From positions 248,001-312,000 of the forward strand of contig NZ_JAKNCJ010000002.1 of the NCBI RefSeq assembly GCF_023509525.1: a DNA stretch of 64,000 bases, written 5' to 3'. Below the pieces are notes generated by a model that saw only the letters and a program-made list of their open reading frames with translations, made no database searches and was not told the DNA's origin. This DNA is from Brachybacterium equifaecis. GTDB lineage: Bacteria > Actinomycetota > Actinomycetes > Actinomycetales > Dermabacteraceae. Below, one piece after another: positions 1-64,000 of this stretch. The translations under genes were made by a program, and so were the position numbers. Position 1 is the stretch's first letter. The number at the start of each line of letters is the position of its first letter.

Positions 1-933
1 GAGCCTCCGCTGCGCCTCCGGGCTGATGCTGCGGGGAAGGCCGGCGGGATCGGCGGCCTCACGCAGCGCGCCCGCGGCGACGCGGACGTCGGCCCGGTGG
101 CGCTCGGCGACGGCCTCGTGGCCGCGCGCGATCTCCACCAGGCGGGTGCGGAGCACGTCGAGCCCCTCCCCCGTCATCGCGGAGACTCCGAACACCGGAG
201 CGCTCTCCAGCCCGTCGCGGCGCAGGAGGCCCTGGAGGGAGTCGAGCACCCCCTGACGCTCGTGGGGGCGGATCAGGTCGATCTGGTTGAGGACCGCGAG
301 GGTGACCGCGTCGTGCGAGGCGAACGGCACCACGAAGTCGTGGTGGAGCACGTCATCGGCGTACTTCTGCGGGTCGGTGACCCACACGATCACGTCCACG
401 AGCGCGGTGAGGCGCTCGGCGACGCGGCGGTTCGACAGCTCGATCGAGTCGAGGTCGGGGAGGTCGAGGATCACGAGGCCCGGCATGGCGCCCGCCTCGG
501 CGTCGCTCTCGCGGGCGCGTCGGCCGAGGACCCCCCGGCGCGGAGCGGGAGCGGCGGCCTGCTGGAGCGGGCCGTCCGCATCGAGCTCATGGCGCTCAGC
601 GACCTCGAGCCAGTCCAGCAGGGCGTCGGCCCCGAGCGGCCCGGCGATCGCGGCGACGGGCTGGGAGGTCGTCGGGCGCTGCACGGCCGCTCGCGTCACA
701 GCCTGGCCGACGAGCGCGTTGACCAGCGAGGACTTCCCCGATCCGGTCGCGCCGAAGAATCCGACGACGGTGTGCTCGGCGGAGAGCGCCTGGCGGGCGT
801 CGATCCGCTCGAGGACGGCGTCGGCCTGCTCGAGCTGCTCGGCGGGGGCGACCTCGGCGAGCGCGTCCCGGGCCGCGTCCAGGGCCTCGATGCGCTCGGC
901 GAGGGGGACGACGGCGCTGCGGCGCGGGCTCAC
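1..933 (-). CDS. Dynamin-like GTPase, C-terminus beyond the window
   Basis: The first 311 residues of a P-loop GTPase; the gene runs off the left edge. Residues 61-68 read GATGSGKS (Walker A), followed by LDLPDLDS (G3-like) and NQID (G4-like), the pattern of the dynamin/YfjP-type GTPase families. The GTG start overlaps the stop of the upstream gene as GTGA, so the two are probably translationally coupled. Both gene products are large GTPases, so by inference they may work as a hetero-oligomer at the membrane, as bacterial dynamin pairs do. The exact role cannot be read from this fragment. Confidence 0.85.
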   Translation of the reverse strand, partial: MSPRRSAVVPLAERIEALDAARDALAEVAPAEQLEQADAVLERIDARQALSAEHTVVGFFGATGSGKSSLVNALVGQAVTRAAVQRPTTSQPVAAIAGPLGADALLDWLEVAERHELDADGPLQQAAAPAPRRGVLGRRARESDAEAGAMPGLVILDLPDLDSIELSNRRVAERLTALVDVIVWVTDPQKYADDVLHHDFVVPFASHDAVTLAVLNQIDLIRPHERQGVLDSLQGLLRRDGLESAPVFGVSAMTGEGLDVLRTRLVEIARGHEAVAERHRADVRVAAGALREAADPAGLPRSISPEAQRRL

Positions 934-2873
934 GCGCGCTCCCCTTCGACCGTGTCATCCGAGGCCACCGCTCGGGCCGCACCCTGCGCCTGCGCGCGGA
1001 TGTCGGCGGCGAGCGCGAGGAGCGCATCGGCGTCCTCGCGCAGCACCTCGGCGTCGGTCCCTGCAGGCAGGGCGTCCAGGCGCTCGCGGAAGGGAGCGGT
1101 GCGGCTGTCGACGAGCGCGGTGAGGCGCTGGGCGAGCTGCTCGCGGGCGATCCGGGTGAGGCGGCGCACGGCCTCCTCGCCGAAGACGGTCTCCAGCAGC
1201 TTCTGGCCGACGACCGCCGCAGCCGCGCCGGTGCCGACCTCGAGGCCGGTGGGGATGAAGGCGGTGGAGGCGAAGACCGCGATCATCAGCGCGACGCCCA
1301 CGGCGTTCACGCCGAGGGAGAGCACGCGCGCCTTCGTGCGGCGGTCGGCGCCCTCGACGCGCACGAGCTCGAGCACGTCGCCCTGCCAAGCGCGCACCGC
1401 GGAGGCGACCTCCTGGGCGTAGCCGTCGGGCATGCGGGCGAGGTCCTGGCCCTCGACGAGCACGCGGCCTGCGGGGTCGGCGCGCCAGGCCTGCTCGACG
1501 CGCTCGGCGCCGGAAGCGGTCTCGTCGACCACCACGTGCACGAGGCCCGTCTCGAGGGCGTCCTGCGCGGCGACGGCCGGGGCCGCCTGCCCGCTGAGGG
1601 CACGCCCGATGCGGTCGCGCACGCGGCCCACGAACGTCTCGACGCTGCGGAAGAACTCGCCGGTGCCGACGACGTCCTGCCAGCGCGCGAGCACCTCTCC
1701 GCGCAGCAGCGAGCCGTCGCCGAGGGCCTGCTCGATGCGCGCCTCGACCTCGGAGAAGGCCTCGGCGATCTCGCCCTCGAGGCGCTCGCGGATCTCCTCC
1801 TGCTCCTCGACGCTCGCGGCGATGGTCTCGACGCTGCCGCCGAGTCCCTCGATGGCGCCGGCGAGGGTGCGGCGGGCGATCGCGCCGCGCGCGGCGGCGT
1901 CGGCCGCGAGGGACTGGAAGTAGTCGCGGATCAGCGCAACGGCGCCGTCGGGCAGCATGCCGTCCTCGCTGAGCGGCGACTCCTCGATGAGGAACAGGTG
2001 CGCAGGGTCCAGCGCGTTGCGCTCGAGCATCGCGCGGAGGTCCCCGGCGAGCTCGTCCTTGATGCCCTCGCGCGGGGGGATGCGGTTCATGACGACCGCG
2101 ACCGTGACGTCGCGCTCGGCGGCGCTGCGCAGCACCTCCCACGGGACTGCGTCGGCGTAGCGGTTCGCGGTGGTGACGAAGAGCCAGAGGTCGGCGGCGC
2201 GCAGCAGCTGGCGGGCGAGCTCGCGGTTGCCCTGCGAGACCGAGTCGATATCGGGGGCATCCAGCAGCGCGAGGCCCTGCGGGATCGCCTCCGGCCCCAG
2301 CAGCTCGACGCTCGTCGACGCCGCCTCGGCGGCGGGGGCGCCTGGGGCCGACGGGCCCGACTGCGCGGGGATCGGCGCGTGGGCGCTCGCCTCGAGGCCG
2401 CCGCCGCGGACGCGGGAGAGGCCGGGCAGGATCCGCGAGCCCTCGAACCAGGCGGCGTCGGCCGGGTTGTGCAGCAGCACCGGGCGGCGGGTGGTGGGCC
2501 GGATCGCCCCGGCGCGCGTGACGGGATGGCCGACGAAGGCGTTCACGATCGTGGACTTCCCGGCGCCCGTGGAGCCGCCGACGACGACCAGGAGGGGCGC
2601 GTCCACCGCTTCGAGACGCGGGATCAGGTGGTCGGCGAGCTGGTCGCGCGCTGCGACCACGCCGTCGCGGGCGCGGGCGGCGCCGGGCGCGGGCAGCGGC
2701 AGGGAGACTCCGCGCAGATGCTCGGCGAGATCGGCGAGCGCGCCCGAGGCGATCGGCGGCAGCGGCGTCTGAGCCGCGGAGGTCTGGGGCACAGCGGTCT
2801 GGGGCGCAGCGGTCTGGGGCACGCGCTGGGCGGGGGTGTCTGCGGCGGATGAGCCGGCGAGAGGTTCGGGCAT
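930..2873 (-). CDS. Dynamin-like GTPase with C-terminal membrane hairpin
   Basis: A 647-residue GTPase. Walker A GGSTGAGKS lies at about 99-107, G3-like LLDAPDIDS and G4-like MNRI follow, then a long helical region with the coiled-coil-like run EEQEEIRERLEGEI. A hydrophobic stretch near 530-565 could enter the membrane. The N-terminus has a short PQTAAPQTAVPQT repeat of low complexity. The reading frame continues upstream, but ATG at 2873 is preferred because GACAAT sits 6 nt before it, like other leaderless starts here, and because coding quality fails upstream. It is the first gene of a two-GTPase operon. Membrane remodelling is an inference from the family. Confidence 0.85.
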   Translation of the reverse strand: MPEPLAGSSAADTPAQRVPQTAAPQTAVPQTSAAQTPLPPIASGALADLAEHLRGVSLPLPAPGAARARDGVVAARDQLADHLIPRLEAVDAPLLVVVGGSTGAGKSTIVNAFVGHPVTRAGAIRPTTRRPVLLHNPADAAWFEGSRILPGLSRVRGGGLEASAHAPIPAQSGPSAPGAPAAEAASTSVELLGPEAIPQGLALLDAPDIDSVSQGNRELARQLLRAADLWLFVTTANRYADAVPWEVLRSAAERDVTVAVVMNRIPPREGIKDELAGDLRAMLERNALDPAHLFLIEESPLSEDGMLPDGAVALIRDYFQSLAADAAARGAIARRTLAGAIEGLGGSVETIAASVEEQEEIRERLEGEIAEAFSEVEARIEQALGDGSLLRGEVLARWQDVVGTGEFFRSVETFVGRVRDRIGRALSGQAAPAVAAQDALETGLVHVVVDETASGAERVEQAWRADPAGRVLVEGQDLARMPDGYAQEVASAVRAWQGDVLELVRVEGADRRTKARVLSLGVNAVGVALMIAVFASTAFIPTGLEVGTGAAAAVVGQKLLETVFGEEAVRRLTRIAREQLAQRLTALVDSRTAPFRERLDALPAGTDAEVLREDADALLALAADIRAQAQGAARAVASDDTVEGERA

Positions 2874-2925
2874 GGGCACATTGTCGCAGGGGCGCGCCGT
2901 GTGCTCTCCGGACGCTGAGCGCGGC

Positions 2926-4188
2926 TCAGTCGAAGTACGGGTCCAGCCCCCACTCGGGGAACGCCGCGCGCCGGGCCGACTGGATCGCCCGGTCCAGCGC
3001 GTCGTCGGGATCGAAGCCCTCCGCCCAGTCGCGCACCTCCGGCGCCTCGCCGTCGCCCATGCCGGGGAAGCGGGGGGACTCCTCGAGCAGTCCGCGCCGT
3101 CCGAGCGCCTGGATCGACTGCGCGCGGTAGGCATCGGGAACGGGGGCGCCGGCAGGGATCGGCTCGCCGGTGGCGATCGCGATCAGGTGCGTCCAGGAGC
3201 GCGGGACGACGTCGGCCACGGCGTAACCGCCCCCGCCGAGAGCCAGCCAGCGGCCCCCGCAGATCTCGTCGGCCAGCGCCCGCATCAGCAGCATCGCCTC
3301 CCGCTGGCCCTCGAGGGTGATCGAGAGGTCGGCGAGGGGATCCGAGCGGTGGGTGTCGGCGCCGTGCTGGGTGACCAGGAGCGTCGGCCGGATCGCGCGG
3401 GCGAGCGCGGGCACCGTCGCGGTGATCGCGCGCAGCCAGCCGCCCGTCCCGGTGCGCGGCGGCAGGGGGACGTTGATCGCGCAGCCGCGGGCGCCCTCGC
3501 CGCCAGTGTCCTGCACGAAGCCGGTGCCGGGGAACAGGCGCTCCCCCGTCTCGTGGAGCGAGAGGGTGACGGCCCGCGGCTCGTTCCACAGCGCCCGCTC
3601 GACGCCGTCGCCGTGGTGGACGTCGAGGTCGACGTAGAGGACGCGCTCCTCCCCCTCGGCGAGGGCGCGGCGGATCGCGATCGCGGCGTCGTTGTAGACG
3701 CAGAATCCTGCGGCCTGCGCCTCGCGGGCGTGGTGCATGCCGCCGGCGAAGCTCACCGCGCGGCGGGATCTGCCCGAGAGGATCTCCTCCATCGCGGCGA
3801 TGCTCCCGCCCGCGATCCTCGCGCTCGCCTCGTGCATCGCGGGGAATGCGGGGACGTCGTCCTGGCCGATGCCGAAGGGGAGATAGGGGTCGCCCGGGGC
3901 ATCCGGCGCGGCGGAGGCGGCGCGCACGGCGGCGATGAACTCCTTCGAGTGGACGGCGCCGAGCTCGGCATCGCTCGCGACGGGAGCGCCGATCACGCGC
4001 ACCCCAGGCCGCTCGAGCAGGCCGAAGGAGTCCGCGAGCAGGTGCGTGAGCTCGAGACGCACGGGGGACATCGGGTGGTACGGGCCGAAGTCGTACTTGA
4101 GCAGCGCCTCCTCCCAGACCACTGCGCAGCCTCCTGGCACGGGCTCAGGGCCTGCGTGCGGGGCTGCGAGTTCGGACCGCGGAGTCAT
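2926..4188 (-). CDS. acuC: AcuC-like zinc deacetylase (histone deacetylase superfamily)
   Basis: A 420-residue member of the arginase/deacetylase fold. The charge-relay histidines are in GGMHHA (H152, H153), and the zinc ligands are D189 and H191 in VDLDVHHGDG and D278 in QHGADTH. All catalytic residues are present, so it should be an active Zn-dependent protein deacetylase. AcuC enzymes deacetylate acetyl-CoA synthetase and related proteins, which couples carbon metabolism to lysine acetylation; the substrate here is not known. The start is set by TACTCT 6 nt before ATG with no ribosome-binding site (leaderless type). It is divergent from trkH. Confidence 0.92.
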   Translation of the reverse strand: MTPRSELAAPHAGPEPVPGGCAVVWEEALLKYDFGPYHPMSPVRLELTHLLADSFGLLERPGVRVIGAPVASDAELGAVHSKEFIAAVRAASAAPDAPGDPYLPFGIGQDDVPAFPAMHEASARIAGGSIAAMEEILSGRSRRAVSFAGGMHHAREAQAAGFCVYNDAAIAIRRALAEGEERVLYVDLDVHHGDGVERALWNEPRAVTLSLHETGERLFPGTGFVQDTGGEGARGCAINVPLPPRTGTGGWLRAITATVPALARAIRPTLLVTQHGADTHRSDPLADLSITLEGQREAMLLMRALADEICGGRWLALGGGGYAVADVVPRSWTHLIAIATGEPIPAGAPVPDAYRAQSIQALGRRGLLEESPRFPGMGDGEAPEVRDWAEGFDPDDALDRAIQSARRAAFPEWGLDPYFD

Positions 4189-4329
4189 GGAGCGAGAGTA
4201 GCCGCGCGCGGAGACGAGCGCGCACCGACCGTCGGCCCGCGCGGGCGTAGACTCGCGCCGGAGCACCGGCCGGCGGCCGATCATGGCGCCGCGCACCCGC
4301 GGCACGGCAGGGACCAGTGGAGGGGCCAG

Positions 4330-5778
4330 ATGAGCACTGCGGGCGAGAGCGCCGCCGAGCGCCGCGAGCTCGAGGAGAGCGAGTCCGCAGCGAGCCGGCG
4401 GCGCCGCACCGCCGGTCAGCATCTGCGCGCGCTGTACCGCAAGATGCTCGACAAGGCTGCCCGCTCCTCCCCCGCGCGCCTCGCGCTGACGGTGTTCACG
4501 GCGATGATCGGCCTGGTCACGATCCTGCTGATGATGCCGTTCTCCGCGGCCGACGGCCAGCACACCTCGCTGCGCGACGCCCTGTTCACGGCCGTCTCCG
4601 CGATCTGCGTGACCGGGCTGACGACCGTGGACACCGCGACGCACTGGTCCACCGCCGGACTGATCATCATCATGCTCGCGATGAAGATCGGCGGGCTCGG
4701 GGTGCTGACCCTCGCCTCGCTCCTCGGCCTGTCGGTGATGCGGTCGATGGGGCTCGCGCAGCGGATCATCACCGCCTCCGAGACCCGCGCCGAGCGGCTC
4801 GCCGAGGTCGGCAGCGTGCTGCGGGTCCTGGTCATCACGTCCACGGCGCTCGAGGTCCTCACGTTCCTCGCGCTCGTGCCGTACATGTTCATCACGAACC
4901 ACGGGATCGCCGAGTCGCTGTTCTTCGGGGCGTTCTACGCGGTCAGCGCTTTCAACAACGCGGGCTTCGTGCCCGAGCCCGGCGGGATCACGCAGTACCT
5001 GGGCGATCCGTTCTTCACCGTCCCGATCGCGACCGCGGTGTTCATCGGCGCGCTGGGCTTCCCGGTGGTCCTCGTGCTGGTGAAGAAGTGGCGCACCCCC
5101 CGCCGCTGGTCGCTGCACGCGAAGCTGACCCTGTCGACCTCCGCGATCCTGTTCGTCGCCGGGTTCCTCGGATACCTGCTGATGGAGTGGAGCAATCCCT
5201 CCACCCTCGGCGGGCAGAGCCTCGTCACCAAGGTGCTGGCCTCGGGGTTCGCCTCGGTGATGCCGCGCTCCGGCGGCTTCGCGACCCTCGACATCGCGGC
5301 GCTGAACCCCGAGACGCGGCTGTTCACGGATCTGCTGATGTTCATCGGCGGCGGTTCGGGCTCCACCGGCGGCGGCATCAAGGTCACCACGTTCGCCCTC
5401 CTCGTGCTCTCGATCATCGCGGAGGCGCGCGGCGACCGGGACGTGGAGACGTTCGGCCGGCGCATCCCCCACGAGACGATCCGTCAGGCCATCGGCGTGC
5501 TCGTGATGAGCGCGTCCGTCGTGTTCCTCGCGACGTTCGTGATGCTCAGCCTCACCCCGTTCACCCTGGACGAGGTGCTGTTCGAGGTGCTGTCTGCGTT
5601 CGGCACGGTGGGGCTGTCCACGGGCATCACCCCGCATCTCGGGGACGCCGGCACCTACGTGATCGCCCTGTGCATGTACCTCGGCCGCATCGGGCCGATG
5701 TCCCTCGGCGCGGCCCTCGCCCTGCGTTCGGGCACGCGATTCGTCCGCCTGCCGCAGGAACGCCCGATCGTCGGCTGA
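4330..5778 (+). CDS. trkH: TrkH-type potassium uptake channel subunit
   Basis: A 482-residue integral membrane protein, the ion-conducting subunit of a Trk/Ktr potassium uptake system. Pore-loop signatures are visible: AICVTGLTTVD, AFNNAGF, GGGSGSTGGGIKVTT and FGTVGLSTGITP, the four P-loops expected of the family. Start ATG is preceded by GAGGGG. A long open frame extends upstream but lacks TrkH character. A TAGACT hexamer near 4246 could be its -10 element. The gating subunit trkA follows 64 nt downstream, so the pair forms a complete transporter. Confidence 0.95.
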   Translation: MSTAGESAAERRELEESESAASRRRRTAGQHLRALYRKMLDKAARSSPARLALTVFTAMIGLVTILLMMPFSAADGQHTSLRDALFTAVSAICVTGLTTVDTATHWSTAGLIIIMLAMKIGGLGVLTLASLLGLSVMRSMGLAQRIITASETRAERLAEVGSVLRVLVITSTALEVLTFLALVPYMFITNHGIAESLFFGAFYAVSAFNNAGFVPEPGGITQYLGDPFFTVPIATAVFIGALGFPVVLVLVKKWRTPRRWSLHAKLTLSTSAILFVAGFLGYLLMEWSNPSTLGGQSLVTKVLASGFASVMPRSGGFATLDIAALNPETRLFTDLLMFIGGGSGSTGGGIKVTTFALLVLSIIAEARGDRDVETFGRRIPHETIRQAIGVLVMSASVVFLATFVMLSLTPFTLDEVLFEVLSAFGTVGLSTGITPHLGDAGTYVIALCMYLGRIGPMSLGAALALRSGTRFVRLPQERPIVG

Positions 5779-5842
5779 CGCGGCCCCCTAGACTGGCCCC
5801 GCCCGGCCGGTCGGGCCTCGACGCAGAACCCCAGGAGGACTC

Positions 5843-6508
5843 GTGGCACGACCCCGCGGCAACGGCGGCGCTCTCGTGGTGGGGCTCGGGCGCTTCGGCG
5901 CCGCGCTCGCCCTCACCCTCGAGGATCTCGGCACGAACGTGCTGGCCATGGATACGAACCCGGACCTGGTGCAGGAGTTCTCCGGCCGACTGACCCACGT
6001 CGTCCAGGCCGACGGCACCCAGATGGACGCCCTCGCGCAGGTGGGCGCCGCGGACTTCGGCGTCGCGGTGGTGGGCGTCGGCACGTCCCTCGAGGCGAGC
6101 GTGCTGATCACCGCGAACCTCGTGGACCTCGGCAAGCCCGTGATCTGGGCGAAGGCCATCAGCACCGCGCACGGCAAGATCCTCGAGCGCATCGGCGCGC
6201 ACCACGTCGTCTTCCCCGAGAAGGACGCCGGCCAGCGCGTCGCCCACCTCGTCAACGGCCGACTGATCGACTTCATCGAGTTCGACGACGGCTTCGCGAT
6301 CGTCAAGATGCACCCGCCGCGCGAGATCGTCGGCTTCACCCTCACCGAGTCCGACATCCGCGCGAAGTACGGCGTGACCGTGGTCGGCGTGAAGTCCCCC
6401 GGTCGCGACTTCACCTACGCGGGGCCGACGACGAAGGTCTCCCAGCACGACCTGCTGATCGTCTCCGGCCACACCGAGCTGATCGAGCGCTTCGCGAACC
6501 GGCCGTGA
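5843..6508 (+). CDS. trkA: TrkA-type regulatory subunit (RCK domains)
   Basis: A 221-residue cytosolic ring-forming subunit that gates TrkH in response to nucleotides. The N-terminal RCK_N Rossmann domain has GLGRFG at 14-19 and an acidic residue (MDTN) near 37 for NAD(H)/ATP binding. A TrkA_C-like domain spans about 140-221. GTG start with AGGAGG just upstream. A TAGACT hexamer near 5789 may give it a separate promoter in the trkH-trkA gap. Its stop overlaps the next GTG start by GTGA. Confidence 0.94.
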   Translation: MARPRGNGGALVVGLGRFGAALALTLEDLGTNVLAMDTNPDLVQEFSGRLTHVVQADGTQMDALAQVGAADFGVAVVGVGTSLEASVLITANLVDLGKPVIWAKAISTAHGKILERIGAHHVVFPEKDAGQRVAHLVNGRLIDFIEFDDGFAIVKMHPPREIVGFTLTESDIRAKYGVTVVGVKSPGRDFTYAGPTTKVSQHDLLIVSGHTELIERFANRP

Positions 6509-7605
6509 GCGGGGGTGCGGGTATGAGAGGGAATGCGGAGACGAGCGGGAGCGCGAGGGCGGGCGTGTGCGTCCGCCCCGCGACGACGGCCGACGCGGAG
6601 CAGGCGGCAGCACGCTTCCCCGATCTCCTGCCGGACCGCTGGCGGGAGGGCGGGAACCGGCGCGCGTTCGTCGCGGTGACGGCCGACGGGGCCGGGGCGG
6701 ACACTGGCCCCGAGCCCGGGAAGCGGACGATTCTCGGCCACTGCCGCGGCCATGACAATGCCTATCACCCGGGCTCCCGTCTGCTGGAGCTCCAGATCCT
6801 GCCGGTCGATGCCCTCCCGCCTGGTGTGGACCTCGCTGACGTCGAAGACGCCCTGCTCCGAGCTCAGATCGCGGCTTCTGGCCGGCCCCTGCGCATGAAG
6901 ATCTATGCGGGCATGCACCGGGAGCGGGAGCTCGCGATCCGCCACGGCGGCATCGCTGTGCAGGTGACCCCGCCGTGGAGGTACGACATCGGCCCGGAGC
7001 TGCGCGAGTGGGCCGATGCCCACCAGGCCGAGCCGCCTGCGGAGGTGCGGGCGATCGGCGAAGACGACCGCGAGAGCGTGCGTGACCTCGAGGCCGAGCA
7101 CTACGTCGCGCAGCACGCCGCCTGGAGCCCGTCTGCTCCCGTCGGCGCCATGCGCGAGCTGTTCGCAGAAAGCCACGATCCTGCGAGCGAAGAGACTTAC
7201 GATCCGCAGCGCAGCGTCGTGCTCGCGCGCGAGGGCGAGATCTGCGCTGCGGCGCTGCTGTGGCCCTTCGACGAGGAGTTCACCGGGCGCGAGGTCACCC
7301 TCCTCTCCCGCCCGTACGTGGGGCCGCACAGCCGCGCGGACAAGGAGGCCTGCCTCGCGGCTCTCATCGGCTCCGGTGCCGACGGGGAATCGCTGCTGGT
7401 CGACTCCCACCTCACCGAGCAGCACGAGGCCGAGATGATGCGCGAGATCCCGGGACTCGTCGGCAGCGCAGAGGACTGGATGGCGATCACCGCGATCCCC
7501 GTCAGCAAGGGGCCCGCGCCGATCCCCTTCCCGCGTGCGCTCATCCCGGAGGAGGCGCCATGGGTCGCGCAGCTGCTGCCGGGCGCTGGGGCCGACGGGC
7601 TCTGA
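6505..7605 (+). CDS. GNAT-like N-acetyltransferase-related protein
   Basis: A 366-residue soluble protein that looks like two tandem GNAT-type halves: an N-terminal half with an aligned-start pattern (VCVRPATTADAEQAAARFPDL) and a second beginning near AEVRAIGEDDRESVRDLEAEHY. The acetyl-CoA Q/RxxGxG/A loop is not clear in either half, so activity is uncertain. Two starts are possible: GTG at 6505, coupled to trkA by a GTGA overlap, or ATG at 6523. I keep the coupled start. The substrate is unknown. Confidence 0.6.
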   Translation: MSGGAGMRGNAETSGSARAGVCVRPATTADAEQAAARFPDLLPDRWREGGNRRAFVAVTADGAGADTGPEPGKRTILGHCRGHDNAYHPGSRLLELQILPVDALPPGVDLADVEDALLRAQIAASGRPLRMKIYAGMHRERELAIRHGGIAVQVTPPWRYDIGPELREWADAHQAEPPAEVRAIGEDDRESVRDLEAEHYVAQHAAWSPSAPVGAMRELFAESHDPASEETYDPQRSVVLAREGEICAAALLWPFDEEFTGREVTLLSRPYVGPHSRADKEACLAALIGSGADGESLLVDSHLTEQHEAEMMREIPGLVGSAEDWMAITAIPVSKGPAPIPFPRALIPEEAPWVAQLLPGAGADGL

Positions 7606-7671
7606 GGGTGGCTGAGGCTGCCGGGCGCTGAAGCTGAGGCCCGCGGGCACTGAGCCCGAGTCCGGCGGGCG

Positions 7672-8112
7672 CTAGAACGGCAGGCGGATCGCCCCGTCCT
7701 CGTCGAGCGGGAAGCCGGGGTTGTGCGCGATCTCCCAGACGTGCCCGTCGGGGTCGGTGAAGCAGCCCGCGTAGCCGCCGTAGAACGTCGGCGCGGCGGG
7801 GCGCGTGATCGCGGCGCCCGCCTGCTCCGCGACGGCGAGGATCGCGTCGACCTCCGCCTCCGCGCGCACGTTGTGGGCCAGCGCGATCCCGCCGAAGGCG
7901 CCGTCGGCCGATCCCAGGGGGACGCCCGAATCGGCGGCGAGCTTCTCCCGGCTCCACAGGCTCAGCACGAGCGCTCCGGCCTGGATGAACACGGTCTCCT
8001 CGACCTCATGGCCCTTCCAGCCGAGCGCGGCGTAGAAGTCGCGGGCGCGGGCGAGGTCGTCGACGCCGAGGGTGATGAGGCTGATGCGGGGCTGCATGGG
8101 CGCGGATTCCAT
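7672..8112 (-). CDS. VOC-family protein (glyoxalase/bleomycin resistance fold)
   Basis: A 146-residue vicinal-oxygen-chelate protein made of two beta-alpha-beta-beta-beta repeats. LITLGVDDLARARDFYAALGW opens repeat one, and GGYAGCFTDPDGHVWEIAHNP closes repeat two. It belongs to the glyoxalase-like subgroup with unknown substrate; the usual metal ligands are only partly visible (the final Glu in WEIAHNP is present, the first-repeat His is not). ATG at 8112 follows GAGAG; an internal ATG at 8097 would shorten it by five residues. Confidence 0.82.
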   Translation of the reverse strand: MESAPMQPRISLITLGVDDLARARDFYAALGWKGHEVEETVFIQAGALVLSLWSREKLAADSGVPLGSADGAFGGIALAHNVRAEAEVDAILAVAEQAGAAITRPAAPTFYGGYAGCFTDPDGHVWEIAHNPGFPLDEDGAIRLPF

Positions 8113-8155
8113 GGGTCCACTCTCGCACTGCACGTCGAAAGGAAAGCCTCGCGCG

Positions 8156-9337
8156 TCAGCTGCCGTCCAGCACCCCCAGCACGTCCGGCGCCTGGAACAC
8201 CGCCGATCGGCGGTACCGACCTGTGCCGGGAGTGAGGATCCCTCGCTCGACCAAGGTTTTCACCGCGCTGTGCGCCGCGACAGCCGAGACGTCGAGCGAA
8301 TCGGCGATGAACGATGCCGTGATGACCGGCTGCTCGCGCAGGAGCGGCAGGATCCGCCGGGCCGAGGAATCTGCGCGGAGCCCCGATGCCTTGGCCTCCA
8401 GGACGCGGTCCAGCTCCCCCACCTCGGACTGGACGCGAAGGATCTCGTCCGTTGCGTCCTGAGCGGCCGAGATGAAGAAGCGGACCCAACCCTCCAGGGC
8501 AGCTGTTGCCTCGCTCGCATCGTCGGTGCGGAATGCGCTGAGCGCCGCCACGTACTCGCGCTCGCGGCGCCGGATGACCGTGGAGATCGGCAACAGGCCC
8601 GAGCGGACCACGCCTCCTCTTTCCAGCACGGCATGGATCAGTGCGCGACCGACGCGCCCATTGCCGTCCTCGAACGGATGGATGGCCCCGAACTGCAGGT
8701 GGCAGATTGCCGCGAGCAGGAAAGGGTGCTCCCCCGAGGTATTGATGTACGCGAGCAGATCCGTGATCAAGTCCGGAAGCACATCGGCGGGGGGAGCGAC
8801 ATACTGCGCTCGCAACCGGTCGCGGCCGCCGATCCACACGTCGACCTCGCGCAGCCCGGCCCTCACGCCGACGACGTCGAGGGCGCGGTGGACGTCCTCG
8901 ATGTCCGCCAGCGACCAGGCCGCCTTCCCGGAGAGCTGCGCGATGGCGAGCCGCGTGGCCTCCACGTTGCGGGCCACCATTCCGGCGTCGTGGTTGCGCA
9001 GGTGCGCATCGCCCGGCCCCAGCTGGGCGTAGGCGACGTCGCGGGGGCTCGCTGCGATCCGTTCGATCCGGGAAGACGCGATGGACTCCGATCGCAGCAG
9101 GAGCGGGAAGATCCCGCGGCGCGTGGCCTCGTCCACGGCGGCCGTGGAGGCCGTGATCTGCGCGGAGATCTCGAGCGCCTCCTCGCGGAGATCACGGTCG
9201 AGCAGACCACCGGGATCCTGGCCCGCGATGCGCGCAGGGAGGAAGTACGAGAAGGTTCCGCCGCGCCGTTCGGACGCGGTCACTCCGCGCAGGTTCGGCT
9301 CCTGCACTCCGCGCTGCCAGCTGCCCGCGAGGGTCAT
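8156..9337 (-). CDS. Fic-family AMP-transferase with C-terminal winged helix
   Basis: A 393-residue Fic protein. The catalytic loop HPFEDGNGRVGR at 220-231 matches HPFx(D/E)GNGRxxR fully, so AMP (or other nucleotide) transfer from NTP to a protein hydroxyl is expected. The N-terminal Fic_N region contains SSRIER at 88-93, resembling the inhibitory (S/T)xxxE(G/N) helix, with Arg in the last position. A winged-helix DNA-binding domain fills about 325-385. ATG at 9337 is chosen because GGAG lies 6 nt upstream; GTG at 9349 is an alternative. An 11-bp inverted repeat begins 12 nt upstream, so autoregulation is plausible. The protein target is unknown. Confidence 0.9.
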   Translation of the reverse strand: MTLAGSWQRGVQEPNLRGVTASERRGGTFSYFLPARIAGQDPGGLLDRDLREEALEISAQITASTAAVDEATRRGIFPLLLRSESIASSRIERIAASPRDVAYAQLGPGDAHLRNHDAGMVARNVEATRLAIAQLSGKAAWSLADIEDVHRALDVVGVRAGLREVDVWIGGRDRLRAQYVAPPADVLPDLITDLLAYINTSGEHPFLLAAICHLQFGAIHPFEDGNGRVGRALIHAVLERGGVVRSGLLPISTVIRRREREYVAALSAFRTDDASEATAALEGWVRFFISAAQDATDEILRVQSEVGELDRVLEAKASGLRADSSARRILPLLREQPVITASFIADSLDVSAVAAHSAVKTLVERGILTPGTGRYRRSAVFQAPDVLGVLDGS

Positions 9338-9349
9338 CGCATTCTCCAC

Positions 9350-9383
9350 TTCAGTTAAGGCTATGAATAAAACCTTAACTGAA
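9350..9383. promoter_or_regulatory. Inverted repeat between fic and phosphotransferase genes
   Basis: Perfect 11-bp arms TTCAGTTAAGG and CCTTAACTGAA are separated by a 12-bp AT-rich spacer, in otherwise GC-rich DNA between two divergent genes. Position and symmetry suggest a dimeric operator over the fic promoter. The obvious candidate binder is the winged helix of the Fic protein itself; this is inference. Confidence 0.65.
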
Positions 9384-9432
9384 CGACGCTCTCGGGCATG
9401 GGTCCGCGCTGGCGGCTCCGTACCCTGGCCCC

Positions 9433-10329
9433 ATGCGCATGCACTCCGACCAGGTCGACATCGCGGATGCGACGGCCGCTCTGCTCATCCGCCGCACGCT
9501 CCCCGAGGCCGCGCAGCTCCCCATCCACCGCATCCGCTCCAGCGCCACCACCAGCCACATCTTCCGCATCGGCGAGGAGCTCGCGGCCCGCTTCCCGATG
9601 CAGGGGACCTCGCCCTATGCCCTCGCGGAGCAGCTGCGGGCCGAGCAGGCGGCCATGGCGGAGCATGCGTCGGCGAGCGCGTTCCCCTGCCCGGCTCCAC
9701 GCGGGGTCATTCCCGCCTCCGCCGAGCATCCGCTCCCCTGGACGCTGCAGACCTGGGTGGAGGGCGAGATCGCGACCCCGCGCGGCGTCGAATCGTCGGC
9801 CCCTTTCGCGGAGGATCTCGCGGCGCAGATCGCCTCGCTGCGGGAAGCGCCGACGCGCGGACGCACGTTCTCCGGGAGCGGCCGCGGCGGGAGGCTCTCC
9901 GCGCATGACGCGTGGATCGCCGAGTGCCTGGAGCGCAGCGAGGACCTGCTGCCGGTAGCGCGCCTGCGCATCCTGTGGTCGCGGTGGCGGCAGCTGCCGC
10001 GAGAGCAGGCCGACGCGATGACCCACGGCGATCTGATCCCGGCGAATCTGCTCACGACAGGCGGGCGGCTCGCGGGAGTGCTGGACGCCGGCGGGTTCCG
10101 GGCCGCGGATCCCGCGCTCGACCTCGTCGGCGCCTGGCATCTCCTCGATGCTCCCCGGCGGGCGCTCGTGCGAGAGCGCCTGGACTGCTCGGAGCTGGAG
10201 TGGGAGCGCGGGGCGGCGTGGGCGTTCGCGCAGGCCATCGGGCTCGTCTGGTACTACGAGAGCACGAATCCCCCGATGGCGGAGCTCGGCCGCATAACGC
10301 TCGGGCGGCTGCTGGAGGCGTCAGGCTGA
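9433..10329 (+). CDS. Aminoglycoside-phosphotransferase-family kinase
   Basis: A 298-residue APH/choline-kinase-fold protein. The catalytic motif HGDLIPAN places the general base at D200 (H198, N205) and the metal-binding Asp at D218 in LDAGGF, where the common form is DFG- or DWE-like. Length and layout match the small actinobacterial APH family whose members phosphorylate diverse small molecules; real antibiotic resistance cannot be inferred. TACCCT lies 6 nt before ATG with no ribosome-binding site, a leaderless arrangement. Divergent from fic. Confidence 0.87.
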   Translation: MRMHSDQVDIADATAALLIRRTLPEAAQLPIHRIRSSATTSHIFRIGEELAARFPMQGTSPYALAEQLRAEQAAMAEHASASAFPCPAPRGVIPASAEHPLPWTLQTWVEGEIATPRGVESSAPFAEDLAAQIASLREAPTRGRTFSGSGRGGRLSAHDAWIAECLERSEDLLPVARLRILWSRWRQLPREQADAMTHGDLIPANLLTTGGRLAGVLDAGGFRAADPALDLVGAWHLLDAPRRALVRERLDCSELEWERGAAWAFAQAIGLVWYYESTNPPMAELGRITLGRLLEASG

Positions 10330-10346
10330 CGGAGTCTTGGAGCCCG

Positions 10347-10682
10347 TCAGACGCCGGCGAGCCGGCTCGCTACGAGTCGGTTCAGAGACACCTGCTGCTC
10401 AGCCGCCTCGATGGCGAGCCTGCGATGGGTCTCCGGGGTGAGCCGGACCATGAAGTTTCCGGAGTACGCGCGATCTCCGATCGGCTGCGGAGGGGTCTCG
10501 CCGCCGACTGCCATGTCCTCGAGGATATCGTTCACAAGCGCGCGGATTCCGGAGAAGGCGTCGAGCTGTGTGCCAGCCAGCCACGACAGCGAGGGCATCT
10601 CGGCGACCGTGCCGACGTAGGCATCATCTTCCGCGGACCAGCGCACGCGGAAGGTGTAATGCTCTGCGTTCACCATGCTCAC
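10347..10682 (-). CDS. hicB: HicB-type antitoxin
   Basis: A 111-residue antitoxin. The N-terminal part (YTFRVRWSAEDDAYVGTVAEMPSL) is the HicB RNase-H-like fold, and the C-terminal part (FMVRLTPETHRRLAIEAAEQ then VSLNRLVASRL) is a ribbon-helix-helix DNA-binding domain that should bind the operon operator. GTG at 10682 overlaps the toxin stop as GTGA and has AGGAG at a good distance; an internal ATG at 10676 is less well placed. Toxin first, antitoxin second is the usual hicAB order. Confidence 0.9.
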   Translation of the reverse strand: MSMVNAEHYTFRVRWSAEDDAYVGTVAEMPSLSWLAGTQLDAFSGIRALVNDILEDMAVGGETPPQPIGDRAYSGNFMVRLTPETHRRLAIEAAEQQVSLNRLVASRLAGV

Positions 10683-10930
10683 GAGATCTCTCCTTCCAGC
10701 TTCGCCAGTGCGGCGAGGACCTGCTTGACCTGGTAGGCCTTCGCCATTCCGTGATCGTCTTGGATGTTCACCCGAGGGTCGCCCACCCACGGCATGCGGT
10801 AGACGCGATGAGAAGTCCCGCGCTGGCGCGACTCACCGAAGTAGTAGTCGCACACCCGCACGAGGTCGACAAAGCGAACGCCGCCCGGCGATCTGCGCAT
10901 CTCTGTCACGAGTTTTTCTATCCGCGCCAT
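10679..10930 (-). CDS. hicA: HicA-type mRNA interferase toxin
   Basis: An 83-residue toxin of the HicA double-stranded-RNA-binding-like fold. The active-site histidine is H41 in the GTSHRVYRMPW block, followed by the family-typical GDPRVNIQDD and AKAYQVKQVLAAL. HicA toxins cleave mRNA and are neutralised by HicB. ATG at 10930 is chosen over an upstream in-frame ATG at 10945 because TACCAT lies 5 nt before it and the operator palindrome overlaps that -10. Confidence 0.9.
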   Translation of the reverse strand: MARIEKLVTEMRRSPGGVRFVDLVRVCDYYFGESRQRGTSHRVYRMPWVGDPRVNIQDDHGMAKAYQVKQVLAALAKLEGEIS

Positions 10931-10936
10931 GAGAAA

Positions 10937-10956
10937 TGGTATCACTAGTGATACCA
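10937..10956. promoter_or_regulatory. hicAB operator, perfect 20-bp palindrome
   Basis: A perfect 20-bp palindrome centred on ACTAGT with GGTATC arms. On the minus strand its end overlaps the presumed -10 TACCAT of hicA, so a dimer of the HicB ribbon-helix-helix domain bound here would block the promoter. The palindrome is exact; the binder is inferred from hicAB autoregulation in other bacteria. Confidence 0.8.
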
Positions 10957-10975
10957 GGCCGACAGCGAGTTGCGA

Positions 10976-11860
10976 TCACTCCCCGCTGAGCTCCTTCGAG
11001 GAGCGGGCCGCTGCCTCCATCGCCGCGGCGAGGCCCGTGCGCACGCCCTCGCGGTCCAGCGCCGCGATGCCCTGGACCGTCGTGCCCCCGGGGCTCGAGA
11101 CGTTCGAGCGCAGCACGGCGGGATGCTCTCCGGTCTCGAGCACCATCGTCGCCGCCCCGCGGAGCGTCTGGGCGACCAGTCGCGTCGCGACGGGCCGCTT
11201 CAGGCCCTGACGCACGGCCTCCTCGATCATGGCCTCCATCGCGTAGTAGGCGAATGCGGGGGCCGAACCGGCGGCGCCGATCACCGCATGCACCTGGGCC
11301 TCGGTGATCTCCTCGACCGCGCCCGCCTCGGCGAACAGCGCGCGGACCAGGGTCTCCTGCTCAGCGCTGACGCTGCTGCCGCTCATCAGCGCGACGACGC
11401 CCTCGCCGATCCCGATCGGGGTGTTCGGCATCGCGCGCACGACCGCCGTGCCGTTCGGCAGGGCGTTCTCCATCGCCTCCAGGGTCACGCCCGCGGCGAG
11501 AGAGAGCACCACGGCGTCCTGCCCGACGGCGTCGCCGACCTCTCCGAGCAGATCGATGATCTGGTACGGCTTCACGCCGAGCACGATCACGTCGGCGCCC
11601 GCGAGCGCCTCCTCACGCGAGTCGGCGGCGCGGGCGCCGAGATCGTCGGCGGCGCGCTGGGAGGACTCGGGCGTGCTGTTCACGATCAGCACCTGCTCGC
11701 CCGGCACTCCGGCCCGGATCATGCAGGTCGCGACGGGGCCGCCCATGTTCCCGGCGCCGATCACCGCGACGCGCAGGCTCGAGAGATCGGGGGCGTCGGC
11801 GTCTTGGGAGGCGTCGGCGGGAGTGGACGGCGAGGAGGCGCTGGTCGCTGAAGCGTTCAT
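10976..11860 (-). CDS. proC: Pyrroline-5-carboxylate reductase
   Basis: A 294-residue enzyme of the last step of proline synthesis, reducing 1-pyrroline-5-carboxylate with NAD(P)H. The Rossmann motif GAGNMG is at 35-40, and the family signature around VRAMPNTP and the C-terminal SNVSSPGGTTVQGI (substrate site) are intact. About 25 extra Ala/Ser-rich N-terminal residues precede the conserved core. ATG at 11860 has TACCCT 6 nt upstream, leaderless type. Confidence 0.95.
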   Translation of the reverse strand: MNASATSASSPSTPADASQDADAPDLSSLRVAVIGAGNMGGPVATCMIRAGVPGEQVLIVNSTPESSQRAADDLGARAADSREEALAGADVIVLGVKPYQIIDLLGEVGDAVGQDAVVLSLAAGVTLEAMENALPNGTAVVRAMPNTPIGIGEGVVALMSGSSVSAEQETLVRALFAEAGAVEEITEAQVHAVIGAAGSAPAFAYYAMEAMIEEAVRQGLKRPVATRLVAQTLRGAATMVLETGEHPAVLRSNVSSPGGTTVQGIAALDREGVRTGLAAAMEAAARSSKELSGE

Positions 11861-12043
11861 GGGTCCAGGGTAGAGCGCTGACTGCCCGACGGCACCGACA
11901 CCGGCACCGGCGGCGGAGGGGCGACGGGGCCGGGCGCAGCGGTGGGGTCGTCGGGACTGGGCGCGGCAACGGGGCCTTCGGCCCGGCAGAAGCGGCGCCG
12001 CTGCGGGCACCCTGCATCAGGCGGCCTGCCTAGACTTCCGCCC

Positions 12044-12622
12044 ATGCTCGCTGACCGCCTCGCCCGTGCCCGCCGCTCACTCCGCCGCCGGGTGCGCAGC
12101 GACGGGTTCGGCGGCGCGCTGGATCGCGCCGGACGCCTCGCGGTGCGGCTGCTGCCCGCGATCGTGCGCCGCAAGGCCGTGTGGTGGTTCGTGCGGCTCA
12201 CCCAGCCGCGCTTCCTGGTGGGCGTGTGCTCGGTGCTGCGCTCCCCCGACGGCCGCATCCTGCTGCTCGAGCACCGCTTCTGGGAGGGCCAGAAATGGGG
12301 CGTGCCCTCGGGGCACATGGAGCCCTCGGAGACCCCGGAGCGGACCGCGGCTCGGGAACTGCGCGAGGAGTGCGGGCTCGAGGTGGAGAACCTGCGCGTG
12401 GTGCACGTGGAGGCCGGGACCGAGAACCGCGTCGAGCTGTGGCTCGTGGGCGAGGTCGACATCGACGAGGCCCCGCACAAGGACGCACTGGACTCCCGCG
12501 AGATCCAGGACGCCGCGCTGCTGAACATCGACGACGCGCTGGAGCGCCTGCACCGCACCCAGGCCAGCGTGCTGCGCAGGGTGCTGGAGAAGGAGTCCGG
12601 GGAGCAGTCGCCGGGGGCCTGA
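12044..12622 (+). CDS. Nudix hydrolase
   Basis: A 192-residue Nudix protein. The Nudix box spans 90-112 with G90, E96, R104, E105, E108, E109 and G111 in the correct spacing for Mg2+-dependent cleavage of a nucleoside-diphosphate-linked substrate. The 50-residue N-terminal part is basic and amphipathic with no known domain. The substrate is not predictable. TAGACT lies 7 nt before ATG with no ribosome-binding site. A longer upstream frame exists but is not coding-like. It converges with the gene ending at 12853. Confidence 0.9.
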   Translation: MLADRLARARRSLRRRVRSDGFGGALDRAGRLAVRLLPAIVRRKAVWWFVRLTQPRFLVGVCSVLRSPDGRILLLEHRFWEGQKWGVPSGHMEPSETPERTAARELREECGLEVENLRVVHVEAGTENRVELWLVGEVDIDEAPHKDALDSREIQDAALLNIDDALERLHRTQASVLRRVLEKESGEQSPGA

Positions 12623-12649
12623 CGGGTCGGCCTCGCGAATGCCCGCTCC

Positions 12650-12807
12650 GGTACCTTTCGCGCGCCGCAAAGGTACGTCAGCGGGCCGGAAGTCTGGGCG
12701 ACCGGGCCGAGCCGCGCCGTGGAACTGGCACTCCATAGTTCCGACCCACTCAGGTACCTTTCGCGCGCCGGAAAGGTACGCCAGCGGGCCGGAAGTCTGG
12801 GCGGCCG
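12650..12807. repeat. Two 55-bp direct repeats, each with a hairpin
   Basis: Copies at 12650-12704 and 12753-12807 differ at three of 55 positions. Each opens with a hairpin whose arms are GTACCTTT and AAAGGTAC (8 bp in copy one, 9 bp GTACCTTTC/GAAAGGTAC in copy two). A small GGAACT/AGTTCC inverted repeat (12721-12742) lies between them. No open frame is convincing in 12623-12852, which separates two convergent genes. It may act as a terminator region or be a REP-like element. Confidence 0.75.
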
Positions 12808-12852
12808 TGCAGGCCGCTCGTGGCGGCGTGCACCGCGCTGGCGCAGGCGCGC

Positions 12853-13089
12853 TCAGCGGCCCCAGTGGGGCGGGAGGTTGCGCAGGAGCTCGGCATCGTG
12901 GGCGCTCGTGCCCCGCGGCGCAGCCTCCTCGGCCTCCCACGGGATCGGCTTGCCCGTGACCGAGGAGATCACCACCCGGCCCGACGCGGCCGGGGCGACC
13001 GGCGCGCTCGATCCCGGCCCTGGTGTGCTCCGCCGCTGGCCCGCGGAGCCGCGCGCAGGCTCGCCCGGTGCCGCAGGCCGCTCGCTCAC
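12853..13089 (-). CDS. Small conserved-looking hypothetical protein
   Basis: A 78-residue protein not recognised as a known family. The first 40 residues are Pro/Ala/Gly-rich and probably disordered; the C-terminal half is more structured-looking: VVISSVTGKPIPWE, then DAELLRNLPPHWGR at the very end. The GTG start overlaps the stop of the giant upstream gene as GTGA, so it is probably translated by coupling and may work with that protein. Function unknown. Confidence 0.6.
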   Translation of the reverse strand: MSERPAAPGEPARGSAGQRRSTPGPGSSAPVAPAASGRVVISSVTGKPIPWEAEEAAPRGTSAHDAELLRNLPPHWGR

Positions 13090-16000
13090 TGGCGCTCCTG
13101 GTACCGGCGGATGGCGCTGGAGACCGAGACGTCCAGCAGCACCGAGCGCTGCGTGAACCCCAGGAAGCTGCGCACCTCGGTGGCCAGCTGATCCTCCATA
13201 CGCGCGCGACCGTCGGAGACGAGGTACTCCACGACCGCGTCGAAGTCCTCGCTCGAGTAGAACGACAGCTGGTGGCCGGCGGGGATCTGCGGGCGCGGCA
13301 GCCGGTGCCGCGTGCCGGTGGCGCCGTCGAGCGCATCCTCCTCGAGCTCGCTGCGGTAGAGCATCAGCGCCCGGTCCACGGCGCGCTGGATCCGCTCCGC
13401 CTCGCCCTCGGGGTCGATGAACAGCGCCCACGACCACACGCGCTCCGTGGCCCAGCCGAACGACTCCAGCCGCTCCGCGCGCAGGCGGTCGCGCTCGCGC
13501 TGGCTGTCGGTCGCGACATAGCGCTCGCCGTCGGTGTCCACCGCCAGCAGAGCACGACCCGGCAGCTCCGGGTGGCCGAGCGCCAGCTCGATGCGCTCCG
13601 CGCCGTCGCCGAAGTCCGTCTCGACCACGAGACCGCGACGCCAGAGCCGATCCGCCAGGTCGTGGACCAGCGCGTTCGTCTCCAGGCGCCACTCGCCGGT
13701 CGTCCCGCTCGCAGGCTCCTCCTCGGAATCGGCAGCGCCCTCCTCGGGAGCCGAGGACTCCGCGGAATCCTCGCCCTCCGACGGCGTGTCCTCCTCCGCA
13801 GGCTCCGACGGCTCAGCATCCTCGTCGGGCCCGTCCGCGGCGAGCGCTGACGGCTCCGACTCCGGGGCGGTCTCGACTGCCTCGGCCGACGGTTCCGCGG
13901 CATCCGCCTCGACGCTCTCGGAGCTCTCGGTGTCCTCAGCACCGGAGTCGACCTCGACGCCCTCCTCGGCAGGCTCCACCTCGTCCGCATCATCCGCATC
14001 GCTCGCGTCATCGGAGGCCTCGCCGTCGTCCTCGGCGTCCGCCGCCAGCGCGGCCTCGATGGCGGCATCGATCGAGATCGTCTCCGCCCCCTCTGCGGGG
14101 AGCGCAGCCGTCTGCATGTGAGCATCCGGCGCGTCCTCAGGACTCGCCGTCTCCGCGCCCCTCGCGTCGCCCTCCGCCTCGGCATCGGCATCGGCATCCG
14201 CGGGTGCGGCCCCCACGTCGGCCAGCTCCTGTGCGAGCGCTGATGCGGGTTCCCGCACCACGACGTCGTCGTCGGCCCCGCCGCGCAGCACGACGAGCAG
14301 GGCGCGCAGGTCGCGGGCGCCCTCGGTGCGCAGTCGCGAGGGGTCCAGATCCTCGACGTCGAACGCGGCGACCACGGTGGTGCGGCCGCGGGCGCGGGTG
14401 AGCACCGTGGCGAGCGCCTTGCGGCCCCCGTCGGCCGAGAGCGGGCCGAAGCGGTGCAGCATCCGGCCGTGCGGAGTGCGGCCGAAGCCGAGGGAGACGA
14501 TCACGTCATCGCGCACCACGCTCGCCGCGTGCGCGGCGGGGACCACGGTGAAATACTCCTCGGCCTGGGCATCGAAGAACTCGCGCAGGCTCGGCACCAC
14601 GGCGATGGTGTGCATGATGCGCTCGAGCACCTTGCGCGCGTGCGCCGGGGTGAGGGTGAGCACCGCGAGCGAGCGCTCCGGGCGGGTGCGGGCGTGCTCG
14701 ATCACGAGATCGGTGACGCGCCGCAGCTCCAGCTCCGTGCTCTCCACGAAATCGAGCCCCGGGGTGACCGGGCCGAACGCGTTCTCCACCACGATCAGGC
14801 GGTCGCTCTCCGGCGGAGCCGGGTTCGGCACGCCGAGCACGGGGCCTGCGAGAGAGCGGCGCTGAGCGAAGGCGCGCACGATCGATCCGGTCGGCCGCGG
14901 GTCCCGGCGCAGCGGCACGTGCCCTGCGATCGCGAGCATGTCGTCGAGGACGCTCGCCCCCGGCAGGTCGGCGTAGGCGAGCGGGTCGCCGATCACGACA
15001 GCCTGGCGGGCGCGGGCGAGCGCGGGCAGGGCGGCGGCCGTCGGCAGGCGCCCGCCGTCGGCGATGATCACGACGTCGAAATGCTTCCCGCGCGGCACCA
15101 CCTGCGGCACGAGGTACGGGGAGGCGAGCCACGCCGGGCGCACCGCGAACAGGATGTCCTCGTATTTCGCGGCCAGATCGCGCACGGAGATGGTCGAGGA
15201 GCGCGCGAGCTCGGTGATCGCCGCGCGGGAGGTGTCGGGGAAGGCCTTCATCCGCTCCACCAGGCGGTCGTCGCACGCGCCGCGCACGCGGAAGGAGGCG
15301 CGCTCGAGGTGCTCCCCGTCGAGGCGGCGGAAGCGCTCGGCGACCTGGGACAGGCTCGTGCCGTCGTACTGCGAGATCGTCGGCTCGGCGCGGGCGATGA
15401 GCTCCAGGACGGTCTGCCACCAGGCGAGGTCGAGCTCAGCGGCGACGTCCTTCTCCTCCACCCGGCGCGAGCGGAGGTCCTCGACCAAGTCGCCGAGGCC
15501 GTCGAAGGCGAGTGAGCGCAGCAGCACCGTGCGGCGCGGCACCTCGGCGAGGTCGCCCCGGTCCCGGTGCAGGGCGTCGACGCGCGCGGTGAGCTCGTCG
15601 ATCGGAGCGGACGAGAGGTCGCCGCCCGCAGGCGTGCCATCCAGCAGCACCGCGAGCTCATCGCACGCGCCCTGCAGGCGCGCGGCGAGCGCACGGTGGG
15701 ATTCGAGGGTGGGGGGCACGCTCGGCGCCCGACGGGTCGCGGCGGCCTGCGCCGACCAGCGCTCGGCGATCGCATGCGCGCGGCGCAGGGCGTCATGGAC
15801 ATCCACGCCGGTCAGCCCCGGTCGCACGAGATCCTGGGCCTGCTTGCGCAGGGTGCGGCGCTCGCTCCACTTCATGCTCGCGGCCGTCGCGCCGTTCGCG
15901 CGGATCATGTCGTCCAGCTCCGTGGTGAGCACCGCGGGCTGCATCTGGGTGAGGATCGCGGCGACGTCATCGAGCAGCGCCAGGCGGGCTCCGAACTGCG

Positions 16001-17879
16001 CGAGGGTTTGCGCAGGCTTCAGGCCGATGTCGCCGCCGGTGCGCTCCATCGCGCGGGAGAGCGCGGGCAGCAGGGTCTCGCGCAGCTGGCCGACGAGCTC
16101 GAGCGCGCGCGAGGCCTGCGTGTCGCTGCTGATGGCGGCGCCGAACCAGGCCGTCTCCTCCGGGCCGACGCGGAGGGCGCCGATGCGTGCGGCCTCGCGC
16201 AGCGATTCGGCGTAGCGCACGCGCGCGGGCCCGATCATGGAGGCCGCGACCTGGGGCCGCAGGCGCACCTCGGTGCGCGGGGAGGGCCGCATCCGGGTGA
16301 GTGCGGCGAGCGCGGAGATCGCGTCGTGGGCCGACGCCTCCCACGGCAGCTGCACGCTGTGCATGGCCTCGACGTGCCCGGCGAGGATGTCGCGGGTGCG
16401 GGCGAGCTCGACCGGCTCCTCGGTGGTGACCGGGGAGCTGAACGATCCGGCGCGGCGCATGCTGTGCAGGAGGGCGGCGGAGGCGTTGCGCTGCAGCGCG
16501 GGATCTGGCGAGAGGTCGAACAGCAGATCCTCGAGCCCCCGCTCCCCTGCCCGTTCGGCGAGCTCGGCGAGATGGCCGGAGCGCTGGGAGAGGACGAGCA
16601 CCGTGCGGCCGCGGCCGATCAGCTCCTGGGCGAGATCGACCACCAGATCGATCGGGTCGGTGCCGGGAGGAGTCGTGAGGGCGAGGTGGTCGCCGCGCAG
16701 GATCGCGGCGAGCGCCTCGGCCCGATCGGGCGAGAGGGCCGTGACCATGCCGGTCTCCGGGGGCAGCGGCGCCTCCTCCACGGGGGCCGACGGCCGCACT
16801 GCCGCGCGCGCCTCGGGGTCGCCTGCGAGCGCGGCGACCAGCTCGCTGCTCGCCCACTCCTCGCGGTCGGCCCGCAGGTCCTCCACCAGGTGACCGGCGG
16901 CGTCCATCAGGTTGCCGACGACCAGCGCCTGGCTGATCCGGAACCCCGGGAGGGGCTGGCCTAGCGCCTTGAACGCGTCGAGGACCGGGGTCGGGTCGAA
17001 GCCGTAGGGGCCCTGCGTGGTGGCGAGCAGAGCGCGTGCGTCCACCGCGATCCCGGCGTCGCGCAGAGCGCGCAGCAGCACCGGGTTCACGTCGACGCTC
17101 GCGTCGAGGTCGAGGTCGACGTCCTCGCGCGCATTGCCCCGCAGGCGCAGGGTGATGGGGCGGATCAGCACCGGCGCCTGGTAGGGCTCGCCGCCGCCCT
17201 CGGGGATCCAGCTCGCCTCACCGATCGCGAGGTGGCAGGTGGTGAGCCCGACCTCGTCGGCCTGGCGCTCGGCGACCTCGCGGATCGTGCGGGCCTGCGC
17301 GCGCGCCTCGGCGAGCGCTCCGACTTCGCGCACCAGCGAGGACAGCCGGGTCGGCCCGCGACCGGCGAGCAGCTGCGCGAGCCCCGAGGGGTGGGAGTGC
17401 GTGAGGTCGAGGTGCTCCGCGTCGGAGCGCATGCGGGTGAGGAAGCTGGGGCGCTCGGCGGTGCCGGCGATCTGCTGGGTCCAGCGGTCCAGCGCCGCGC
17501 CGACGCGATCGGCGCGGCCGAGGGGCCGATCGTCCAGCTTGCGGCGCGGGAGGCGGGACTCGTCCTGCAGGGGCGCCTCGTCGGGCGCGGCCCCGCCGTC
17601 GGTCGCGGCGACCGAGAAGTCGATCGCACCGGAGTGCGCGGCGGGCTCTCCAGGGGCGGGCGCCGTCGCGGCCGGGGCGTCTGCGTCAGGGGATGACGGG
17701 GCGCCTGCCGCAGGACCTTCCGCAGGATCGGCACCGGAGTCGGGCGCGGGGCCTTCGACGTCGGGACTCTGGGCTGTCGCGCTCGCCTCGGCGGGCGCGG
17801 ACGCATCGGGACGATCCGCTCGGGCGCTGCCGTCCGCTGCCGCGCGGTCGGTCCTGGTGCCTCGCCGAAGTCTCCACAT
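13086..17879 (-). CDS. Giant DUF4011/SF1-helicase-like protein, catalytic motifs degenerate
   Basis: 1597 residues. After a disordered acidic/Ala-rich head comes a DUF4011-like region (CHLAIGEASW, APVLIRPITLRLRG, NPVLLRAL). A superfamily-1 helicase-like core follows, but Walker A reads TTPPGTDPID (about 398-408) instead of GPPGTGKT, and motif II reads VVIIADGG (near 936) instead of a DEAx box; VVIGDP and TRARGRTTVV recall motifs III and VI. Residues about 1230-1390 are a very acidic linker. About 1395-1480 resembles the MTES_1575/Vsr-like nuclease fold (RDRLRAERLESFGW, ERVWSWALF), with IELAL and AVDTDG where the family usually has RIDLAV and an ExDG. By inference it is ATPase-dead. ATG at 17879 is preferred over longer starts. 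Confidence 0.75.
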   Translation of the reverse strand: MWRLRRGTRTDRAAADGSARADRPDASAPAEASATAQSPDVEGPAPDSGADPAEGPAAGAPSSPDADAPAATAPAPGEPAAHSGAIDFSVAATDGGAAPDEAPLQDESRLPRRKLDDRPLGRADRVGAALDRWTQQIAGTAERPSFLTRMRSDAEHLDLTHSHPSGLAQLLAGRGPTRLSSLVREVGALAEARAQARTIREVAERQADEVGLTTCHLAIGEASWIPEGGGEPYQAPVLIRPITLRLRGNAREDVDLDLDASVDVNPVLLRALRDAGIAVDARALLATTQGPYGFDPTPVLDAFKALGQPLPGFRISQALVVGNLMDAAGHLVEDLRADREEWASSELVAALAGDPEARAAVRPSAPVEEAPLPPETGMVTALSPDRAEALAAILRGDHLALTTPPGTDPIDLVVDLAQELIGRGRTVLVLSQRSGHLAELAERAGERGLEDLLFDLSPDPALQRNASAALLHSMRRAGSFSSPVTTEEPVELARTRDILAGHVEAMHSVQLPWEASAHDAISALAALTRMRPSPRTEVRLRPQVAASMIGPARVRYAESLREAARIGALRVGPEETAWFGAAISSDTQASRALELVGQLRETLLPALSRAMERTGGDIGLKPAQTLAQFGARLALLDDVAAILTQMQPAVLTTELDDMIRANGATAASMKWSERRTLRKQAQDLVRPGLTGVDVHDALRRAHAIAERWSAQAAATRRAPSVPPTLESHRALAARLQGACDELAVLLDGTPAGGDLSSAPIDELTARVDALHRDRGDLAEVPRRTVLLRSLAFDGLGDLVEDLRSRRVEEKDVAAELDLAWWQTVLELIARAEPTISQYDGTSLSQVAERFRRLDGEHLERASFRVRGACDDRLVERMKAFPDTSRAAITELARSSTISVRDLAAKYEDILFAVRPAWLASPYLVPQVVPRGKHFDVVIIADGGRLPTAAALPALARARQAVVIGDPLAYADLPGASVLDDMLAIAGHVPLRRDPRPTGSIVRAFAQRRSLAGPVLGVPNPAPPESDRLIVVENAFGPVTPGLDFVESTELELRRVTDLVIEHARTRPERSLAVLTLTPAHARKVLERIMHTIAVVPSLREFFDAQAEEYFTVVPAAHAASVVRDDVIVSLGFGRTPHGRMLHRFGPLSADGGRKALATVLTRARGRTTVVAAFDVEDLDPSRLRTEGARDLRALLVVLRGGADDDVVVREPASALAQELADVGAAPADADADAEAEGDARGAETASPEDAPDAHMQTAALPAEGAETISIDAAIEAALAADAEDDGEASDDASDADDADEVEPAEEGVEVDSGAEDTESSESVEADAAEPSAEAVETAPESEPSALAADGPDEDAEPSEPAEEDTPSEGEDSAESSAPEEGAADSEEEPASGTTGEWRLETNALVHDLADRLWRRGLVVETDFGDGAERIELALGHPELPGRALLAVDTDGERYVATDSQRERDRLRAERLESFGWATERVWSWALFIDPEGEAERIQRAVDRALMLYRSELEEDALDGATGTRHRLPRPQIPAGHQLSFYSSEDFDAVVEYLVSDGRARMEDQLATEVRSFLGFTQRSVLLDVSVSSAIRRYQERQ

Positions 17880-17968
17880 GGGGCTCCACGCTACCCGGGG
17901 AGGGTGAGAGGAGGCCATCTCCGCCGCGCCCGGCGCGCACAACCCGGTCGAGGTTCACAGGCTCCGCG

Positions 17969-18793
17969 TCAGACCTCGTGCAGACGCACCTGCTCCTCTT
18001 GCAGATGTGCGCGCAGGCTGTCCGGCACCTCCCCCGCGATCACCAGATCCGTGAGCGTGGCGAGGGGGCAGATGGCGGCGAGCGCGCGCACGCCGACCTT
18101 GTCGGCCGTCGCGAGGCCGACGACCCGGCGCGAGTGCCCGATCATCGTGCGGGTCACGCTCGCCTCCGCATCGGAGCTGCAGGTGAGCCCGGCCTGGATG
18201 TCCAGCCCGATCATCCCCACGAACATCGTGTCCAGCCACAGATCCCGCATGGTGGCGGTGGCGAGCGGGCCCGTGAGCTCGAAGGAGTAGGGCTCCGCGA
18301 CCCCGCCGAGCACGACCGTGCGCACCGAAGGGCGCAGCACCGCTTCCGTCGCGATGTTCAGCGCGGCGCACACCACGGTCAGCGCCGGCTTGCCGTCGTG
18401 CGCGTCGAGATCCGTGCGCGAGACGGTGCGGCGGGCGGTGGAGGTGGTGGTGCGCCCGCCGTTGAACCCCACGATCTGCCGGGGGCCGACGAGCGCCGCA
18501 CCCGCCGCCGCGACCCGCTCGCGGGCGGCGCCGGTCTCGTCGCGGTCGCGCGGAGTGGTGGCGAGGGAGTAGGCGACGTCGATCGCGACGATCCCCCCGT
18601 GCGTGCGCCGGGCGAGCTGCGCGCGCTCCATCTCGGCGAAGTCGCGGCGCACCGTGGACTCGCTGATCCCGAGCTGCCGGGCGACCTCGCCGACGCTGAT
18701 GCTCTTGTGACGGGCGAGCGCCGCGAGGACGCGGTCCCAGCGCCCGCTCTTGTCCTTCGGGGCGTCTGGGGCGGCAGGGCTGATCGATTCCAT
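17969..18793 (-). CDS. DeoR-family transcriptional regulator
   Basis: A 274-residue repressor-type protein. The N-terminal winged HTH (ISVGEVARQLGISESTVRRD) is followed by the DeoR C-terminal sensor domain with SxxGG-like VGFNGGRTTT, VVLGGVAEP and TATMRDLWLDTMFVG, which normally senses sugar phosphates. ATG at 18793 is the first start compatible with the family; CATGAT lies 6 nt upstream, weakly leaderless-like. The regulated genes are not obvious: no sugar operon is adjacent. Confidence 0.9.
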   Translation of the reverse strand: MESISPAAPDAPKDKSGRWDRVLAALARHKSISVGEVARQLGISESTVRRDFAEMERAQLARRTHGGIVAIDVAYSLATTPRDRDETGAARERVAAAGAALVGPRQIVGFNGGRTTTSTARRTVSRTDLDAHDGKPALTVVCAALNIATEAVLRPSVRTVVLGGVAEPYSFELTGPLATATMRDLWLDTMFVGMIGLDIQAGLTCSSDAEASVTRTMIGHSRRVVGLATADKVGVRALAAICPLATLTDLVIAGEVPDSLRAHLQEEQVRLHEV

Positions 18794-18875
18794 CCAGCCA
18801 TCATGCCCGCTTCTGCGCGCGAGGTGCGCGCTCATGCGCAGTCGCGCCTGCTCTGCGCACGCCGGGGAAATTCTC

Positions 18876-18904
18876 TTGCAGCTCCCAGGAATCGCTCCTA
18901 GCGT
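18876..18904 (+). promoter_or_regulatory. Sigma-70-type promoter of the 19012 gene
   Basis: TTGCAG (18876-18881), a 17-nt spacer and TAGCGT (18899-18904) form a good housekeeping promoter. Transcription from about 18911 would leave a leader of about 100 nt that holds a hairpin (CGCGGAG/CTCCGCG, 18951-18968) before the ribosome-binding site. One of the few clearly leadered genes here. Confidence 0.6.
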
Positions 18905-19011
18905 GATCCGGGTCAGGCGCTCGGCGGGACTCCGGTTCCGCCCCGTCGCTCGCGGAGCCCCCTCCGCGACGTGCGGAGCAGGGCGCTCTTCCGAACGAGA
19001 GGAGTTCTGCA

Positions 19012-19215
19012 ATGGGTCTCAATGATGCTCTGAACAAGGCGAAGGACCTCGCAGGCGAGCACCCCGATCAGGTCAACCAGGCCATCGACGGTGCGAACGC
19101 CAAGGCGCAGGATGCCGCCCCCGATCAGTTCGACAGCTCGATCGACGGCGCTGCCGGCAAGGCCCAGGGCGCACTCGGCGGCAACGCCGATGCGGCGGAG
19201 ACCACCGAGAAGTGA
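19012..19215 (+). CDS. MT0933-like antitoxin-family small protein
   Basis: A 67-residue, acidic, Ala/Asp-rich soluble protein (MGLNDALNKAKDLAGEHPDQ...). Its layout resembles the actinobacterial MT0933/Rv0909 antitoxin family (PF14013), amphipathic helices punctuated by D/Q/K. No toxin gene lies next to it; the neighbours are a DeoR regulator and CopC. Members without a toxin are common, so a true antitoxin role is doubtful. GAGGAG precedes ATG, and a strong terminator follows 46 nt downstream, so it is monocistronic. Confidence 0.7.
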   Translation: MGLNDALNKAKDLAGEHPDQVNQAIDGANAKAQDAAPDQFDSSIDGAAGKAQGALGGNADAAETTEK

Positions 19216-19261
19216 CCTCCGCTCGCTGAGCGCCCGGGACGCAGTCGATCCCGGAAGCAGG

Positions 19262-19293
19262 AGAGGGCTCCGACCGTCAGGTCGGGGCCCTCT
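19262..19293. terminator. Intrinsic terminator hairpin
   Basis: A 14-bp stem (AGAGGGCTCCGACC with its complement, one G-U pair) and a GTCA loop, followed by a weakly U-rich tail (GTGTG). It ends the 19012 gene; the copC gene on the other strand ends about 80 nt away. Confidence 0.85.
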
Positions 19294-19375
19294 CTGTGTG
19301 CGCAGCCGCGGTGCGTGCCGGTGCTCGCGCGCGGTGCGGTGCGACGCCGGAGTGCGGCGCGATGCCCCGCTCCGG

Positions 19376-20074
19376 TCAGCGGCCGACGCGGGGATCCTCG
19401 CGACTGGTCTCGCGATCGATGCGGCCGGCGGCGCGGCGCCGGGAGACGAGGACTGCGGCGATCGCGGCGATCAGCGCGACCGCTGCCACGCCCAGCAGCA
19501 GCGGCATCATCGCGGAGCTCTGCGAGTTCTCGACGGCAGGCTCGGCCGACGGGGTCGCGCTGGGCTCGGCGCCGGCCGGGGCGCTGCTCGGCGCGGGAGT
19601 CTGGGCGGCGGCGCCGGCCGATGCATCGGCAGACGGGGTGGCCTCGGCAGACGGGGTGGCCTCGGCGGCGGGATCCGCTGTGGGCGCAGGATCGTTCTGC
19701 ACGGTGATGCCGAAGTCCCCCTCGATCGGGTGGCCGTCGGAGGAGACCACGCGCCACTGCACGGTGTACTCGCCCGCCGGGAGGGGCTCCGAGAGGGTCG
19801 CGACGGCCGAGCGGCCCGACACCGCCGGGGTCACCTCTTGGACGGCCTGTCCGTCGGCCCCGACGATCCTCACCACGGGGGTGACGTCGAGGATGTCGGC
19901 GGAGAAGTCGAGAGTGAGCTGGGCGGGCGAGCTCTCGAGCGCAGCGCCGTCGGCCGGGTCCGAGGAGACCAGCGTGTCATGAGCGAGCGCGGCCGTCGGC
20001 GCGAGCAGGACCAGGGCGGCGCCGACGAGAGCGGAGGCGAGGACGGCGAAGAGCCGGGAGATGCGTGAGGTCAT
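19376..20074 (-). CDS. CopC-domain exported copper-binding protein
   Basis: A 232-residue exported protein. A Sec signal peptide (1-31) ends at ALA-HDT, which makes H32 the mature N-terminus, the N-terminal histidine ligand of CopC Cu(II) sites. A CopC/YobA beta-barrel (about 32-135) with SSDGHPIEGDF follows, then a Pro/Ala/Thr-rich spacer and one C-terminal membrane helix with RRR anchor. It probably binds or delivers copper outside the membrane; the CopD partner is not in the window. ATG overlaps the nitrilase stop as ATGA. Confidence 0.88.
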   Translation of the reverse strand: MTSRISRLFAVLASALVGAALVLLAPTAALAHDTLVSSDPADGAALESSPAQLTLDFSADILDVTPVVRIVGADGQAVQEVTPAVSGRSAVATLSEPLPAGEYTVQWRVVSSDGHPIEGDFGITVQNDPAPTADPAAEATPSAEATPSADASAGAAAQTPAPSSAPAGAEPSATPSAEPAVENSQSSAMMPLLLGVAAVALIAAIAAVLVSRRRAAGRIDRETSREDPRVGR

Positions 20075-20994
20075 GCCTCCACTGTAGGGAGGCCGCGGCC
20101 TGCCAGCACGGGCAGGGAGGCCCGGGCGCGGGCGACGGTGTCCAGATCCACGGGGGCGAGCAGCAGCTGGGGCCCCTCCCCCGCCGCCGCGAGCACCTCG
20201 CCGAGCGGGGAGACGACGGCGCTGCCGCCGACCCCGCGCGCGGCGCCGCCCTCGTACCCTGCCGCCGGCACCTGGTCGCAGCACACGAGCACGCAGGTCG
20301 TATCGAGCGCGCGAGCGCGCTGAAGCAGGCGCAGCTGCTCGGCCTTGCCGGGGCCGCTGGCCCAGGACGTCGGGATCACGAGGACCTCGGCACCCCGCCC
20401 CGCGAGAGCGACGAACTGCTCGGGGAAGCGGATGTCGTAGCAGGTCGCGAGGCCGAGGCGCACGCTGCTGCCGTCGCCGAGCGGAAGGTCGAAGGTCACG
20501 AGGGCGGAGCCGGGGGCGACCGTCTCGGACTCGGCCTGGCCGAAGGCGTCGAAGAGATGGATCTTGTCGTAGTGCGCTCGCACAGCGGCGCCGTCGGCCG
20601 CGCGGCCCCGGACGAGGAGCCGGTTCACCACGCGAGCGCCCTCGGCCGGGGCGAAGGACCCAGCGATCAGCACGATCCCGTGCTCCTCGCCGAGGCGCTC
20701 GAGGTGCGCCTCGAACTGCGCGGCATGGGCGACCGCGGCCGCGCGCAGATCGGTGCCGAAGGGGGTGAGGGTCGCCTCCGGGAGGACGAGCAGCTGGGCG
20801 CCCGCGGCGGCGGCGTCCTGTGCGGCCGCGGCGACCGCGGCGAGCACCGCCTCCGCATCCTCGCTGACGGGGATCTGCGCGAGTGCGAGGGTCAGAGTGC
20901 GCCCGGATGGAGCGTCAGCGGGGGCACCGTGACCAGCGTCGGCGGCAGCGCCGGGGTCCGCGGAGCGGGGCGCGGTGGACTCGGAGATCGTCAC
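20071..20994 (-). CDS. Carbon-nitrogen hydrolase (nitrilase superfamily)
   Basis: A 307-residue amidase with the Glu-Lys-Cys triad intact: E73 in LPEATLTP, K144 in YDKIHLFD and C185 in ATCYDIRFP. The HxFD and ATCYDIRFPE motifs are those of the Nit1/Nit2 branch (deaminated glutathione or omega-amidase types), but the substrate is not fixed by sequence. The first 32 residues are a low-complexity tail. GTG at 20994 with CAGGAT 6 nt upstream. Operon-coupled to copC by overlap, probably without functional link. Confidence 0.9.
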   Translation of the reverse strand: MTISESTAPRSADPGAAADAGHGAPADAPSGRTLTLALAQIPVSEDAEAVLAAVAAAAQDAAAAGAQLLVLPEATLTPFGTDLRAAAVAHAAQFEAHLERLGEEHGIVLIAGSFAPAEGARVVNRLLVRGRAADGAAVRAHYDKIHLFDAFGQAESETVAPGSALVTFDLPLGDGSSVRLGLATCYDIRFPEQFVALAGRGAEVLVIPTSWASGPGKAEQLRLLQRARALDTTCVLVCCDQVPAAGYEGGAARGVGGSAVVSPLGEVLAAAGEGPQLLLAPVDLDTVARARASLPVLAGRGLPTVEA

Positions 20995-21067
20995 GCTGTG
21001 ATCCTGCCATGCGAGCGCACCGGGGCGGGAGCGTCCCCGCGCGGGTGCTCTAGGATGGTCGGGCCCC

Positions 21068-21140
21068 GCCTTCGTAGCTCAGGGGATAGAGCACCGCTCT
21101 CCTAAAGCGGGTGTCGGCAGTTCGAATCTGCCCGAGGGCA
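21068..21140 (+). tRNA. tRNA-Arg (CCT)
   Basis: A 73-nt cloverleaf. The acceptor stem GCCTTCG pairs with CGAGGGC, the D-arm has GCTCAGGGGATAGAGC, the anticodon loop is CTCCTAA (anticodon CCT, reads AGG), and the T-arm has GGCAGTTCGAATCTGCC. CCA is not encoded: the sequence continues CTG. Confidence 0.96.
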
Positions 21141-21178
21141 CTGTTCCACGTTTCGCCTCGACCCCGGCGCTGCGCTGT

Positions 21179-22573
21179 TCAGTCGAGACCGCCCGGCACC
21201 ATGGGATTCGCTCCACGCTCGGCCATCACGTACCACGCCGTCGCTCCGACGTGCTGAACCTGGAAGTACCCGAAGCCGAATCCGCTGTCGATCGGGCTCG
21301 AGGCCGCGACCAGTCCGCCGGCCTCGAGCTCGACCCCGCTGACGGTCTGACCGGCCCCGAGCGCAGTCTGCGCCCTGCGCATCTCCCGGAGAAGGGCATT
21401 GGCCCGAGCGCGATCGCGCGGCATCGCGCGGTCTGCGAGGGCGAGCGCGAGCTGCGCGCTGCCTTCGAACCAGACGCCGTTGGGATCCACGGCCAGCCCG
21501 TTGTACACCGCGGTGGACGTCAGGCTCGCGGAGCTGAAGGTGACTCCCGAGAACGCGGTGCCGGCGGGGAGCTGGCTGTTCGGGGACTGCGGGGTGTCCG
21601 TCACGGCAAGAGCCGTCGCGGCCCAGTCCAGTGCGCCGGCATATCGCGGATCCTGCAGAGCAAGCCAGCTCCACGTCTGCGGATCCAGCGGCAACGGCGC
21701 GCGGTTGATGACGATGCCGTCGTTCGATCCGGTGTAGAAGAATCCTCCTGCCGGTTCCCACATCCGCTCCACGAACGTCCGCGCATGTTCTGCGGCAGCG
21801 TCCCAGCGGGGGCTGGGGTCGACCGCAGAGAGAAGCGTGAACAGCGAGACGCAGTCGATGTTGTGCTCGGTCGAGACGTTGGGGATCGGCTGATCGGAGG
21901 CCGAGACGCCGAAGGAGAATCCGCCCAGAGCCCCGGAATTGACTGCGCGCGCCAGGATCCACTCGCCGATGCGCTGCGCGGCCGCACGGTAGCCGGCGTC
22001 GCCGGTCGCCCGATACGCCTGGACGAGCGCGATCCCCGGCCAGGCCATGTCTCCCACGGCCGTGCCGAGGAAGCCGAACTGCCAGCCGATGTTCGCGGTG
22101 CCGTCGGGCAGCTCGAGACCATGCTCATTCCGCACACCGTCGTAGAAGGTGAACGGGGCGACGTTGTAGCCCTGGCGGAGGCGCCCGTCGCGATGGACGG
22201 GGTCGTGCGTCTGCGCGAACACCAGCCCATCGGCGATCCGGCGCGCGAGGTGCTCCTCTCCCGACGCCAGCGCGGCGAGGAGTGCCAGTGCCGCGTCATA
22301 GACGAAGGCGGTCGAGAACAGGCCGAGCTGATCTGCATAGCTCTGCGGCAGGGTCGGGCCCTCCGCAGACCTGCCTGCGGTGGTCATCGTCTCCAGGAAG
22401 TCGAGGGCGCTGGCCAGGCCGGGGCGCCCTCGGCGCGAGGGCTGCGGGGATCCCGGGAGCGCCTGCGCGGGGACGGCGCACGCGAGCGTGGTCGCCGAGA
22501 ACGCCCCGAGGAGGAGCGTGCGGCGTCCAATGGCGGGGAAACGGTCATGGTGGGGCGTCAACGGCTGGCGCAT
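21179..22573 (-). CDS. Tat-exported six-hairpin glycosidase-like protein
   Basis: A 464-residue secreted protein. A twin-arginine signal (GRRTLLLGAFSATT, RR at 17-18) probably cleaves after AQA at 38. The rest is rich in aromatic-and-helix repeats (LDFLETM, GWQFGFLGTAVGDMAWPGIALVQAY, ATGDAGYRAAAQRIGEWIL, GGFFYTGSNDG), the texture of an (alpha/alpha)6 glycoside hydrolase; no family can be assigned. AAAGGAG precedes ATG. A LacI-type operator fills the promoter spacer, so expression is probably sugar-induced. No LacI gene is adjacent. Confidence 0.8.
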   Translation of the reverse strand: MRQPLTPHHDRFPAIGRRTLLLGAFSATTLACAVPAQALPGSPQPSRRGRPGLASALDFLETMTTAGRSAEGPTLPQSYADQLGLFSTAFVYDAALALLAALASGEEHLARRIADGLVFAQTHDPVHRDGRLRQGYNVAPFTFYDGVRNEHGLELPDGTANIGWQFGFLGTAVGDMAWPGIALVQAYRATGDAGYRAAAQRIGEWILARAVNSGALGGFSFGVSASDQPIPNVSTEHNIDCVSLFTLLSAVDPSPRWDAAAEHARTFVERMWEPAGGFFYTGSNDGIVINRAPLPLDPQTWSWLALQDPRYAGALDWAATALAVTDTPQSPNSQLPAGTAFSGVTFSSASLTSTAVYNGLAVDPNGVWFEGSAQLALALADRAMPRDRARANALLREMRRAQTALGAGQTVSGVELEAGGLVAASSPIDSGFGFGYFQVQHVGATAWYVMAERGANPMVPGGLD

Positions 22574-22604
22574 GAGGACTCCTTTGTCGCGTGCGGTGCC
22601 GCTC

Positions 22605-22633
22605 ACACTACGTGAGAGCGCTCTCACGGTCAA
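22605..22633 (-). promoter_or_regulatory. Promoter with LacI-type operator in its spacer
   Basis: On the minus strand TTGACC (22633-22628), a 17-nt spacer and TAGTGT (22610-22605) form a promoter. The 18-bp palindrome CGTGAGAGC/GCTCTCACG (22611-22628) fills the spacer. A TGAGAGCGCTCTCA core is typical of LacI/GalR-family operators with a central CG. Bound repressor would exclude RNA polymerase. Confidence 0.8.
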
Positions 22634-22683
22634 TGGAGCACCGCGGGAGAAGACCAACCCTGCGCGCGGAGATCGCCTCGCTC

Positions 22684-23517
22684 TCAGCGCTCTCGCGACG
22701 TCGGCACCAGCATCGCGAGCGCCGCGAGAACGATGACCGCCGCGCCCGCGCCCAGCAGGATGAAGGACGGCGCGGAGAGGTCGGCCGCGAACTGGCGCTC
22801 GAATGCCTGGAAGAGCGGGGCGATGAAGTCGGCCTGGTCGAGAGTGTCGGGGACGATCTGCTCGACCTGAGAGGTCAGCACCCAGGTGCTCGCGCCGGCG
22901 GCCGCAGTGCCGATCCCTGCGAGCAGGAGTGCGAAGCGCCGCCTCCCTGCGATCAGGACGGCCAGCAGCGCGAGGGCGAGCGCCGCGGGCCCGGTCCAGC
23001 GGGCGTGCGGGAGCACCTCCTGCGCCTGCTGCAGCACGGGGATATCAGGGATCTGAGCGAGCGTCACCGTGGGATTCTCTGGGACGGGGATCTCCAGGCC
23101 GAACGGGAGTCGCTCCTGGATCGGATCCACCAGCGCGTCGACGGCCGGGCTCAGATCCACCGTGAGATCCGAAGCGCCCGGTGCGAAGAGATCCTCGTGG
23201 ACCTGGACCATCGTCTCGTCCCAGATCTGCGCGTAGGCGGGCAGCTCGGTGAGCTTCGCTCCCTGCTCCTTCGCGAACGGGCCGATCATGGTCGCGATGC
23301 GGCCGGGGATCGCATCGTTCGCGAGGATCTCGTCCACCGCGGAATCCACGAGGGTCTGCTGGGTCGCGGCATCGCTGCTCAGCGGCTGCGCGATGGCGAG
23401 GAAGCCGGACTGCTCCACGAGGTGGCGCTGCAGCCACACCCCCGGCAGCCAGACGGCCGCGAGCGCGGTCGCGACGAGGACCAGGACGACGGCGAGCAGA
23501 TCGCGCAGGGTTCGCAT
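22684..23517 (-). CDS. Conserved integral membrane protein of unknown function
   Basis: 277 residues with an N-terminal membrane helix (LLAVVLVLVATALAAVWLPG), a large external domain of about 150 residues, two helices near 185-225 and a C-terminal helix before RER. The extracytoplasmic part has LVDSAVDEILANDAIP and PFGLEIPVPENPTV. I do not recognise a functional family. ATG at 23517 has TACGGT 6 nt before it, leaderless type. Confidence 0.75.
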   Translation of the reverse strand: MRTLRDLLAVVLVLVATALAAVWLPGVWLQRHLVEQSGFLAIAQPLSSDAATQQTLVDSAVDEILANDAIPGRIATMIGPFAKEQGAKLTELPAYAQIWDETMVQVHEDLFAPGASDLTVDLSPAVDALVDPIQERLPFGLEIPVPENPTVTLAQIPDIPVLQQAQEVLPHARWTGPAALALALLAVLIAGRRRFALLLAGIGTAAAGASTWVLTSQVEQIVPDTLDQADFIAPLFQAFERQFAADLSAPSFILLGAGAAVIVLAALAMLVPTSRER

Positions 23518-23555
23518 CGCCTCACCGTACCGCCGGATCGCCGCTCCCGGGAATG

Positions 23556-23593
23556 CCAGCGGCCCCGCACCGGGATGGGTGCGGGGCCGCTGG
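23556..23593. terminator. Strong intrinsic terminator
   Basis: A 15-bp perfect stem (CCAGCGGCCCCGCAC and complement) with an 8-nt loop. It lies just after the NlpC/P60 gene that ends at 23609 on the minus strand, and before the start of the membrane gene at 23517. Confidence 0.88.
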
Positions 23594-23608
23594 GCTGGAC
23601 TGGCGCGA

Positions 23609-24505
23609 TCAGCCGGTGATCCGGATGTACTGCCAGTTGCCGGAGTAGATGTGGCGCTCGGAGGTGCCGACGCGCTTGTTGCCGGCGTCGATCATCATGT
23701 CGCCGCCCGCGTAGATGCCGATGTGGCCGGGCTTCCAGATCAGATCGCCGGGACGAGCCTCGGACTTGGAGATGACGCGGCCCATGGACTTCTGGCCGGA
23801 GTCGGAGTGCGGGAGGCTGATGCCGTGCTGGGCGTAGACCCACGCGATGAAGCCCGAGCAGTCCCAGCCGCTCGTGCTGGAGCCGCCCCACACGTAGGGG
23901 GTTCCGATGCCGTTGCGTGCGGTGTCGACGATCGAGCTTCCGGCGACGGCCTGCGAGGCGCTGGAGGACTTCGAGGAGGAGGACTCCTCGGAAGTGGAGG
24001 AATCGCTCGAAGCGGAGGACGAGGAGGAGTCGCTCGAGGAGGAGGAGGACGTCTCCGACTGCTCGGTGTTCGAGCGCGAGGAGGAGGTGCTCGAGGAGGA
24101 GGAGGTGGCTGCGGCGCGGCCGGTGGAGCTGCTGGAGCTCGAGTCGTTCGAGTCGGCTGCGGCGGGTGCGGCCGCGACGGGCTCGGGCTTCGGGGCGGCC
24201 TTGATGGAGATCGCCGTCGCGGGGGCGGTCACCGCGAGGTCTGCGGAGAGCTCGGCGGTCTCGGGAGCGGCGGTCACGGGGATCTCGACCGACGGGGCTG
24301 CCGGTGCCGGGAGGACCGCGGGGGCCGCGGCAGGAGCAGCGCCGGCGCCGGCGGCGTCGGTCTGGCCGTCAGCGGTCGCCGCAGCAGCGCCGCCGAGCAG
24401 CATCGTCGCGGCGATCGCAGCGCCGGCGGCGGTGCGGCCTGCGCGCACGGCCGGGGTCACGGCGCGCATCGGGCGGCGGTGGGTGTTGTTCGCGGTCTTC
24501 GACAC
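23609..24505 (-). CDS. Secreted NlpC/P60 cell-wall peptidase
   Basis: A 298-residue secreted peptidoglycan endopeptidase. The N-terminal signal region (AAGAAIAATMLLGGAAAATA) is followed by a Pro/Ala-rich stretch and a striking serine-rich linker (about 120-190, nearly pure Ser with some Glu/Thr). The C-terminal NlpC/P60 domain has C216 in DCSGF and H261 in GHIGIY as the catalytic pair, with GTPYVWGGSS upstream. It should cut muropeptide stem bonds during division or growth. GTG start with GGAG 5 nt upstream. I looked for a c-di-AMP riboswitch in the leader and did not see one. Confidence 0.93.
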   Translation of the reverse strand: MSKTANNTHRRPMRAVTPAVRAGRTAAGAAIAATMLLGGAAAATADGQTDAAGAGAAPAAAPAVLPAPAAPSVEIPVTAAPETAELSADLAVTAPATAISIKAAPKPEPVAAAPAAADSNDSSSSSSTGRAAATSSSSSTSSSRSNTEQSETSSSSSSDSSSSSASSDSSTSEESSSSKSSSASQAVAGSSIVDTARNGIGTPYVWGGSSTSGWDCSGFIAWVYAQHGISLPHSDSGQKSMGRVISKSEARPGDLIWKPGHIGIYAGGDMMIDAGNKRVGTSERHIYSGNWQYIRITG

Positions 24506-24692
24506 GTGAGCTCCTGTGGGCCCTCCGCAGTGCGGAGCCTCGCGCAGAAAGACTGTGGCTCCGATCGCGGCGCGAGTGCCCTCCGCGGGGAGCGCGCCCG
24601 GCCATCCCGCCCGGCGCACTCTCGACTCTATGGCGGGCTCGGCCGCCTGGCACCCCTGCCAGCAAGGTCTGGATGAGCCCTTGACGCGCTCT

Positions 24693-25412
24693 TTACTCGC
24701 TCGGAGCCGGGGCCACGGAGAGCTGCGAGGCCGTGAGGGAGTCGATCGCTACTCCCCCGCCCTCGCCGGCGCGCAGGAGATACCCGCCCTCGCGACGCTG
24801 CGCGGTGATGATGGCACCCGGAAGCACGCCCTGGCCTGCGAGTTCGCGCAGGAGGTCGACGTCCGTCTGCACCGGCTCCCCGATGCGGCGCAGCAGCATG
24901 CGCACGGGGCCTTCGGCGTTCACGGCCGTCTCCAGTGGCACGAGCCACGTTGCCGTCTCTTGACCCTCGGCCGTGACCGCCGCCTCCTCGATACCGAGCT
25001 CTGCGAGCCCCGGGATCGGGTTGCCGTAGGGGTCCACGTAGGGCGGGGCGATCTGCGCGGCTATGCGCGTCTCGACCTCTTTGCTCATGACGTGCTCCCA
25101 GCGGCACGCCTCCTCGTGGACGAGCTCGAAGGGCAGCCCGAGAGCCTCGATGAGGTGGCGCTCGGCGAGGCGATGCTTGCGCATGACATCGGTGGCGATC
25201 GCCTGGCCCGTGGCGGTCAGGTGGATGCGCCGCTCCTCATCCAGGTGGAGCAGGTCGTCGCGCTCCATGCGCGCGACGGTCTGGGAGACGGTCGGCCCCG
25301 AATGCCCGAGACGCTCCGCGATGCGGGCGCGCATCGGCGGCACCCCGGCCTCGTGGAGCTCGAAGACGGTCTTGAGGTACATCTCGGTGGTGTCGATCAG
25401 GTCGCTGCTCAC
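24693..25412 (-). CDS. DtxR/IdeR-family metal-dependent repressor
   Basis: A 239-residue repressor with N-terminal HTH (GHSGPTVSQTVARMERDDLL), a dimerisation/metal domain and a C-terminal SH3-like FeoA domain. All metal ligands are shifted by one from DtxR: M11, C103, E106 and H107 at the primary site, H80, E84 and H99 at the ancillary site. It is expected to sense Fe(II) (or Mn(II)) and repress uptake and siderophore genes, none of which are in the window. GTG at 25412 follows GGAG. A hairpin (CCCCGTCC/GGACGGGG, 25517-25537) lies in its leader region. Confidence 0.92.
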   Translation of the reverse strand: MSSDLIDTTEMYLKTVFELHEAGVPPMRARIAERLGHSGPTVSQTVARMERDDLLHLDEERRIHLTATGQAIATDVMRKHRLAERHLIEALGLPFELVHEEACRWEHVMSKEVETRIAAQIAPPYVDPYGNPIPGLAELGIEEAAVTAEGQETATWLVPLETAVNAEGPVRMLLRRIGEPVQTDVDLLRELAGQGVLPGAIITAQRREGGYLLRAGEGGGVAIDSLTASQLSVAPAPSE

Positions 25413-25539
25413 CTGGCTGCTCCGTCCTTCGCTGTCATCGGGGCCTCGGGGCGTCAGCCGCGGGTCGCGGCAGAGCGCGCGACGGCGCGGCTCGGCCCTG
25501 CGGGCTCCCTAAAGTACCCCGTCCGCCCGGGACGGGGAT

Positions 25540-25575
25540 GACGATGCCCCGGTGATCGCTCACCGGGGCATCGTC
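25540..25575. terminator. Terminator of the sucC-sucD operon
   Basis: A perfect 16-bp stem with TCGC loop, 20 nt beyond the sucD stop on the minus strand. No other candidate terminator lies between sucD and the dtxR-family gene. Confidence 0.88.
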
Positions 25576-25594
25576 GAGGTGGTGCTGTGCGGGA

Positions 25595-26488
25595 TCAGGC
25601 CTTGGCGGCGATGATCTCGCGCATGAGGTCGGCGGTCTCGGTGGGGGTCTTGCCCACCTTGACGCCGGCGGCCTCGAGGGCCTCTTTCTTGGCCTGCGCC
25701 GTGCCCGCGGAGCCGGAGACGATCGCGCCGGCGTGGCCCATCGTCTTGCCCTCGGGAGCGGTGAAGCCCGCGACGTAGCCGACGACCGGCTTGGTCATGT
25801 TCTCGGCGATGAACTTCGCAGCGCGCTCCTCGGCGTCGCCGCCGATCTCGCCGATCATCACGACGGCCTCGGTCTCCGGATCCTCCTCGAACGCCTTGAG
25901 GGCGTCGATGTGGGTGGTGCCGATGACCGGGTCGCCGCCGATGCCGATGCACGTGGTGAAGCCGATGTCGGAGAGCTCGTACATCATCTGGTAGGTGAGC
26001 GTGCCGGACTTGGAGACCAGGCCCAGCTTGCCCTTGCCGGTGATGTTCGCGGGGATGATGCCGGCGTTGGACTGCCCGGGGCTGATGATGCCGGGGCAGT
26101 TCGGCCCGATGATGCGGGTCTTCCCGCCCTTGGACTGCGCGTAGTTGAAGAACTCCGCGGCGTCCTTGACGGGGATGCCCTCGGTGATGACGATGAGCAG
26201 CTCGATGCCCGCGTCGATGGCCTCGATCGCGGCGTCCTTGGCGAACTTCGGCGGCACGAAGGCGACGGAGACGTTCGCCCCGGTCTCCTTCATGGCGTCG
26301 GCCACGGTGCCGAAGACGGGCACGGAGGCGCCGCCCTCGAAGTCGACGCTCTGGCCGGCCTTGCGGGGGTTCACGCCGCCGACGACGGCGGTGCCGGAGT
26401 CGAGCATGCGCTGGGAGTGCTTCATGCCCTCCGAGCCGGTCATGCCCTGGACGATGACCTTGCTGTCAGAGTTGAGGAAGATCGACAT
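25595..26488 (-). CDS. sucD: Succinyl-CoA ligase alpha subunit
   Basis: A 297-residue subunit of the TCA-cycle enzyme that converts succinyl-CoA to succinate with substrate-level phosphorylation. The CoA-binding Rossmann domain starts the protein; the phosphohistidine is H252 in [11 protein letters not shown], and [10 protein letters not shown] is present. Length is normal. It follows sucC after 12 nt, so it is the second gene of the operon. Confidence 0.97.
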
Positions 26489-26500
26489 GGTGCTCGGAGC

Positions 26501-27670
26501 TCACTTTCCGCTTGCGGCCAGCTCGGCGACCTTCGCCGCGCCGCCGTCCATGGTGTCGGCCAGGGTGACCAGGGGATGGTTGGCATCGGCGAGGATCTTC
26601 CGACCCTCCTCCACGTTGTTGCCGTCCAGTCGCACGACCAGCGGCTTCGTGGCCGCATCGCCGAGCTTCTCGAGGGCGCCGACGATGCCGTTGGCGACGG
26701 CGTCGCACGCGGTGATGCCGCCGAAGACGTTCACGAACACGGCGCGCACCTGCTCGTCGCCGAGGATGACGTCGAGGCCGTTTGCCATGACCTCGGCCGA
26801 GGCGCCGCCGCCGATGTCGAGGAAGTTCGCCGGCTTCACGCCGTGGCTCTCGCCTGCGTACGCGACGACGTCGAGGGTCGACATGACCAGTCCGGCGCCG
26901 TTGCCGATGATCCCGACCTCGCCGTCGAGCTTCACGTAGTTGAGGTCGAGCGCCTTGGCCTTGGCCTCCAGCGGATCCTCGGCCTTGGTGTCGACAAGCG
27001 CGGAGTGGTCCTCGTGGCGGAACTCGGCGTTCTCGTCGATGGTGACCTTGCCGTCCAGCGCCACGATCTCGCCCGCACCGGTCTTCACGAGCGGGTTCAC
27101 CTCGACGAGGGTGGCGTCCTCCTCGCGGTAGACGTCCCACAGCTTCTGCAGCACGGGGGCGACCTTCGCGCCGGTCTCGGCGTCGAACTTCGCGGCCTCG
27201 ACGATCTCCTTCGCCTTGGCCTCATCGATGCCGACGTTGGGATCCACGGCCACGCGGGCGAGCGCCTCGGGGCGCTCCACCGCGAGCTGCTCGATCTCCA
27301 TGCCGCCCTCGACCGAGCACATGGCCAGGTAGTTGCGGTTCGCACGGTCCAGCAGCAGCGAGAAGTAGTACTCCTCGGCGATGTCCGCACCGGCCGCGAT
27401 CATCACGCGGTGCACGGTGTGGCCCTTGATGTCCATGCCCAGGATCTCCGAGGCGCGCTGCTCGGCCTCCTCGGGCGACTTCGCGATCTTGACGCCGCCG
27501 GCCTTGCCGCGGCCTCCGACCTTCACCTGCGCCTTGACGACGACGACCGGGGTGCCGATCTTCTCGGCAGCAGCCTTGGCCTCAGCGGGCTCCTCCGCCA
27601 CGATCCCTGCGAGCACGGGCACGCCGTGCTTCTCGAAGAGATCGCGGGCCTGGTATTCGAACAGGTCCAC
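26501..27670 (-). CDS. sucC: Succinyl-CoA ligase [ADP/GDP-forming] beta subunit
   Basis: A 389-residue subunit with N-terminal ATP-grasp domain ([38 protein letters not shown]) and C-terminal CoA-ligase domain ([28 protein letters not shown]). GTG start, AAGGA about 9 nt upstream. In the long leader a TACAGT hexamer near 27755 may be its -10. Pairs with sucD in an alpha2beta2 enzyme in the cytosol. Confidence 0.97.
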
Positions 27671-27849
27671 GAGTTCATGTCCTTCCGTGTGATCGGCAGC
27701 GGGCGGCGGGCCGTCATCGGCCCTCTCACCGCCCCTCTGGAACGCGCCCCACTGTAGCGACCTCCACTGACATGCGACCCAGCGGAAGCGGCCTGCGCAC
27801 GAGCCACCGGACGGCGCTGTCCCCCAGGCACGGGGTCTACTGTGGCGGC

Positions 27850-28119
27850 GTGGCTCTCCGCTCCCGCTCCCTCGGCTCGCGCATCAAGGACCAGCTGGTC
27901 TTCAGCGTGGTGGCCGTGCTCGCCCTCTTCCTCCTGCTGAGGCTGCTCGGCTTCCGGGCGACCATGCCCGGCCTCCTGCTCTCGATCCTCATCACGGTCG
28001 CCCTCAACGTGGGACTCAGCTACTGGTCGCAGAGCAGCGCGCGGCGCGCTCGGGAATCGGACCGGCCCGTCCGTCGGCCCGACGGCGACATCCGCTGGCG
28101 CGACGATCGGGATCGGTGA
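27850..28119 (+). CDS. DUF4229-like small membrane protein
   Basis: 89 residues: a basic N-terminus ([14 protein letters not shown]), two hydrophobic helices ([19 protein letters not shown] and [15 protein letters not shown]) and a charged Arg/Asp tail. The layout matches actinobacterial DUF4229 proteins; function unknown. GTG is preferred over an upstream ATG because TACTGT lies 6 nt before it and the protein then starts at the conserved helix. Its stop overlaps the next GTG as GTGA. Confidence 0.75.
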
Positions 28120-28652
28120 GCGCGGTGGCCGACTGGAGAACATACGCGAAGGCCGCGCGCAGCACGGCGCGCAAGCAGGCGCCCGAGCTCGCCCGCCAGG
28201 CGCAGGAGTCCGCGCGGCGCAGCACGCGCCGGGCCGGTCAGTACACGCGCGCCGCGGTGCGCGCAGCCGACGAGGGCACGCGCGACTCCCGCGATTCCGC
28301 GCGCCGCAGCGCGGCCGCCTACGCGACCGTCACCGGGCGCACGCTCAAGCGGGCGCGCGTCGGCGAGCGGCTGCTCGCCGCGTTCCGCGATGCCGTGCTG
28401 ATGGGCCTGTCGATCTCGGTGATCTGGTTCGTGGTCACCCGCACGGGCATCGCCATCCCGTTCAGCGAGGTCCTCGTCGTGATCCTGCTGCTGATGGTGC
28501 TCCGCTTCGGCTGGGCGCTGTGGGCAGGGCTCGGCGGCGAGGATGAGGAGCTGGCGGACGAGGAGCAGTTCCGGGAGGGCACGGGCGAGCGCTCTTTCGA
28601 CGCTCGGGCCGAGGAGCCCGTGCGCCGCACGCGCACCGCTCGGGACCGCTGA
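28116..28652 (+). CDS. Uncharacterised membrane protein with basic coil
   Basis: 178 residues. About 85 residues of Arg/Ala-rich, probably helical, basic sequence (AARSTARKQAPELARQAQES) precede two membrane helices (ISVIWFVVTRTGIAIPF and VLVVILLLMVLRFGWALWAGL) and an acidic tail. Translationally coupled to the DUF4229-like gene, so the two small membrane proteins may act together. Not recognised as a named family. Confidence 0.65.
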   Translation: MSAVADWRTYAKAARSTARKQAPELARQAQESARRSTRRAGQYTRAAVRAADEGTRDSRDSARRSAAAYATVTGRTLKRARVGERLLAAFRDAVLMGLSISVIWFVVTRTGIAIPFSEVLVVILLLMVLRFGWALWAGLGGEDEELADEEQFREGTGERSFDARAEEPVRRTRTARDR

Positions 28653-28759
28653 GGCGGCATCCGACCGGGCCGAACGGCCCGCCCCCGGAGCAGAGTCCGG
28701 GCCTAGCGTGGACGAGGACCGGGCGGAGCCCCTGCCGCTCGGCCTGAACCGAGGAACCC

Positions 28760-31726
28760 ATGCCACGCCCCGACGCTCGCCCGACCCCCGCTGCCGCAGG
28801 CTCTGCCGAGGCGAGCGCAGCCGCTCCCCCGCCCGTCCGGCCATCGCGGCGCAGCTGGCACCGCCGCGCCTCCCGGCCGGTGACGCTGTGGATGATGGCG
28901 CTGATCGTGGTGGTGCTGATCCACCCGCTGATCCCCCAGTCACGCTGGCTGCTCGTGCACATGGTGACCCTGGGCCTCGTGACCACCTCGATCATGGTCT
29001 GGGGCCAGCACTTCGCAGAGGCGCTGCTGAAGACCCGCCTCGGCGAGGAGACGCGCGCCCGGCAGGTGCGCCGCATCCAGCTCCTGACCGCGGGCATCGT
29101 CGTGACGTGCACGGGGATGGTGGGCTCATGGCCGTGGATCGCCAGCGCGGGAGCGCTGCTCGTGAGCGCCGCGATGCTCTGGTACGCGCTCGCTCTCGGT
29201 GCGCAGATCCGCGTCGCCCTGGCCCCGCGCTTCGCTTTCGTGGTGCGCGCCTACCAGGGCGCGGCCTGCCTGCTGCCTGTCGGCGCCCTCATCGGCACGG
29301 TCCTCGCGTTCAGCCCCCCGGAGCCCTGGCTCGGACGCCTGCTGCTCGCCCACCAGCTCATCAACGTGCTCGGCTTCGTGGGGCTGACGATCACCGCCAC
29401 GCTCCTGACGCTGTGGCCGACGGTCCTGCGCACCCGCGCGGACGCGGGCGTCGCCCGGCGCGCGCCCGGCGCGCTTCTCGGGATGGGCATCGGCGCCGTC
29501 GGGGCGGCCGCGTTCGCCCTCACCGGCTTCACCGTCGGCGGGATCGCGTTCCTGCTGTGCTATCTCGCCTGCTTCCTCGTCATCGCAGGGGGACTGGTCT
29601 CCGCGGCCGTGCGCTCGGCGCGCGGCTCTCACCGCACGCCCCTGCCCCTGTTCCCGGTCCTCTCGATCGGCGCGGGCGCGTGCTGGTTCGCGGTGACCCT
29701 CGGAGCGCTCGCGGTGATGTGGCGGCGCTCCTCCGATGCGCACCTGTCGGCGACCCTGCTGGCCGCCGATCTCCAGGCGCTCACGCTGCCGCTCGTCGTC
29801 GGGTTCGCGCTGCAGGTGCTGCTGGGCGCGATGAGCCACCTGCTCCCGGTGACGATGGGCGGGGGCCCGCGCGCCACCGCCGCTGGTCTGCGGGAGATGT
29901 CGCGCCTCGCTGTGCTGCGCGTGGTCGCCCTGAATCTCGCGCTCGCGCTGTTCGTGCTGATGGATCTCGGCGGCGCCATCGCCCCGGCCCTCTTCTCCGC
30001 GCTCTCCCTCGGCACCGCAGATGCGGCATCCGCCGGTTCGCTCACGCGCGTGCTGCTCTCCAGCTTCGGCTTCGCTGTGCTGCTGGCGTTCGTCGTCCTC
30101 CTGCTGCGGGCGGTCCGTGCGAGCGTCCGCGAGCGACGCGCGGCGATGGCGGCCAGCGGTGCGTCGGCATCGACGCCAGTCGGGGGCCCAGAGGCTCCCG
30201 AACACCCTCCGGCTCCCCCGGCGCCGACGGACCTCGGAATGCCCGTGCGGCCAGTCGAGGAGGTCGGTCCGAGAAGCGGCGCGGTCGGCCGACGGGGTCT
30301 CACGAGCGCGCTGGTCGGCATCGGTTCCGTTCTCGGGGTGACCGCGCTCGGCGGCTCTCTGGATCGCAGCTACGGCTCGTTCGGCGATCCCGCGACCAGC
30401 ACGACCGGCCCTGGTTCGCGCGTCGCTGCGACCGGACGCACCACCACGGTCGCGGTCTCGATGGCCGAGATGCGGTTCACCCCCGATGTGATCGAGGTGC
30501 CGGCGGGAGATGCGCTGGTGATCGAGCTCAAGAACGAGGATCCCCACGACGTCCACGACCTCGTCCTCGCGACGGGCCCGGCGTCCGGTCGTCTGCAGCC
30601 GGGCTCATCCGAGCGCGTCGATGCCGGGGTGATCGGGCATGACGTCGCGGGCTGGTGCTCGATCGTCGGCCATCGCGCGATGGGGATGAGGCTGCAGGTT
30701 ATCGCGATCGGCGGTGCAGCCGCTCCCGCAGCCCCCGCTGCGGCCGTCGCAGCCGACCCCCTCGCACGGGTGCTCGCGGACCTCCAGCAGGCCCCCGCCG
30801 CCGATGCTCCTCCGCGCGATGCCTCGCTGCCGGCGTCGACCGTCGCATCGGCCGAGGGCCAGCGCCTCCGGCTCGAGGTGACAGAGGCCGTCGCAGAGAT
30901 CGCGCCCGGCGTGCGGATGCACGCGATGACGTACAACGGACGCGTCGTCGGACCGGTGATCCGCTCCGAGATCGGGCAGCGCCTCACGGTCGATCTCATC
31001 AACAGCGGCTCGATGGGACATTCGCTGGATCTGCACGCCGGCCGCATCGCACCCGACGGCCCGATGCGCACGATCGCTCCCGGGGAGAGTCTCGAGTACG
31101 CGATCACCACGGAGTACGCAGGCGTGTGGCTCTACCACTGCTCCACGATGCCGATGACCGTCCACCTCGCCTCCGGCATGCTCGGCGCGGTGATCGTGCC
31201 GCCGCAGGGGATCGCGGTCGCGGATCGGGAGTTCGTGCTCGTGCAGTCCGATCACTACCTCGTGCCCATCGGCGCCGAGGACTTCGATACGGCGATGACC
31301 GGGCACGAGGGCCACGAGGCGATGGAGCCTGGCGCCGCACCGGCGCACCCCGTCTCCCCTGCGAAGATCGCGGCGGAGCGACCGGATTTCACCGTGTTCA
31401 ACGGTCACGCGAACCAGTACGTCCACGCCCCGCTGCAGGCGCGCGTTGGCGAGCGCGTGCGCATCTGGGTGCTCGCCGCGGGGCCGAGCCGCGGGATCTC
31501 CTTCCACGTGGTCGGGGCCGTGTTCGACACGGTCTTCCGCGAGGGCGAGTACCTGCTGCGGCCCGACAGCGCGACCGGCGGTGGCTCGCAGGTGCTGCAC
31601 CTCGGCCCTGCGCAGGGCGGTTTCGTGGAGACGGTGTTCGACGAGCCCGGGACCTACACGGCCGTGAACCACGCCTTCGCGGACATGGAGCGCGGCGCGC
31701 GGGCCCTCATCTCGGTGACCGGCTGA
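28760..31726 (+). CDS. Membrane-cupredoxin-NirK fusion copper oxidase
   Basis: 988 residues in three modules. (1) About 40-440: some 11-12 membrane helices with conserved-looking His in LLVHMVTLGLVTT, AHQLINVLGFV and AMSHLLPVTMGGG, reminiscent of NnrS/heme-copper-oxidase-like membrane proteins. (2) About 560-655: a cupredoxin with H599, C633, H638 and probably M643 (type 1 Cu). (3) About 700-988: a two-domain NirK-like oxidase with type 1 ligands H754, C794, H802, M807, type 2 ligands H759, H793, H971, and D757 and H916 where NirK has its catalytic Asp and His. By inference a Cu nitrite reductase or multicopper oxidase with built-in electron donor. Start ATG with GAGGA. It overlaps the tetR tail by 20 bp. 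Confidence 0.82.
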   Translation: MPRPDARPTPAAAGSAEASAAAPPPVRPSRRSWHRRASRPVTLWMMALIVVVLIHPLIPQSRWLLVHMVTLGLVTTSIMVWGQHFAEALLKTRLGEETRARQVRRIQLLTAGIVVTCTGMVGSWPWIASAGALLVSAAMLWYALALGAQIRVALAPRFAFVVRAYQGAACLLPVGALIGTVLAFSPPEPWLGRLLLAHQLINVLGFVGLTITATLLTLWPTVLRTRADAGVARRAPGALLGMGIGAVGAAAFALTGFTVGGIAFLLCYLACFLVIAGGLVSAAVRSARGSHRTPLPLFPVLSIGAGACWFAVTLGALAVMWRRSSDAHLSATLLAADLQALTLPLVVGFALQVLLGAMSHLLPVTMGGGPRATAAGLREMSRLAVLRVVALNLALALFVLMDLGGAIAPALFSALSLGTADAASAGSLTRVLLSSFGFAVLLAFVVLLLRAVRASVRERRAAMAASGASASTPVGGPEAPEHPPAPPAPTDLGMPVRPVEEVGPRSGAVGRRGLTSALVGIGSVLGVTALGGSLDRSYGSFGDPATSTTGPGSRVAATGRTTTVAVSMAEMRFTPDVIEVPAGDALVIELKNEDPHDVHDLVLATGPASGRLQPGSSERVDAGVIGHDVAGWCSIVGHRAMGMRLQVIAIGGAAAPAAPAAAVAADPLARVLADLQQAPAADAPPRDASLPASTVASAEGQRLRLEVTEAVAEIAPGVRMHAMTYNGRVVGPVIRSEIGQRLTVDLINSGSMGHSLDLHAGRIAPDGPMRTIAPGESLEYAITTEYAGVWLYHCSTMPMTVHLASGMLGAVIVPPQGIAVADREFVLVQSDHYLVPIGAEDFDTAMTGHEGHEAMEPGAAPAHPVSPAKIAAERPDFTVFNGHANQYVHAPLQARVGERVRIWVLAAGPSRGISFHVVGAVFDTVFREGEYLLRPDSATGGGSQVLHLGPAQGGFVETVFDEPGTYTAVNHAFADMERGARALISVTG

Positions 31727-32381
31727 GACCGCGCACGGAGATCGCGAGGGTCGTCTCCAGGAGCTCCTGCTGGCGCGCCCGCGGCAGATCCAGGAGAGCT
31801 CCCGAGGTGCACAGGACCGAGAGCCCGTGGACGGAAGACCACAGGGCGACCGCGTCCGCGAACGCAGCCTCCCCATAGCCCGCGCCGGGCTCGCCCGCGG
31901 GATCAACGGGGCTTTCGACTGCGAGCCAGCGCTGGACGAGCTCCAGGAGCAGGTCGAACGGACCGTCGCTGCTCTCCCCCACCTCCTCCACCGGGAGGGC
32001 GAATCCGCTGCTCAGCGAGCGGAACAGCATCTGCGACGTGGTCGCGAAGGCGAAGTAGCCGCGCCCTGCGGCCAGGATCCTGCTCTCGAGCGCGCTCTGC
32101 CCGGGGAGCGCCTGCGCCGCGGCGACCGCGGCGGCCATCGACGCGGAGAGCTGTCGGAGGGTCTCTGCGCGCACGGCGGCGACGAGGTCCTCCTGCCCGG
32201 AGAAGTGCCGATAGGCGGCCGACGGGGTCACGCCCGCACGGCGGGCGACCTCCCGCAGCGCGATCGCGCTCGGCCCGCCCTCGGCGGCGAGCTCGACGGC
32301 GATGCGCAGCATCTCCTCGCGGAGGTGGCCGTGATGGTACGGGCGGGCGGCGCGGTCGGCCGGGGTGTTGACATCGTTCAC
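31707..32381 (-). CDS. TetR-family transcriptional regulator
   Basis: 224 residues: TetR N-terminal HTH (IALREVARRAGVTPSAAYRHFSG) and a C-terminal ligand domain of the WHG type (TSQMLFRSLSSGFALP, ALWSSVHGLSVL). GTG start with TAGAGT 6 nt upstream. Two palindromes flank this promoter. It faces the small membrane protein genes at 32450 and 32917, which it probably represses. The C-terminal tail overlaps the convergent oxidase gene. Confidence 0.92.
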   Translation of the reverse strand: MNDVNTPADRAARPYHHGHLREEMLRIAVELAAEGGPSAIALREVARRAGVTPSAAYRHFSGQEDLVAAVRAETLRQLSASMAAAVAAAQALPGQSALESRILAAGRGYFAFATTSQMLFRSLSSGFALPVEEVGESSDGPFDLLLELVQRWLAVESPVDPAGEPGAGYGEAAFADAVALWSSVHGLSVLCTSGALLDLPRARQQELLETTLAISVRGLSRSPR

Positions 32382-32419
32382 ATGGGCACTCTAGCCTGCT
32401 GGAAGTGAACGCCGTTCAC
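32367..32419. promoter_or_regulatory. TetR operators in a divergent promoter
   Basis: The perfect palindrome GTGAACGCCGTTCAC (32405-32419) lies in the tetR -35 region and near the start of the divergent gene. A weaker copy, GTTGACATCGTTCAC (32367-32381), covers the tetR start codon. The minus-strand -10 TAGAGT (32393-32388) lies between. This suggests autoregulation by the adjacent TetR protein. Confidence 0.7.
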
Positions 32420-32449
32420 ATCTGCCGCCCCGTGGATCGGAGCCCCTCG

Positions 32450-32887
32450 ATGGATGTTCTCCTGCTCGCTCTCCTCCTGGTGACGGGATTCGTCGGCTGC
32501 GCGGAGTTCGCCTCGGTCGCGCTCGTGCACCCCGTGATCCGCCGCCTCCCGCTCGAGGCGCAGGCGGTGATGGAGTCCGGGCTGCTGAAGACCTTCGGCC
32601 GCGTGATGCCGATCGGCATGACGGCCGCTGCGATCCTCGGCGGATTCGGAGCCGCACGCTTCGAGCCCGTCTGGTTCACGCTCGCGGCGATCGTGCTCAC
32701 GATCGCGCTGATCGTGACGATCGTCGGGAACGTGCCGATCAATATCTGGCAGGGCCGCGTGCGCACCGGCGAGGTCCCCGAGGGCTTCGCGCGCAAGCGC
32801 CGACGCTGGGACCTCTTCCAGGCGATCCGCGGCACGCTCCAGCTGCTGGGATTCGTGTGCGTCGCGCTCGGCACCGCCTCCCTCTGA
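32450..32887 (+). CDS. DUF1772-family membrane protein
   Basis: 145 residues, about four membrane helices: VLLLALLLVTGFVGCAEFAS, ...GRVMPIGMTAAAILGGFGA, WFTLAAIVLTIALIVTIVGN, ...TLQLLGFVCVALGTASL. The NVPIN motif after helix three is characteristic of the DUF1772/anthrone-oxygenase-like family, often next to a TetR gene. An upstream GTG start (32405) lies inside the operator; ATG at 32450 with GGAG at 7 nt is better. Enzymatic role unproven. Confidence 0.85.
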   Translation: MDVLLLALLLVTGFVGCAEFASVALVHPVIRRLPLEAQAVMESGLLKTFGRVMPIGMTAAAILGGFGAARFEPVWFTLAAIVLTIALIVTIVGNVPINIWQGRVRTGEVPEGFARKRRRWDLFQAIRGTLQLLGFVCVALGTASL

Positions 32888-32916
32888 TCGCCCCTCCCCT
32901 CACGAACAGGACCCCC

Positions 32917-33372
32917 ATGTCTGCTCCCAGCCGCCCCGCACTCCTCAGCCGCCCCGGCCGCCTCGCCGCCGGGCTCACGCTGCTCGCCACCATCGGGATC
33001 GAGCTCGGCGGGAAGTACGTGCTCGACATCAGCCTCGGCGAGATCCCCCGCACCGACTTCCAGCTGCTCTACGCCCGCAGCGGCCACGGCCACGCCGGCG
33101 CTCTCGCCACGCTCGGCATCGCCTCGATCGTGCTGACCGACGCCGCCGGACTGAAAGGCCTCCCCGCGCAGATGGGCCGCTGGGCGATCCCCGCCTCCGC
33201 CGTCCTCATGCCCGCCGGGTTCTTCCTCTCCTCCTCGACGCCCGTCGCCACCGAGCCGAACGCCATGAGCGCGCTCATCACCGTCGGCGGCTTCCTGCTG
33301 GGCGCGGCGCTCGTGGTCGTCGGCGGGACGCTCGCCGTGCACGGGGTGCGCGGGCCGCGCAGCGAGAACTGA
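32917..33372 (+). CDS. Small four-helix membrane protein
   Basis: 151 residues, mostly hydrophobic: LAAGLTLLATIGIELGGKYV, a polar loop with YARSGHGHAGALATLGI, then WAIPASAVLMPAGFFLSSS and ITVGGFLLGAALVVVGGTLA. It follows the DUF1772 gene by 29 nt, probably in the same TetR-controlled unit. Not recognised as a functional family. No strong ribosome-binding site is visible. Confidence 0.7.
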   Translation: MSAPSRPALLSRPGRLAAGLTLLATIGIELGGKYVLDISLGEIPRTDFQLLYARSGHGHAGALATLGIASIVLTDAAGLKGLPAQMGRWAIPASAVLMPAGFFLSSSTPVATEPNAMSALITVGGFLLGAALVVVGGTLAVHGVRGPRSEN

Positions 33373-33440
33373 GCGCCGACGCGCCCGGCAGCTCCGCTCC
33401 CGCCGTGCACAGATGCCGAGCGCGCCCGTAGCCTTCCTGC

Positions 33441-34370
33441 ATGGCCTTCACGATCCGTCCTCTGCGCTTCCCCGACGATGCGCCTGCGGTGCAGGCTCTG
33501 CTCGAGGCATCGCCCGGGTATGCCCGACGCGTCAGCGGCCGCGACAGCGCGCCCGACGCCGGCGCGCGCGTCCTCACGGACATCCCGCCCGATCTGGATC
33601 CATCAGCGAAGACCGTGCTCGGTCTGCTGGACGCTCAGGGAACGCTGCTCGCGATCCTGGACGTGCTGCACCACTGGCCTCGCCCCGGCACCGCGCACAT
33701 CGGGCTGCTGCTCGTGCGGGAGGACCGTGCGAGGCAGGGGCTCGGGCGGCTCCTCCACGACTCCTTCCTCCCCCAGCTCGCCGCCGATCCCACCCTCGAG
33801 CGCCTGCGCGCAGGAATCGTCGGCGCGAATGCCGCGGGGGCGGAGCCGTTCTGGGCCTCGCTCGGATACGCCCCCACTGGGCAGGTCGCCCCGTTCGAGG
33901 ACGGCCTCGTGCACAGCACGACGGCCATCTGGGAACGGTCGCTGCGCTCGGCGGCGCCCGCGCTTCGCGCCTCTGCCCTGCACCATCTGGAGCTCTGGAC
34001 CGCTGACCTCGCCACGTCCGAGCCGGCCTGGGGCTGGCTGCTGGGATCGCTCGGCTGGGGGGCCGAGCGCGTGGAGGGCTGGGAGCTCGGCCGGATCTGG
34101 AGGCACGCCGACGGCTCGTACATCGTGCTCGAGCAGTCCGACGACGTCCGCGGCGCGCGCGCCGATCGCCTCACGCCCGGCATGAACCATGTGGCGCTCA
34201 CGATCTCGGACCGCGGCGCGCTCGACGCCCTGCGCTCTGCCGCACCGGAGCACGGCTGGAGCGAGCTGTTCGCCGCACGCTATCCCCACGCCGGCGGCGA
34301 GGACCACGTGGGCTGGTACGCGGAGAGCCCCGAGGGGATCGAGGTCGAGGTGGTCGCTACAGCTTCGTGA
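33441..34370 (+). CDS. GNAT acetyltransferase fused to a VOC domain
   Basis: 309 residues in two domains. 1-175 is GNAT: IRPLRFPDDAPAVQALLEASPG, then LLLVREDRARQGLGRLLHD with the acetyl-CoA loop RQGLGR. About 178-309 is a VOC/glyoxalase-like domain: HHLELWTADLATSEPAWGWLL, MNHVALTI, GWYAESPEGIEVEVV. Such a fusion may combine a resistance acetyltransferase with a binding or lyase fold; the substrate is unknown. TAGCCT lies 6 nt before ATG. Its stop lies 14 bp inside the convergent pcrA end. Confidence 0.85.
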   Translation: MAFTIRPLRFPDDAPAVQALLEASPGYARRVSGRDSAPDAGARVLTDIPPDLDPSAKTVLGLLDAQGTLLAILDVLHHWPRPGTAHIGLLLVREDRARQGLGRLLHDSFLPQLAADPTLERLRAGIVGANAAGAEPFWASLGYAPTGQVAPFEDGLVHSTTAIWERSLRSAAPALRASALHHLELWTADLATSEPAWGWLLGSLGWGAERVEGWELGRIWRHADGSYIVLEQSDDVRGARADRLTPGMNHVALTISDRGALDALRSAAPEHGWSELFAARYPHAGGEDHVGWYAESPEGIEVEVVATAS

Positions 34371-37209
34371 TCGGTGCGTAGCGCAGCAGCAGGCGCTTCT
34401 TCCCGTGCGGCTCCTTGAACTGCACCTCGACCTGCGTCTTCTCGCCCTGGCCGGCGACTTCGGTGACCGTGCCCATGCCGAAGGAGTCGTGGGTGACGCG
34501 GTCGCCGACGGCGAGCGAGGGCAGGTCCGCGAGCGCGCGCGCGGGCTTGCCGGAGCCGAAGCTCGGCCGGTTGACGTCGGCCCGTCCGCCTCCGCGGCCT
34601 CCGCTGAAGGACGGGCCCCGCCCGCCGCCGGAGCCGCCGAACCCCGAGCCGCCGTAGCTGGATCCGCCATAGCTCGAGCCGCCGTATCCGGCGCCCGAGA
34701 GGGAGCTGCCGGCGCGCGCGACGTCGAGCACAGCGTCGGGGATCTCATCGAGGAAGCGCGAGCCCGGGAAGAACTGCGGGGCGCCCCAGGTCGCGCGCAT
34801 CTGCGCGCGCGTGATGTAGAGCTTCTCGCGAGCGCGCGTGATGCCGACGTACGCGAGGCGCCGCTCCTCCTCGAGCTGCTCGGGATCCCCCAGCGTGCGC
34901 TGGTGCGGGAAGGTGCCGTCCTCCAGACCCGTGAGGAAGACGACCGGGAACTCGAGGCCCTTGGCGGTGTGCAGGGTCATGAGGGTGACGAACTGATCCT
35001 CCTGGCCGGGGATCTGGTCGGCGTCGGCGACCAGCGAGACCTTCTCGAGGAACTGGTCGAGCAGGCTCGCCGCAGGTGCGCCCGCGAGCGGATCCGCTGC
35101 GATCGCCGCCTCCTGGGCAGATGGCGTCGTGGACGTCGGCAGAGCGGAATCCTCGGCGGCGGAGCCGGGCTCGCCTGCCGCAGCGGAAGTCTCCTGCACA
35201 TCCCCGGCAGCCGCGGAAGCCGCTCCGGCGGCGCCGGCCGCCTCGTCCTCGTCCTCGTCCTCTTCGAACTCGCTCGCCGCGGCCGCGACGGCCTCGGCCT
35301 GCGCCTCGAACTCGCTCGCGACGCTCACGAGCTCGGCGAGGTTCTCCAGGCGGGATTCGTCCTGCGGATCATCGCTGCCCTGCAGCTCGGCGTAGTAGCC
35401 CGAGCGCTGCAGCACCTCCTCGACGAGCTCCGCCGGGCTCGCGCCCGCTTCGAGGACGCCCCGGAGGTCGTCGAGCATCGAGACGAACAGCCGCACCGAG
35501 TTCAGCGAGCGCGTGGCGATGCCGGGCGCTTCGTCGGCCCGGCGCAGCGCCTCGCCGAAGCTGATGCGCTCCTGCTCGGCGAGCAGCGCGATCGCTGCCT
35601 CGGCGCGGTCGCCGATGCCGCGCTTGGGCACATTGAGGATGCGGCGCAGGTTGATCTCGTCGTCGGGATTGGCGAGGACTTGCAGGTATGCGAGCGCGTC
35701 CTTGATCTCCCGCCGCTCGTAGAAGCGCGTGCCGCCCACGACCTTGTACGGCAGGCCCACCCGGATCAGCTGATCCTCGAGCGCGCGGGACTGGGCGTTG
35801 GCCCGGTAGAAGATCGCGACGTCGCTCGCGCGGCGCCCCGAGTCGACCAGGGCGTCGATCTGCCGGCCGATGTAGCGGGCCTCCGCCTGCTCGTCGTCGG
35901 CGACGTAGAGGGTGATGGGCTCCCCCTCCCCCTCGGCCGTCCAGAGATTCTTCTTGCGGCGGCCCTGGTTCTCCTCGATCACCGCGTTCGCGGCGGTGAG
36001 GATGTTCTGGGTCGAGCGGTAGTTCTGCTCGAGCACGATCGTGCGCGCGGTCGGGAAGTCCTGCTCGAACTCCACGATGTTGCGGATCGTCGCGCCGCGG
36101 AAGGCGTAGATCGACTGGTCGGAGTCGCCCACCACGGTGAGGTCGGCGCGGGGATCATCGCCCACCAGCTCCCGCACCAGGGCGTACTGCGCCGGGTTCG
36201 TGTCCTGGTACTCGTCCACCAGCACGTGCCGGAAGCGGCGGCGGTAGCCCTCGCGGATCGCCGGATTGCCCTGCAGCACACCGACGGTCAGGCCGATGAG
36301 GTCGTCGAAGTCGACGGCGTTGGCCTGGCGCAGACGCTCGGTGTACGCGGTGAAGACCTGGGCGATGGACTTCTCCCACGGGTTCTTCGCGCTCTCCGCC
36401 TGATCCGCGAAGTCGATGGGGTCCACCAGGTCGTTCTTCAGCGAGGAGATCTTCGAGGCGATCCCGCGCGGAGGGTTCTTCTTCGTGTCGAGCCCGAAAT
36501 CCTTCGCGATGTTCGTGATCAGGCGCAGCGAATCGGCCGAGTCGTAGATCGTGAACGAGCTGCGCAGGCCCGCGGCGTCGTGCTCGCGCCGCAGGATCCG
36601 CACGCACGCGGAGTGGAAGGTCGAGACCCACATGGACCGCGCCGCGGGGCCGACGAGCTCCGCCACGCGCTCGCGCATCTCCGCGGCCGCCTTGTTGGTG
36701 AAGGTGATCGCGAGGATCTCCCCGGGCATCGCCTCGCCGGAGCGCAGCAGGTGGGCGATGCGGCGGGTCAGCACGCGGGTCTTGCCGGAGCCTGCGCCCG
36801 CGACGATGAGCAGGGGGCTGCCGCGATGCTCGACCGCTTCGCGCTGGGGCGGGTTCAGCCCCTCGACGAGCTCTGCGAGGGCCGACGGGTCTCCGCCTCC
36901 CCAGGGCGCGCGGCGCGGCTCATCGCGATAGGCGGAGCCGCCGTGACCGGTCGGGATCGGGGGGACGGGCAGGTGCGCGAAGGGGCTCTCCTCGCCTGCA
37001 GGCGCGAAGGCGCCCGCCGCGGAGTCGTCCTCGGGCGGGACGTCCTCCTCCAGCGGCGGCGCCTCCCCCAGCTCGGGCGCCTCGTGCAGTCCGGGCGCCC
37101 CGTGCGGAGCGGGCGGGTCCTGCGGAGCGGGCGCGTCGGGACCCACCCGGACCCCGCTCAGGCGGCGGAAGGAATCGGGCAGGGACATGTCATCGAACAG
37201 TGAGCTCAT
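34357..37209 (-). CDS. pcrA: ATP-dependent DNA helicase PcrA/UvrD
   Basis: A 950-residue superfamily-1A helicase. Walker A AGAGSGKT lies near residue 140 after a Pro/Glu-rich N-terminal tail, followed by VDEYQDTNPAQY (motif II), VVGDSDQSIYAFRGA (motif III), NYRS (motif IV) and VTLMTLHTAKGLEFPVVF/ITRAREKLYI (V, VI). A low-complexity acidic insert lies between the second helicase part and the LMTLHTAKG block. The C-terminal Tudor-like part (VGDRVTHDSFGMGTV) is retained. It unwinds DNA in nucleotide excision and mismatch repair and displaces RNA polymerase. ATG 37209 has GGAG upstream. Confidence 0.96.
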   Translation of the reverse strand: MSSLFDDMSLPDSFRRLSGVRVGPDAPAPQDPPAPHGAPGLHEAPELGEAPPLEEDVPPEDDSAAGAFAPAGEESPFAHLPVPPIPTGHGGSAYRDEPRRAPWGGGDPSALAELVEGLNPPQREAVEHRGSPLLIVAGAGSGKTRVLTRRIAHLLRSGEAMPGEILAITFTNKAAAEMRERVAELVGPAARSMWVSTFHSACVRILRREHDAAGLRSSFTIYDSADSLRLITNIAKDFGLDTKKNPPRGIASKISSLKNDLVDPIDFADQAESAKNPWEKSIAQVFTAYTERLRQANAVDFDDLIGLTVGVLQGNPAIREGYRRRFRHVLVDEYQDTNPAQYALVRELVGDDPRADLTVVGDSDQSIYAFRGATIRNIVEFEQDFPTARTIVLEQNYRSTQNILTAANAVIEENQGRRKKNLWTAEGEGEPITLYVADDEQAEARYIGRQIDALVDSGRRASDVAIFYRANAQSRALEDQLIRVGLPYKVVGGTRFYERREIKDALAYLQVLANPDDEINLRRILNVPKRGIGDRAEAAIALLAEQERISFGEALRRADEAPGIATRSLNSVRLFVSMLDDLRGVLEAGASPAELVEEVLQRSGYYAELQGSDDPQDESRLENLAELVSVASEFEAQAEAVAAAASEFEEDEDEDEAAGAAGAASAAAGDVQETSAAAGEPGSAAEDSALPTSTTPSAQEAAIAADPLAGAPAASLLDQFLEKVSLVADADQIPGQEDQFVTLMTLHTAKGLEFPVVFLTGLEDGTFPHQRTLGDPEQLEEERRLAYVGITRAREKLYITRAQMRATWGAPQFFPGSRFLDEIPDAVLDVARAGSSLSGAGYGGSSYGGSSYGGSGFGGSGGGRGPSFSGGRGGGRADVNRPSFGSGKPARALADLPSLAVGDRVTHDSFGMGTVTEVAGQGEKTQVEVQFKEPHGKKRLLLRYAPITKL

Positions 37210-37285
37210 CGCCGCTCCAGGATAGGCGGAGCAGCCGACATCCGGCCGAGAGGCGCCGGCAGCAGGCCCGTGGGACACTGCCGCC

Positions 37286-38467
37286 ATGCACAGTGCTGAT
37301 CGCTCCACGCCGTCCGACGCCCCCTCGGACAGCGCGGAGGCGATCGCGCAGGAGCTCCTCCGCCCGCGATCCGAGACCCTGAGGCCCTCGCGAGCGGTGT
37401 GGGCGCTGCTCTCCCTCGCACTCCTCGTCGCCCTGCTCCTGTGGCTGCTGCCGCTCGTGGTGGGCGCATCCTGGACGGAGATCTCCGCCGGGCTCGGGGC
37501 GCTGCCGCCGTGGGTCCTCCTCGCCGCTCTCGCACTCGGCGCGCTCGCTTTCGCCCTGGAGGCGCTCGCTCTGCGCGCCGCCGTCCCCGGCTCGCCCGCA
37601 CCGGCCGCCCTGCAGGCCCACGGCGCCTCCATGGCGCTCACCCTGCTGGTGCCCGGGGGATCGCTGCTGGGGATCGGCGCAGTCAGCGCGATCCTGCACC
37701 GGCGCGGGCTGCCCCTCGGCGCGATCCTCACGGGGATCGTGACCTTCTCCGTCGCCGATATCGCGATCGGCGGCATCGCGGTGCCGCTCGCGGGCGTCCT
37801 CTCCTACGCCGCGCTCTCCGCCGGCACCGCGCTCCCGGGCACCTGGGTCGCGGTTCTCGTCGCGCTGCTCGGCGCCCTCCTCAGCGCGGCCGCCGTCGCG
37901 CTCCTCGCGCACCGCGCCGCATTCCTCTCCGTGCTGGAGACCGTGGTCCCGCTGCTCGACCGCGGCGCCTGGGGCGCTGGGGCCGACGGGGCCGACGGCG
38001 ACGCTGTCGCCGGCACGGTGCCCGCAGGCCAGGATGGGGGCACCCAAGCGGTCATCGCTTCCGCCCTCGCGGTGCGCGACGGCGCCGCGCACCGCCTGCG
38101 CAACCGCGGGGCGCAGATCGCCCTGCCGCTGCTGCTCGCGAGGGCCCTGCAGCTGGGCGCTCTCGCGCTGGCGATCCATGCGAGCGGTTTCGGGATCGGG
38201 GCAGCGGCGACGGTCGGAGTGTTCCTCGTGGCGCGCACAGTCGCGCTCGTTCCCCTCACCCCCGGTGGAGGCGGGCTCACGGAGGCTGCCGCGGCCGCCG
38301 TGCTCGTGGCTCTCGGGATGCCGGGCGCAGCAGCGGCGACCTCTGCGCTCGTGCTGAGCCTCGCGACCTTGGCGGCGCCTCTGCTGCTGGGGGCCGCGTG
38401 CGGCCTGACGGCGCTCCTCGTGCCGGGTCGGAGAGGGCCCGGGATGCACGAAGGGCGCCGCCCCTGA
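37286..38467 (+). CDS. Lysylphosphatidylglycerol-synthase-TM/UPF0104-like membrane protein
   Basis: 393 residues with about 8 membrane helices. The signature RTVALVPLTPGGGGLTEAA near 310-330 resembles the flippase-like UPF0104/YbhN family and the membrane part of MprF. A cytosolic loop around 220-245 is low-complexity. There is no catalytic aminoacyl-transfer domain, so a lipid-flipping or polyprenyl-related role is inferred. GACACT lies 6 nt before ATG. Divergent from pcrA. Confidence 0.85.
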   Translation: MHSADRSTPSDAPSDSAEAIAQELLRPRSETLRPSRAVWALLSLALLVALLLWLLPLVVGASWTEISAGLGALPPWVLLAALALGALAFALEALALRAAVPGSPAPAALQAHGASMALTLLVPGGSLLGIGAVSAILHRRGLPLGAILTGIVTFSVADIAIGGIAVPLAGVLSYAALSAGTALPGTWVAVLVALLGALLSAAAVALLAHRAAFLSVLETVVPLLDRGAWGAGADGADGDAVAGTVPAGQDGGTQAVIASALAVRDGAAHRLRNRGAQIALPLLLARALQLGALALAIHASGFGIGAAATVGVFLVARTVALVPLTPGGGGLTEAAAAAVLVALGMPGAAAATSALVLSLATLAAPLLLGAACGLTALLVPGRRGPGMHEGRRP

Positions 38468-38530
38468 TCCTCTCGGATCGGCTGGGCGACGCCCTCACGG
38501 AATGCGGGCTCTCGGAGACACTGACGCTCC

Positions 38531-38624
38531 GAGCTCACCGCTGCTGCGCTGAGCGCTCCCGCACTGCTGGGAGCTCTCCGGTGATGCTCAGAGCTCTCTA
38601 GTGCTGCTCGGAGCTCTCTGCGAG
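38531..38624. repeat. Degenerate 20-bp tandem repeat across the bldC-like stop codon
   Basis: About five units with period 20 bp and consensus GAGCTCTCnnGTGCTGCTCG. The last unit and a half are inside the bldC-like gene (encoding the ESSEQH tail) and the rest lie just downstream. The clearest units start at 38571, 38591 and 38611. Copies drift further from the gene, as if the 3' end had been duplicated outwards. Confidence 0.7.
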
Positions 38625-38819
38625 CAGGCGCTCGACCTCTTCGCGCCGGTACCGGCGATGGCCGCCGAGGGTGCGCAGGGGGGAGAGCTTGCCGGACATC
38701 GCCCAGCGGGTGACGGTCTTCGGATCGACGCGGAAGAGCCTCGCCACCTCTGCCGGTGTGAGCAGGGCAGAATAGGTCGTTCCGCTATCCATGGGTTGCT
38801 GTTCTGGAGCTGCAGCCAT
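38598..38819 (-). CDS. bldC: BldC-like MerR-type DNA-binding regulator
   Basis: A 73-residue single-domain winged-helix protein. The core LLTPAEVARLFRVDPKTVTRW then LRTLGGHRRYRREEVERLL matches Streptomyces BldC in sequence and length. BldC polymerises cooperatively on direct repeats and controls developmental timing there; in a non-sporulating relative the targets are unknown. The start is uncertain: ATG at 38819, or ATG at 38792 (64 residues), which aligns better with BldC. The C-terminal ESSEQH is part of a short tandem repeat. Confidence 0.88.
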   Translation of the reverse strand: MAAAPEQQPMDSGTTYSALLTPAEVARLFRVDPKTVTRWAMSGKLSPLRTLGGHRRYRREEVERLLAESSEQH

Positions 38820-39216
38820 TGGGGGGGGTCCCCTTTCTAGGGTGTTGGGGCCAAGGTTGCTGAGTTGAGTCTACCGAGCACGCCTCCGAGCACTTCGCCG
38901 TCATCCCGCCCAAAAGCGGGCATACCGGTACATTTCGTGATGATTCACCTGATCTTCGGTGCCTGAACTGTCGAACTGCCCGGGAAATGTGAGGCAATCC
39001 GACGAAACCTGAGGACATCCTGATCCCCGCCCGGCGCATTGCGAGCACTCCCCGCCCGAGGAGCAGCCTGCCGCCGAGGGGCGCGCAGACCCGCTCCGGC
39101 CGCGCCCCGGGGCCCGAGGAGACGCCGACCCCGGGGAGGGGGTAGGATTGGGATCCGTACAATCGCCATCGCCCGGGCTCGCGCGCCCGCCAGTCGACGC
39201 ACAGGGGGTCAGATCT
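38820..39216. promoter_or_regulatory. Intergenic promoter region, bldC-like and DUF3073 genes
   Basis: 397 bases between divergent genes with no convincing open frame. TACAAT (39158-39163) on the plus strand is the best -10 for the DUF3073 gene, giving about 47 nt of leader. On the minus strand TAGACT near 38870 may serve the bldC-like gene. A small CCCGC/GCGGG hairpin lies near 38917. I see no repeat array here. Confidence 0.5.
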
Positions 39217-39447
39217 ATGGGTCGTGGCCGACAGAAAGCCAAGCAGACCAAGGTGGCCCGGGACCTCAAGTACTACAGCCCCCCGACGGACCTCACTGCC
39301 CTGCAGCGAGAGCTCCAGTCCGGAGCGGCTCCCTCCACCCGGCGCACCGAGGATCGCGAAGAGTGGTCCGATGACAGCTCGTGGAGCGAGAGCGACAGCT
39401 GGGCTGCACGCAATGAGGGCCCGTCAGCACCCGCTCGCCGGCGCTGA
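39217..39447 (+). CDS. DUF3073 family protein
   Basis: 76 residues. GRGRQKAKQTKVARDLKYYSP at the N-terminus is the DUF3073 signature of actinobacteria, followed by an acidic Ser/Trp-rich part (EEWSDDSSWSESDSW). Very hydrophilic, no helices of membrane type. Function unknown. It sits beside purM as in related genomes, with a terminator between them. Confidence 0.9.
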   Translation: MGRGRQKAKQTKVARDLKYYSPPTDLTALQRELQSGAAPSTRRTEDREEWSDDSSWSESDSWAARNEGPSAPARRR

Positions 39448-39459
39448 ACCACCGCTGCG

Positions 39460-39501
39460 CATGGCGAAGGGACGATCCTGAGGGATCGTCCCTTCGCCAT
39501 G
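39460..39501. terminator. Bidirectional terminator between DUF3073 gene and purM
   Basis: A perfect 19-bp stem (CATGGCGAAGGGACGATCC and complement) with TGAG loop, between two convergent gene ends (39447 and 39510). It can serve both genes. Confidence 0.9.
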
Positions 39502-39509
39502 TCCGGGGC

Positions 39510-40646
39510 TCAGGCCCAGCCGTCGTGCGTTCCCGTGACCAGGACCGCCCCGCCGACGACGCCCTTCGCGCCGGCCACGCGCACGTCGGCCCGCCCCGGC
39601 TCGGGAGCGTCGGCATCGGCGAGCACCTCGCCGATCACTCGCGCCGGCAGGCCGCGGTCCGCGAGCAGCCGCACCGCGGCGTCGGCCTGCTCGGGGGCGG
39701 CCACGGCGACCATCCCCATGCCCATGTTGAGCGTCGCCTCGAGATCCTTCAGCTCCACCCCGCCCCACGCGCGCACGCGCTCGAAGACGGCCGGCGGAGC
39801 CCAGCTCGCGCGATCGATCCGCGCGGTCACGCCCTGGGGCAGGACGCGCGCGAGATTCGCCGCGAGCCCGCCGCCGGTCACGTGGCTGAGGGCGCGCACG
39901 CCGGCGCCCGCCTCGCTCGCGAGCAGCGCGAGGAGATCCCCGGTGTAGATGCGGGTCGGCTCGAGCAGCTCCGCGCCGAGGGTGCGGGAGAACTCGGGGA
40001 TCTCGGCGTCGAGCGCGAGGCCCTGGCGGGCGATGACCGCGCGCACCAGGGAGTAGCCGTTGGAGTGCAGGCCTGAGGCCTCCATGCCGATGACGACGTC
40101 TCCCGCCTGCACGCGGTGCGCGCCGAGGAGGTCATCGGCCTCGACCACGCCGACGGCGGCGCCGGCGACGTCGTAGTCCTCGGGCCCCATGAGGCCGGGA
40201 TGCTCCGCGGTCTCTCCGCCGACGAGCGCGCAGCCGGCGATCCGGCAGCCCTCGGCGATGCCGCGCACGATGTCGGCGATGCGCTCGGGCACGACCTGGC
40301 CGCAGGCGATGTAGTCGGTCATCGCCAGCGGGCGGGCGCCGACCACCACGATGTCGTCGACGACCATGCCCACGAGATCCTGGCCGATGGTGTCGTGCAC
40401 ATCCATCGCCTGGGCGATCGCGATCTTCGTGCCCACGCCGTCGGTGCTCGAGGCCAGCAGGGGCCGGCGGTACTCCTTGAGCGCCGAGACGTCGAGCAGG
40501 CCCGCGAAGGCGCCCACTCCGCCGAGCACCTCGGGGCCGTGGGTCGCGGAGACCGCCGCCTTCATCAGTTCGACGGCGCGGTCTCCCGCCTCGGTGTCGA
40601 CGCCGGCGGCGGCGTAGCTCAGCGCGGGGGTGGTCTCGGCGCTCAT
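39510..40646 (-). CDS. purM: Phosphoribosylformylglycinamidine cyclo-ligase
   Basis: A 378-residue AIR synthetase of purine synthesis. The ATP/phosphate-binding STDGVGTK block, VVDDIVVVGARPLAMTDYIACG, CALVGGETAEHPG and GLHSNGYSLVR are intact. ATG at 40646 overlaps the purF stop as ATGA, so it is the downstream, coupled gene of the purF-purM operon. Confidence 0.97.
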   Translation of the reverse strand: MSAETTPALSYAAAGVDTEAGDRAVELMKAAVSATHGPEVLGGVGAFAGLLDVSALKEYRRPLLASSTDGVGTKIAIAQAMDVHDTIGQDLVGMVVDDIVVVGARPLAMTDYIACGQVVPERIADIVRGIAEGCRIAGCALVGGETAEHPGLMGPEDYDVAGAAVGVVEADDLLGAHRVQAGDVVIGMEASGLHSNGYSLVRAVIARQGLALDAEIPEFSRTLGAELLEPTRIYTGDLLALLASEAGAGVRALSHVTGGGLAANLARVLPQGVTARIDRASWAPPAVFERVRAWGGVELKDLEATLNMGMGMVAVAAPEQADAAVRLLADRGLPARVIGEVLADADAPEPGRADVRVAGAKGVVGGAVLVTGTHDGWA

Positions 40647-42184
40647 GCGGGGGCGTTCTCCTTGGTGTCGTGCGCGGGGTTCTCGTGCAGGGGTTCGGCA
40701 GCGGCGGCGCGAGCACCCTCCTCGCGCACCTCCAGCACGCTCTTGCCGAGCACCCGGGGGTCAGGGAGCGGAACGGGGTACTCGCCGGTGAAGCAGGCGG
40801 TGCACAGGCGCTCCCGGGGCTGCTCGGTCGCGGCGATCATGCCCTCCTGAGACACGAAGCCGAGCGAATCGGCCCCGATGGAGCGGGCGATCTCCTCGAC
40901 GTCCAGCCCGTTGGCGATGAGCTCGGCGCGCGTGGCGAAGTCGATGCCGTAGTAGCAGGGCCAGGTCACCGGCGGGGAGGAGATCCGCACGTGGACCTCG
41001 GCGGCGCCGGCCTCGCGCAGCATCTTCACCACGGCGCGCTGAGTGTTGCCGCGCACGATCGAGTCGTCGATGACCACCAGGCGCTTGCCCGCGATGATCT
41101 CCGTCAGCGGGTTCAGCTTGAGCCGGATGCCGAGCTGGCGGATGGTCTGGCTGGGCTGGATGAACGTGCGGCCGACGTACGCGTTCTTCACCATGCCCTG
41201 GCCGTAGGGGATGCCGGACTCCTGCGCATAGCCGATCGCGGCGGGGGTGCCGGATTCAGGGGTCGGGATCACGAGATCCGCCTCCACCGGGAACTCGCGC
41301 GCGAGCTGTCGGCCCATCTCCAGCCGCGCCGCATTCACGTTGCGCCCGGCGATCTGCGTATCGGGCCGTGCGAGGTAGACGTACTCGAAGACGCAGCCCT
41401 TGGGCTGCGGCTCGAGCACCTGCTCGCTGCGCAGGCCCTGGGAGTCGATGGTGATCATCTCGCCGGGCTTCACCTCGCGCACGAAGCTCGCGCCGCAGAT
41501 GTCCAGCGCAGCGGTCTCCGAGGCGACCACCCAGCCGCGCTCGAGGCGCCCGAGCACCAGCGGGCGGATGCCCTGCGGGTCGCGCGCCGCGTACAGCGTG
41601 GTCTCGTCCATCAGGGTGAAGCAGTAGGCGCCGCGCAGGTGCGGCATGAGGTCCCGCAGCGCCTCGCCGAGGTCGCCCTCGGTGTCCAGGAGCGCGGTGA
41701 CCAGGGCCGTGTCGGTGGTGTTGCCGCGCGCGATCTCGCCGCGACCGGGGGTGCGGCCGCCGTGGCGCTCGCGGAGCATCGTCACGAGCTCCTGGGTGTT
41801 GACCAGGTTGCCGTTGTGCGCGAGGGCGACCGTCCCCTCGGCGCGCGCGCCGAGGGTGGGCTGGGCATTGGACCAGACGGAGCCGCCGGTGGTCGAGTAG
41901 CGCGCGTGGCCGATCGCGATGTGGCCGGTCAGGGCGCTCAGCGCAGATTCGTCGAAGACCTGGGAGACCAGTCCCATGTCCTTGTAGACGAGGATCTGCT
42001 CGCCGTCGCTCGTGGCGATCCCGGCCGACTCCTGACCGCGGTGCTGGAGCGCGTAGAGCCCGTAGTACGTGAGCTTCGCGACCTCCTCACCGGGCGCGAA
42101 GACGCCGAAGACCCCGCAGGCATCCTGAGGACCCTTCTCCCCTGGGAGCAGGTCGTGCGAAAGCTTTCCGTCACCGCGCAGCAC
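40643..42184 (-). CDS. purF: Amidophosphoribosyltransferase
   Basis: A 513-residue enzyme of the first committed purine step, making phosphoribosylamine from PRPP and glutamine. The 22-residue leader ends before C23 (DACGVFGVF), the glutaminase nucleophile freed by self-cleavage. The PRPP loop VVIDDSIVRGNT and a C-terminal CxxC (LCTACFTGEYP) of the 4Fe-4S form are present. GTG start at 42184 with GATGAT 6 nt upstream. A 9-bp inverted repeat spans the start. Confidence 0.97.
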   Translation of the reverse strand: MLRGDGKLSHDLLPGEKGPQDACGVFGVFAPGEEVAKLTYYGLYALQHRGQESAGIATSDGEQILVYKDMGLVSQVFDESALSALTGHIAIGHARYSTTGGSVWSNAQPTLGARAEGTVALAHNGNLVNTQELVTMLRERHGGRTPGRGEIARGNTTDTALVTALLDTEGDLGEALRDLMPHLRGAYCFTLMDETTLYAARDPQGIRPLVLGRLERGWVVASETAALDICGASFVREVKPGEMITIDSQGLRSEQVLEPQPKGCVFEYVYLARPDTQIAGRNVNAARLEMGRQLAREFPVEADLVIPTPESGTPAAIGYAQESGIPYGQGMVKNAYVGRTFIQPSQTIRQLGIRLKLNPLTEIIAGKRLVVIDDSIVRGNTQRAVVKMLREAGAAEVHVRISSPPVTWPCYYGIDFATRAELIANGLDVEEIARSIGADSLGFVSQEGMIAATEQPRERLCTACFTGEYPVPLPDPRVLGKSVLEVREEGARAAAAEPLHENPAHDTKENAPA

Positions 42185-42208
42185 TGCCCCATCATCGCAC
42201 AGTGCTGC
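42178..42208. promoter_or_regulatory. Inverted repeat over the purF start
   Basis: GCAGCACTG and CAGTGCTGC, 9-bp perfect arms with 13-bp spacer, covering the purF GTG and its presumed -10. It could be an operator for a purine repressor or an mRNA hairpin. No matching copy was found at purA or purM. Confidence 0.45.
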
Positions 42209-42233
42209 AGCCCCGGCGGCGCGCCGTGCCTGC

Positions 42234-42623
42234 TCAGCGACGCGATGAGCGTGTCGGCGCGGAGCGATTGCGGCGCGCGTCGACCAGTGCGGCGATCGCC
42301 GCGAGCGGCATGCCGATGAACAGCGCGCCGATCGCAGCGAAGTAGGCGATTCCCGCGATCCAGAACGTCTGGGTCGCGAGCGCCGCGATCACGCCGATCA
42401 GCGCGCCGACGGCGATCGCGATCAGCACCCACAGCCCGAGCGCCGGGGTGCGGCTGCGGCGCGCGTACAGCGCCGTGGTCTGCGGTCGCGCCGCGTCCGC
42501 GCCGTCGGCCTTTGCCTCGGTGCCCGCGGGGACGTCGGCGGCGGCGGGGTCGGCGGCCACGGGGTCGGCGGCCGCGGGGTCGGCGGCCGCGGGGGTGGAA
42601 TCGGGGGCGGTCTCGGGGGTCAC
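42234..42623 (-). CDS. Small two-helix membrane protein
   Basis: 129 residues. The first 45 are Ala/Asp/Pro-rich repeats (ADPAAADPVAADPAAAD) and look disordered. Two membrane helices follow (LGLWVLIAIAVGALIGVIAAL and WIAGIAYFAAIGALFIGMPL) and a short basic tail. GTG at 42623 overlaps the cutC stop as GTGA. Function unknown. Confidence 0.65.
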   Translation of the reverse strand: MTPETAPDSTPAAADPAAADPVAADPAAADVPAGTEAKADGADAARPQTTALYARRSRTPALGLWVLIAIAVGALIGVIAALATQTFWIAGIAYFAAIGALFIGMPLAAIAALVDARRNRSAPTRSSRR

Positions 42624-43417
42624 AGCTCTCCTGCAGCATCGACGGCGGCCTGGACGACCGCCGTATCGGTTCGGGTCTCCGGGTCGCTCTCCCCGGGCGC
42701 GAGCGGGGTGCGGCGCCGCGCGGAGAGGTGGATGTCCTCCACCCCCGCGGTCTGCACCAGGTCGCGGATGTGGGCGGGGCGGATGCCTCCGCCGGCGCAC
42801 ACGTCGATCAGTCCGTCGGCCGCGCGCACCATCTGCGCGAGGCAGTCGGCCCCGTCGATCGCGCGCTGCGCGCCGCCGGAGGAGAGCACGCGGTGGAAGC
42901 CGAGCAGCATGAGCTGCTCCATGGCGGCCGTGCGGTCGGCGTCGGTCGGCATCGCGTCCAGGGCGCGGTGGAAGGTCAGGGTGAGGCTGCGCAGCTGGGC
43001 GGTCGCCGCCTCCAGGGCGGCATCGCGGATCGCGCCGACGGCCGGCGCATCGACGGCGCACTGCGGCGTCAGCGCGCCGATCACGACCCCCGCGGCCCCG
43101 GCGCGCACGCTGCGGGCGGCCTGCTGCGCCATCAGATCGATCTCCTCGGGGCTGTAGACGAACTCGCCCTCCCCGGTGAGCCCCTCCCCCGCGCTCGCGC
43201 GGCTGCGCACCAGCACGTGGACCCCGAATCCGGGCTTCGCCTCGCGCTCCTCCACGAGCCGCGCGGCGGCCTGCGCGCACTCGGCCACGAGCGCGGCATC
43301 CGGAGTGAGGCCTCCGCGGCTGAGGTCCGCGCACAGCTCCACGCGGGCGGCGCCCGACTGCGCGGCGACCACGAGCCCGGCGACGTCCTCCACGGCGATC
43401 TCGACGGCGACGCTCAC
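42620..43417 (-). CDS. cutC: CutC family protein (copper homeostasis)
   Basis: A 265-residue TIM-barrel protein of the CutC family: VELCADLSRGGLTP, GVHVLVRSR, FVYSPEEIDLM, GVVIGALT, LTFHRALD, LSSGGAQRAIDG and GGGIRPAHI. CutC was named for copper tolerance in E. coli, though that role is disputed. GTG start overlaps the sterol-carrier-family stop as GTGA. Its place in the purine cluster is not obviously functional. Confidence 0.92.
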   Translation of the reverse strand: MSVAVEIAVEDVAGLVVAAQSGAARVELCADLSRGGLTPDAALVAECAQAAARLVEEREAKPGFGVHVLVRSRASAGEGLTGEGEFVYSPEEIDLMAQQAARSVRAGAAGVVIGALTPQCAVDAPAVGAIRDAALEAATAQLRSLTLTFHRALDAMPTDADRTAAMEQLMLLGFHRVLSSGGAQRAIDGADCLAQMVRAADGLIDVCAGGGIRPAHIRDLVQTAGVEDIHLSARRRTPLAPGESDPETRTDTAVVQAAVDAAGEL

Positions 43418-43881
43418 GAGGCGGCCCCCGCAGAGCTCTGCGCACCCGTTCCGCCCGCGCCCTGCTGCTCCCCCGCGCTCTCGCGCGCGGCGCGGGCAGC
43501 GCGGATGATGCGCCGGGGACCGGGCAGCGGGAGGATCTCGGAGAGATCGCTGCGCTCGCCCGAGGCGGAGATGCGGCCGCTCGCGCGGGCATCCGTCCAG
43601 CTCAGATCGCCGACGGCGAGCGCGAGCCAGGTCGCGGCGTCGGTCTCCACGACCGCGGGCGGAGTGCCGCGGGTGTGGCGGACTCCCGGCAGGGCCTGCA
43701 CGGCGCCGTACGGGGGGACGCGCAGCTCGACCGCATGACCGGGGTGTTCCTCGGCGATCAGCTCGAGGGTGTGGCGGACGGCCGGCCCGAGGATCGCGCG
43801 GCGCGCGGCCGCGGGATCGGCGTCCCAGTCGCGCAGCGCCTGGTCCCCCTCGTCCGGATCGGTGCGGCGACGGATCGCCAT
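43414..43881 (-). CDS. Sterol-carrier-family (SCP2-like) protein
   Basis: 155 residues; a small cytosolic protein with AVELRVPPYGAVQALPGVRHTRGTPPAVVE and LALAVGDLSWTDARASGRISASG, the pattern of the actinobacterial sterol carrier family proteins commonly beside purF. Ligand unknown. The C-terminal 35 residues are low-complexity. It starts 13 nt after the purA stop and couples to cutC. Confidence 0.85.
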   Translation of the reverse strand: MAIRRRTDPDEGDQALRDWDADPAAARRAILGPAVRHTLELIAEEHPGHAVELRVPPYGAVQALPGVRHTRGTPPAVVETDAATWLALAVGDLSWTDARASGRISASGERSDLSEILPLPGPRRIIRAARAARESAGEQQGAGGTGAQSSAGAAS

Positions 43882-43894
43882 CAGCGCCGCGCCC

Positions 43895-45214
43895 TCACGC
43901 CGCGGGCAGCGAGCGGGCCTCGCCGGGGCCGGGCAGGAGGTCGTGCACGGCGATGGTGTCCTCGCGGTCGGGGCCGACGCCGATCGCGCTGATCCGGCAG
44001 CCGGCGAGCTCCTCGAGGCGCTGCACGTAGGCGCGCGCGTTCTCGGGGAGATCCTCGAGGGTGCGGCAGGAGCGGATGTCCTCGGTCCAGCCGGGCATCG
44101 TCTCGTAGACGGGCACGGCGTGGTGGAACTCGGTCTGCGTCATCGGCATGTCGTGGTAAATCACGCCGTCGACGTCGTAGGCGACGCACAGCGGGATCTC
44201 CTCGATGCCGGTGAGGACGTCGAGCTTCGTGAGGACGATGTCGGTGAAGCCGTTGATGCGGCCCGCATGGCGGATCATCGGGGCGTCGTACCAGCCGCAG
44301 CGGCGCGGCCGCCCGGTGTTCACGCCGACCTCCCCGCCGGTCTTCTGCAGGAACTCGCCCCACTGGTCGAACAGCTCCGTGGGGAACGGCCCTGCGCCCA
44401 CGCGGGTCGTGTACGCCTTGACGATGCCGATCACGCGGTCGATGCGCGTGGGCCCGATGCCGGAGCCGGTGCAGGCGCCGCCCGCAGTCGGGTTCGAGCT
44501 CGTGACGAAGGGGTAGGTGCCGTGGTCGACGTCGAGGTAGGTCGCCTGGCCGCCCTCCATGAGCACCACCTCGCCGCGGTCCAGTGCGGAGTTCAGCAGC
44601 TCGGTGGTGTCCACGACCATGGGGCGCAGGCGCTCGGCGTAGGCGAGCAGGCCCTGGGTGATCTCCTCGACCTCGACGGCGCGGCGGTTGAAGAGCTTCA
44701 CGAGCAGCTCGTTCTTCTGGCGCAGCGCCCCCTCGACCTTCTGGCGGAGGATCGACTCGTCGAAGAGGTCCTGGACGCGGATGCCGAGGCGGCCGGCCTT
44801 GTCCATGTAGGCCGGGCCGATCCCGCGGCCGGTCGTGCCGATCGCGCGCGAGCCGAGGAAGCGCTCGGTGACCTTGTCGAGGGTCTGGTGGTACGGGGCG
44901 ACGATGTGCGCGTTCGCGCTGATGCGCAGGCGGCCCGTGTCGACTCCGCGCGAGGAGAGGCTCTCGATCTCCTCGAACAGGGCCTCGAGGTTCACCACGA
45001 CGCCGTTGCCGATCACCGGGGTGACCTGCGGGGACAGGATGCCGGCGGGAAGGAGTTTCAGCTCGAACTTCTCGCCCTTGACCACCACGGTGTGGCCGGC
45101 GTTGTTGCCGCCGTTGGGCTTGACGACGAAGTCGACGCTCTCCCCGAGCAGGTCGGTCGCCTTGCCCTTGCCCTCATCGCCCCACTGGGCACCGACGATC
45201 ACGACAGCAGGCAT
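43895..45214 (-). CDS. purA: Adenylosuccinate synthetase
   Basis: A 439-residue GTP-dependent enzyme that makes adenylosuccinate from IMP and aspartate. The P-loop [11 protein letters not shown] is at 8-18, with [22 protein letters not shown] and the C-terminal [13 protein letters not shown] present. GGAGGAG precedes ATG. First gene of the purA-to-purM series on the minus strand; the DUF3151-like gene is 128 nt upstream. Confidence 0.97.
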
Positions 45215-45342
45215 GCGGACTCCTCCAGGAGGGCGCGCGGCACCCTCGGAGGGCTCGCGCGAAGCAGGGCGGAGCGCAGCGGAGCGCCGCGCTCGGACCC
45301 CTCGAGCCTACCAAGGGGCCCCGACAGGCGGCCGGGCGGCCC

Positions 45343-45771
45343 TCAGCCCAGCAGGCTCGGATCGGCGTCGTGGAGGAAGTCGCGCACGCGATCGGCCTCG
45401 TCGCTCTCGCCGATGCGGCGGGCTGACTCCCCGAGCAGGGCGAGGGCCTTGAGGAATCCGCGGTTGGTGGGGTGCGAGGCGGGGATCGGACCCTGGCCGC
45501 GCCAGCCCGCGCGGCGCAGGGCGTCGAGGCCGCGGTGGTAGCCGGTGCGGGCGTACGCGTAGGCCGCGACGACCTCTTCGGAGTCCAGAGCCTCCTGCGC
45601 GAGCTCCGCCCAGGCCAGGGAGGAGGAGGGGAAGCGCGCGGCGAGATCGCGGGCGTCCTCGCCGTCCTTCAGCGCGGCGGCGACCGCGGTGTCCGGGTGG
45701 TCCTCCGGGAGGAGGGTGGGCGGGATTCCCAGCAGGTTGGCGGCATCAAGGGGGCGCGAGGTCTCGGTCAT
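45343..45771 (-). CDS. DUF3151 family protein
   Basis: 142 residues, soluble, mostly helical: LLGIPPTLLPEDHPD, RFPSSSLAWAELAQEALD, AYAYARTGYHRGLDALRRAGWRGQGP match the actinobacterial DUF3151 family. Function unknown. TACGAT lies 6 nt before ATG with no ribosome-binding site. It sits upstream of purA but has its own promoter signature. Confidence 0.88.
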   Translation of the reverse strand: MTETSRPLDAANLLGIPPTLLPEDHPDTAVAAALKDGEDARDLAARFPSSSLAWAELAQEALDSEEVVAAYAYARTGYHRGLDALRRAGWRGQGPIPASHPTNRGFLKALALLGESARRIGESDEADRVRDFLHDADPSLLG

Positions 45772-45822
45772 GCCCCCATCGTAGGGCGGGCGCGCACAGG
45801 ACGGACTGGCAGAATCGGACGC

Positions 45823-47109
45823 ATGGCCCGCACCCTCGACGGATCCGAGCTGCTCACCGGCACCGATGCCGCGGGGCTGCTCCGCTCCGCCGTCGGCAAC
45901 GCCGGCGGGATGCTCCGCACCTGGGAGCTCGACCACGTCGACCATCGGCCCGGCCGCTCCACGAAGGCCCTCTACCGCACCACGGTCTCCTGGCCCGAGG
46001 TCGACGGAGTCGAGGCACCCGTGCGCGAGGAGCTGTTCGGCGCGAGCGCGCACGTCGGCGAGCAGGAGCGGGACCTGTTCGACACCGAGAGCTCCCTGGT
46101 GATGACCGACGGGGACATCAGCGTGCGCGTGTGGCGCTACCCCCATGACCCATGGCTGCCCATGCTCCCCCACGTCTGCTACCCCGACGTCGTCGGCGCG
46201 ACCCTCGCCTCCCTCGGCGTGGAGACGGGCGAGGATCCGGCGGCGCCGGTCCCGATCGAGGTCATCTCGTACCGGCCGGGGCGCCGCGCCGTGCTTCGCG
46301 CGCAGCTGCCGGGACGGGGCGTGTTCCTGAAGGTCATGCAGCCGCACAGGTCGGCGGAGATCGTCGAGCGGCACCGGCTGCTGCTGGCCACCGGCGTGCC
46401 CGTCCCCGAGGTGCTCGGTGAGCGCGACGGCCTGATCGTGCTCTCGGAGCTGCCCGGCGAGCCGCTCGCCCGCGCCGTGCTCAGCGAGGGCGCGGCCGCC
46501 TGCCGGCCCGAGAGCCTGGTGGCGCTGCTGGACCGCCTGCCCGCCTCGCTGTTCTCCCAGCCGCTGCGGCCCCCGTGGACGGACTCCGTCGAGTTCTACG
46601 CGGGGATCGTCGCCTCCGCCCTCCCCCCGCTCGGCCCCCGCACCGATGCGCTCGTGCGCGCGATCCGGGAGGGACTGGCGGCAGTGGGCCGGCGCATCGA
46701 CCTCAGCGCCCATGACGTCGTCCACGGCGATTTCTACGAGGCGCAGGTCTTCGTGCAGGACGGCCGCGCCACCGGACTCCTCGACATCGACACCGTCGGC
46801 CCCGGCAGGCGGGCCGACGATCTCGCGTGCCTGCTGGCGCACCTCAGCGTCCTCGCGAACGACGGCGCGACCGGCCGCATCGACCCGCGTACGCGCGAGG
46901 CGGTGGAGGAGGCCATCGCCCAGTGGCGCCCGGTGCTCGCCGAGCGGGTGGATCCCACCGAGCTCGCCCTGCGCACGGCCGGAGTGGTGCTGTCGCTCGC
47001 GACCGGACCGCACCGCCAGCAGGAGCCGGCGTGGCAGGCCACCACGGAGTCGATCATCCGCGTCGCCGAGCGCTGGGTCGATGCCGCCCGCGACAGCGAG
47101 TCCCACTAG
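45823..47109 (+). CDS. APH-family phosphotransferase (maltokinase-like)
   Basis: 428 residues with the APH kinase fold: an N-terminal lobe with [13 protein letters not shown] and GVFLKVMQP, catalytic HGDFYEAQ (H301, D303) and [10 protein letters not shown] as metal-binding block. The N-terminal 100-residue extension ([30 protein letters not shown]) is typical of the longer actinobacterial members. The substrate is unknown. CAGAAT lies 7 nt before ATG. A longer upstream frame is antisense to another gene. Confidence 0.85.
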
Positions 47110-47119
47110 CATCGGGCCC

Positions 47120-47545
47120 ATGCGCGCAGTCCTGCAGAGAGTCAGCAGTGCCCGGGTCGAGGTCGCCGGGGAGGTCGTCGGCGAGATCGAGGGCGAGGGG
47201 ATCCTCGCCCTCGTCGGCGTCACCCACGATGACGGTCCCGAGCAGGTCGCGACGATCGCGCGCAAGATCTGCGAGCTGCGGATCCTCAGCGAGGAGCGCT
47301 CCGTGCTCGATCTCGGGGCGCCCGTGCTCGTCGTCTCCCAGTTCACCCTCTACGGCGACGCCCGCAAGGGGCGCCGGCCGTCATGGTCGGCCGCCGCGCC
47401 CGGCCCCGTCGCCGAGCCGCTCGTGGAGGCCGTGGTCGCAGCGATCCGCGAGCGCGGCATCGAGGTCGCCACGGGCCGCTTCGGCGCCGACATGCAGGTC
47501 AGCCTGGTGAACGACGGGCCTTCGACGCTCATCCTCGAGGCCTGA
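47120..47545 (+). CDS. dtd: D-aminoacyl-tRNA deacylase
   Basis: A 141-residue enzyme that frees tRNAs charged with D-amino acids or glycine on non-cognate t[18 protein letters not shown], the active-site [17 protein letters not shown] and the C-terminal [13 protein letters not shown] (NxGP-like cross-subunit motif) are intact. TAGCAT (its TAG is the upstream gene's stop) lies 7 nt before ATG. A terminator follows 10 nt after the stop. Confidence 0.95.
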
Positions 47546-47555
47546 TCCGGCCCCC

Positions 47556-47583
47556 TGCGCGGCCTTGAGCGAAAGGCCGCGCA
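47556..47583. terminator. Terminator after dtd
   Basis: An 11-bp stem (TGCGCGGCCTT and complement) with a 6-nt loop, 10 nt beyond the dtd stop. Confidence 0.8.
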
Positions 47584-47587
47584 CGCG

Positions 47588-47621
47588 GAGGGGCCGGAGC
47601 GCTCACGCACCTCGGCCCCTC
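47588..47621. terminator. Terminator of the BCCT gene (minus strand)
   Basis: GAGGGGCCG/CGGCCCCTC stem with a 16-nt loop, lying between the dtd terminator and the BCCT stop at 47657. It can end the minus-strand transcript. Confidence 0.65.
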
Positions 47622-47656
47622 TCCTGCAGCCGCCCGTGCGGGCGCCGACCCGGCCT

Positions 47657-49903
47657 CTACCGCTGCTCGGCGTCGACGGGCGCCTCGACCTCGACGGGCT
47701 CGGCCAGGGAGACCGCCGAGATGCTGTCGTGCTCGAGGCTGTAGTTGAGGAACGCGAGGTGCGCCTCGTAGCTGTCCAGCACATCGCCGAGCACCTGCTG
47801 CTGGGTCATCCCGTACAGGTCGTACCCGGCCGAGCCGGTCTGGGAGAACACCTCGAGCCGCAGGTAGTCGTCGCGCCCGCGGCTCGCCTTGGAGCCGATC
47901 GCCGGGATCGGCGCGCTGACGGCGCTCACGCGGTAGCGGAAGTCGCGGTTCGCGCCCATCGGCACGGCCAGCTCGAGCGAGTCGATGCCGGTGACGGCGT
48001 CGCTCTCGCGTCGGACCTCGGCTGCCTGCCCGTGCTCGCGCAGCTCCGCCGCGAACTCCTCGAGCGCCGGGGCGATCGTCTCGGCGCTGAAGCGCGCGAC
48101 GGCCTCGGCCGACGGGTGCGTGCGCATGCTGGTGAGGCGCTGGCGCCACGTGCGGCCCGCCGCGCCGCGCCCGCTGACCTCGCGCATCCGCGCCCAGCCC
48201 TCGCGCTCGGCGCGCTCCATGCGCAGCACCTTCGAGAAGGACAGCATCACGAGGTAGGCGATGATCGTGACGGGCAGCGCGAAGATGAGCGTCGCGTACT
48301 CCATCGTGGTGACGCCGCCGGCCATGAGCATGGCGATCGTCAGCACGGCGGTGAGCACGGCCCAGTAGATCCGCAGCCACTTGGGACCGTCGGCCCCGGG
48401 GTCGCTGATGCGCGAGGAGAAGTTCGACATCACCATCGCGCCCGAGTTGGCGCTGGTCAGGTAGAACAGCATCCCGGAGAGGGTCGCGAGCCCGATGAGG
48501 AACGCCGCGCCGGGGAACATCTCCAGCAGCGCGTACCAGCCCTCCTCGGGGCTCGCCATGGCGAGCTGCCCGAAGGCGTCGTTCCCGGCGAGCACCTCGG
48601 CGAGCGCGCTGTTTCCGAACACGGCGACGATCACCAGGTCGCACAGCACCGGGGCGGTGATCGCGGCGATCACGAACTCGCGGATCGTGCGGCCGCGCGA
48701 GATGCGCGCGAGGAACAGACCCACGAACGGGCCCCAGGCCAGCCAGAACGCCCAGAAGAAGAGCGTCCATCCGCCCATCCACTCCGAGCCTCCCGGCTCG
48801 TACGCCATGGTCTGCGTGGTGCGGCCGGGCAGGGTGGTCACGAAGCGGCCGATATCCTCGACGATCGCGGAGAGCAGGAAGCCGGTCTTGCCGGTGACGA
48901 GGATGTAGAGCACCATCGCGGCGGCGATCCAGATGTTCGCCTCGCTGATCAGGCGGATGCCCTTGTCGACGCCCGAGGTGCAGGCCGCGATCGTCATCAC
49001 GACGGCGACCGCGACCAGGGCGATCTGGGTGCCGAGCCCCGCTGGGACCCCGACGAGGTGGTGCAGGCCGATGCTCAGCAGCACGACGCCGATGCCCATC
49101 GAGGTGGCGACGCCGAAGACGGTGCCGACCAGCGTGACGATGTCGATCGCGTGGCCGGTCGCGCCGCGCACGCGCTTGCCGAGCAGCGGGTACAGGACCG
49201 CGCGGATCGACAGCGGCATGCCCCAGCGGTAGGCGAAGTAGCCCATCGCCATGCCGAGCAGGGCGTACATCGCCCAGCCCGAGAGGCCGTAGTGGAACAT
49301 CGTCCACACCACGGCCTCGCGCGCGGCCTCCCGCGACTGCGGATCCTCCATCACCGGCATGTAGTACGCGGTGACGGGCCCGTTGACGGAGAAGAACAGC
49401 ATGTCGATGCCGACGCCGGCGGCGAAGAGCATCGCCACCCACGTGAACAGGCTGTACTGCGGGCGCGAGTGATCCGGGCCGAGCCGCACCTGGCCGGACT
49501 TCGACAGGGCGACCCACAGGACGAAGACGATCACGATCGACACCGTCAGCACGTAGAACCAGCCGACGTTCGCGGCGAGCCAGGCCACGATGCCCTTCAT
49601 CGTGGAGGCGGCGGAGTCGGGCATGGCGATCGCCCAGATCGAGAACGCGAGGATGATCGCCGAGGAGATCAGCAGCACCGGCAGGTTGACGCGGATTCCA
49701 CTGGGGCTGCCCGGGGCGAGATCGCTCGGACCGCGCTCCATCTCCTCGCTCGTCTCCGGCGGCCTGCTGTCGCGGCTCGCGCGGCGGGCCTCGAGGGAAA
49801 CTGTGCGGGCGGGGGCCGACGGCGCCGCGGGCGCGGCCTGGGTCGATCCAGTGCGGGGCTGTCGGGGGTCGGGCGTCCTGAGGGGCTGATCGCGTTCGCT
49901 CAC
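47657..49903 (-). CDS. BCCT-family betaine/choline/carnitine transporter
   Basis: A 748-residue secondary transporter with 12 helices and the BCCT signature FFWAFWLAWGPFVGLFLARI then SRGRTIREF. The C-terminal cytosolic domain of about 200 residues is of the BetT type, and the N-terminal 70 residues are disordered. It imports quaternary ammonium osmolytes, probably in osmotic stress. The glycine-rich TM segment reads ATSMGIG. GTG start with AAGGAAG. It has its own promoter and terminator. Confidence 0.94.
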   Translation of the reverse strand: MSERDQPLRTPDPRQPRTGSTQAAPAAPSAPARTVSLEARRASRDSRPPETSEEMERGPSDLAPGSPSGIRVNLPVLLISSAIILAFSIWAIAMPDSAASTMKGIVAWLAANVGWFYVLTVSIVIVFVLWVALSKSGQVRLGPDHSRPQYSLFTWVAMLFAAGVGIDMLFFSVNGPVTAYYMPVMEDPQSREAAREAVVWTMFHYGLSGWAMYALLGMAMGYFAYRWGMPLSIRAVLYPLLGKRVRGATGHAIDIVTLVGTVFGVATSMGIGVVLLSIGLHHLVGVPAGLGTQIALVAVAVVMTIAACTSGVDKGIRLISEANIWIAAAMVLYILVTGKTGFLLSAIVEDIGRFVTTLPGRTTQTMAYEPGGSEWMGGWTLFFWAFWLAWGPFVGLFLARISRGRTIREFVIAAITAPVLCDLVIVAVFGNSALAEVLAGNDAFGQLAMASPEEGWYALLEMFPGAAFLIGLATLSGMLFYLTSANSGAMVMSNFSSRISDPGADGPKWLRIYWAVLTAVLTIAMLMAGGVTTMEYATLIFALPVTIIAYLVMLSFSKVLRMERAEREGWARMREVSGRGAAGRTWRQRLTSMRTHPSAEAVARFSAETIAPALEEFAAELREHGQAAEVRRESDAVTGIDSLELAVPMGANRDFRYRVSAVSAPIPAIGSKASRGRDDYLRLEVFSQTGSAGYDLYGMTQQQVLGDVLDSYEAHLAFLNYSLEHDSISAVSLAEPVEVEAPVDAEQR

Positions 49904-50042
49904 GCAGTCTTCCTTTCGTGCGGGTCGTGCCGGGGGTGGACGACGGAAGCGCGCGCTCGGGAACGCAGCAGGTCAGCGGCGGGGCCGGGCGCGTCGTGCT
50001 CTCGTCGGGCATCGCCGCTGATGCCATGAGTCCGGGCCTTCC

Positions 50043-50071
50043 ACGGTAGGGCACTGGCCACATGCTGGGAA
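50043..50071 (-). promoter_or_regulatory. Promoter of the BCCT gene
   Basis: On the minus strand TTCCCA (50071-50066), 17-nt spacer and TACCGT (50048-50043). Leader of about 130 nt before the GTG start. The divergent gpmA start has TAGGCT 6 nt upstream, so the two promoters share this gap. Confidence 0.5.
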
Positions 50072-50120
50072 CTCGTGGGGAGAAGAGTCACCCGTCGGGG
50101 CCCCCTTGTAGGCTGGGCGC

Positions 50121-50867
50121 ATGACCTACACACTCGTGCTGCTCCGCCACGGCGAGAGCGAATGGAACGCCAAGAACCTCTTCACCGGCTGGGTCGACGT
50201 GCCCCTGTCGGAGGCCGGAGAGAAGGAGGCCGTCGCCGGCGGCGAGCTCCTCAAGTCGGAGGGCGTGCTGCCCGATGTCGTCCACACCTCGCTGCTGCGC
50301 CGCGCCATCAAGACCGCGAACCTCGCGCTGGATGCCGCTGACCGCCACTGGATCCCGGTGCGCCGCGACTGGCGCCTGAACGAGCGCCACTACGGCGCGC
50401 TGCAGGGTCTCGACAAGGCCGCCACGCGCGACAAGTACGGCGACGAGCAGTTCATGCTGTGGCGCCGGTCCTTCGACACCCCGCCGCCGGAGATCGAGCT
50501 GGGCTCGGAGTTCAGCCAGGACCAGGATCCCCGCTACGCGGATCTCGGCGAGGACGTCCCGCGCACCGAGTGCCTCAAGGACGTCATCGACCGCTTCCTC
50601 CCCTACTGGGAAGAGGGCATCAAGCCCGACCTCGCCGCCGGGAAGACCGTGCTCGTGGCCGCCCACGGCAACTCGCTGCGGGCACTGGTGAAGTACCTCG
50701 ACGGCATCTCCGACGAGGACATCGCCGCGGTGAACATCCCCACCGGCCAGCCCCTCGTCTACGAGCTCGACGAGGACTTCCAGCCCGTCACCAAGGGCGG
50801 CCGCTACCTCGATGAGGTCGCGGCCAAGGCCGCCGCCGAGGCCGTCGCCAACCAGGGCAAGAAGTGA
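50121..50867 (+). CDS. gpmA: 2,3-bisphosphoglycerate-dependent phosphoglycerate mutase
   Basis: A 248-residue glycolytic enzyme. [20 protein letters not shown] has the phosphorylated H10, and the E-H pair is in [13 protein letters not shown] and [10 protein letters not shown]. Length is exactly that of the dPGM family. TAGGCT lies 6 nt before ATG with no ribosome-binding site, leaderless type. Confidence 0.97.
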
Positions 50868-50872
50868 TCTGA

Positions 50873-51283
50873 GTGAGCGCCGATGCGCCCCGTCCGCACG
50901 CTGAGAGCAGCGAGCGGGCGGGGCGTCTCGCTGCCCGGGGCCGTTTCGTCCCTCCGGGGCGTCTCGATCCTCCGGGGCGTCTGGATCCTCCGGAACGGGT
51001 CGCTCCGCGAGAACGGTTCGTTCCGCGAGGGACTGTTCTGTGCATGCTCGGCTCGGTGCTCTTCCTGGCCTCGGCGATCCAGTGGACCGACGGCATGCCG
51101 ACCACGGGGTTAGCGGGGCTCGCCCTGTGCATCGCGATGGGGGTGGCGGGCGGCGTGCTCGCGGCGCTCGATCGCACAGTGGTGACTCCCGCCCGCGTGC
51201 TGTGGGCCATGGTCTCGCCGCTGTTCGGCATCGGGATCATCGTCGACGCGTTCGTGCTGATCACCGCGATCTCCGGGCCCTGA
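50873..51283 (+). CDS. Small hypothetical membrane protein
   Basis: 136 residues. The first 50 are Arg/Pro-rich (with LDPPGRLDPPERV repeats), then three hydrophobic helices (LGSVLFLASAIQW, GLAGLALCIAMGVAGGVLAAL, MVSPLFGIGIIVDAFVL). GTG start 5 nt after the gpmA stop. Not a recognised family. It could start later, at an internal ATG near 51043 (LGSVLF), if the basic head is not translated. Confidence 0.6.
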   Translation: MSADAPRPHAESSERAGRLAARGRFVPPGRLDPPGRLDPPERVAPRERFVPRGTVLCMLGSVLFLASAIQWTDGMPTTGLAGLALCIAMGVAGGVLAALDRTVVTPARVLWAMVSPLFGIGIIVDAFVLITAISGP

Positions 51284-51420
51284 TCCGGCCGCGGCCGGTC
51301 AGCGGGCCCATTGCCGCCGCTCGAGGCGGCGCAGTCGCGGCGGCGTGCGGGGTGGCCGCGGGGCCGGCCGGCGCGGGGCGGAGCGGGGCACGTGCCGCGG
51401 CGCAGGTGTTGCGCAGAAGC

Positions 51421-51498
51421 GCGGCAGATTCCTCGGTGCAGGGGCCGGTCACGTGCATGTGTGCACGTCACCGGCTCCTGCACCGCGCAATCTGCTGC
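51421..51498. repeat. Large imperfect 78-nt hairpin
   Basis: 37-nt arms (51421-51457 and 51462-51498) pair almost fully, including GCAGATT/AATCTGC, GGTGCAGG/CCTGCACC, GCCGGT/ACCGGC and ACGTGCA/TGCACGT; only a few positions are unpaired, and the loop is TGTG. It lies in a 650-base stretch with no convincing gene. No open frame fits. Confidence 0.85.
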
Positions 51499-51507
51499 TC
51501 GCCCTCA

Positions 51508-51732
51508 CGCCGAGGCGTACCCGACCGTCGGAATGAACGCGACCGCCCGATCGAGGCGCACGTAACCGTCGGAATGCGCACGCCGCCCCGATCGAGGCGT
51601 ACGTAACCGTCGGAATGGGCACTACGCCCCGATCGAGGCGTACCTAGCCGTCGGAATGGGCACGGCCGCCCGATCGAGGCGTACCTAGCCGTCGGAATGG
51701 GCGCCTATTCCGACGCTGCGGTACGCCTCGAT
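51508..51732. repeat. Five 41-bp tandem units capped by an inverted copy
   Basis: Units begin near 51508, 51549, 51590, 51631 and 51672, each with ATCGAGGCGTAC (one T/C change in unit two, TC missing from unit one) and CGTCGGAATG. The spacing is exactly 41 bp, so it is not a coding repeat. The fifth unit is followed by its own inverted parts: ATTCCGACG (51707-51715) and GTACGCCTCGAT (51721-51732), so 51673-51732 can fold into a hairpin of 12 + 9 bp with a 5x5 internal loop. Units one and two are the most diverged. Confidence 0.88.
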
Positions 51733-51795
51733 GGTGCATCGTCTGCTCAGATCGAGACCGACGCCAGCCGCAGGATCACCGACCCGCGCCCAACG

Positions 51796-51846
51796 CGCGA
51801 GATCGCCTTTCTGTGCCAACTTCTGGCACAGAAAGGCGATCTCGCG
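51796..51846. repeat. Perfect 23-bp inverted repeat
   Basis: 23-bp perfect arms, starting CGCGAGATCGCC and ending at CTGTGCCA, with ACTTC loop. Strong enough to act as a terminator between the converging genes that end at 51283 and 51931, but also possibly part of a repeat element. Both strands translate to nearly the same peptide, a trivial result of symmetry. Confidence 0.9.
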
Positions 51847-51930
51847 GAAGGACGGGCCGGTCGCGGGAGGCCATGGCGCCGGGGCGCCAGGCCGCCGGGG
51901 CAATCGTGCCCGGTGGCGGACCCGCTACGG

Positions 51931-53571
51931 TCAGCGGCGGCGACGGGTGCCGAAGATCGAGCGCGTGATCTCTCGGCCCAGCACCGTTCCCGCCGAACGC
52001 AGGAACGACTTCACCGCGGCGTTCTCCATGAACCCGCCGGACTCCTTCTCGCGCCGCGCCGGAGCGGGGGTCTTCGAGGGGGCCGGGGCTGGGGCCTGCG
52101 CCTGAGCACCGGAGGCTGCGCCCGACGCGCCGCCAGCCGCAGCCGGCGCCCCCGTCGGCCCGCCGGCGCCGCCAGCCGCCGCTCCCCCGGCCGCCCCGCC
52201 CGCCCCGGCGCCACCGGACGCCGCGGCGTCGCGCGCAGCGAGGATCTCGTAGGCGCTCTCGCGGTCGATCACCTCGGTGTACTTCGCGCCGAGCGCAGAG
52301 GCTGCCACGATCTCCGCCATGCGCTCCGCCGGGGCGGGGCTCATCGCGGACTCGGGCGCGCGCACCGCGGTCAGCGCCACGGGCGTCGGAGCGCCGTCCT
52401 CGCTCATCACAGTCACGATCGCCTCGCCGGTGCCGAGCTGCGTGAGCACCTCCTCGAGGTCGTACTCGCTGCGCGGGAACGTGGAGGCGGTGGCCTTCAG
52501 CGCCTTGGCGTCATCGGGCGTGTAGGCGCGCAGGGCGTGCTGGACGCGGTTGCCGAGCTGGGCGAGGACGTCGCCGGGGACGTCCTTCGGGGTCTGCGTG
52601 ATGAAGAAGATGCCCACGCCCTTGGAGCGGATCAGGCGCACCGTCTGCGTGACCTGGTCGAGGAAGGCGGTCGAGGCGTTCTTGAACAGCAGGTGCGCCT
52701 CGTCGAAGAAGAACACGAGCTTCGGCTTGTCGGCGTCGCCCACCTCGGGCAGGTCCTGGTAGAGATCCGCGAGCAGCCACATCATGAACGTAGAGAACAG
52801 CTCGGCGCGCGAGGCGACACCGGGCAGCTCGAGGCAGGAGATGATCCCGGTGCCGTCGGCCGCGGTGCGCAGCAGCTCCGAGGTCTCGAAGGCGGGCTCC
52901 CCGAAGAAGACGTCGGCCCCGGAGTTCTCGAAGGCTGTCAGCTCGCGCAGGATCACACCGGCGGTGGCCGTGGAGATGCCGCCGATGCCCTTGAGCTCGG
53001 CCTTGCCCTCGGGCTCGCCGGTGAGGAACTGGATGAGGGCGCGCAGGTCCTTGAGGTCGAGCAGGCCGAGGCCCTGGGTGTCGGCGTAGTGGAAGATCAG
53101 ACCGAGGGAGGACTCCTGGGTCGCGTTCAGGCCGAGGACCTTCGACAGCAGCACGGGCCCGAAGTCCGAGACCGTGGTGCGGATCGGGATGCCCGTGCCC
53201 TGCCCGCCGAGGGAGTAGAACTCGGTGGTGCCTGCGCGAGGCTCCCACTGCTGGCCGCGGGCGGCGGCGCGCTCGCGGATCTTCGGAGTGTCCTCGCCGG
53301 GCACGGCGATGCCCGAGAGGTCGCCCTTCATGTCGGCGACGAACACCGGCGTGCCGGCGGCGGCGGCCTGCTCGGCGATGACCTGCAGGGTCTTCGTCTT
53401 GCCGGTGCCGGTGGCGCCCGCGATCAGGCCATGCCGGTTCAGCATGGACAGCGCGAGGTTCACGGGGACGGCGGCGTCGGGCTGGCCGTCCTGGACGAGG
53501 GCGCCGAGGTGGATCTGGGTGCCGGCGAAGGCGTAGGCGTCGCGCACAGCGGCAGCGGTGTCAGTGCTCAT
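51931..53571 (-). CDS. HerA-like ATPase (DUF853)
   Basis: 546 residues. Walker A GATGTGKT is at 52-59 and Walker B is VFFFDEAHLLF, with FVADMKGDLSGIA, PIRTTVSDFGP and GIFFITQTPKDVPGDVLAQLGNR between or after, the pattern of DUF853/HerA-type translocase ATPases. The last 90 residues are a Gly/Ala/Pro linker and a conserved-looking end (SFLRSAGTVLGREITRSIFG). Role unknown, probably DNA- or membrane-associated. TACGAT lies 8 nt before ATG. Confidence 0.9.
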   Translation of the reverse strand: MSTDTAAAVRDAYAFAGTQIHLGALVQDGQPDAAVPVNLALSMLNRHGLIAGATGTGKTKTLQVIAEQAAAAGTPVFVADMKGDLSGIAVPGEDTPKIRERAAARGQQWEPRAGTTEFYSLGGQGTGIPIRTTVSDFGPVLLSKVLGLNATQESSLGLIFHYADTQGLGLLDLKDLRALIQFLTGEPEGKAELKGIGGISTATAGVILRELTAFENSGADVFFGEPAFETSELLRTAADGTGIISCLELPGVASRAELFSTFMMWLLADLYQDLPEVGDADKPKLVFFFDEAHLLFKNASTAFLDQVTQTVRLIRSKGVGIFFITQTPKDVPGDVLAQLGNRVQHALRAYTPDDAKALKATASTFPRSEYDLEEVLTQLGTGEAIVTVMSEDGAPTPVALTAVRAPESAMSPAPAERMAEIVAASALGAKYTEVIDRESAYEILAARDAAASGGAGAGGAAGGAAAGGAGGPTGAPAAAGGASGAASGAQAQAPAPAPSKTPAPARREKESGGFMENAAVKSFLRSAGTVLGREITRSIFGTRRRR

Positions 53572-53669
53572 GGGGCCCGATCGTAACGGCCTGCGCTGTC
53601 CCCCACGCACGCGCGACTCCCGTCGGCCCTTGACGCCCGTCGCCCCCAGCGGCGGCCGACGCTGCCCGC

Positions 53670-54347
53670 TCAGATGAGCCCGCCCGCCTCGTAGGCCTCG
53701 AGCGTGCGCTCGAACTCGGGGGTCAGCTCCGTGCCCTGCGCCATCGAGACGGCGAACGCCGAACGGACGATGGCGTAGGCGACCTGCACGGCGAGCGTGG
53801 CGCGGGCGCGGACCGCATCGGGGCTGAGCTGCGGCGCGGCGCGGCGCAGGCGCTCCTCGTACGCGGCGATGAGATCCTGCTGCGTCGCCTGGGACTGGCC
53901 GGCGCTCAGCACGTGCAGCTGCGGCTCCTTGAGCATCACCGCGCGCTTGAGCTCGCGCCGCTCGGGGGCCGAGGAGATGCGGCGGATGAACATCCGGATC
54001 GTCTCGCGCAGAGCCGCCGCGGGGCCCTCGCTCTCCGGCCGGTCGCGGAGGTCCTGGGCCACGTCGCCCCCGCCCAGGGCGTTCAGGCCGAGGACCGCCG
54101 ACTCCTTCGTCGCCCAGTGGTTGAAGAAGGTGCGCGGCGAGACGCCGGCGCGCTCGGCGATCTTCTCGACGGTGACGGCGCTGAGGCCCTGCTCGGCGAC
54201 CAGCTCAAGGGCGGCGAGGTGGATGGCGTCCTGGGTGCGGCGCTTCTTGCGCTCGCGCAGGCTGTCGCACGCGCCGTCGGCGCTGGCCCCACTGTCCGTG
54301 CTCCCGCTGTCCGTGCTCCCGCTGTCCGTGCTCAGGCTGTCCGCCAC
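53670..54347 (-). CDS. TetR-family regulator of the adjacent efflux gene
   Basis: 225 residues with an N-terminal tandem STDSG repeat (three units), then HTH (LSAVTVEKIAERAGVSPRTFFNHW) and a ligand domain with PEFERTLEAYEAGGLI at the end. GTG 54347 follows AAGGGA. The reading frame continues far upstream antisense to other genes and is not coding. It faces an MFS drug exporter with repeats between them, a classic efflux-repressor pair. Confidence 0.9.
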   Translation of the reverse strand: MADSLSTDSGSTDSGSTDSGASADGACDSLRERKKRRTQDAIHLAALELVAEQGLSAVTVEKIAERAGVSPRTFFNHWATKESAVLGLNALGGGDVAQDLRDRPESEGPAAALRETIRMFIRRISSAPERRELKRAVMLKEPQLHVLSAGQSQATQQDLIAAYEERLRRAAPQLSPDAVRARATLAVQVAYAIVRSAFAVSMAQGTELTPEFERTLEAYEAGGLI

Positions 54348-54400
54348 CGCAGGTCCCTTCTTCTCGGTCCGCTCATCGTAGAGCGAGATCCCGCTAACAG

Positions 54401-54443
54401 TGCAGTGGATGCAATTGTGCAGTGACTGCAATCGCAGTAGCCT
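54401..54443 (+). promoter_or_regulatory. MFS promoter with 17-bp direct-repeat operator
   Basis: Two adjacent 17-bp units, TGCAGTGGATGCAATTG (54401-54417) and TGCAGTGACTGCAATCG (54418-54434), each with TGCA-N5-TGCA symmetry. The promoter elements TTGTGC (54415-54420), 17-nt spacer and TAGCCT (54438-54443) overlap them. Probably TetR binding sites that cover both divergent promoters. Confidence 0.75.
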
Positions 54444-54491
54444 CGACCGGTCGGAGCCCGAAGGCGCGCTCTGGCCGCATGGCGCGGGTAG

Positions 54492-56333
<1,842 letters not shown>

Positions 56334-56378
56334 ACCGGCCCCACCCCGGATGCGCGGCGCCTGAGGCCGCACCACCTC

Positions 56379-56423
56379 GCAGGGCCCGCCCCTGACCGCG
56401 ATCCGGTCAGGGGCGGGCCCTGC
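56379..56423. terminator. Terminator of the MFS gene
   Basis: A perfect 20-bp stem (arms begin GCAGGGCCCGCCCCTGACCG) with a 5-nt loop, 45 nt after the MFS stop. Confidence 0.92.
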
Positions 56424-56447
56424 GGGCATCCGTGACACCATGGCGGG

Positions 56448-57569
56448 ATGCTTCTGGACGACCACTTCCCGCCGCACCTCCCGACGTCGCTGCAGGGCCG
56501 CTTCGCGACCCGCGTGCCGATGGACGCCGACGTCGAACCCCTCGCCGCCCTGCTCACGGCCGACATCCGCCGCCACACCCCGGACGGCTCCGCTCCCGTC
56601 GGACCGCTGCGCTCCCGGCTCGTCGGCCCGAAGTCGTGGTCGCGCCGCCAAGTGCTCGTGGTCCCCGTCGGCGCCGACGGCCGGGCGAGCCTGGACCAGG
56701 CTCCCGTCGCCTGGATCTGCCTCGAGGACCGCGCCTCGGGCCGCACGAACGTGCAGTGGGCCGCCGCGGCCGACGCCCCCGATCGGGAGGCCCTCGTCGC
56801 GAGCCTGCTGGAGTGGGCGGCGGAGGTCGGCGGCTCCTTCGCCCGGCATCGGGGCGAGGAGACCACCTCGCTGAACGCCGACGCGAACGCGGTCGATGAG
56901 GATCGCCAGCGCCTCCTGCGGGAGAACGGGTTCGAGATGGTCCGGACCTGGCTGCACATGCGCCGGCCCGTCGGCCCCGATGAGGCGACCACCACCCCGC
57001 AGCCCCGCGAGGGCGTACGCGTGCGGCGCGTGCACCGGCACGACTCGGGACTGCCCGTCGCACAGGACGTCCGCACCGTGCACCGCATGCTCGAGGAGTC
57101 CTTCGCCGACCACTTCAACTCCTATCGGGAGTCGTTCCCCGAGTTCTCGCAGCGCCTGATCGAGGCGCCGAGCGAGGCGGACTGGGACCACTGGTGGATC
57201 GCCGAGGTGCTGCGCGAGGGGGCCGACGGCACGGAGCGCTGGCTGCCCGCGGGTGGTCTCGTCGCCGCGCCGATCCCCGCGGGGGCGCCCGGCACGCCGA
57301 CTGCCGACGGCGGCACCTATCTCGAGTACCTCGGGGTGCACCGCTCCGCCCGCGGCCACGGGGTCGCGAAGGCCCTGCTGCGCGCCGCGATCCGGGATGC
57401 GGCCGAGCGCGGGCGCGGCTTCGTCGACCTCGAGGTCGACGCCGACTCCCCCACCAGCGCCGATGCGATCTACGCGTCGATGGGCTGGGAGGAGTTCGAG
57501 CGCACGCAGTCCTGGCACCGCGATGTGCCGGCGCATCCCTCGCGGCTGCTGGAGCCGGCGGAGGGCTGA
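56448..57569 (+). CDS. Double-GNAT N-acetyltransferase
   Basis: 373 residues in two GNAT repeats. The C-terminal one is clear: VRVRRVHRHD, then YLEYLGVHRSARGHGVAKALLRAAI with the acetyl-CoA loop RGHGVA and DLEVDADSPTSADAIYASMGW. The N-terminal half (TRVPMDADVEPLAALLTAD, VDEDRQRLLRENGFEMVRTWLHM) lacks a clear loop. CACCAT lies 6 nt before ATG. The substrate is unknown; mycothiol-type synthases have a similar double layout but are not clearly this. Confidence 0.85.
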   Translation: MLLDDHFPPHLPTSLQGRFATRVPMDADVEPLAALLTADIRRHTPDGSAPVGPLRSRLVGPKSWSRRQVLVVPVGADGRASLDQAPVAWICLEDRASGRTNVQWAAAADAPDREALVASLLEWAAEVGGSFARHRGEETTSLNADANAVDEDRQRLLRENGFEMVRTWLHMRRPVGPDEATTTPQPREGVRVRRVHRHDSGLPVAQDVRTVHRMLEESFADHFNSYRESFPEFSQRLIEAPSEADWDHWWIAEVLREGADGTERWLPAGGLVAAPIPAGAPGTPTADGGTYLEYLGVHRSARGHGVAKALLRAAIRDAAERGRGFVDLEVDADSPTSADAIYASMGWEEFERTQSWHRDVPAHPSRLLEPAEG

Positions 57570-57633
57570 TCGGGGCGGGGGCGACGGTCGCACGCCCCGC
57601 TAGGGACAGGCTGGGGGCGCGGAGCCCGCGCGG

Positions 57634-58437
57634 TCACAGCGCCGCGCGGATCTCCTCGCCGATGCGGCGCATGGCTGCCAGCACCTCATCGCGCACGGCG
57701 TCTTCGTCGCTATCGACGGTCCAGTTCGCGAGCACCGCGTAGGAGATCGCACTGGCCCGCTCGCCCTTGCGACACACGCAGCCGACCTCGGCGCGGATTC
57801 CCGTATCGGTGCCCGTCTTCGAGAGCAGGCGCAGGCCGCGGTCGGGCAGGGCGTGGGCGAGCGGGTCGAAGCCGAACGCGGAGCCGACCATCGAGAGATC
57901 CATGCTGGCGGCGAGCCACTGCGAGACCTGGGCGCTCACGCCCGGGCTGACGACTTCGCCGCGCACGAGCCCCGCCATGAAGCCCGCCCAGTCCGCCCCG
58001 CACCCGCGCGAGAGCGTCTCCGGGTCGCCGGGGCGGCGGGCATTGCGGATCCGGTCGTGCAGGAGGGAGCCGCCCGGGGCGAGCGCGCGACCGCGCTCCT
58101 GCACGGTGTCCATCCCGAGCCGGTCGAGCAGGGCGTTGGTCGCCCAGTTGTCGCTCGCCGCGCCGACGAGCGCTGCCGCATCGCGCAGCGACAGCTCCGG
58201 CGCATCGTGCAGCAGATGCCAGATGCCGGAGTCCTCCACGCGCTCGGAGTCCTCCCGGCGCACGTTCTCGCGCAGATCGATCTCGCCCACCTCCGCGCGC
58301 GCGGCGAGCTCGACGAGGAGGTGGAGCTTCGCGATGCTCGCGGTCTTCAGGAGGAGGTGCGGCTCGTGCTCCGCGAGCACCGTGCCGTCGGCCCGCTGGA
58401 TGCCAATGCTCCAGCGGGCGGCGGGGCTGAGCTCCAT
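57634..58437 (-). CDS. Beta-lactamase-fold serine hydrolase without signal peptide
   Basis: 267 residues with penicillin-recognising motifs: S34-x-x-K37 (SIAK), S95-D96-N97 and K207-T208-G209. These match class A beta-lactamase spacing. There is no signal peptide, and the usual omega-loop ExxLN around the deacylating Glu166 is not seen (LLHDRIRNARRPGDPETL instead). So a cytosolic serine hydrolase of unknown substrate is as likely as a lactamase. AGGAGG precedes ATG. Confidence 0.82.
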   Translation of the reverse strand: MELSPAARWSIGIQRADGTVLAEHEPHLLLKTASIAKLHLLVELAARAEVGEIDLRENVRREDSERVEDSGIWHLLHDAPELSLRDAAALVGAASDNWATNALLDRLGMDTVQERGRALAPGGSLLHDRIRNARRPGDPETLSRGCGADWAGFMAGLVRGEVVSPGVSAQVSQWLAASMDLSMVGSAFGFDPLAHALPDRGLRLLSKTGTDTGIRAEVGCVCRKGERASAISYAVLANWTVDSDEDAVRDEVLAAMRRIGEEIRAAL

Positions 58438-58599
58438 CTGGTCCTCCTGCAGTCGGTGCGAGTGCGGAAGTGTATCTCCCCGCCGCCCCGACGCTCCGGG
58501 GTCGCGGGCGGAGGCGGCGCGCCGGGACGCGGCCGCCGAAGGGGACCCATGCCGCCGAGATCCCGTCGGACCCCCCTCCGGGACGCCCATATGGCACCG

Positions 58600-58626
58600 T
58601 GTCGAAAGAACAGCCGCCGGATCGTC
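58600..58626 (+). promoter_or_regulatory. ECF42-type promoter, presumed autoregulation
   Basis: TGTCGA (58600-58605), exactly 17 nt, then CGTC (58623-58626). This equals the reported ECF42 promoter pattern (TGTCGA in -35, CGA/TC in -10) and lies 55 nt before the DGPF gene of the sigma operon. Confidence 0.8.
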
Positions 58627-58681
58627 TCTCCAGCAGGAGAGCGATTCGCGCTCACCACGCCACGACAAGGAGACCAGCCCC

Positions 58682-59065
58682 ATGCGCTATCTGCTCGCCT
58701 TCCATGCCGATCACCCCGACAGCACCGACGAGGCCGCTCTGTCCGCAGAGGTCGTCGCCGAGATGCAGCAACTGATGACCGACTTCGCGAACGCGCTCGA
58801 GACCGCGGGGATCATGGTCGCCGCGGAGATGCTCGCGCCTCCGGCAGGTGCCGCCGCGGTGACGCGCCGCAGCGGTGCCACGGTGATCGAGGACGGTCCC
58901 TTCGCCGCCGCGAAAGAGGCGCTCGCCGGTGTGTTCATCATCGACGCGGCGGACCGGGACGCGGCCATCGCATGGGCCGAGAGGTTCCCCGGAGCGAGCT
59001 ACGGCACCGTCGAGGTCCGTGCCGCCGGGGCGTCCTACATCGACGGGCGCTGGCAGCAGCCGTGA
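58682..59065 (+). CDS. DGPF (YCII-related) protein, ECF42 partner
   Basis: 127 residues of the YCII-related fold. The DGPF signature is at 71-74 (VIEDGPFAAAKEALAGVF). Proteins with it are the constant neighbours of ECF42 sigma factors and their usual regulon members; the biochemical role is unknown. AAGGAG precedes ATG, and the stop overlaps the sigma gene as GTGA. Transcribed from the ECF42-type promoter. Confidence 0.93.
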   Translation: MRYLLAFHADHPDSTDEAALSAEVVAEMQQLMTDFANALETAGIMVAAEMLAPPAGAAAVTRRSGATVIEDGPFAAAKEALAGVFIIDAADRDAAIAWAERFPGASYGTVEVRAAGASYIDGRWQQP

Positions 59066-60327
59066 GTCCCGGGCCGCCGAGCGAGGCTGCGGCGGCGGTG
59101 GTGCTGACCGCCGACGACTGGGGAAGGATGATCGCCCTGCTCTGCGCGCGTGACGGCGACATCGCCGGCGCGGAGGACGCCCTCGCGGACGCCGTCGAGA
59201 GCGCCCTGCGCGCGTGGCCGGCCTCCGGGGTGCCTCGGAACCCGAGGGGGTGGGTCTATCGGGCGGCGCTCAACGCGCGCCGCGACGTGTGGAGATCTGC
59301 GGCTGCCAGGACGTCGGTGCCGCTGGATGCCCGTGCCCATGATGCGGCCGCGGACCCCGATCCGGCCCTGGCGTTCTCGGAGCTCCCTGACGCGCGGCTC
59401 CAGCTGCTCGCGGCCTGCGCGGACCCCGCCGTGAATCCCGCCTCCCGGCCGCTGCTGATGCTGTCGACGGTCATGGGACTGCCCGCTCGCCGGATCGCCG
59501 AAGGGATGATCCTGCCTGCCGCAACCGTCTCCGCCCGGCTGACCCGGGCCAAGAAGAGGATTCGAGCCTCGGGCCGCAGCATGCGCATCCCCGACCGCTC
59601 AGAGCTCCCGGAGCGCCTGCTCGCCATCCACGAGGGCATCTACGGCGTCTTCACCGTCGAGTGGGCGCACGCGGAGAGCGACCTCCGGCACGGCCTCATC
59701 GCCGAGGCCGTCTTCCTGGCCGAGCTGGTGGCGGAGCTCTGTCCCGACGACGGCGAGTCCCACGGACTCGCCGCCCTCATCGACCTCTCCTCGGCCCGCT
59801 TCGCCGCCCGGCGGAGCGGGGGCGATCTCGTGCCTCTGCACGCACAGGACTCGAGGAGATGGGACAGCGCGAGGGTCGAAGTCGGGGAGGAGCATCTCCG
59901 AGAAGTCCTCCGCTGCGGTCACATCGGCCGGTTCGGCCTCGAGGCCGTCATCCAGGCCCTCCACATGCAAGGGGTGCGCACGGGCCGGACCGACTGGGAC
60001 GCTCTCCTGCGCCAGCATGATCATCTCCTGCGGATCGCCCCCTCTCTGGGTGCTCAGGTTTCGCGCGCGGCGGTCCTGCAGCAGGCACGGGGGCCGCAGG
60101 CCGCTCTGCACGCTCTCGACGAGCTCCCCCGCTCCGCCGGCGCCTACCAGCCGGCCTGGGTCGTGAGAGCCCATGCGCTGCGTGCACTGGGGCATTCCTT
60201 CGACGCTGACTCGGCTCTCGAGCGCGCCATCTCGCTCACCACCGTCGCGAGCGAGCGCCGCCACCTGGAACGGGAGCGCCGGCGCCCTCGGGGCGCACAG
60301 CCGGGGCCGATCCAGGCCGAACCGTGA
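59062..60327 (+). CDS. ECF42-group sigma factor with C-terminal extension
   Basis: 421 residues: sigma-2 and sigma-4 regions in the first 180 (ALADAVESALRAWPASGVPRNP, ILPAATVSARLTRAKKRI) and a 230-residue C-terminal DUF6596/TPR-like part (VEWAHAESDLRHGLIAEAVFLAELV, PLHAQDSRRWD). This long extension is the hallmark of ECF42 and is thought to control activity without an anti-sigma factor. GTG is coupled to the DGPF gene. No anti-sigma gene is adjacent. Confidence 0.93.
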   Translation: MSPGPPSEAAAAVVLTADDWGRMIALLCARDGDIAGAEDALADAVESALRAWPASGVPRNPRGWVYRAALNARRDVWRSAAARTSVPLDARAHDAAADPDPALAFSELPDARLQLLAACADPAVNPASRPLLMLSTVMGLPARRIAEGMILPAATVSARLTRAKKRIRASGRSMRIPDRSELPERLLAIHEGIYGVFTVEWAHAESDLRHGLIAEAVFLAELVAELCPDDGESHGLAALIDLSSARFAARRSGGDLVPLHAQDSRRWDSARVEVGEEHLREVLRCGHIGRFGLEAVIQALHMQGVRTGRTDWDALLRQHDHLLRIAPSLGAQVSRAAVLQQARGPQAALHALDELPRSAGAYQPAWVVRAHALRALGHSFDADSALERAISLTTVASERRHLERERRRPRGAQPGPIQAEP

Positions 60328-60571
60328 AGTCGGGATTGAGTTGCGTCTGAGTGGGGCGGTGCCATACTGGCCCGAGGATGTGACCTGCAGCATGGGCACC
60401 CTCTCGAGATCCGCTCCTCACCGATCTCGGGTCTCGTACCTCCGCCGGAGCCGAAGGATCTCTCCGGCACCCGTGGTCTCAGAAGTGGAGCCCCATGTCC
60501 TTCCCGTCACTGCCGATGCGAACCCCTGCACGAGCGACATCCCGGCGGACGCCGCGACCTGAGGCGGCAGG
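60328..60571. other. Intergenic region upstream of the MFS pseudogene
   Basis: 244 bases with no convincing gene. CGAGATC (60405-60411) and GATCTCG (60423-60429) form a 7-bp inverted repeat that might be an operator or weak terminator. An open frame across it shows no family features. Confidence 0.4.
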
Positions 60572-61828
60572 GTGACGACCCCGGCGATCAGCGCCTCCCC
60601 CGCCTACCGCTGGTGGCTCGCCGCGACCACCGCGGACCGCTACGGCGGATCGGTCACCACGCTCGCGCTCATGCTCCTCGCCTACGCCATCACGGGATCG
60701 ACGATGCTGGCGGGCGTGATCGGCACGGTGCGGATGCTGATCTCCTTCGGGCTGGCGCCCATTGGCGGCCTCATCGTCGACAGTCACGACCGCAGGCGCC
60801 TCATGCTGCTGCGGGCGGGGCTGAGCGGGGCCATCTGGTTGCTGATCGCGATCCTCGTCATGTTCGGCTCGATGCCGTTCGCCCTGCTGCTGATCCTGGT
60901 CTCGCTCGCTACCGCGGTGGGGAGCCTGCTCGGCAGCGCCGGCGAGGCCGCACTGCGGTCGATGACCACCCCTGAGCAGTACGCCTCGGCGATGTCGATC
61001 AACCAGGCCCGCGATTCTTATGCGGAGCTGATCGGCAACCCGCTCGCAGGCCTGCTCTACGCAATCGGCGCTGCGTTTCCGTTCTTCTTCACCGTGCTCG
61101 GCTTCGTGGTGATGGGAACCGCCACCAGTTTCCTCCCGCCGCTGAAGCCCCGAGTCGATCCGAAGGATGACGGTGGTGAAGCCCGCGAGCCGCGCTGGAG
61201 GCGCGCCCTCGGCGGCTTCCGCTGGATCGCTCAGCGCCGACAGATGCTGGTGCTCACGATGATGAGCGCGAGCTCGAACTTCGGCGTGTTCCTGGTGTTC
61301 GTGCTCATCGAGCTGTACCTGATCCGCTCCGGGATGACAGCGGTTCTGATCGGCCTGATGAACACTGCTGAGGCCGTCGGCGTGCTCCTTGCCGCGGCCG
61401 TCTAGAAGCGGCTGATCGCGGCGTGCCCGACGGGAATCCTGATCATCGCCTCGACCCTCTGGGCGGTCGGGTCGATGGCGATCGCGCTCTTCTCGCAGGA
61501 ATTCTGGCCCCTGCTGATCGCGCACTTCCTCTACGCCCTGTCGGTCCCCGCGCACGCGGCGGCGCTCGGCGGCTACCTCTTCGGGCGCGTTCCCGAGCGC
61601 ATGCAGGGACGGGTGATCGCAGCCAACACGTTCGCGGTCGGCATCCCGGTGGCGCTCACCGGCACTCTGGCAGGTCTCCTGCTGGCCGTCGCGGACGTCC
61701 GGGTGGGGCTCGGGACGGGCCTCTTCTTCATCGCGCTGCCGCTGCTGCTGATGCTGCTGGACCGCTTCATCGCCGCGATCCCGAAGCCGAGCCAGTGGGA
61801 CGAGGGTGCCGAGGTCGCCTCAGCCTGA
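60572..61828 (+). pseudogene. MFS transporter broken by an in-frame TAG
   Basis: Codons 1-277 encode 12-helix-MFS sequence (DRYGGSVTTLALMLLAYAI, GGLIVDSHDRRRLMLLRAGL, AGNPLAGLLYAIGAAF-like). TAG at 61403-61405 then interrupts helix eight or nine, and the same frame goes on for 140 more codons of helices (MAIALFSQEFWPLLIAHFLYAL, GRVIAANTFAVGIPVALTGT) to the true stop at 61828. No indel is seen; one base change (for example from CAG) explains it. Intact homologues are DHA3/enterobactin-exporter-like. It is probably inactive unless the stop is suppressed or a sequencing error. Confidence 0.85.
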
Positions 61829-61870
61829 GCGCTCGGATTGCACTCGCAGCGGCCAGCGACGCCCCCGCCC

Positions 61871-63494
<1,624 letters not shown>

Positions 63495-63498
63495 GCCC

Positions 63499-63900
63499 TC
63501 AGTCTACGGGCCGCACCGCCCCGCGCTCCTCGTCCTGCAGGGTGGGCCGGCGCCGCAGATCCTCGACCATCCAGCCGTGGATCCAGCGCTCCCCGAAGAA
63601 GGACAGCACGGGCACCACGCCGTACAGCATGATCAGCAGCATCCGGGGCAGCTTCCAGCGCATCTTGTTCCACAGGTCGAAGCCGAGCACGACGTAGACC
63701 ATGTAGATCACGCCGTGGATCGGCGACCAGGCGCGCGAGATGCTCCCCCAGGTGCCCTCGGGGTCACCGGAGATCACGTAGCGCATCACCATGATCGCCA
63801 CCAGCACCAGCAGGGCGATGCCCTCGGCGACTGCGGCGAAGCGGAAGCGGGCGAAGGACGCGCGGACGGCGACCTCATCGAGCGGGCGCGGAGTCGGCAC
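63499..63900 (-). CDS. DUF3817 family membrane protein
   Basis: 133 residues with three or four helices: [63 protein letters not shown]. The [12 protein letters not shown] and SFFGERW blocks are typical of DUF3817, commonly beside guaA in actinobacteria. GTG start with AGAAGAG. Function unknown. Confidence 0.92.
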
Positions 63901-64000
63901 CGGTCTCTTCTCTCTCGTGCGGGACAGGGTTCACGGGCGGGGCGCTTCCCGCCGTCGGTTCAGCGTCGGCCGACGGGCCGACGACCGCGGCGGCGGCGCG
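63875..64000 (-). CDS. C-terminal fragment of an upstream gene
   Basis: A frame open from the right edge to TGA at 63875 encodes a Pro/Ala/Glu-rich tail (AVVGPSADAEPTAGSAPP...) of the kind that ends many actinobacterial membrane proteins. It overlaps the DUF3817 start by 26 bp. Only 41 residues are visible, so identity is unknown. Confidence 0.4.
   Translation of the reverse strand, partial: RAAAAVVGPSADAEPTAGSAPPVNPVPHEREETGADSAPAR

What the first reader, a model, noticed from the sequence alone, without database searches (positions are those of the whole stretch)
51508..51732. 41-bp tandem array capped by its own inverted copy
Five units spaced exactly 41 bp apart carry ATCGAGGCGTAC and CGTCGGAATG. 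The last unit is followed by the reverse complements of both blocks, so the array ends in a 60-nt hairpin. Period 41 is not a codon multiple, there are no unique spacers, and the array lies between convergent genes. It looks like a protein-binding iteron array or a repeat born by fold-back replication; I know no described element with this design.
Basis: seen in the sequence. Interest (0 to 1): 0.72.

Follow-up and report, generated by a model that had tools for sequence, protein, structure and literature searches.

The report
Palindrome with helix-phased half-site array
The odd repeat is one of about two dozen scattered copies of a non-coding DNA element, a mirror-image sequence with extra copies of one half lined up at whole turns of the helix, that recurs in divergent form in related bacteria and looks like a docking platform for a still unknown DNA-binding protein.

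Summary
In detail: five 27-nt units at an exact 41-bp spacing (window 51509-51699), then one inverted unit (51706-51732). It is not a one-off. The same genome has 23 such palindromes, plus one probably split by an IS30 insertion, in 16 intergenic regions. Nearly all consist of one to five direct units ending in a single inverted unit. Two other species of the genus carry the same design with their own units and fixed spacings (31 and 32 bp); a species of another family of the order has it at 20 bp. Spacer sequence is close to saturated but spacer length hardly varies, and 20/31/32/41 bp are all close to whole helical turns. This favours a dsDNA-binding protein array over a terminator, CRISPR array or RNA element. 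Other species keep single palindromes with a core GTCGGAAT-N8/9-ATTCCGAC and outer arms that differ but largely stay complementary. It resembles REPIN elements (dispersed extragenic inverted doublets), but the unit is not itself palindromic and no Y1 (RAYT-type) transposase was found in 38 genus genomes. The binding protein, mobility and function remain unproven. A decay of cap-distal units depends on counting degenerate edge units, so directional growth is only a possibility.

The parts
51509..51535 (+). direct unit 5 (outermost, cap-distal, partly degenerate)
51550..51576 (+). direct unit 4
51591..51617 (+). direct unit 3
51632..51658 (+). direct unit 2 (identical over 27 nt to unit 1)
51673..51699 (+). 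direct unit 1 (cap-proximal), left half of the palindrome
51700..51705 (.). 6-nt centre (loop) of the palindrome
51706..51732 (-). inverted unit (cap), right half of the palindrome
51673..51732 (+). 60-nt palindrome matched by covariance model R1 on both strands (74.4 and 74.0 bits; this hairpin was in the model)

Best explanation
The array is one copy of a dispersed, non-coding, extragenic element made of half-sites for a sequence-specific dsDNA-binding protein. Two half-sites face each other at a fixed distance and form the core palindrome. Further copies of the same half-site follow on one side, at a fixed spacing close to a whole number of helical turns (41 bp here), so that several protomers would bind the same face of the helix as an ordered complex. 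The family spreads within genomes in a REPIN-like way, probably moved or copied by a trans-acting enzyme that is not Y1/RAYT and could be the same protein. Shown: dispersal, fixed geometry, conservation of units over spacers, persistence of the palindrome across species. Inferred: the protein, its co-operative binding, and mobility.
For: 23 distinct palindromes in the genome below E 1e-4 (20 of them built the model) plus one probably split by IS30, in 16 regions. Same-strand unit distances up to 45 bp: 30 of 31 are 41 bp here, 25 of 25 are 31 bp in G011, 9 of 9 are 32 bp in G017, 4 of 5 are 20 bp in G141 of another family (distances of 57-70 bp also occur, 2 of 33 here and 3 of 28 in G011, two of the latter about twice 31). 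Offsets from direct to inverted unit are as tight: 33-35 (21 pairs), 35 (12 of 12), 33 (10 of 10), 27 (3, plus two at 47 = 27+20). Unit positions carry mostly 0.8-2.3 bits, apart from the middle four and two others; spacers average about 0.2. Unit-core identity between arrays is 75%, spacer identity 38% against 35% by chance. All four spacings lie within 0.1 helical turn of an integer at 10.5 bp (chance about 0.001 to 0.007). The core GTCGGAAT-N8/9-ATTCCGAC recurs in several species while outer arms change and largely stay complementary. In the 9 arrays with three or more units the cap matches its hairpin partner (.89/.31/.81 for outer, middle, inner part) no better overall than it matches middle units (.87/.42/.80), as expected for repeated sites rather than one selected hairpin. 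R1 finds the palindrome at 74 bits in the window's gpm-herA junction and nothing above 19 bits in 20 of 20 orthologous junctions.
Against: No binding protein or mobilising enzyme was found; families shared between 22 stretches around elements were common ones. Y1_Tnp is absent from 38 of 38 genus genomes. No target-site duplication was defined. Several species hold single palindromes without arrays, so phased units are not essential. The helical-turn argument rests on four spacings, not all independent. The stretch folds well as a single strand, and three of five pairing measures exceed all shuffles (85.9% paired, 23 double-change cells, covariation score; the other two, pairs with change on both sides and further pair types, do not), so a ssDNA or RNA role is not excluded. 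R1 was built from this genome, so a diverged palindrome at a relative's junction could be missed. Mobility is inferred from pattern only.
Confidence: 0.5

Rival explanations
1. Single-strand element: the cap and the last unit form a DNA hairpin processed by a ssDNA recombinase or transposase (REPIN- or attC-like); the direct units are by-products of template switching.
For: Stable stem of 22 pairs whose arms largely stay complementary between species; a 4-nt unpaired middle in this genome; REPINs are inverted doublets with a length-conserved middle.
Against: No Y1_Tnp in 38 genus genomes; the cap matches middle units as well as its own partner; by-product units should not keep exact 41/31/32/20-bp spacing and conserved sequence with near-saturated spacers.
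Confidence: 0.2
2. Transcript 3'-end element: bidirectional terminator or mRNA-stabilising hairpin between convergent genes.
For: 7 of 14 resolved regions are convergent, as here; hairpins in G054 appear, by eye, to follow stop codons.
Against: 3 of 14 are divergent and 4 tandem; convergent gaps are already 21 of 62 among gaps of 100 nt or more in ten own-genome stretches; no T-run follows the palindrome; most of 20 relatives have unrelated G+C-rich hairpins after gpm at this junction; direct units are unexplained.
Confidence: 0.12
3. Neutral minisatellite: a duplicated palindrome arm without function, spread by chance recombination.
For: Spacers are more alike within than between arrays, so units arose by tandem duplication; edge units are often degenerate.
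Against: Unit conservation far above spacer conservation and almost no indels in spacers saturated for substitutions; same architecture in four species.
Confidence: 0.1
4. Polar growing array: new units are added next to the inverted cap by a dedicated or replication-linked mechanism, old ones decay at the far end.
For: In this genome outermost units have more mismatches than innermost in 16 arrays, fewer in 3, equal in 3 (p .004); units 1 and 2 are more alike than the last two in 9 of 9 arrays with three or more units.
Against: The trend depends on counting degenerate edge units: with edge units of more than 5 mismatches trimmed it is 8 against 5 (p .58) and 5 of 6. Not seen in G011 (8 against 5, 2 ties). 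Relaxed constraint on the distal site explains it as well.
Confidence: 0.05

Closest known systems
REPIN / REP-BIME (PMC3116915, passages read; PMC3733652, abstract, one section and passages read)
   Same: Short extragenic repeats dispersed in one genome; inverted doublets with conserved ends and a centre conserved in length; compensatory changes; tandem clusters occur.
   Different: The 27-nt unit is not a palindrome; no GTAG or unpaired CGTC foot seen; no Y1/RAYT enzyme found in the genus; direct half-units at fixed whole-turn spacing on one side.
BOX elements of Streptococcus (PMC3049150, passages read)
   Same: Composite intergenic element with a variable number of tandem modules.
   Different: BOX has different modules (A-Bn-C) with the repeats inside; here one unit makes both the array and the cap.
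Plasmid iteron and centromere arrays; multi-site transposon ends such as Tn7 and Mu (recalled, no call)
   Same: Direct protein sites at about whole-turn spacing.
   Different: Dispersed over 16 chromosomal regions, no initiator or partition gene recognised among the scanned flanks, single inverted cap.
MIRU (recalled; search listing only)
   Same: Dispersed intergenic tandem units in an actinobacterium.
   Different: No inverted cap or palindrome core is recalled for it.

Membership tests
REP / REPIN | dispersed, extragenic, multi-copy | tested here: met
   16 regions, intergenic by a heuristic caller except a weak ORF overlap at 635 kb
REP / REPIN | inverted doublet that can fold, with length-conserved centre | tested here: met
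   geometry tested; that the doublet is the unit of spread was not tested
REP / REPIN | each REP itself a 20-40 bp palindrome with GTAG or unpaired CGTC foot | tested here: not met
   read from the sequences: the unit is asymmetric and CGTC lies inside the paired stem; definition
REP / REPIN | cognate RAYT (Y1 tyrosine transposase); reported for GTAG types, apparently lacking for CGTC types | tested here: not met
   PF01797: 0 of 38 genus genomes, control positive in 5 of 14
BOX element | boxA and boxC ends of different sequence flanking boxB repeats | tested here: not met
   cap and array are the same unit
CRISPR array | near-identical repeats with unique foreign-derived spacers of regular length | tested here: not met
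   14-nt spacers, 62% alike within arrays, units themselves vary
CRISPR array | cas genes nearby | not tested
   no cas search was made
Iteron array | direct repeats in helical phase | tested here: met
Iteron array | adjacent replication initiator or origin | tested here: inconclusive
   Pfam of 20 proteins (17 of 29 flanking proteins plus 3 of the window) shows no initiator, but 5 of the 20 match no family
Intrinsic terminator | G+C hairpin followed by T-run at gene 3' ends | tested here: not met
   no T-run after the cap in the window; 3 of 14 resolved regions divergent
Rfam RNA families | match above gathering score | tested here: not met
   20 matches, all below gathering score

The most novel reading that the evidence does not exclude
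A new class of extragenic element in this actinobacterial order: a palindromic core with half-sites reiterated at whole helical turns, spread by a dedicated non-Y1 enzyme that binds them as a phased complex, with the core sequence kept and the outer recognition arms turned over between species; arrays may grow directionally at the inverted cap.
Probability: 0.14. Interest if true: 0.82.

Novelty: new variant of a known kind. Interest (0 to 1): 0.56.

Why it matters
If right, it shows a REPIN-like way of life with a different geometry (phased half-sites) and without a RAYT, in a lineage where my paper searches listed no such element. The four spacings, differing by about whole turns, are a natural experiment on how a protein complex is phased on DNA. 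Finding the binding protein would settle whether these elements are selfish DNA, chromosome-organising sites or both.

Tried and rejected
Rfam: nothing above threshold. Plasmids and phages by distant blastn: no match. Unit pattern in genome contigs: one hit, in an Acidobacteria MAG, no array visible around it; viral contigs: six hits, all the same stretch of one recurring sequence without arrays, treated as chance. RAYT/IS200 enzyme: absent. Recurrent neighbour gene: among 22 stretches the shared families look, by eye, like ABC-transporter parts, MFS, response regulator, aminotransferase and one helicase-like pair. Origin clustering: in G016 9 hairpins lie within -418 to +547 kb of dnaA (a tenth R1 place, 2471984, looks coding and was left out), but the 8 listed G011 loci are spread (-1041 to +1303 kb; that list was cut), so I do not use it. 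R1 hits L177, L180, L181 and L183 in the order, and L078, L087, L095, L096 and L100 in the genus, look coding or chance and were dropped by eye. Marginal blastn hits in four genus genomes were superseded by R1. G017 locus L083 carries G011-type sequence and was left out of the G017 counts.

Weak points of my own handling, found on checking. The hairpin finder does not report the array palindrome even in the window, so it cannot show absence; (R1) replaces it for that. In one search two units were read one base out of register (cap of C1_266, distal unit of C12_538); corrected means are innermost 2.14, middle 1.31, outermost 4.18, cap 3.87. The polarity trend weakens and disappears as degenerate edge units are trimmed, so on checking I lowered the polar-growth rival from 0.08 to 0.05 and the novel case from 0.15 to 0.14. 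Array lists for the polarity tests were drawn up by hand. Alignment A2 has one misaddressed row; one search replaced it, and there element G011 3145166 pairs poorly. The gene caller is a GC3 heuristic; at 386 kb it leaves about 1 kb without a call to the left, and at 635 kb a weak 170-aa ORF overlaps the array. Pfam scans covered 17 of 29 flanking proteins. TRF was run on two of three G141 loci.

Full report
What is there. The window holds five 27-nt units, consensus about ATCGAGGYGYACG-N4-CGTCGGAATG, starting exactly 41 bp apart (51509-51699), followed after 6 nt by one inverted unit (51706-51732). TRF gives it the highest score in the window, and the exact two-block pattern occurs 5 times in the genome, all here, against 0 for the reversed control.

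It is a family. Blastn of the array finds 23 matches in the own genome. Reading them shows one architecture: one to five direct units at 41 bp, ended on the unit's 3' side by a single inverted unit 33-35 bp from the start of the last direct unit. A covariance model of the 61-nt palindrome (R1, 20 sequences) finds 23 distinct palindromes in the genome below E 1e-4, three of them new. A 24th element seems to be split by an IS30 insertion (below). They lie in 16 regions that a GC3-based caller shows as intergenic, apart from a weak ORF overlap at 635 kb: 7 convergent, 4 tandem, 3 divergent, 2 unresolved. In six regions two or three modules stand together, and in each of these all modules point the same way.

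Relatives. R1 gives matches at E up to 0.1 in 24 of 47 family genomes, with 32, 18 and 26 matches (both strands counted) in G011, G016 and G017; several single weak ones are coding or chance. G011 has arrays with nearly the same unit but a 31-bp spacing; G017 has a different unit with a 32-bp spacing. In G016, G025, G002, G029 and G036 I read single palindromes. The core GTCGGAAT-N(3-14)-ATTCCGAC occurs in 6 of 38 genus genomes and 0 of 9 other family genomes, and in 8 of 362 order genomes outside the family, one with 3 copies (G141) and the rest with 1; the reversed control is zero throughout. G141, of another family, has the palindrome followed by direct units at 20 bp in two of its three loci (4 of 5 distances are 20, one 19); TRF confirms period 20 in L189 and shows no such array in L187.

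Constraint. Unit positions carry mostly 0.8-2.3 bits, the middle four and two others less; spacers average about 0.2, their last position 0.8. Unit cores are 84% alike within and 75% between arrays; spacers 62% within and 38% between, against 35% expected by composition. Spacers are thus nearly saturated for substitutions, yet their length hardly changes: 30 of 31 distances up to 45 bp are 41. The four spacings lie within 0.1 turn of an integer at 10.5 bp per turn; the chance is about 0.001 if independent, 0.007 for three independent values. This is the main reason to prefer a dsDNA-binding protein array.

Palindrome or hairpin. On 20 hairpins the stem is 85.9% paired; double-change cells and covariation score exceed all 500 shuffles, while two other measures do not, and the inner helix has no pair with changes on both sides. 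Across species the outer arms differ but largely stay complementary around the core; one G011 element pairs poorly. This alone does not prove a hairpin: in the 9 arrays with three or more units the cap resembles middle units as well as its own partner, and the 4-nt middle is not complementary. Both facts suit repeated double-strand sites. A ssDNA role remains possible.

Polarity. In this genome the outermost unit is more degenerate than the innermost in 16 arrays, less in 3, equal in 3, and units 1 and 2 are more alike than the last two in 9 of 9 arrays with three or more units. The trend rests on degenerate edge units: trimming those with more than 6 mismatches leaves 14 against 4, more than 5 leaves 8 against 5, more than 4 leaves 6 against 5. 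G011 shows no clear trend (8 against 5). Growth at the cap end is a possibility, not a result.

Surroundings. R1 finds nothing above 19 bits in 20 of 20 orthologous gpm-herA junctions, against 74 bits in the window; most of these junctions have other G+C-rich hairpins after gpm. Of 20 proteins scanned (17 of 29 flanking proteins plus 3 of the window), 15 match ordinary Pfam families with no common theme beyond ABC transporters, and 5 match none. PF01797 is absent from 38 of 38 genus genomes, so a RAYT-type enzyme is unlikely to be the mover. In one place IS30-family transposase genes lie between what reads as a cap (C12:244196) and two units (C12:246709, 246750).

Comparison. The nearest analogue is the REPIN: inverted doublets, extragenic, length-conserved centre, sometimes tandem (passages). 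Features tested and not met are a palindromic unit with a tagged foot and a RAYT. BOX elements share variable tandem modules but are built from different modules (passages). Nine paper searches listed no description of this design; the library is open-access only, so absence there is weak evidence.

Noticed in passing
window 51796-51846: Perfect 23-bp inverted repeat (5-nt loop) in the same intergenic region, with a 96% identical 54-nt copy, matching on both strands, at G000:C12:451525-451579: another dispersed hairpin.
   Followed up: no
window 51421-51498: 37-nt-arm hairpin (86% complementary) with an 80% match over 78 bases at G000:C1:677174-677251.
   Followed up: no
G000:C12:244196-246776 (L015, L016): IS30-family transposase genes between what reads as the cap and the first unit of one element; two 78%-alike 300-nt stretches suggest nested or tandem IS30 remnants.
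   Followed up: partly
G016:C1, loci L071-L077 and L079: 9 palindromes lie within about 0.55 Mb of dnaA in a 3.65-Mb genome; the listed G011 loci do not show this.
   Followed up: partly
L084 (G017:C14) and L212 (G016:C1:205000-224900): Related sugar ABC-transporter-like genes lie near elements in both species; may be coincidence.
   Followed up: no
G054 loci L184-L186: Near-identical perfect hairpins (GAGCGTCTCTGTCCGTCAGGAATC and its complement) at three places in another family of the order, apparently near gene ends by eye.
   Followed up: no
G034:C1:71506-72120: Run of 11 matches at 54-bp steps, weakly matching part of the window query.
   Followed up: no
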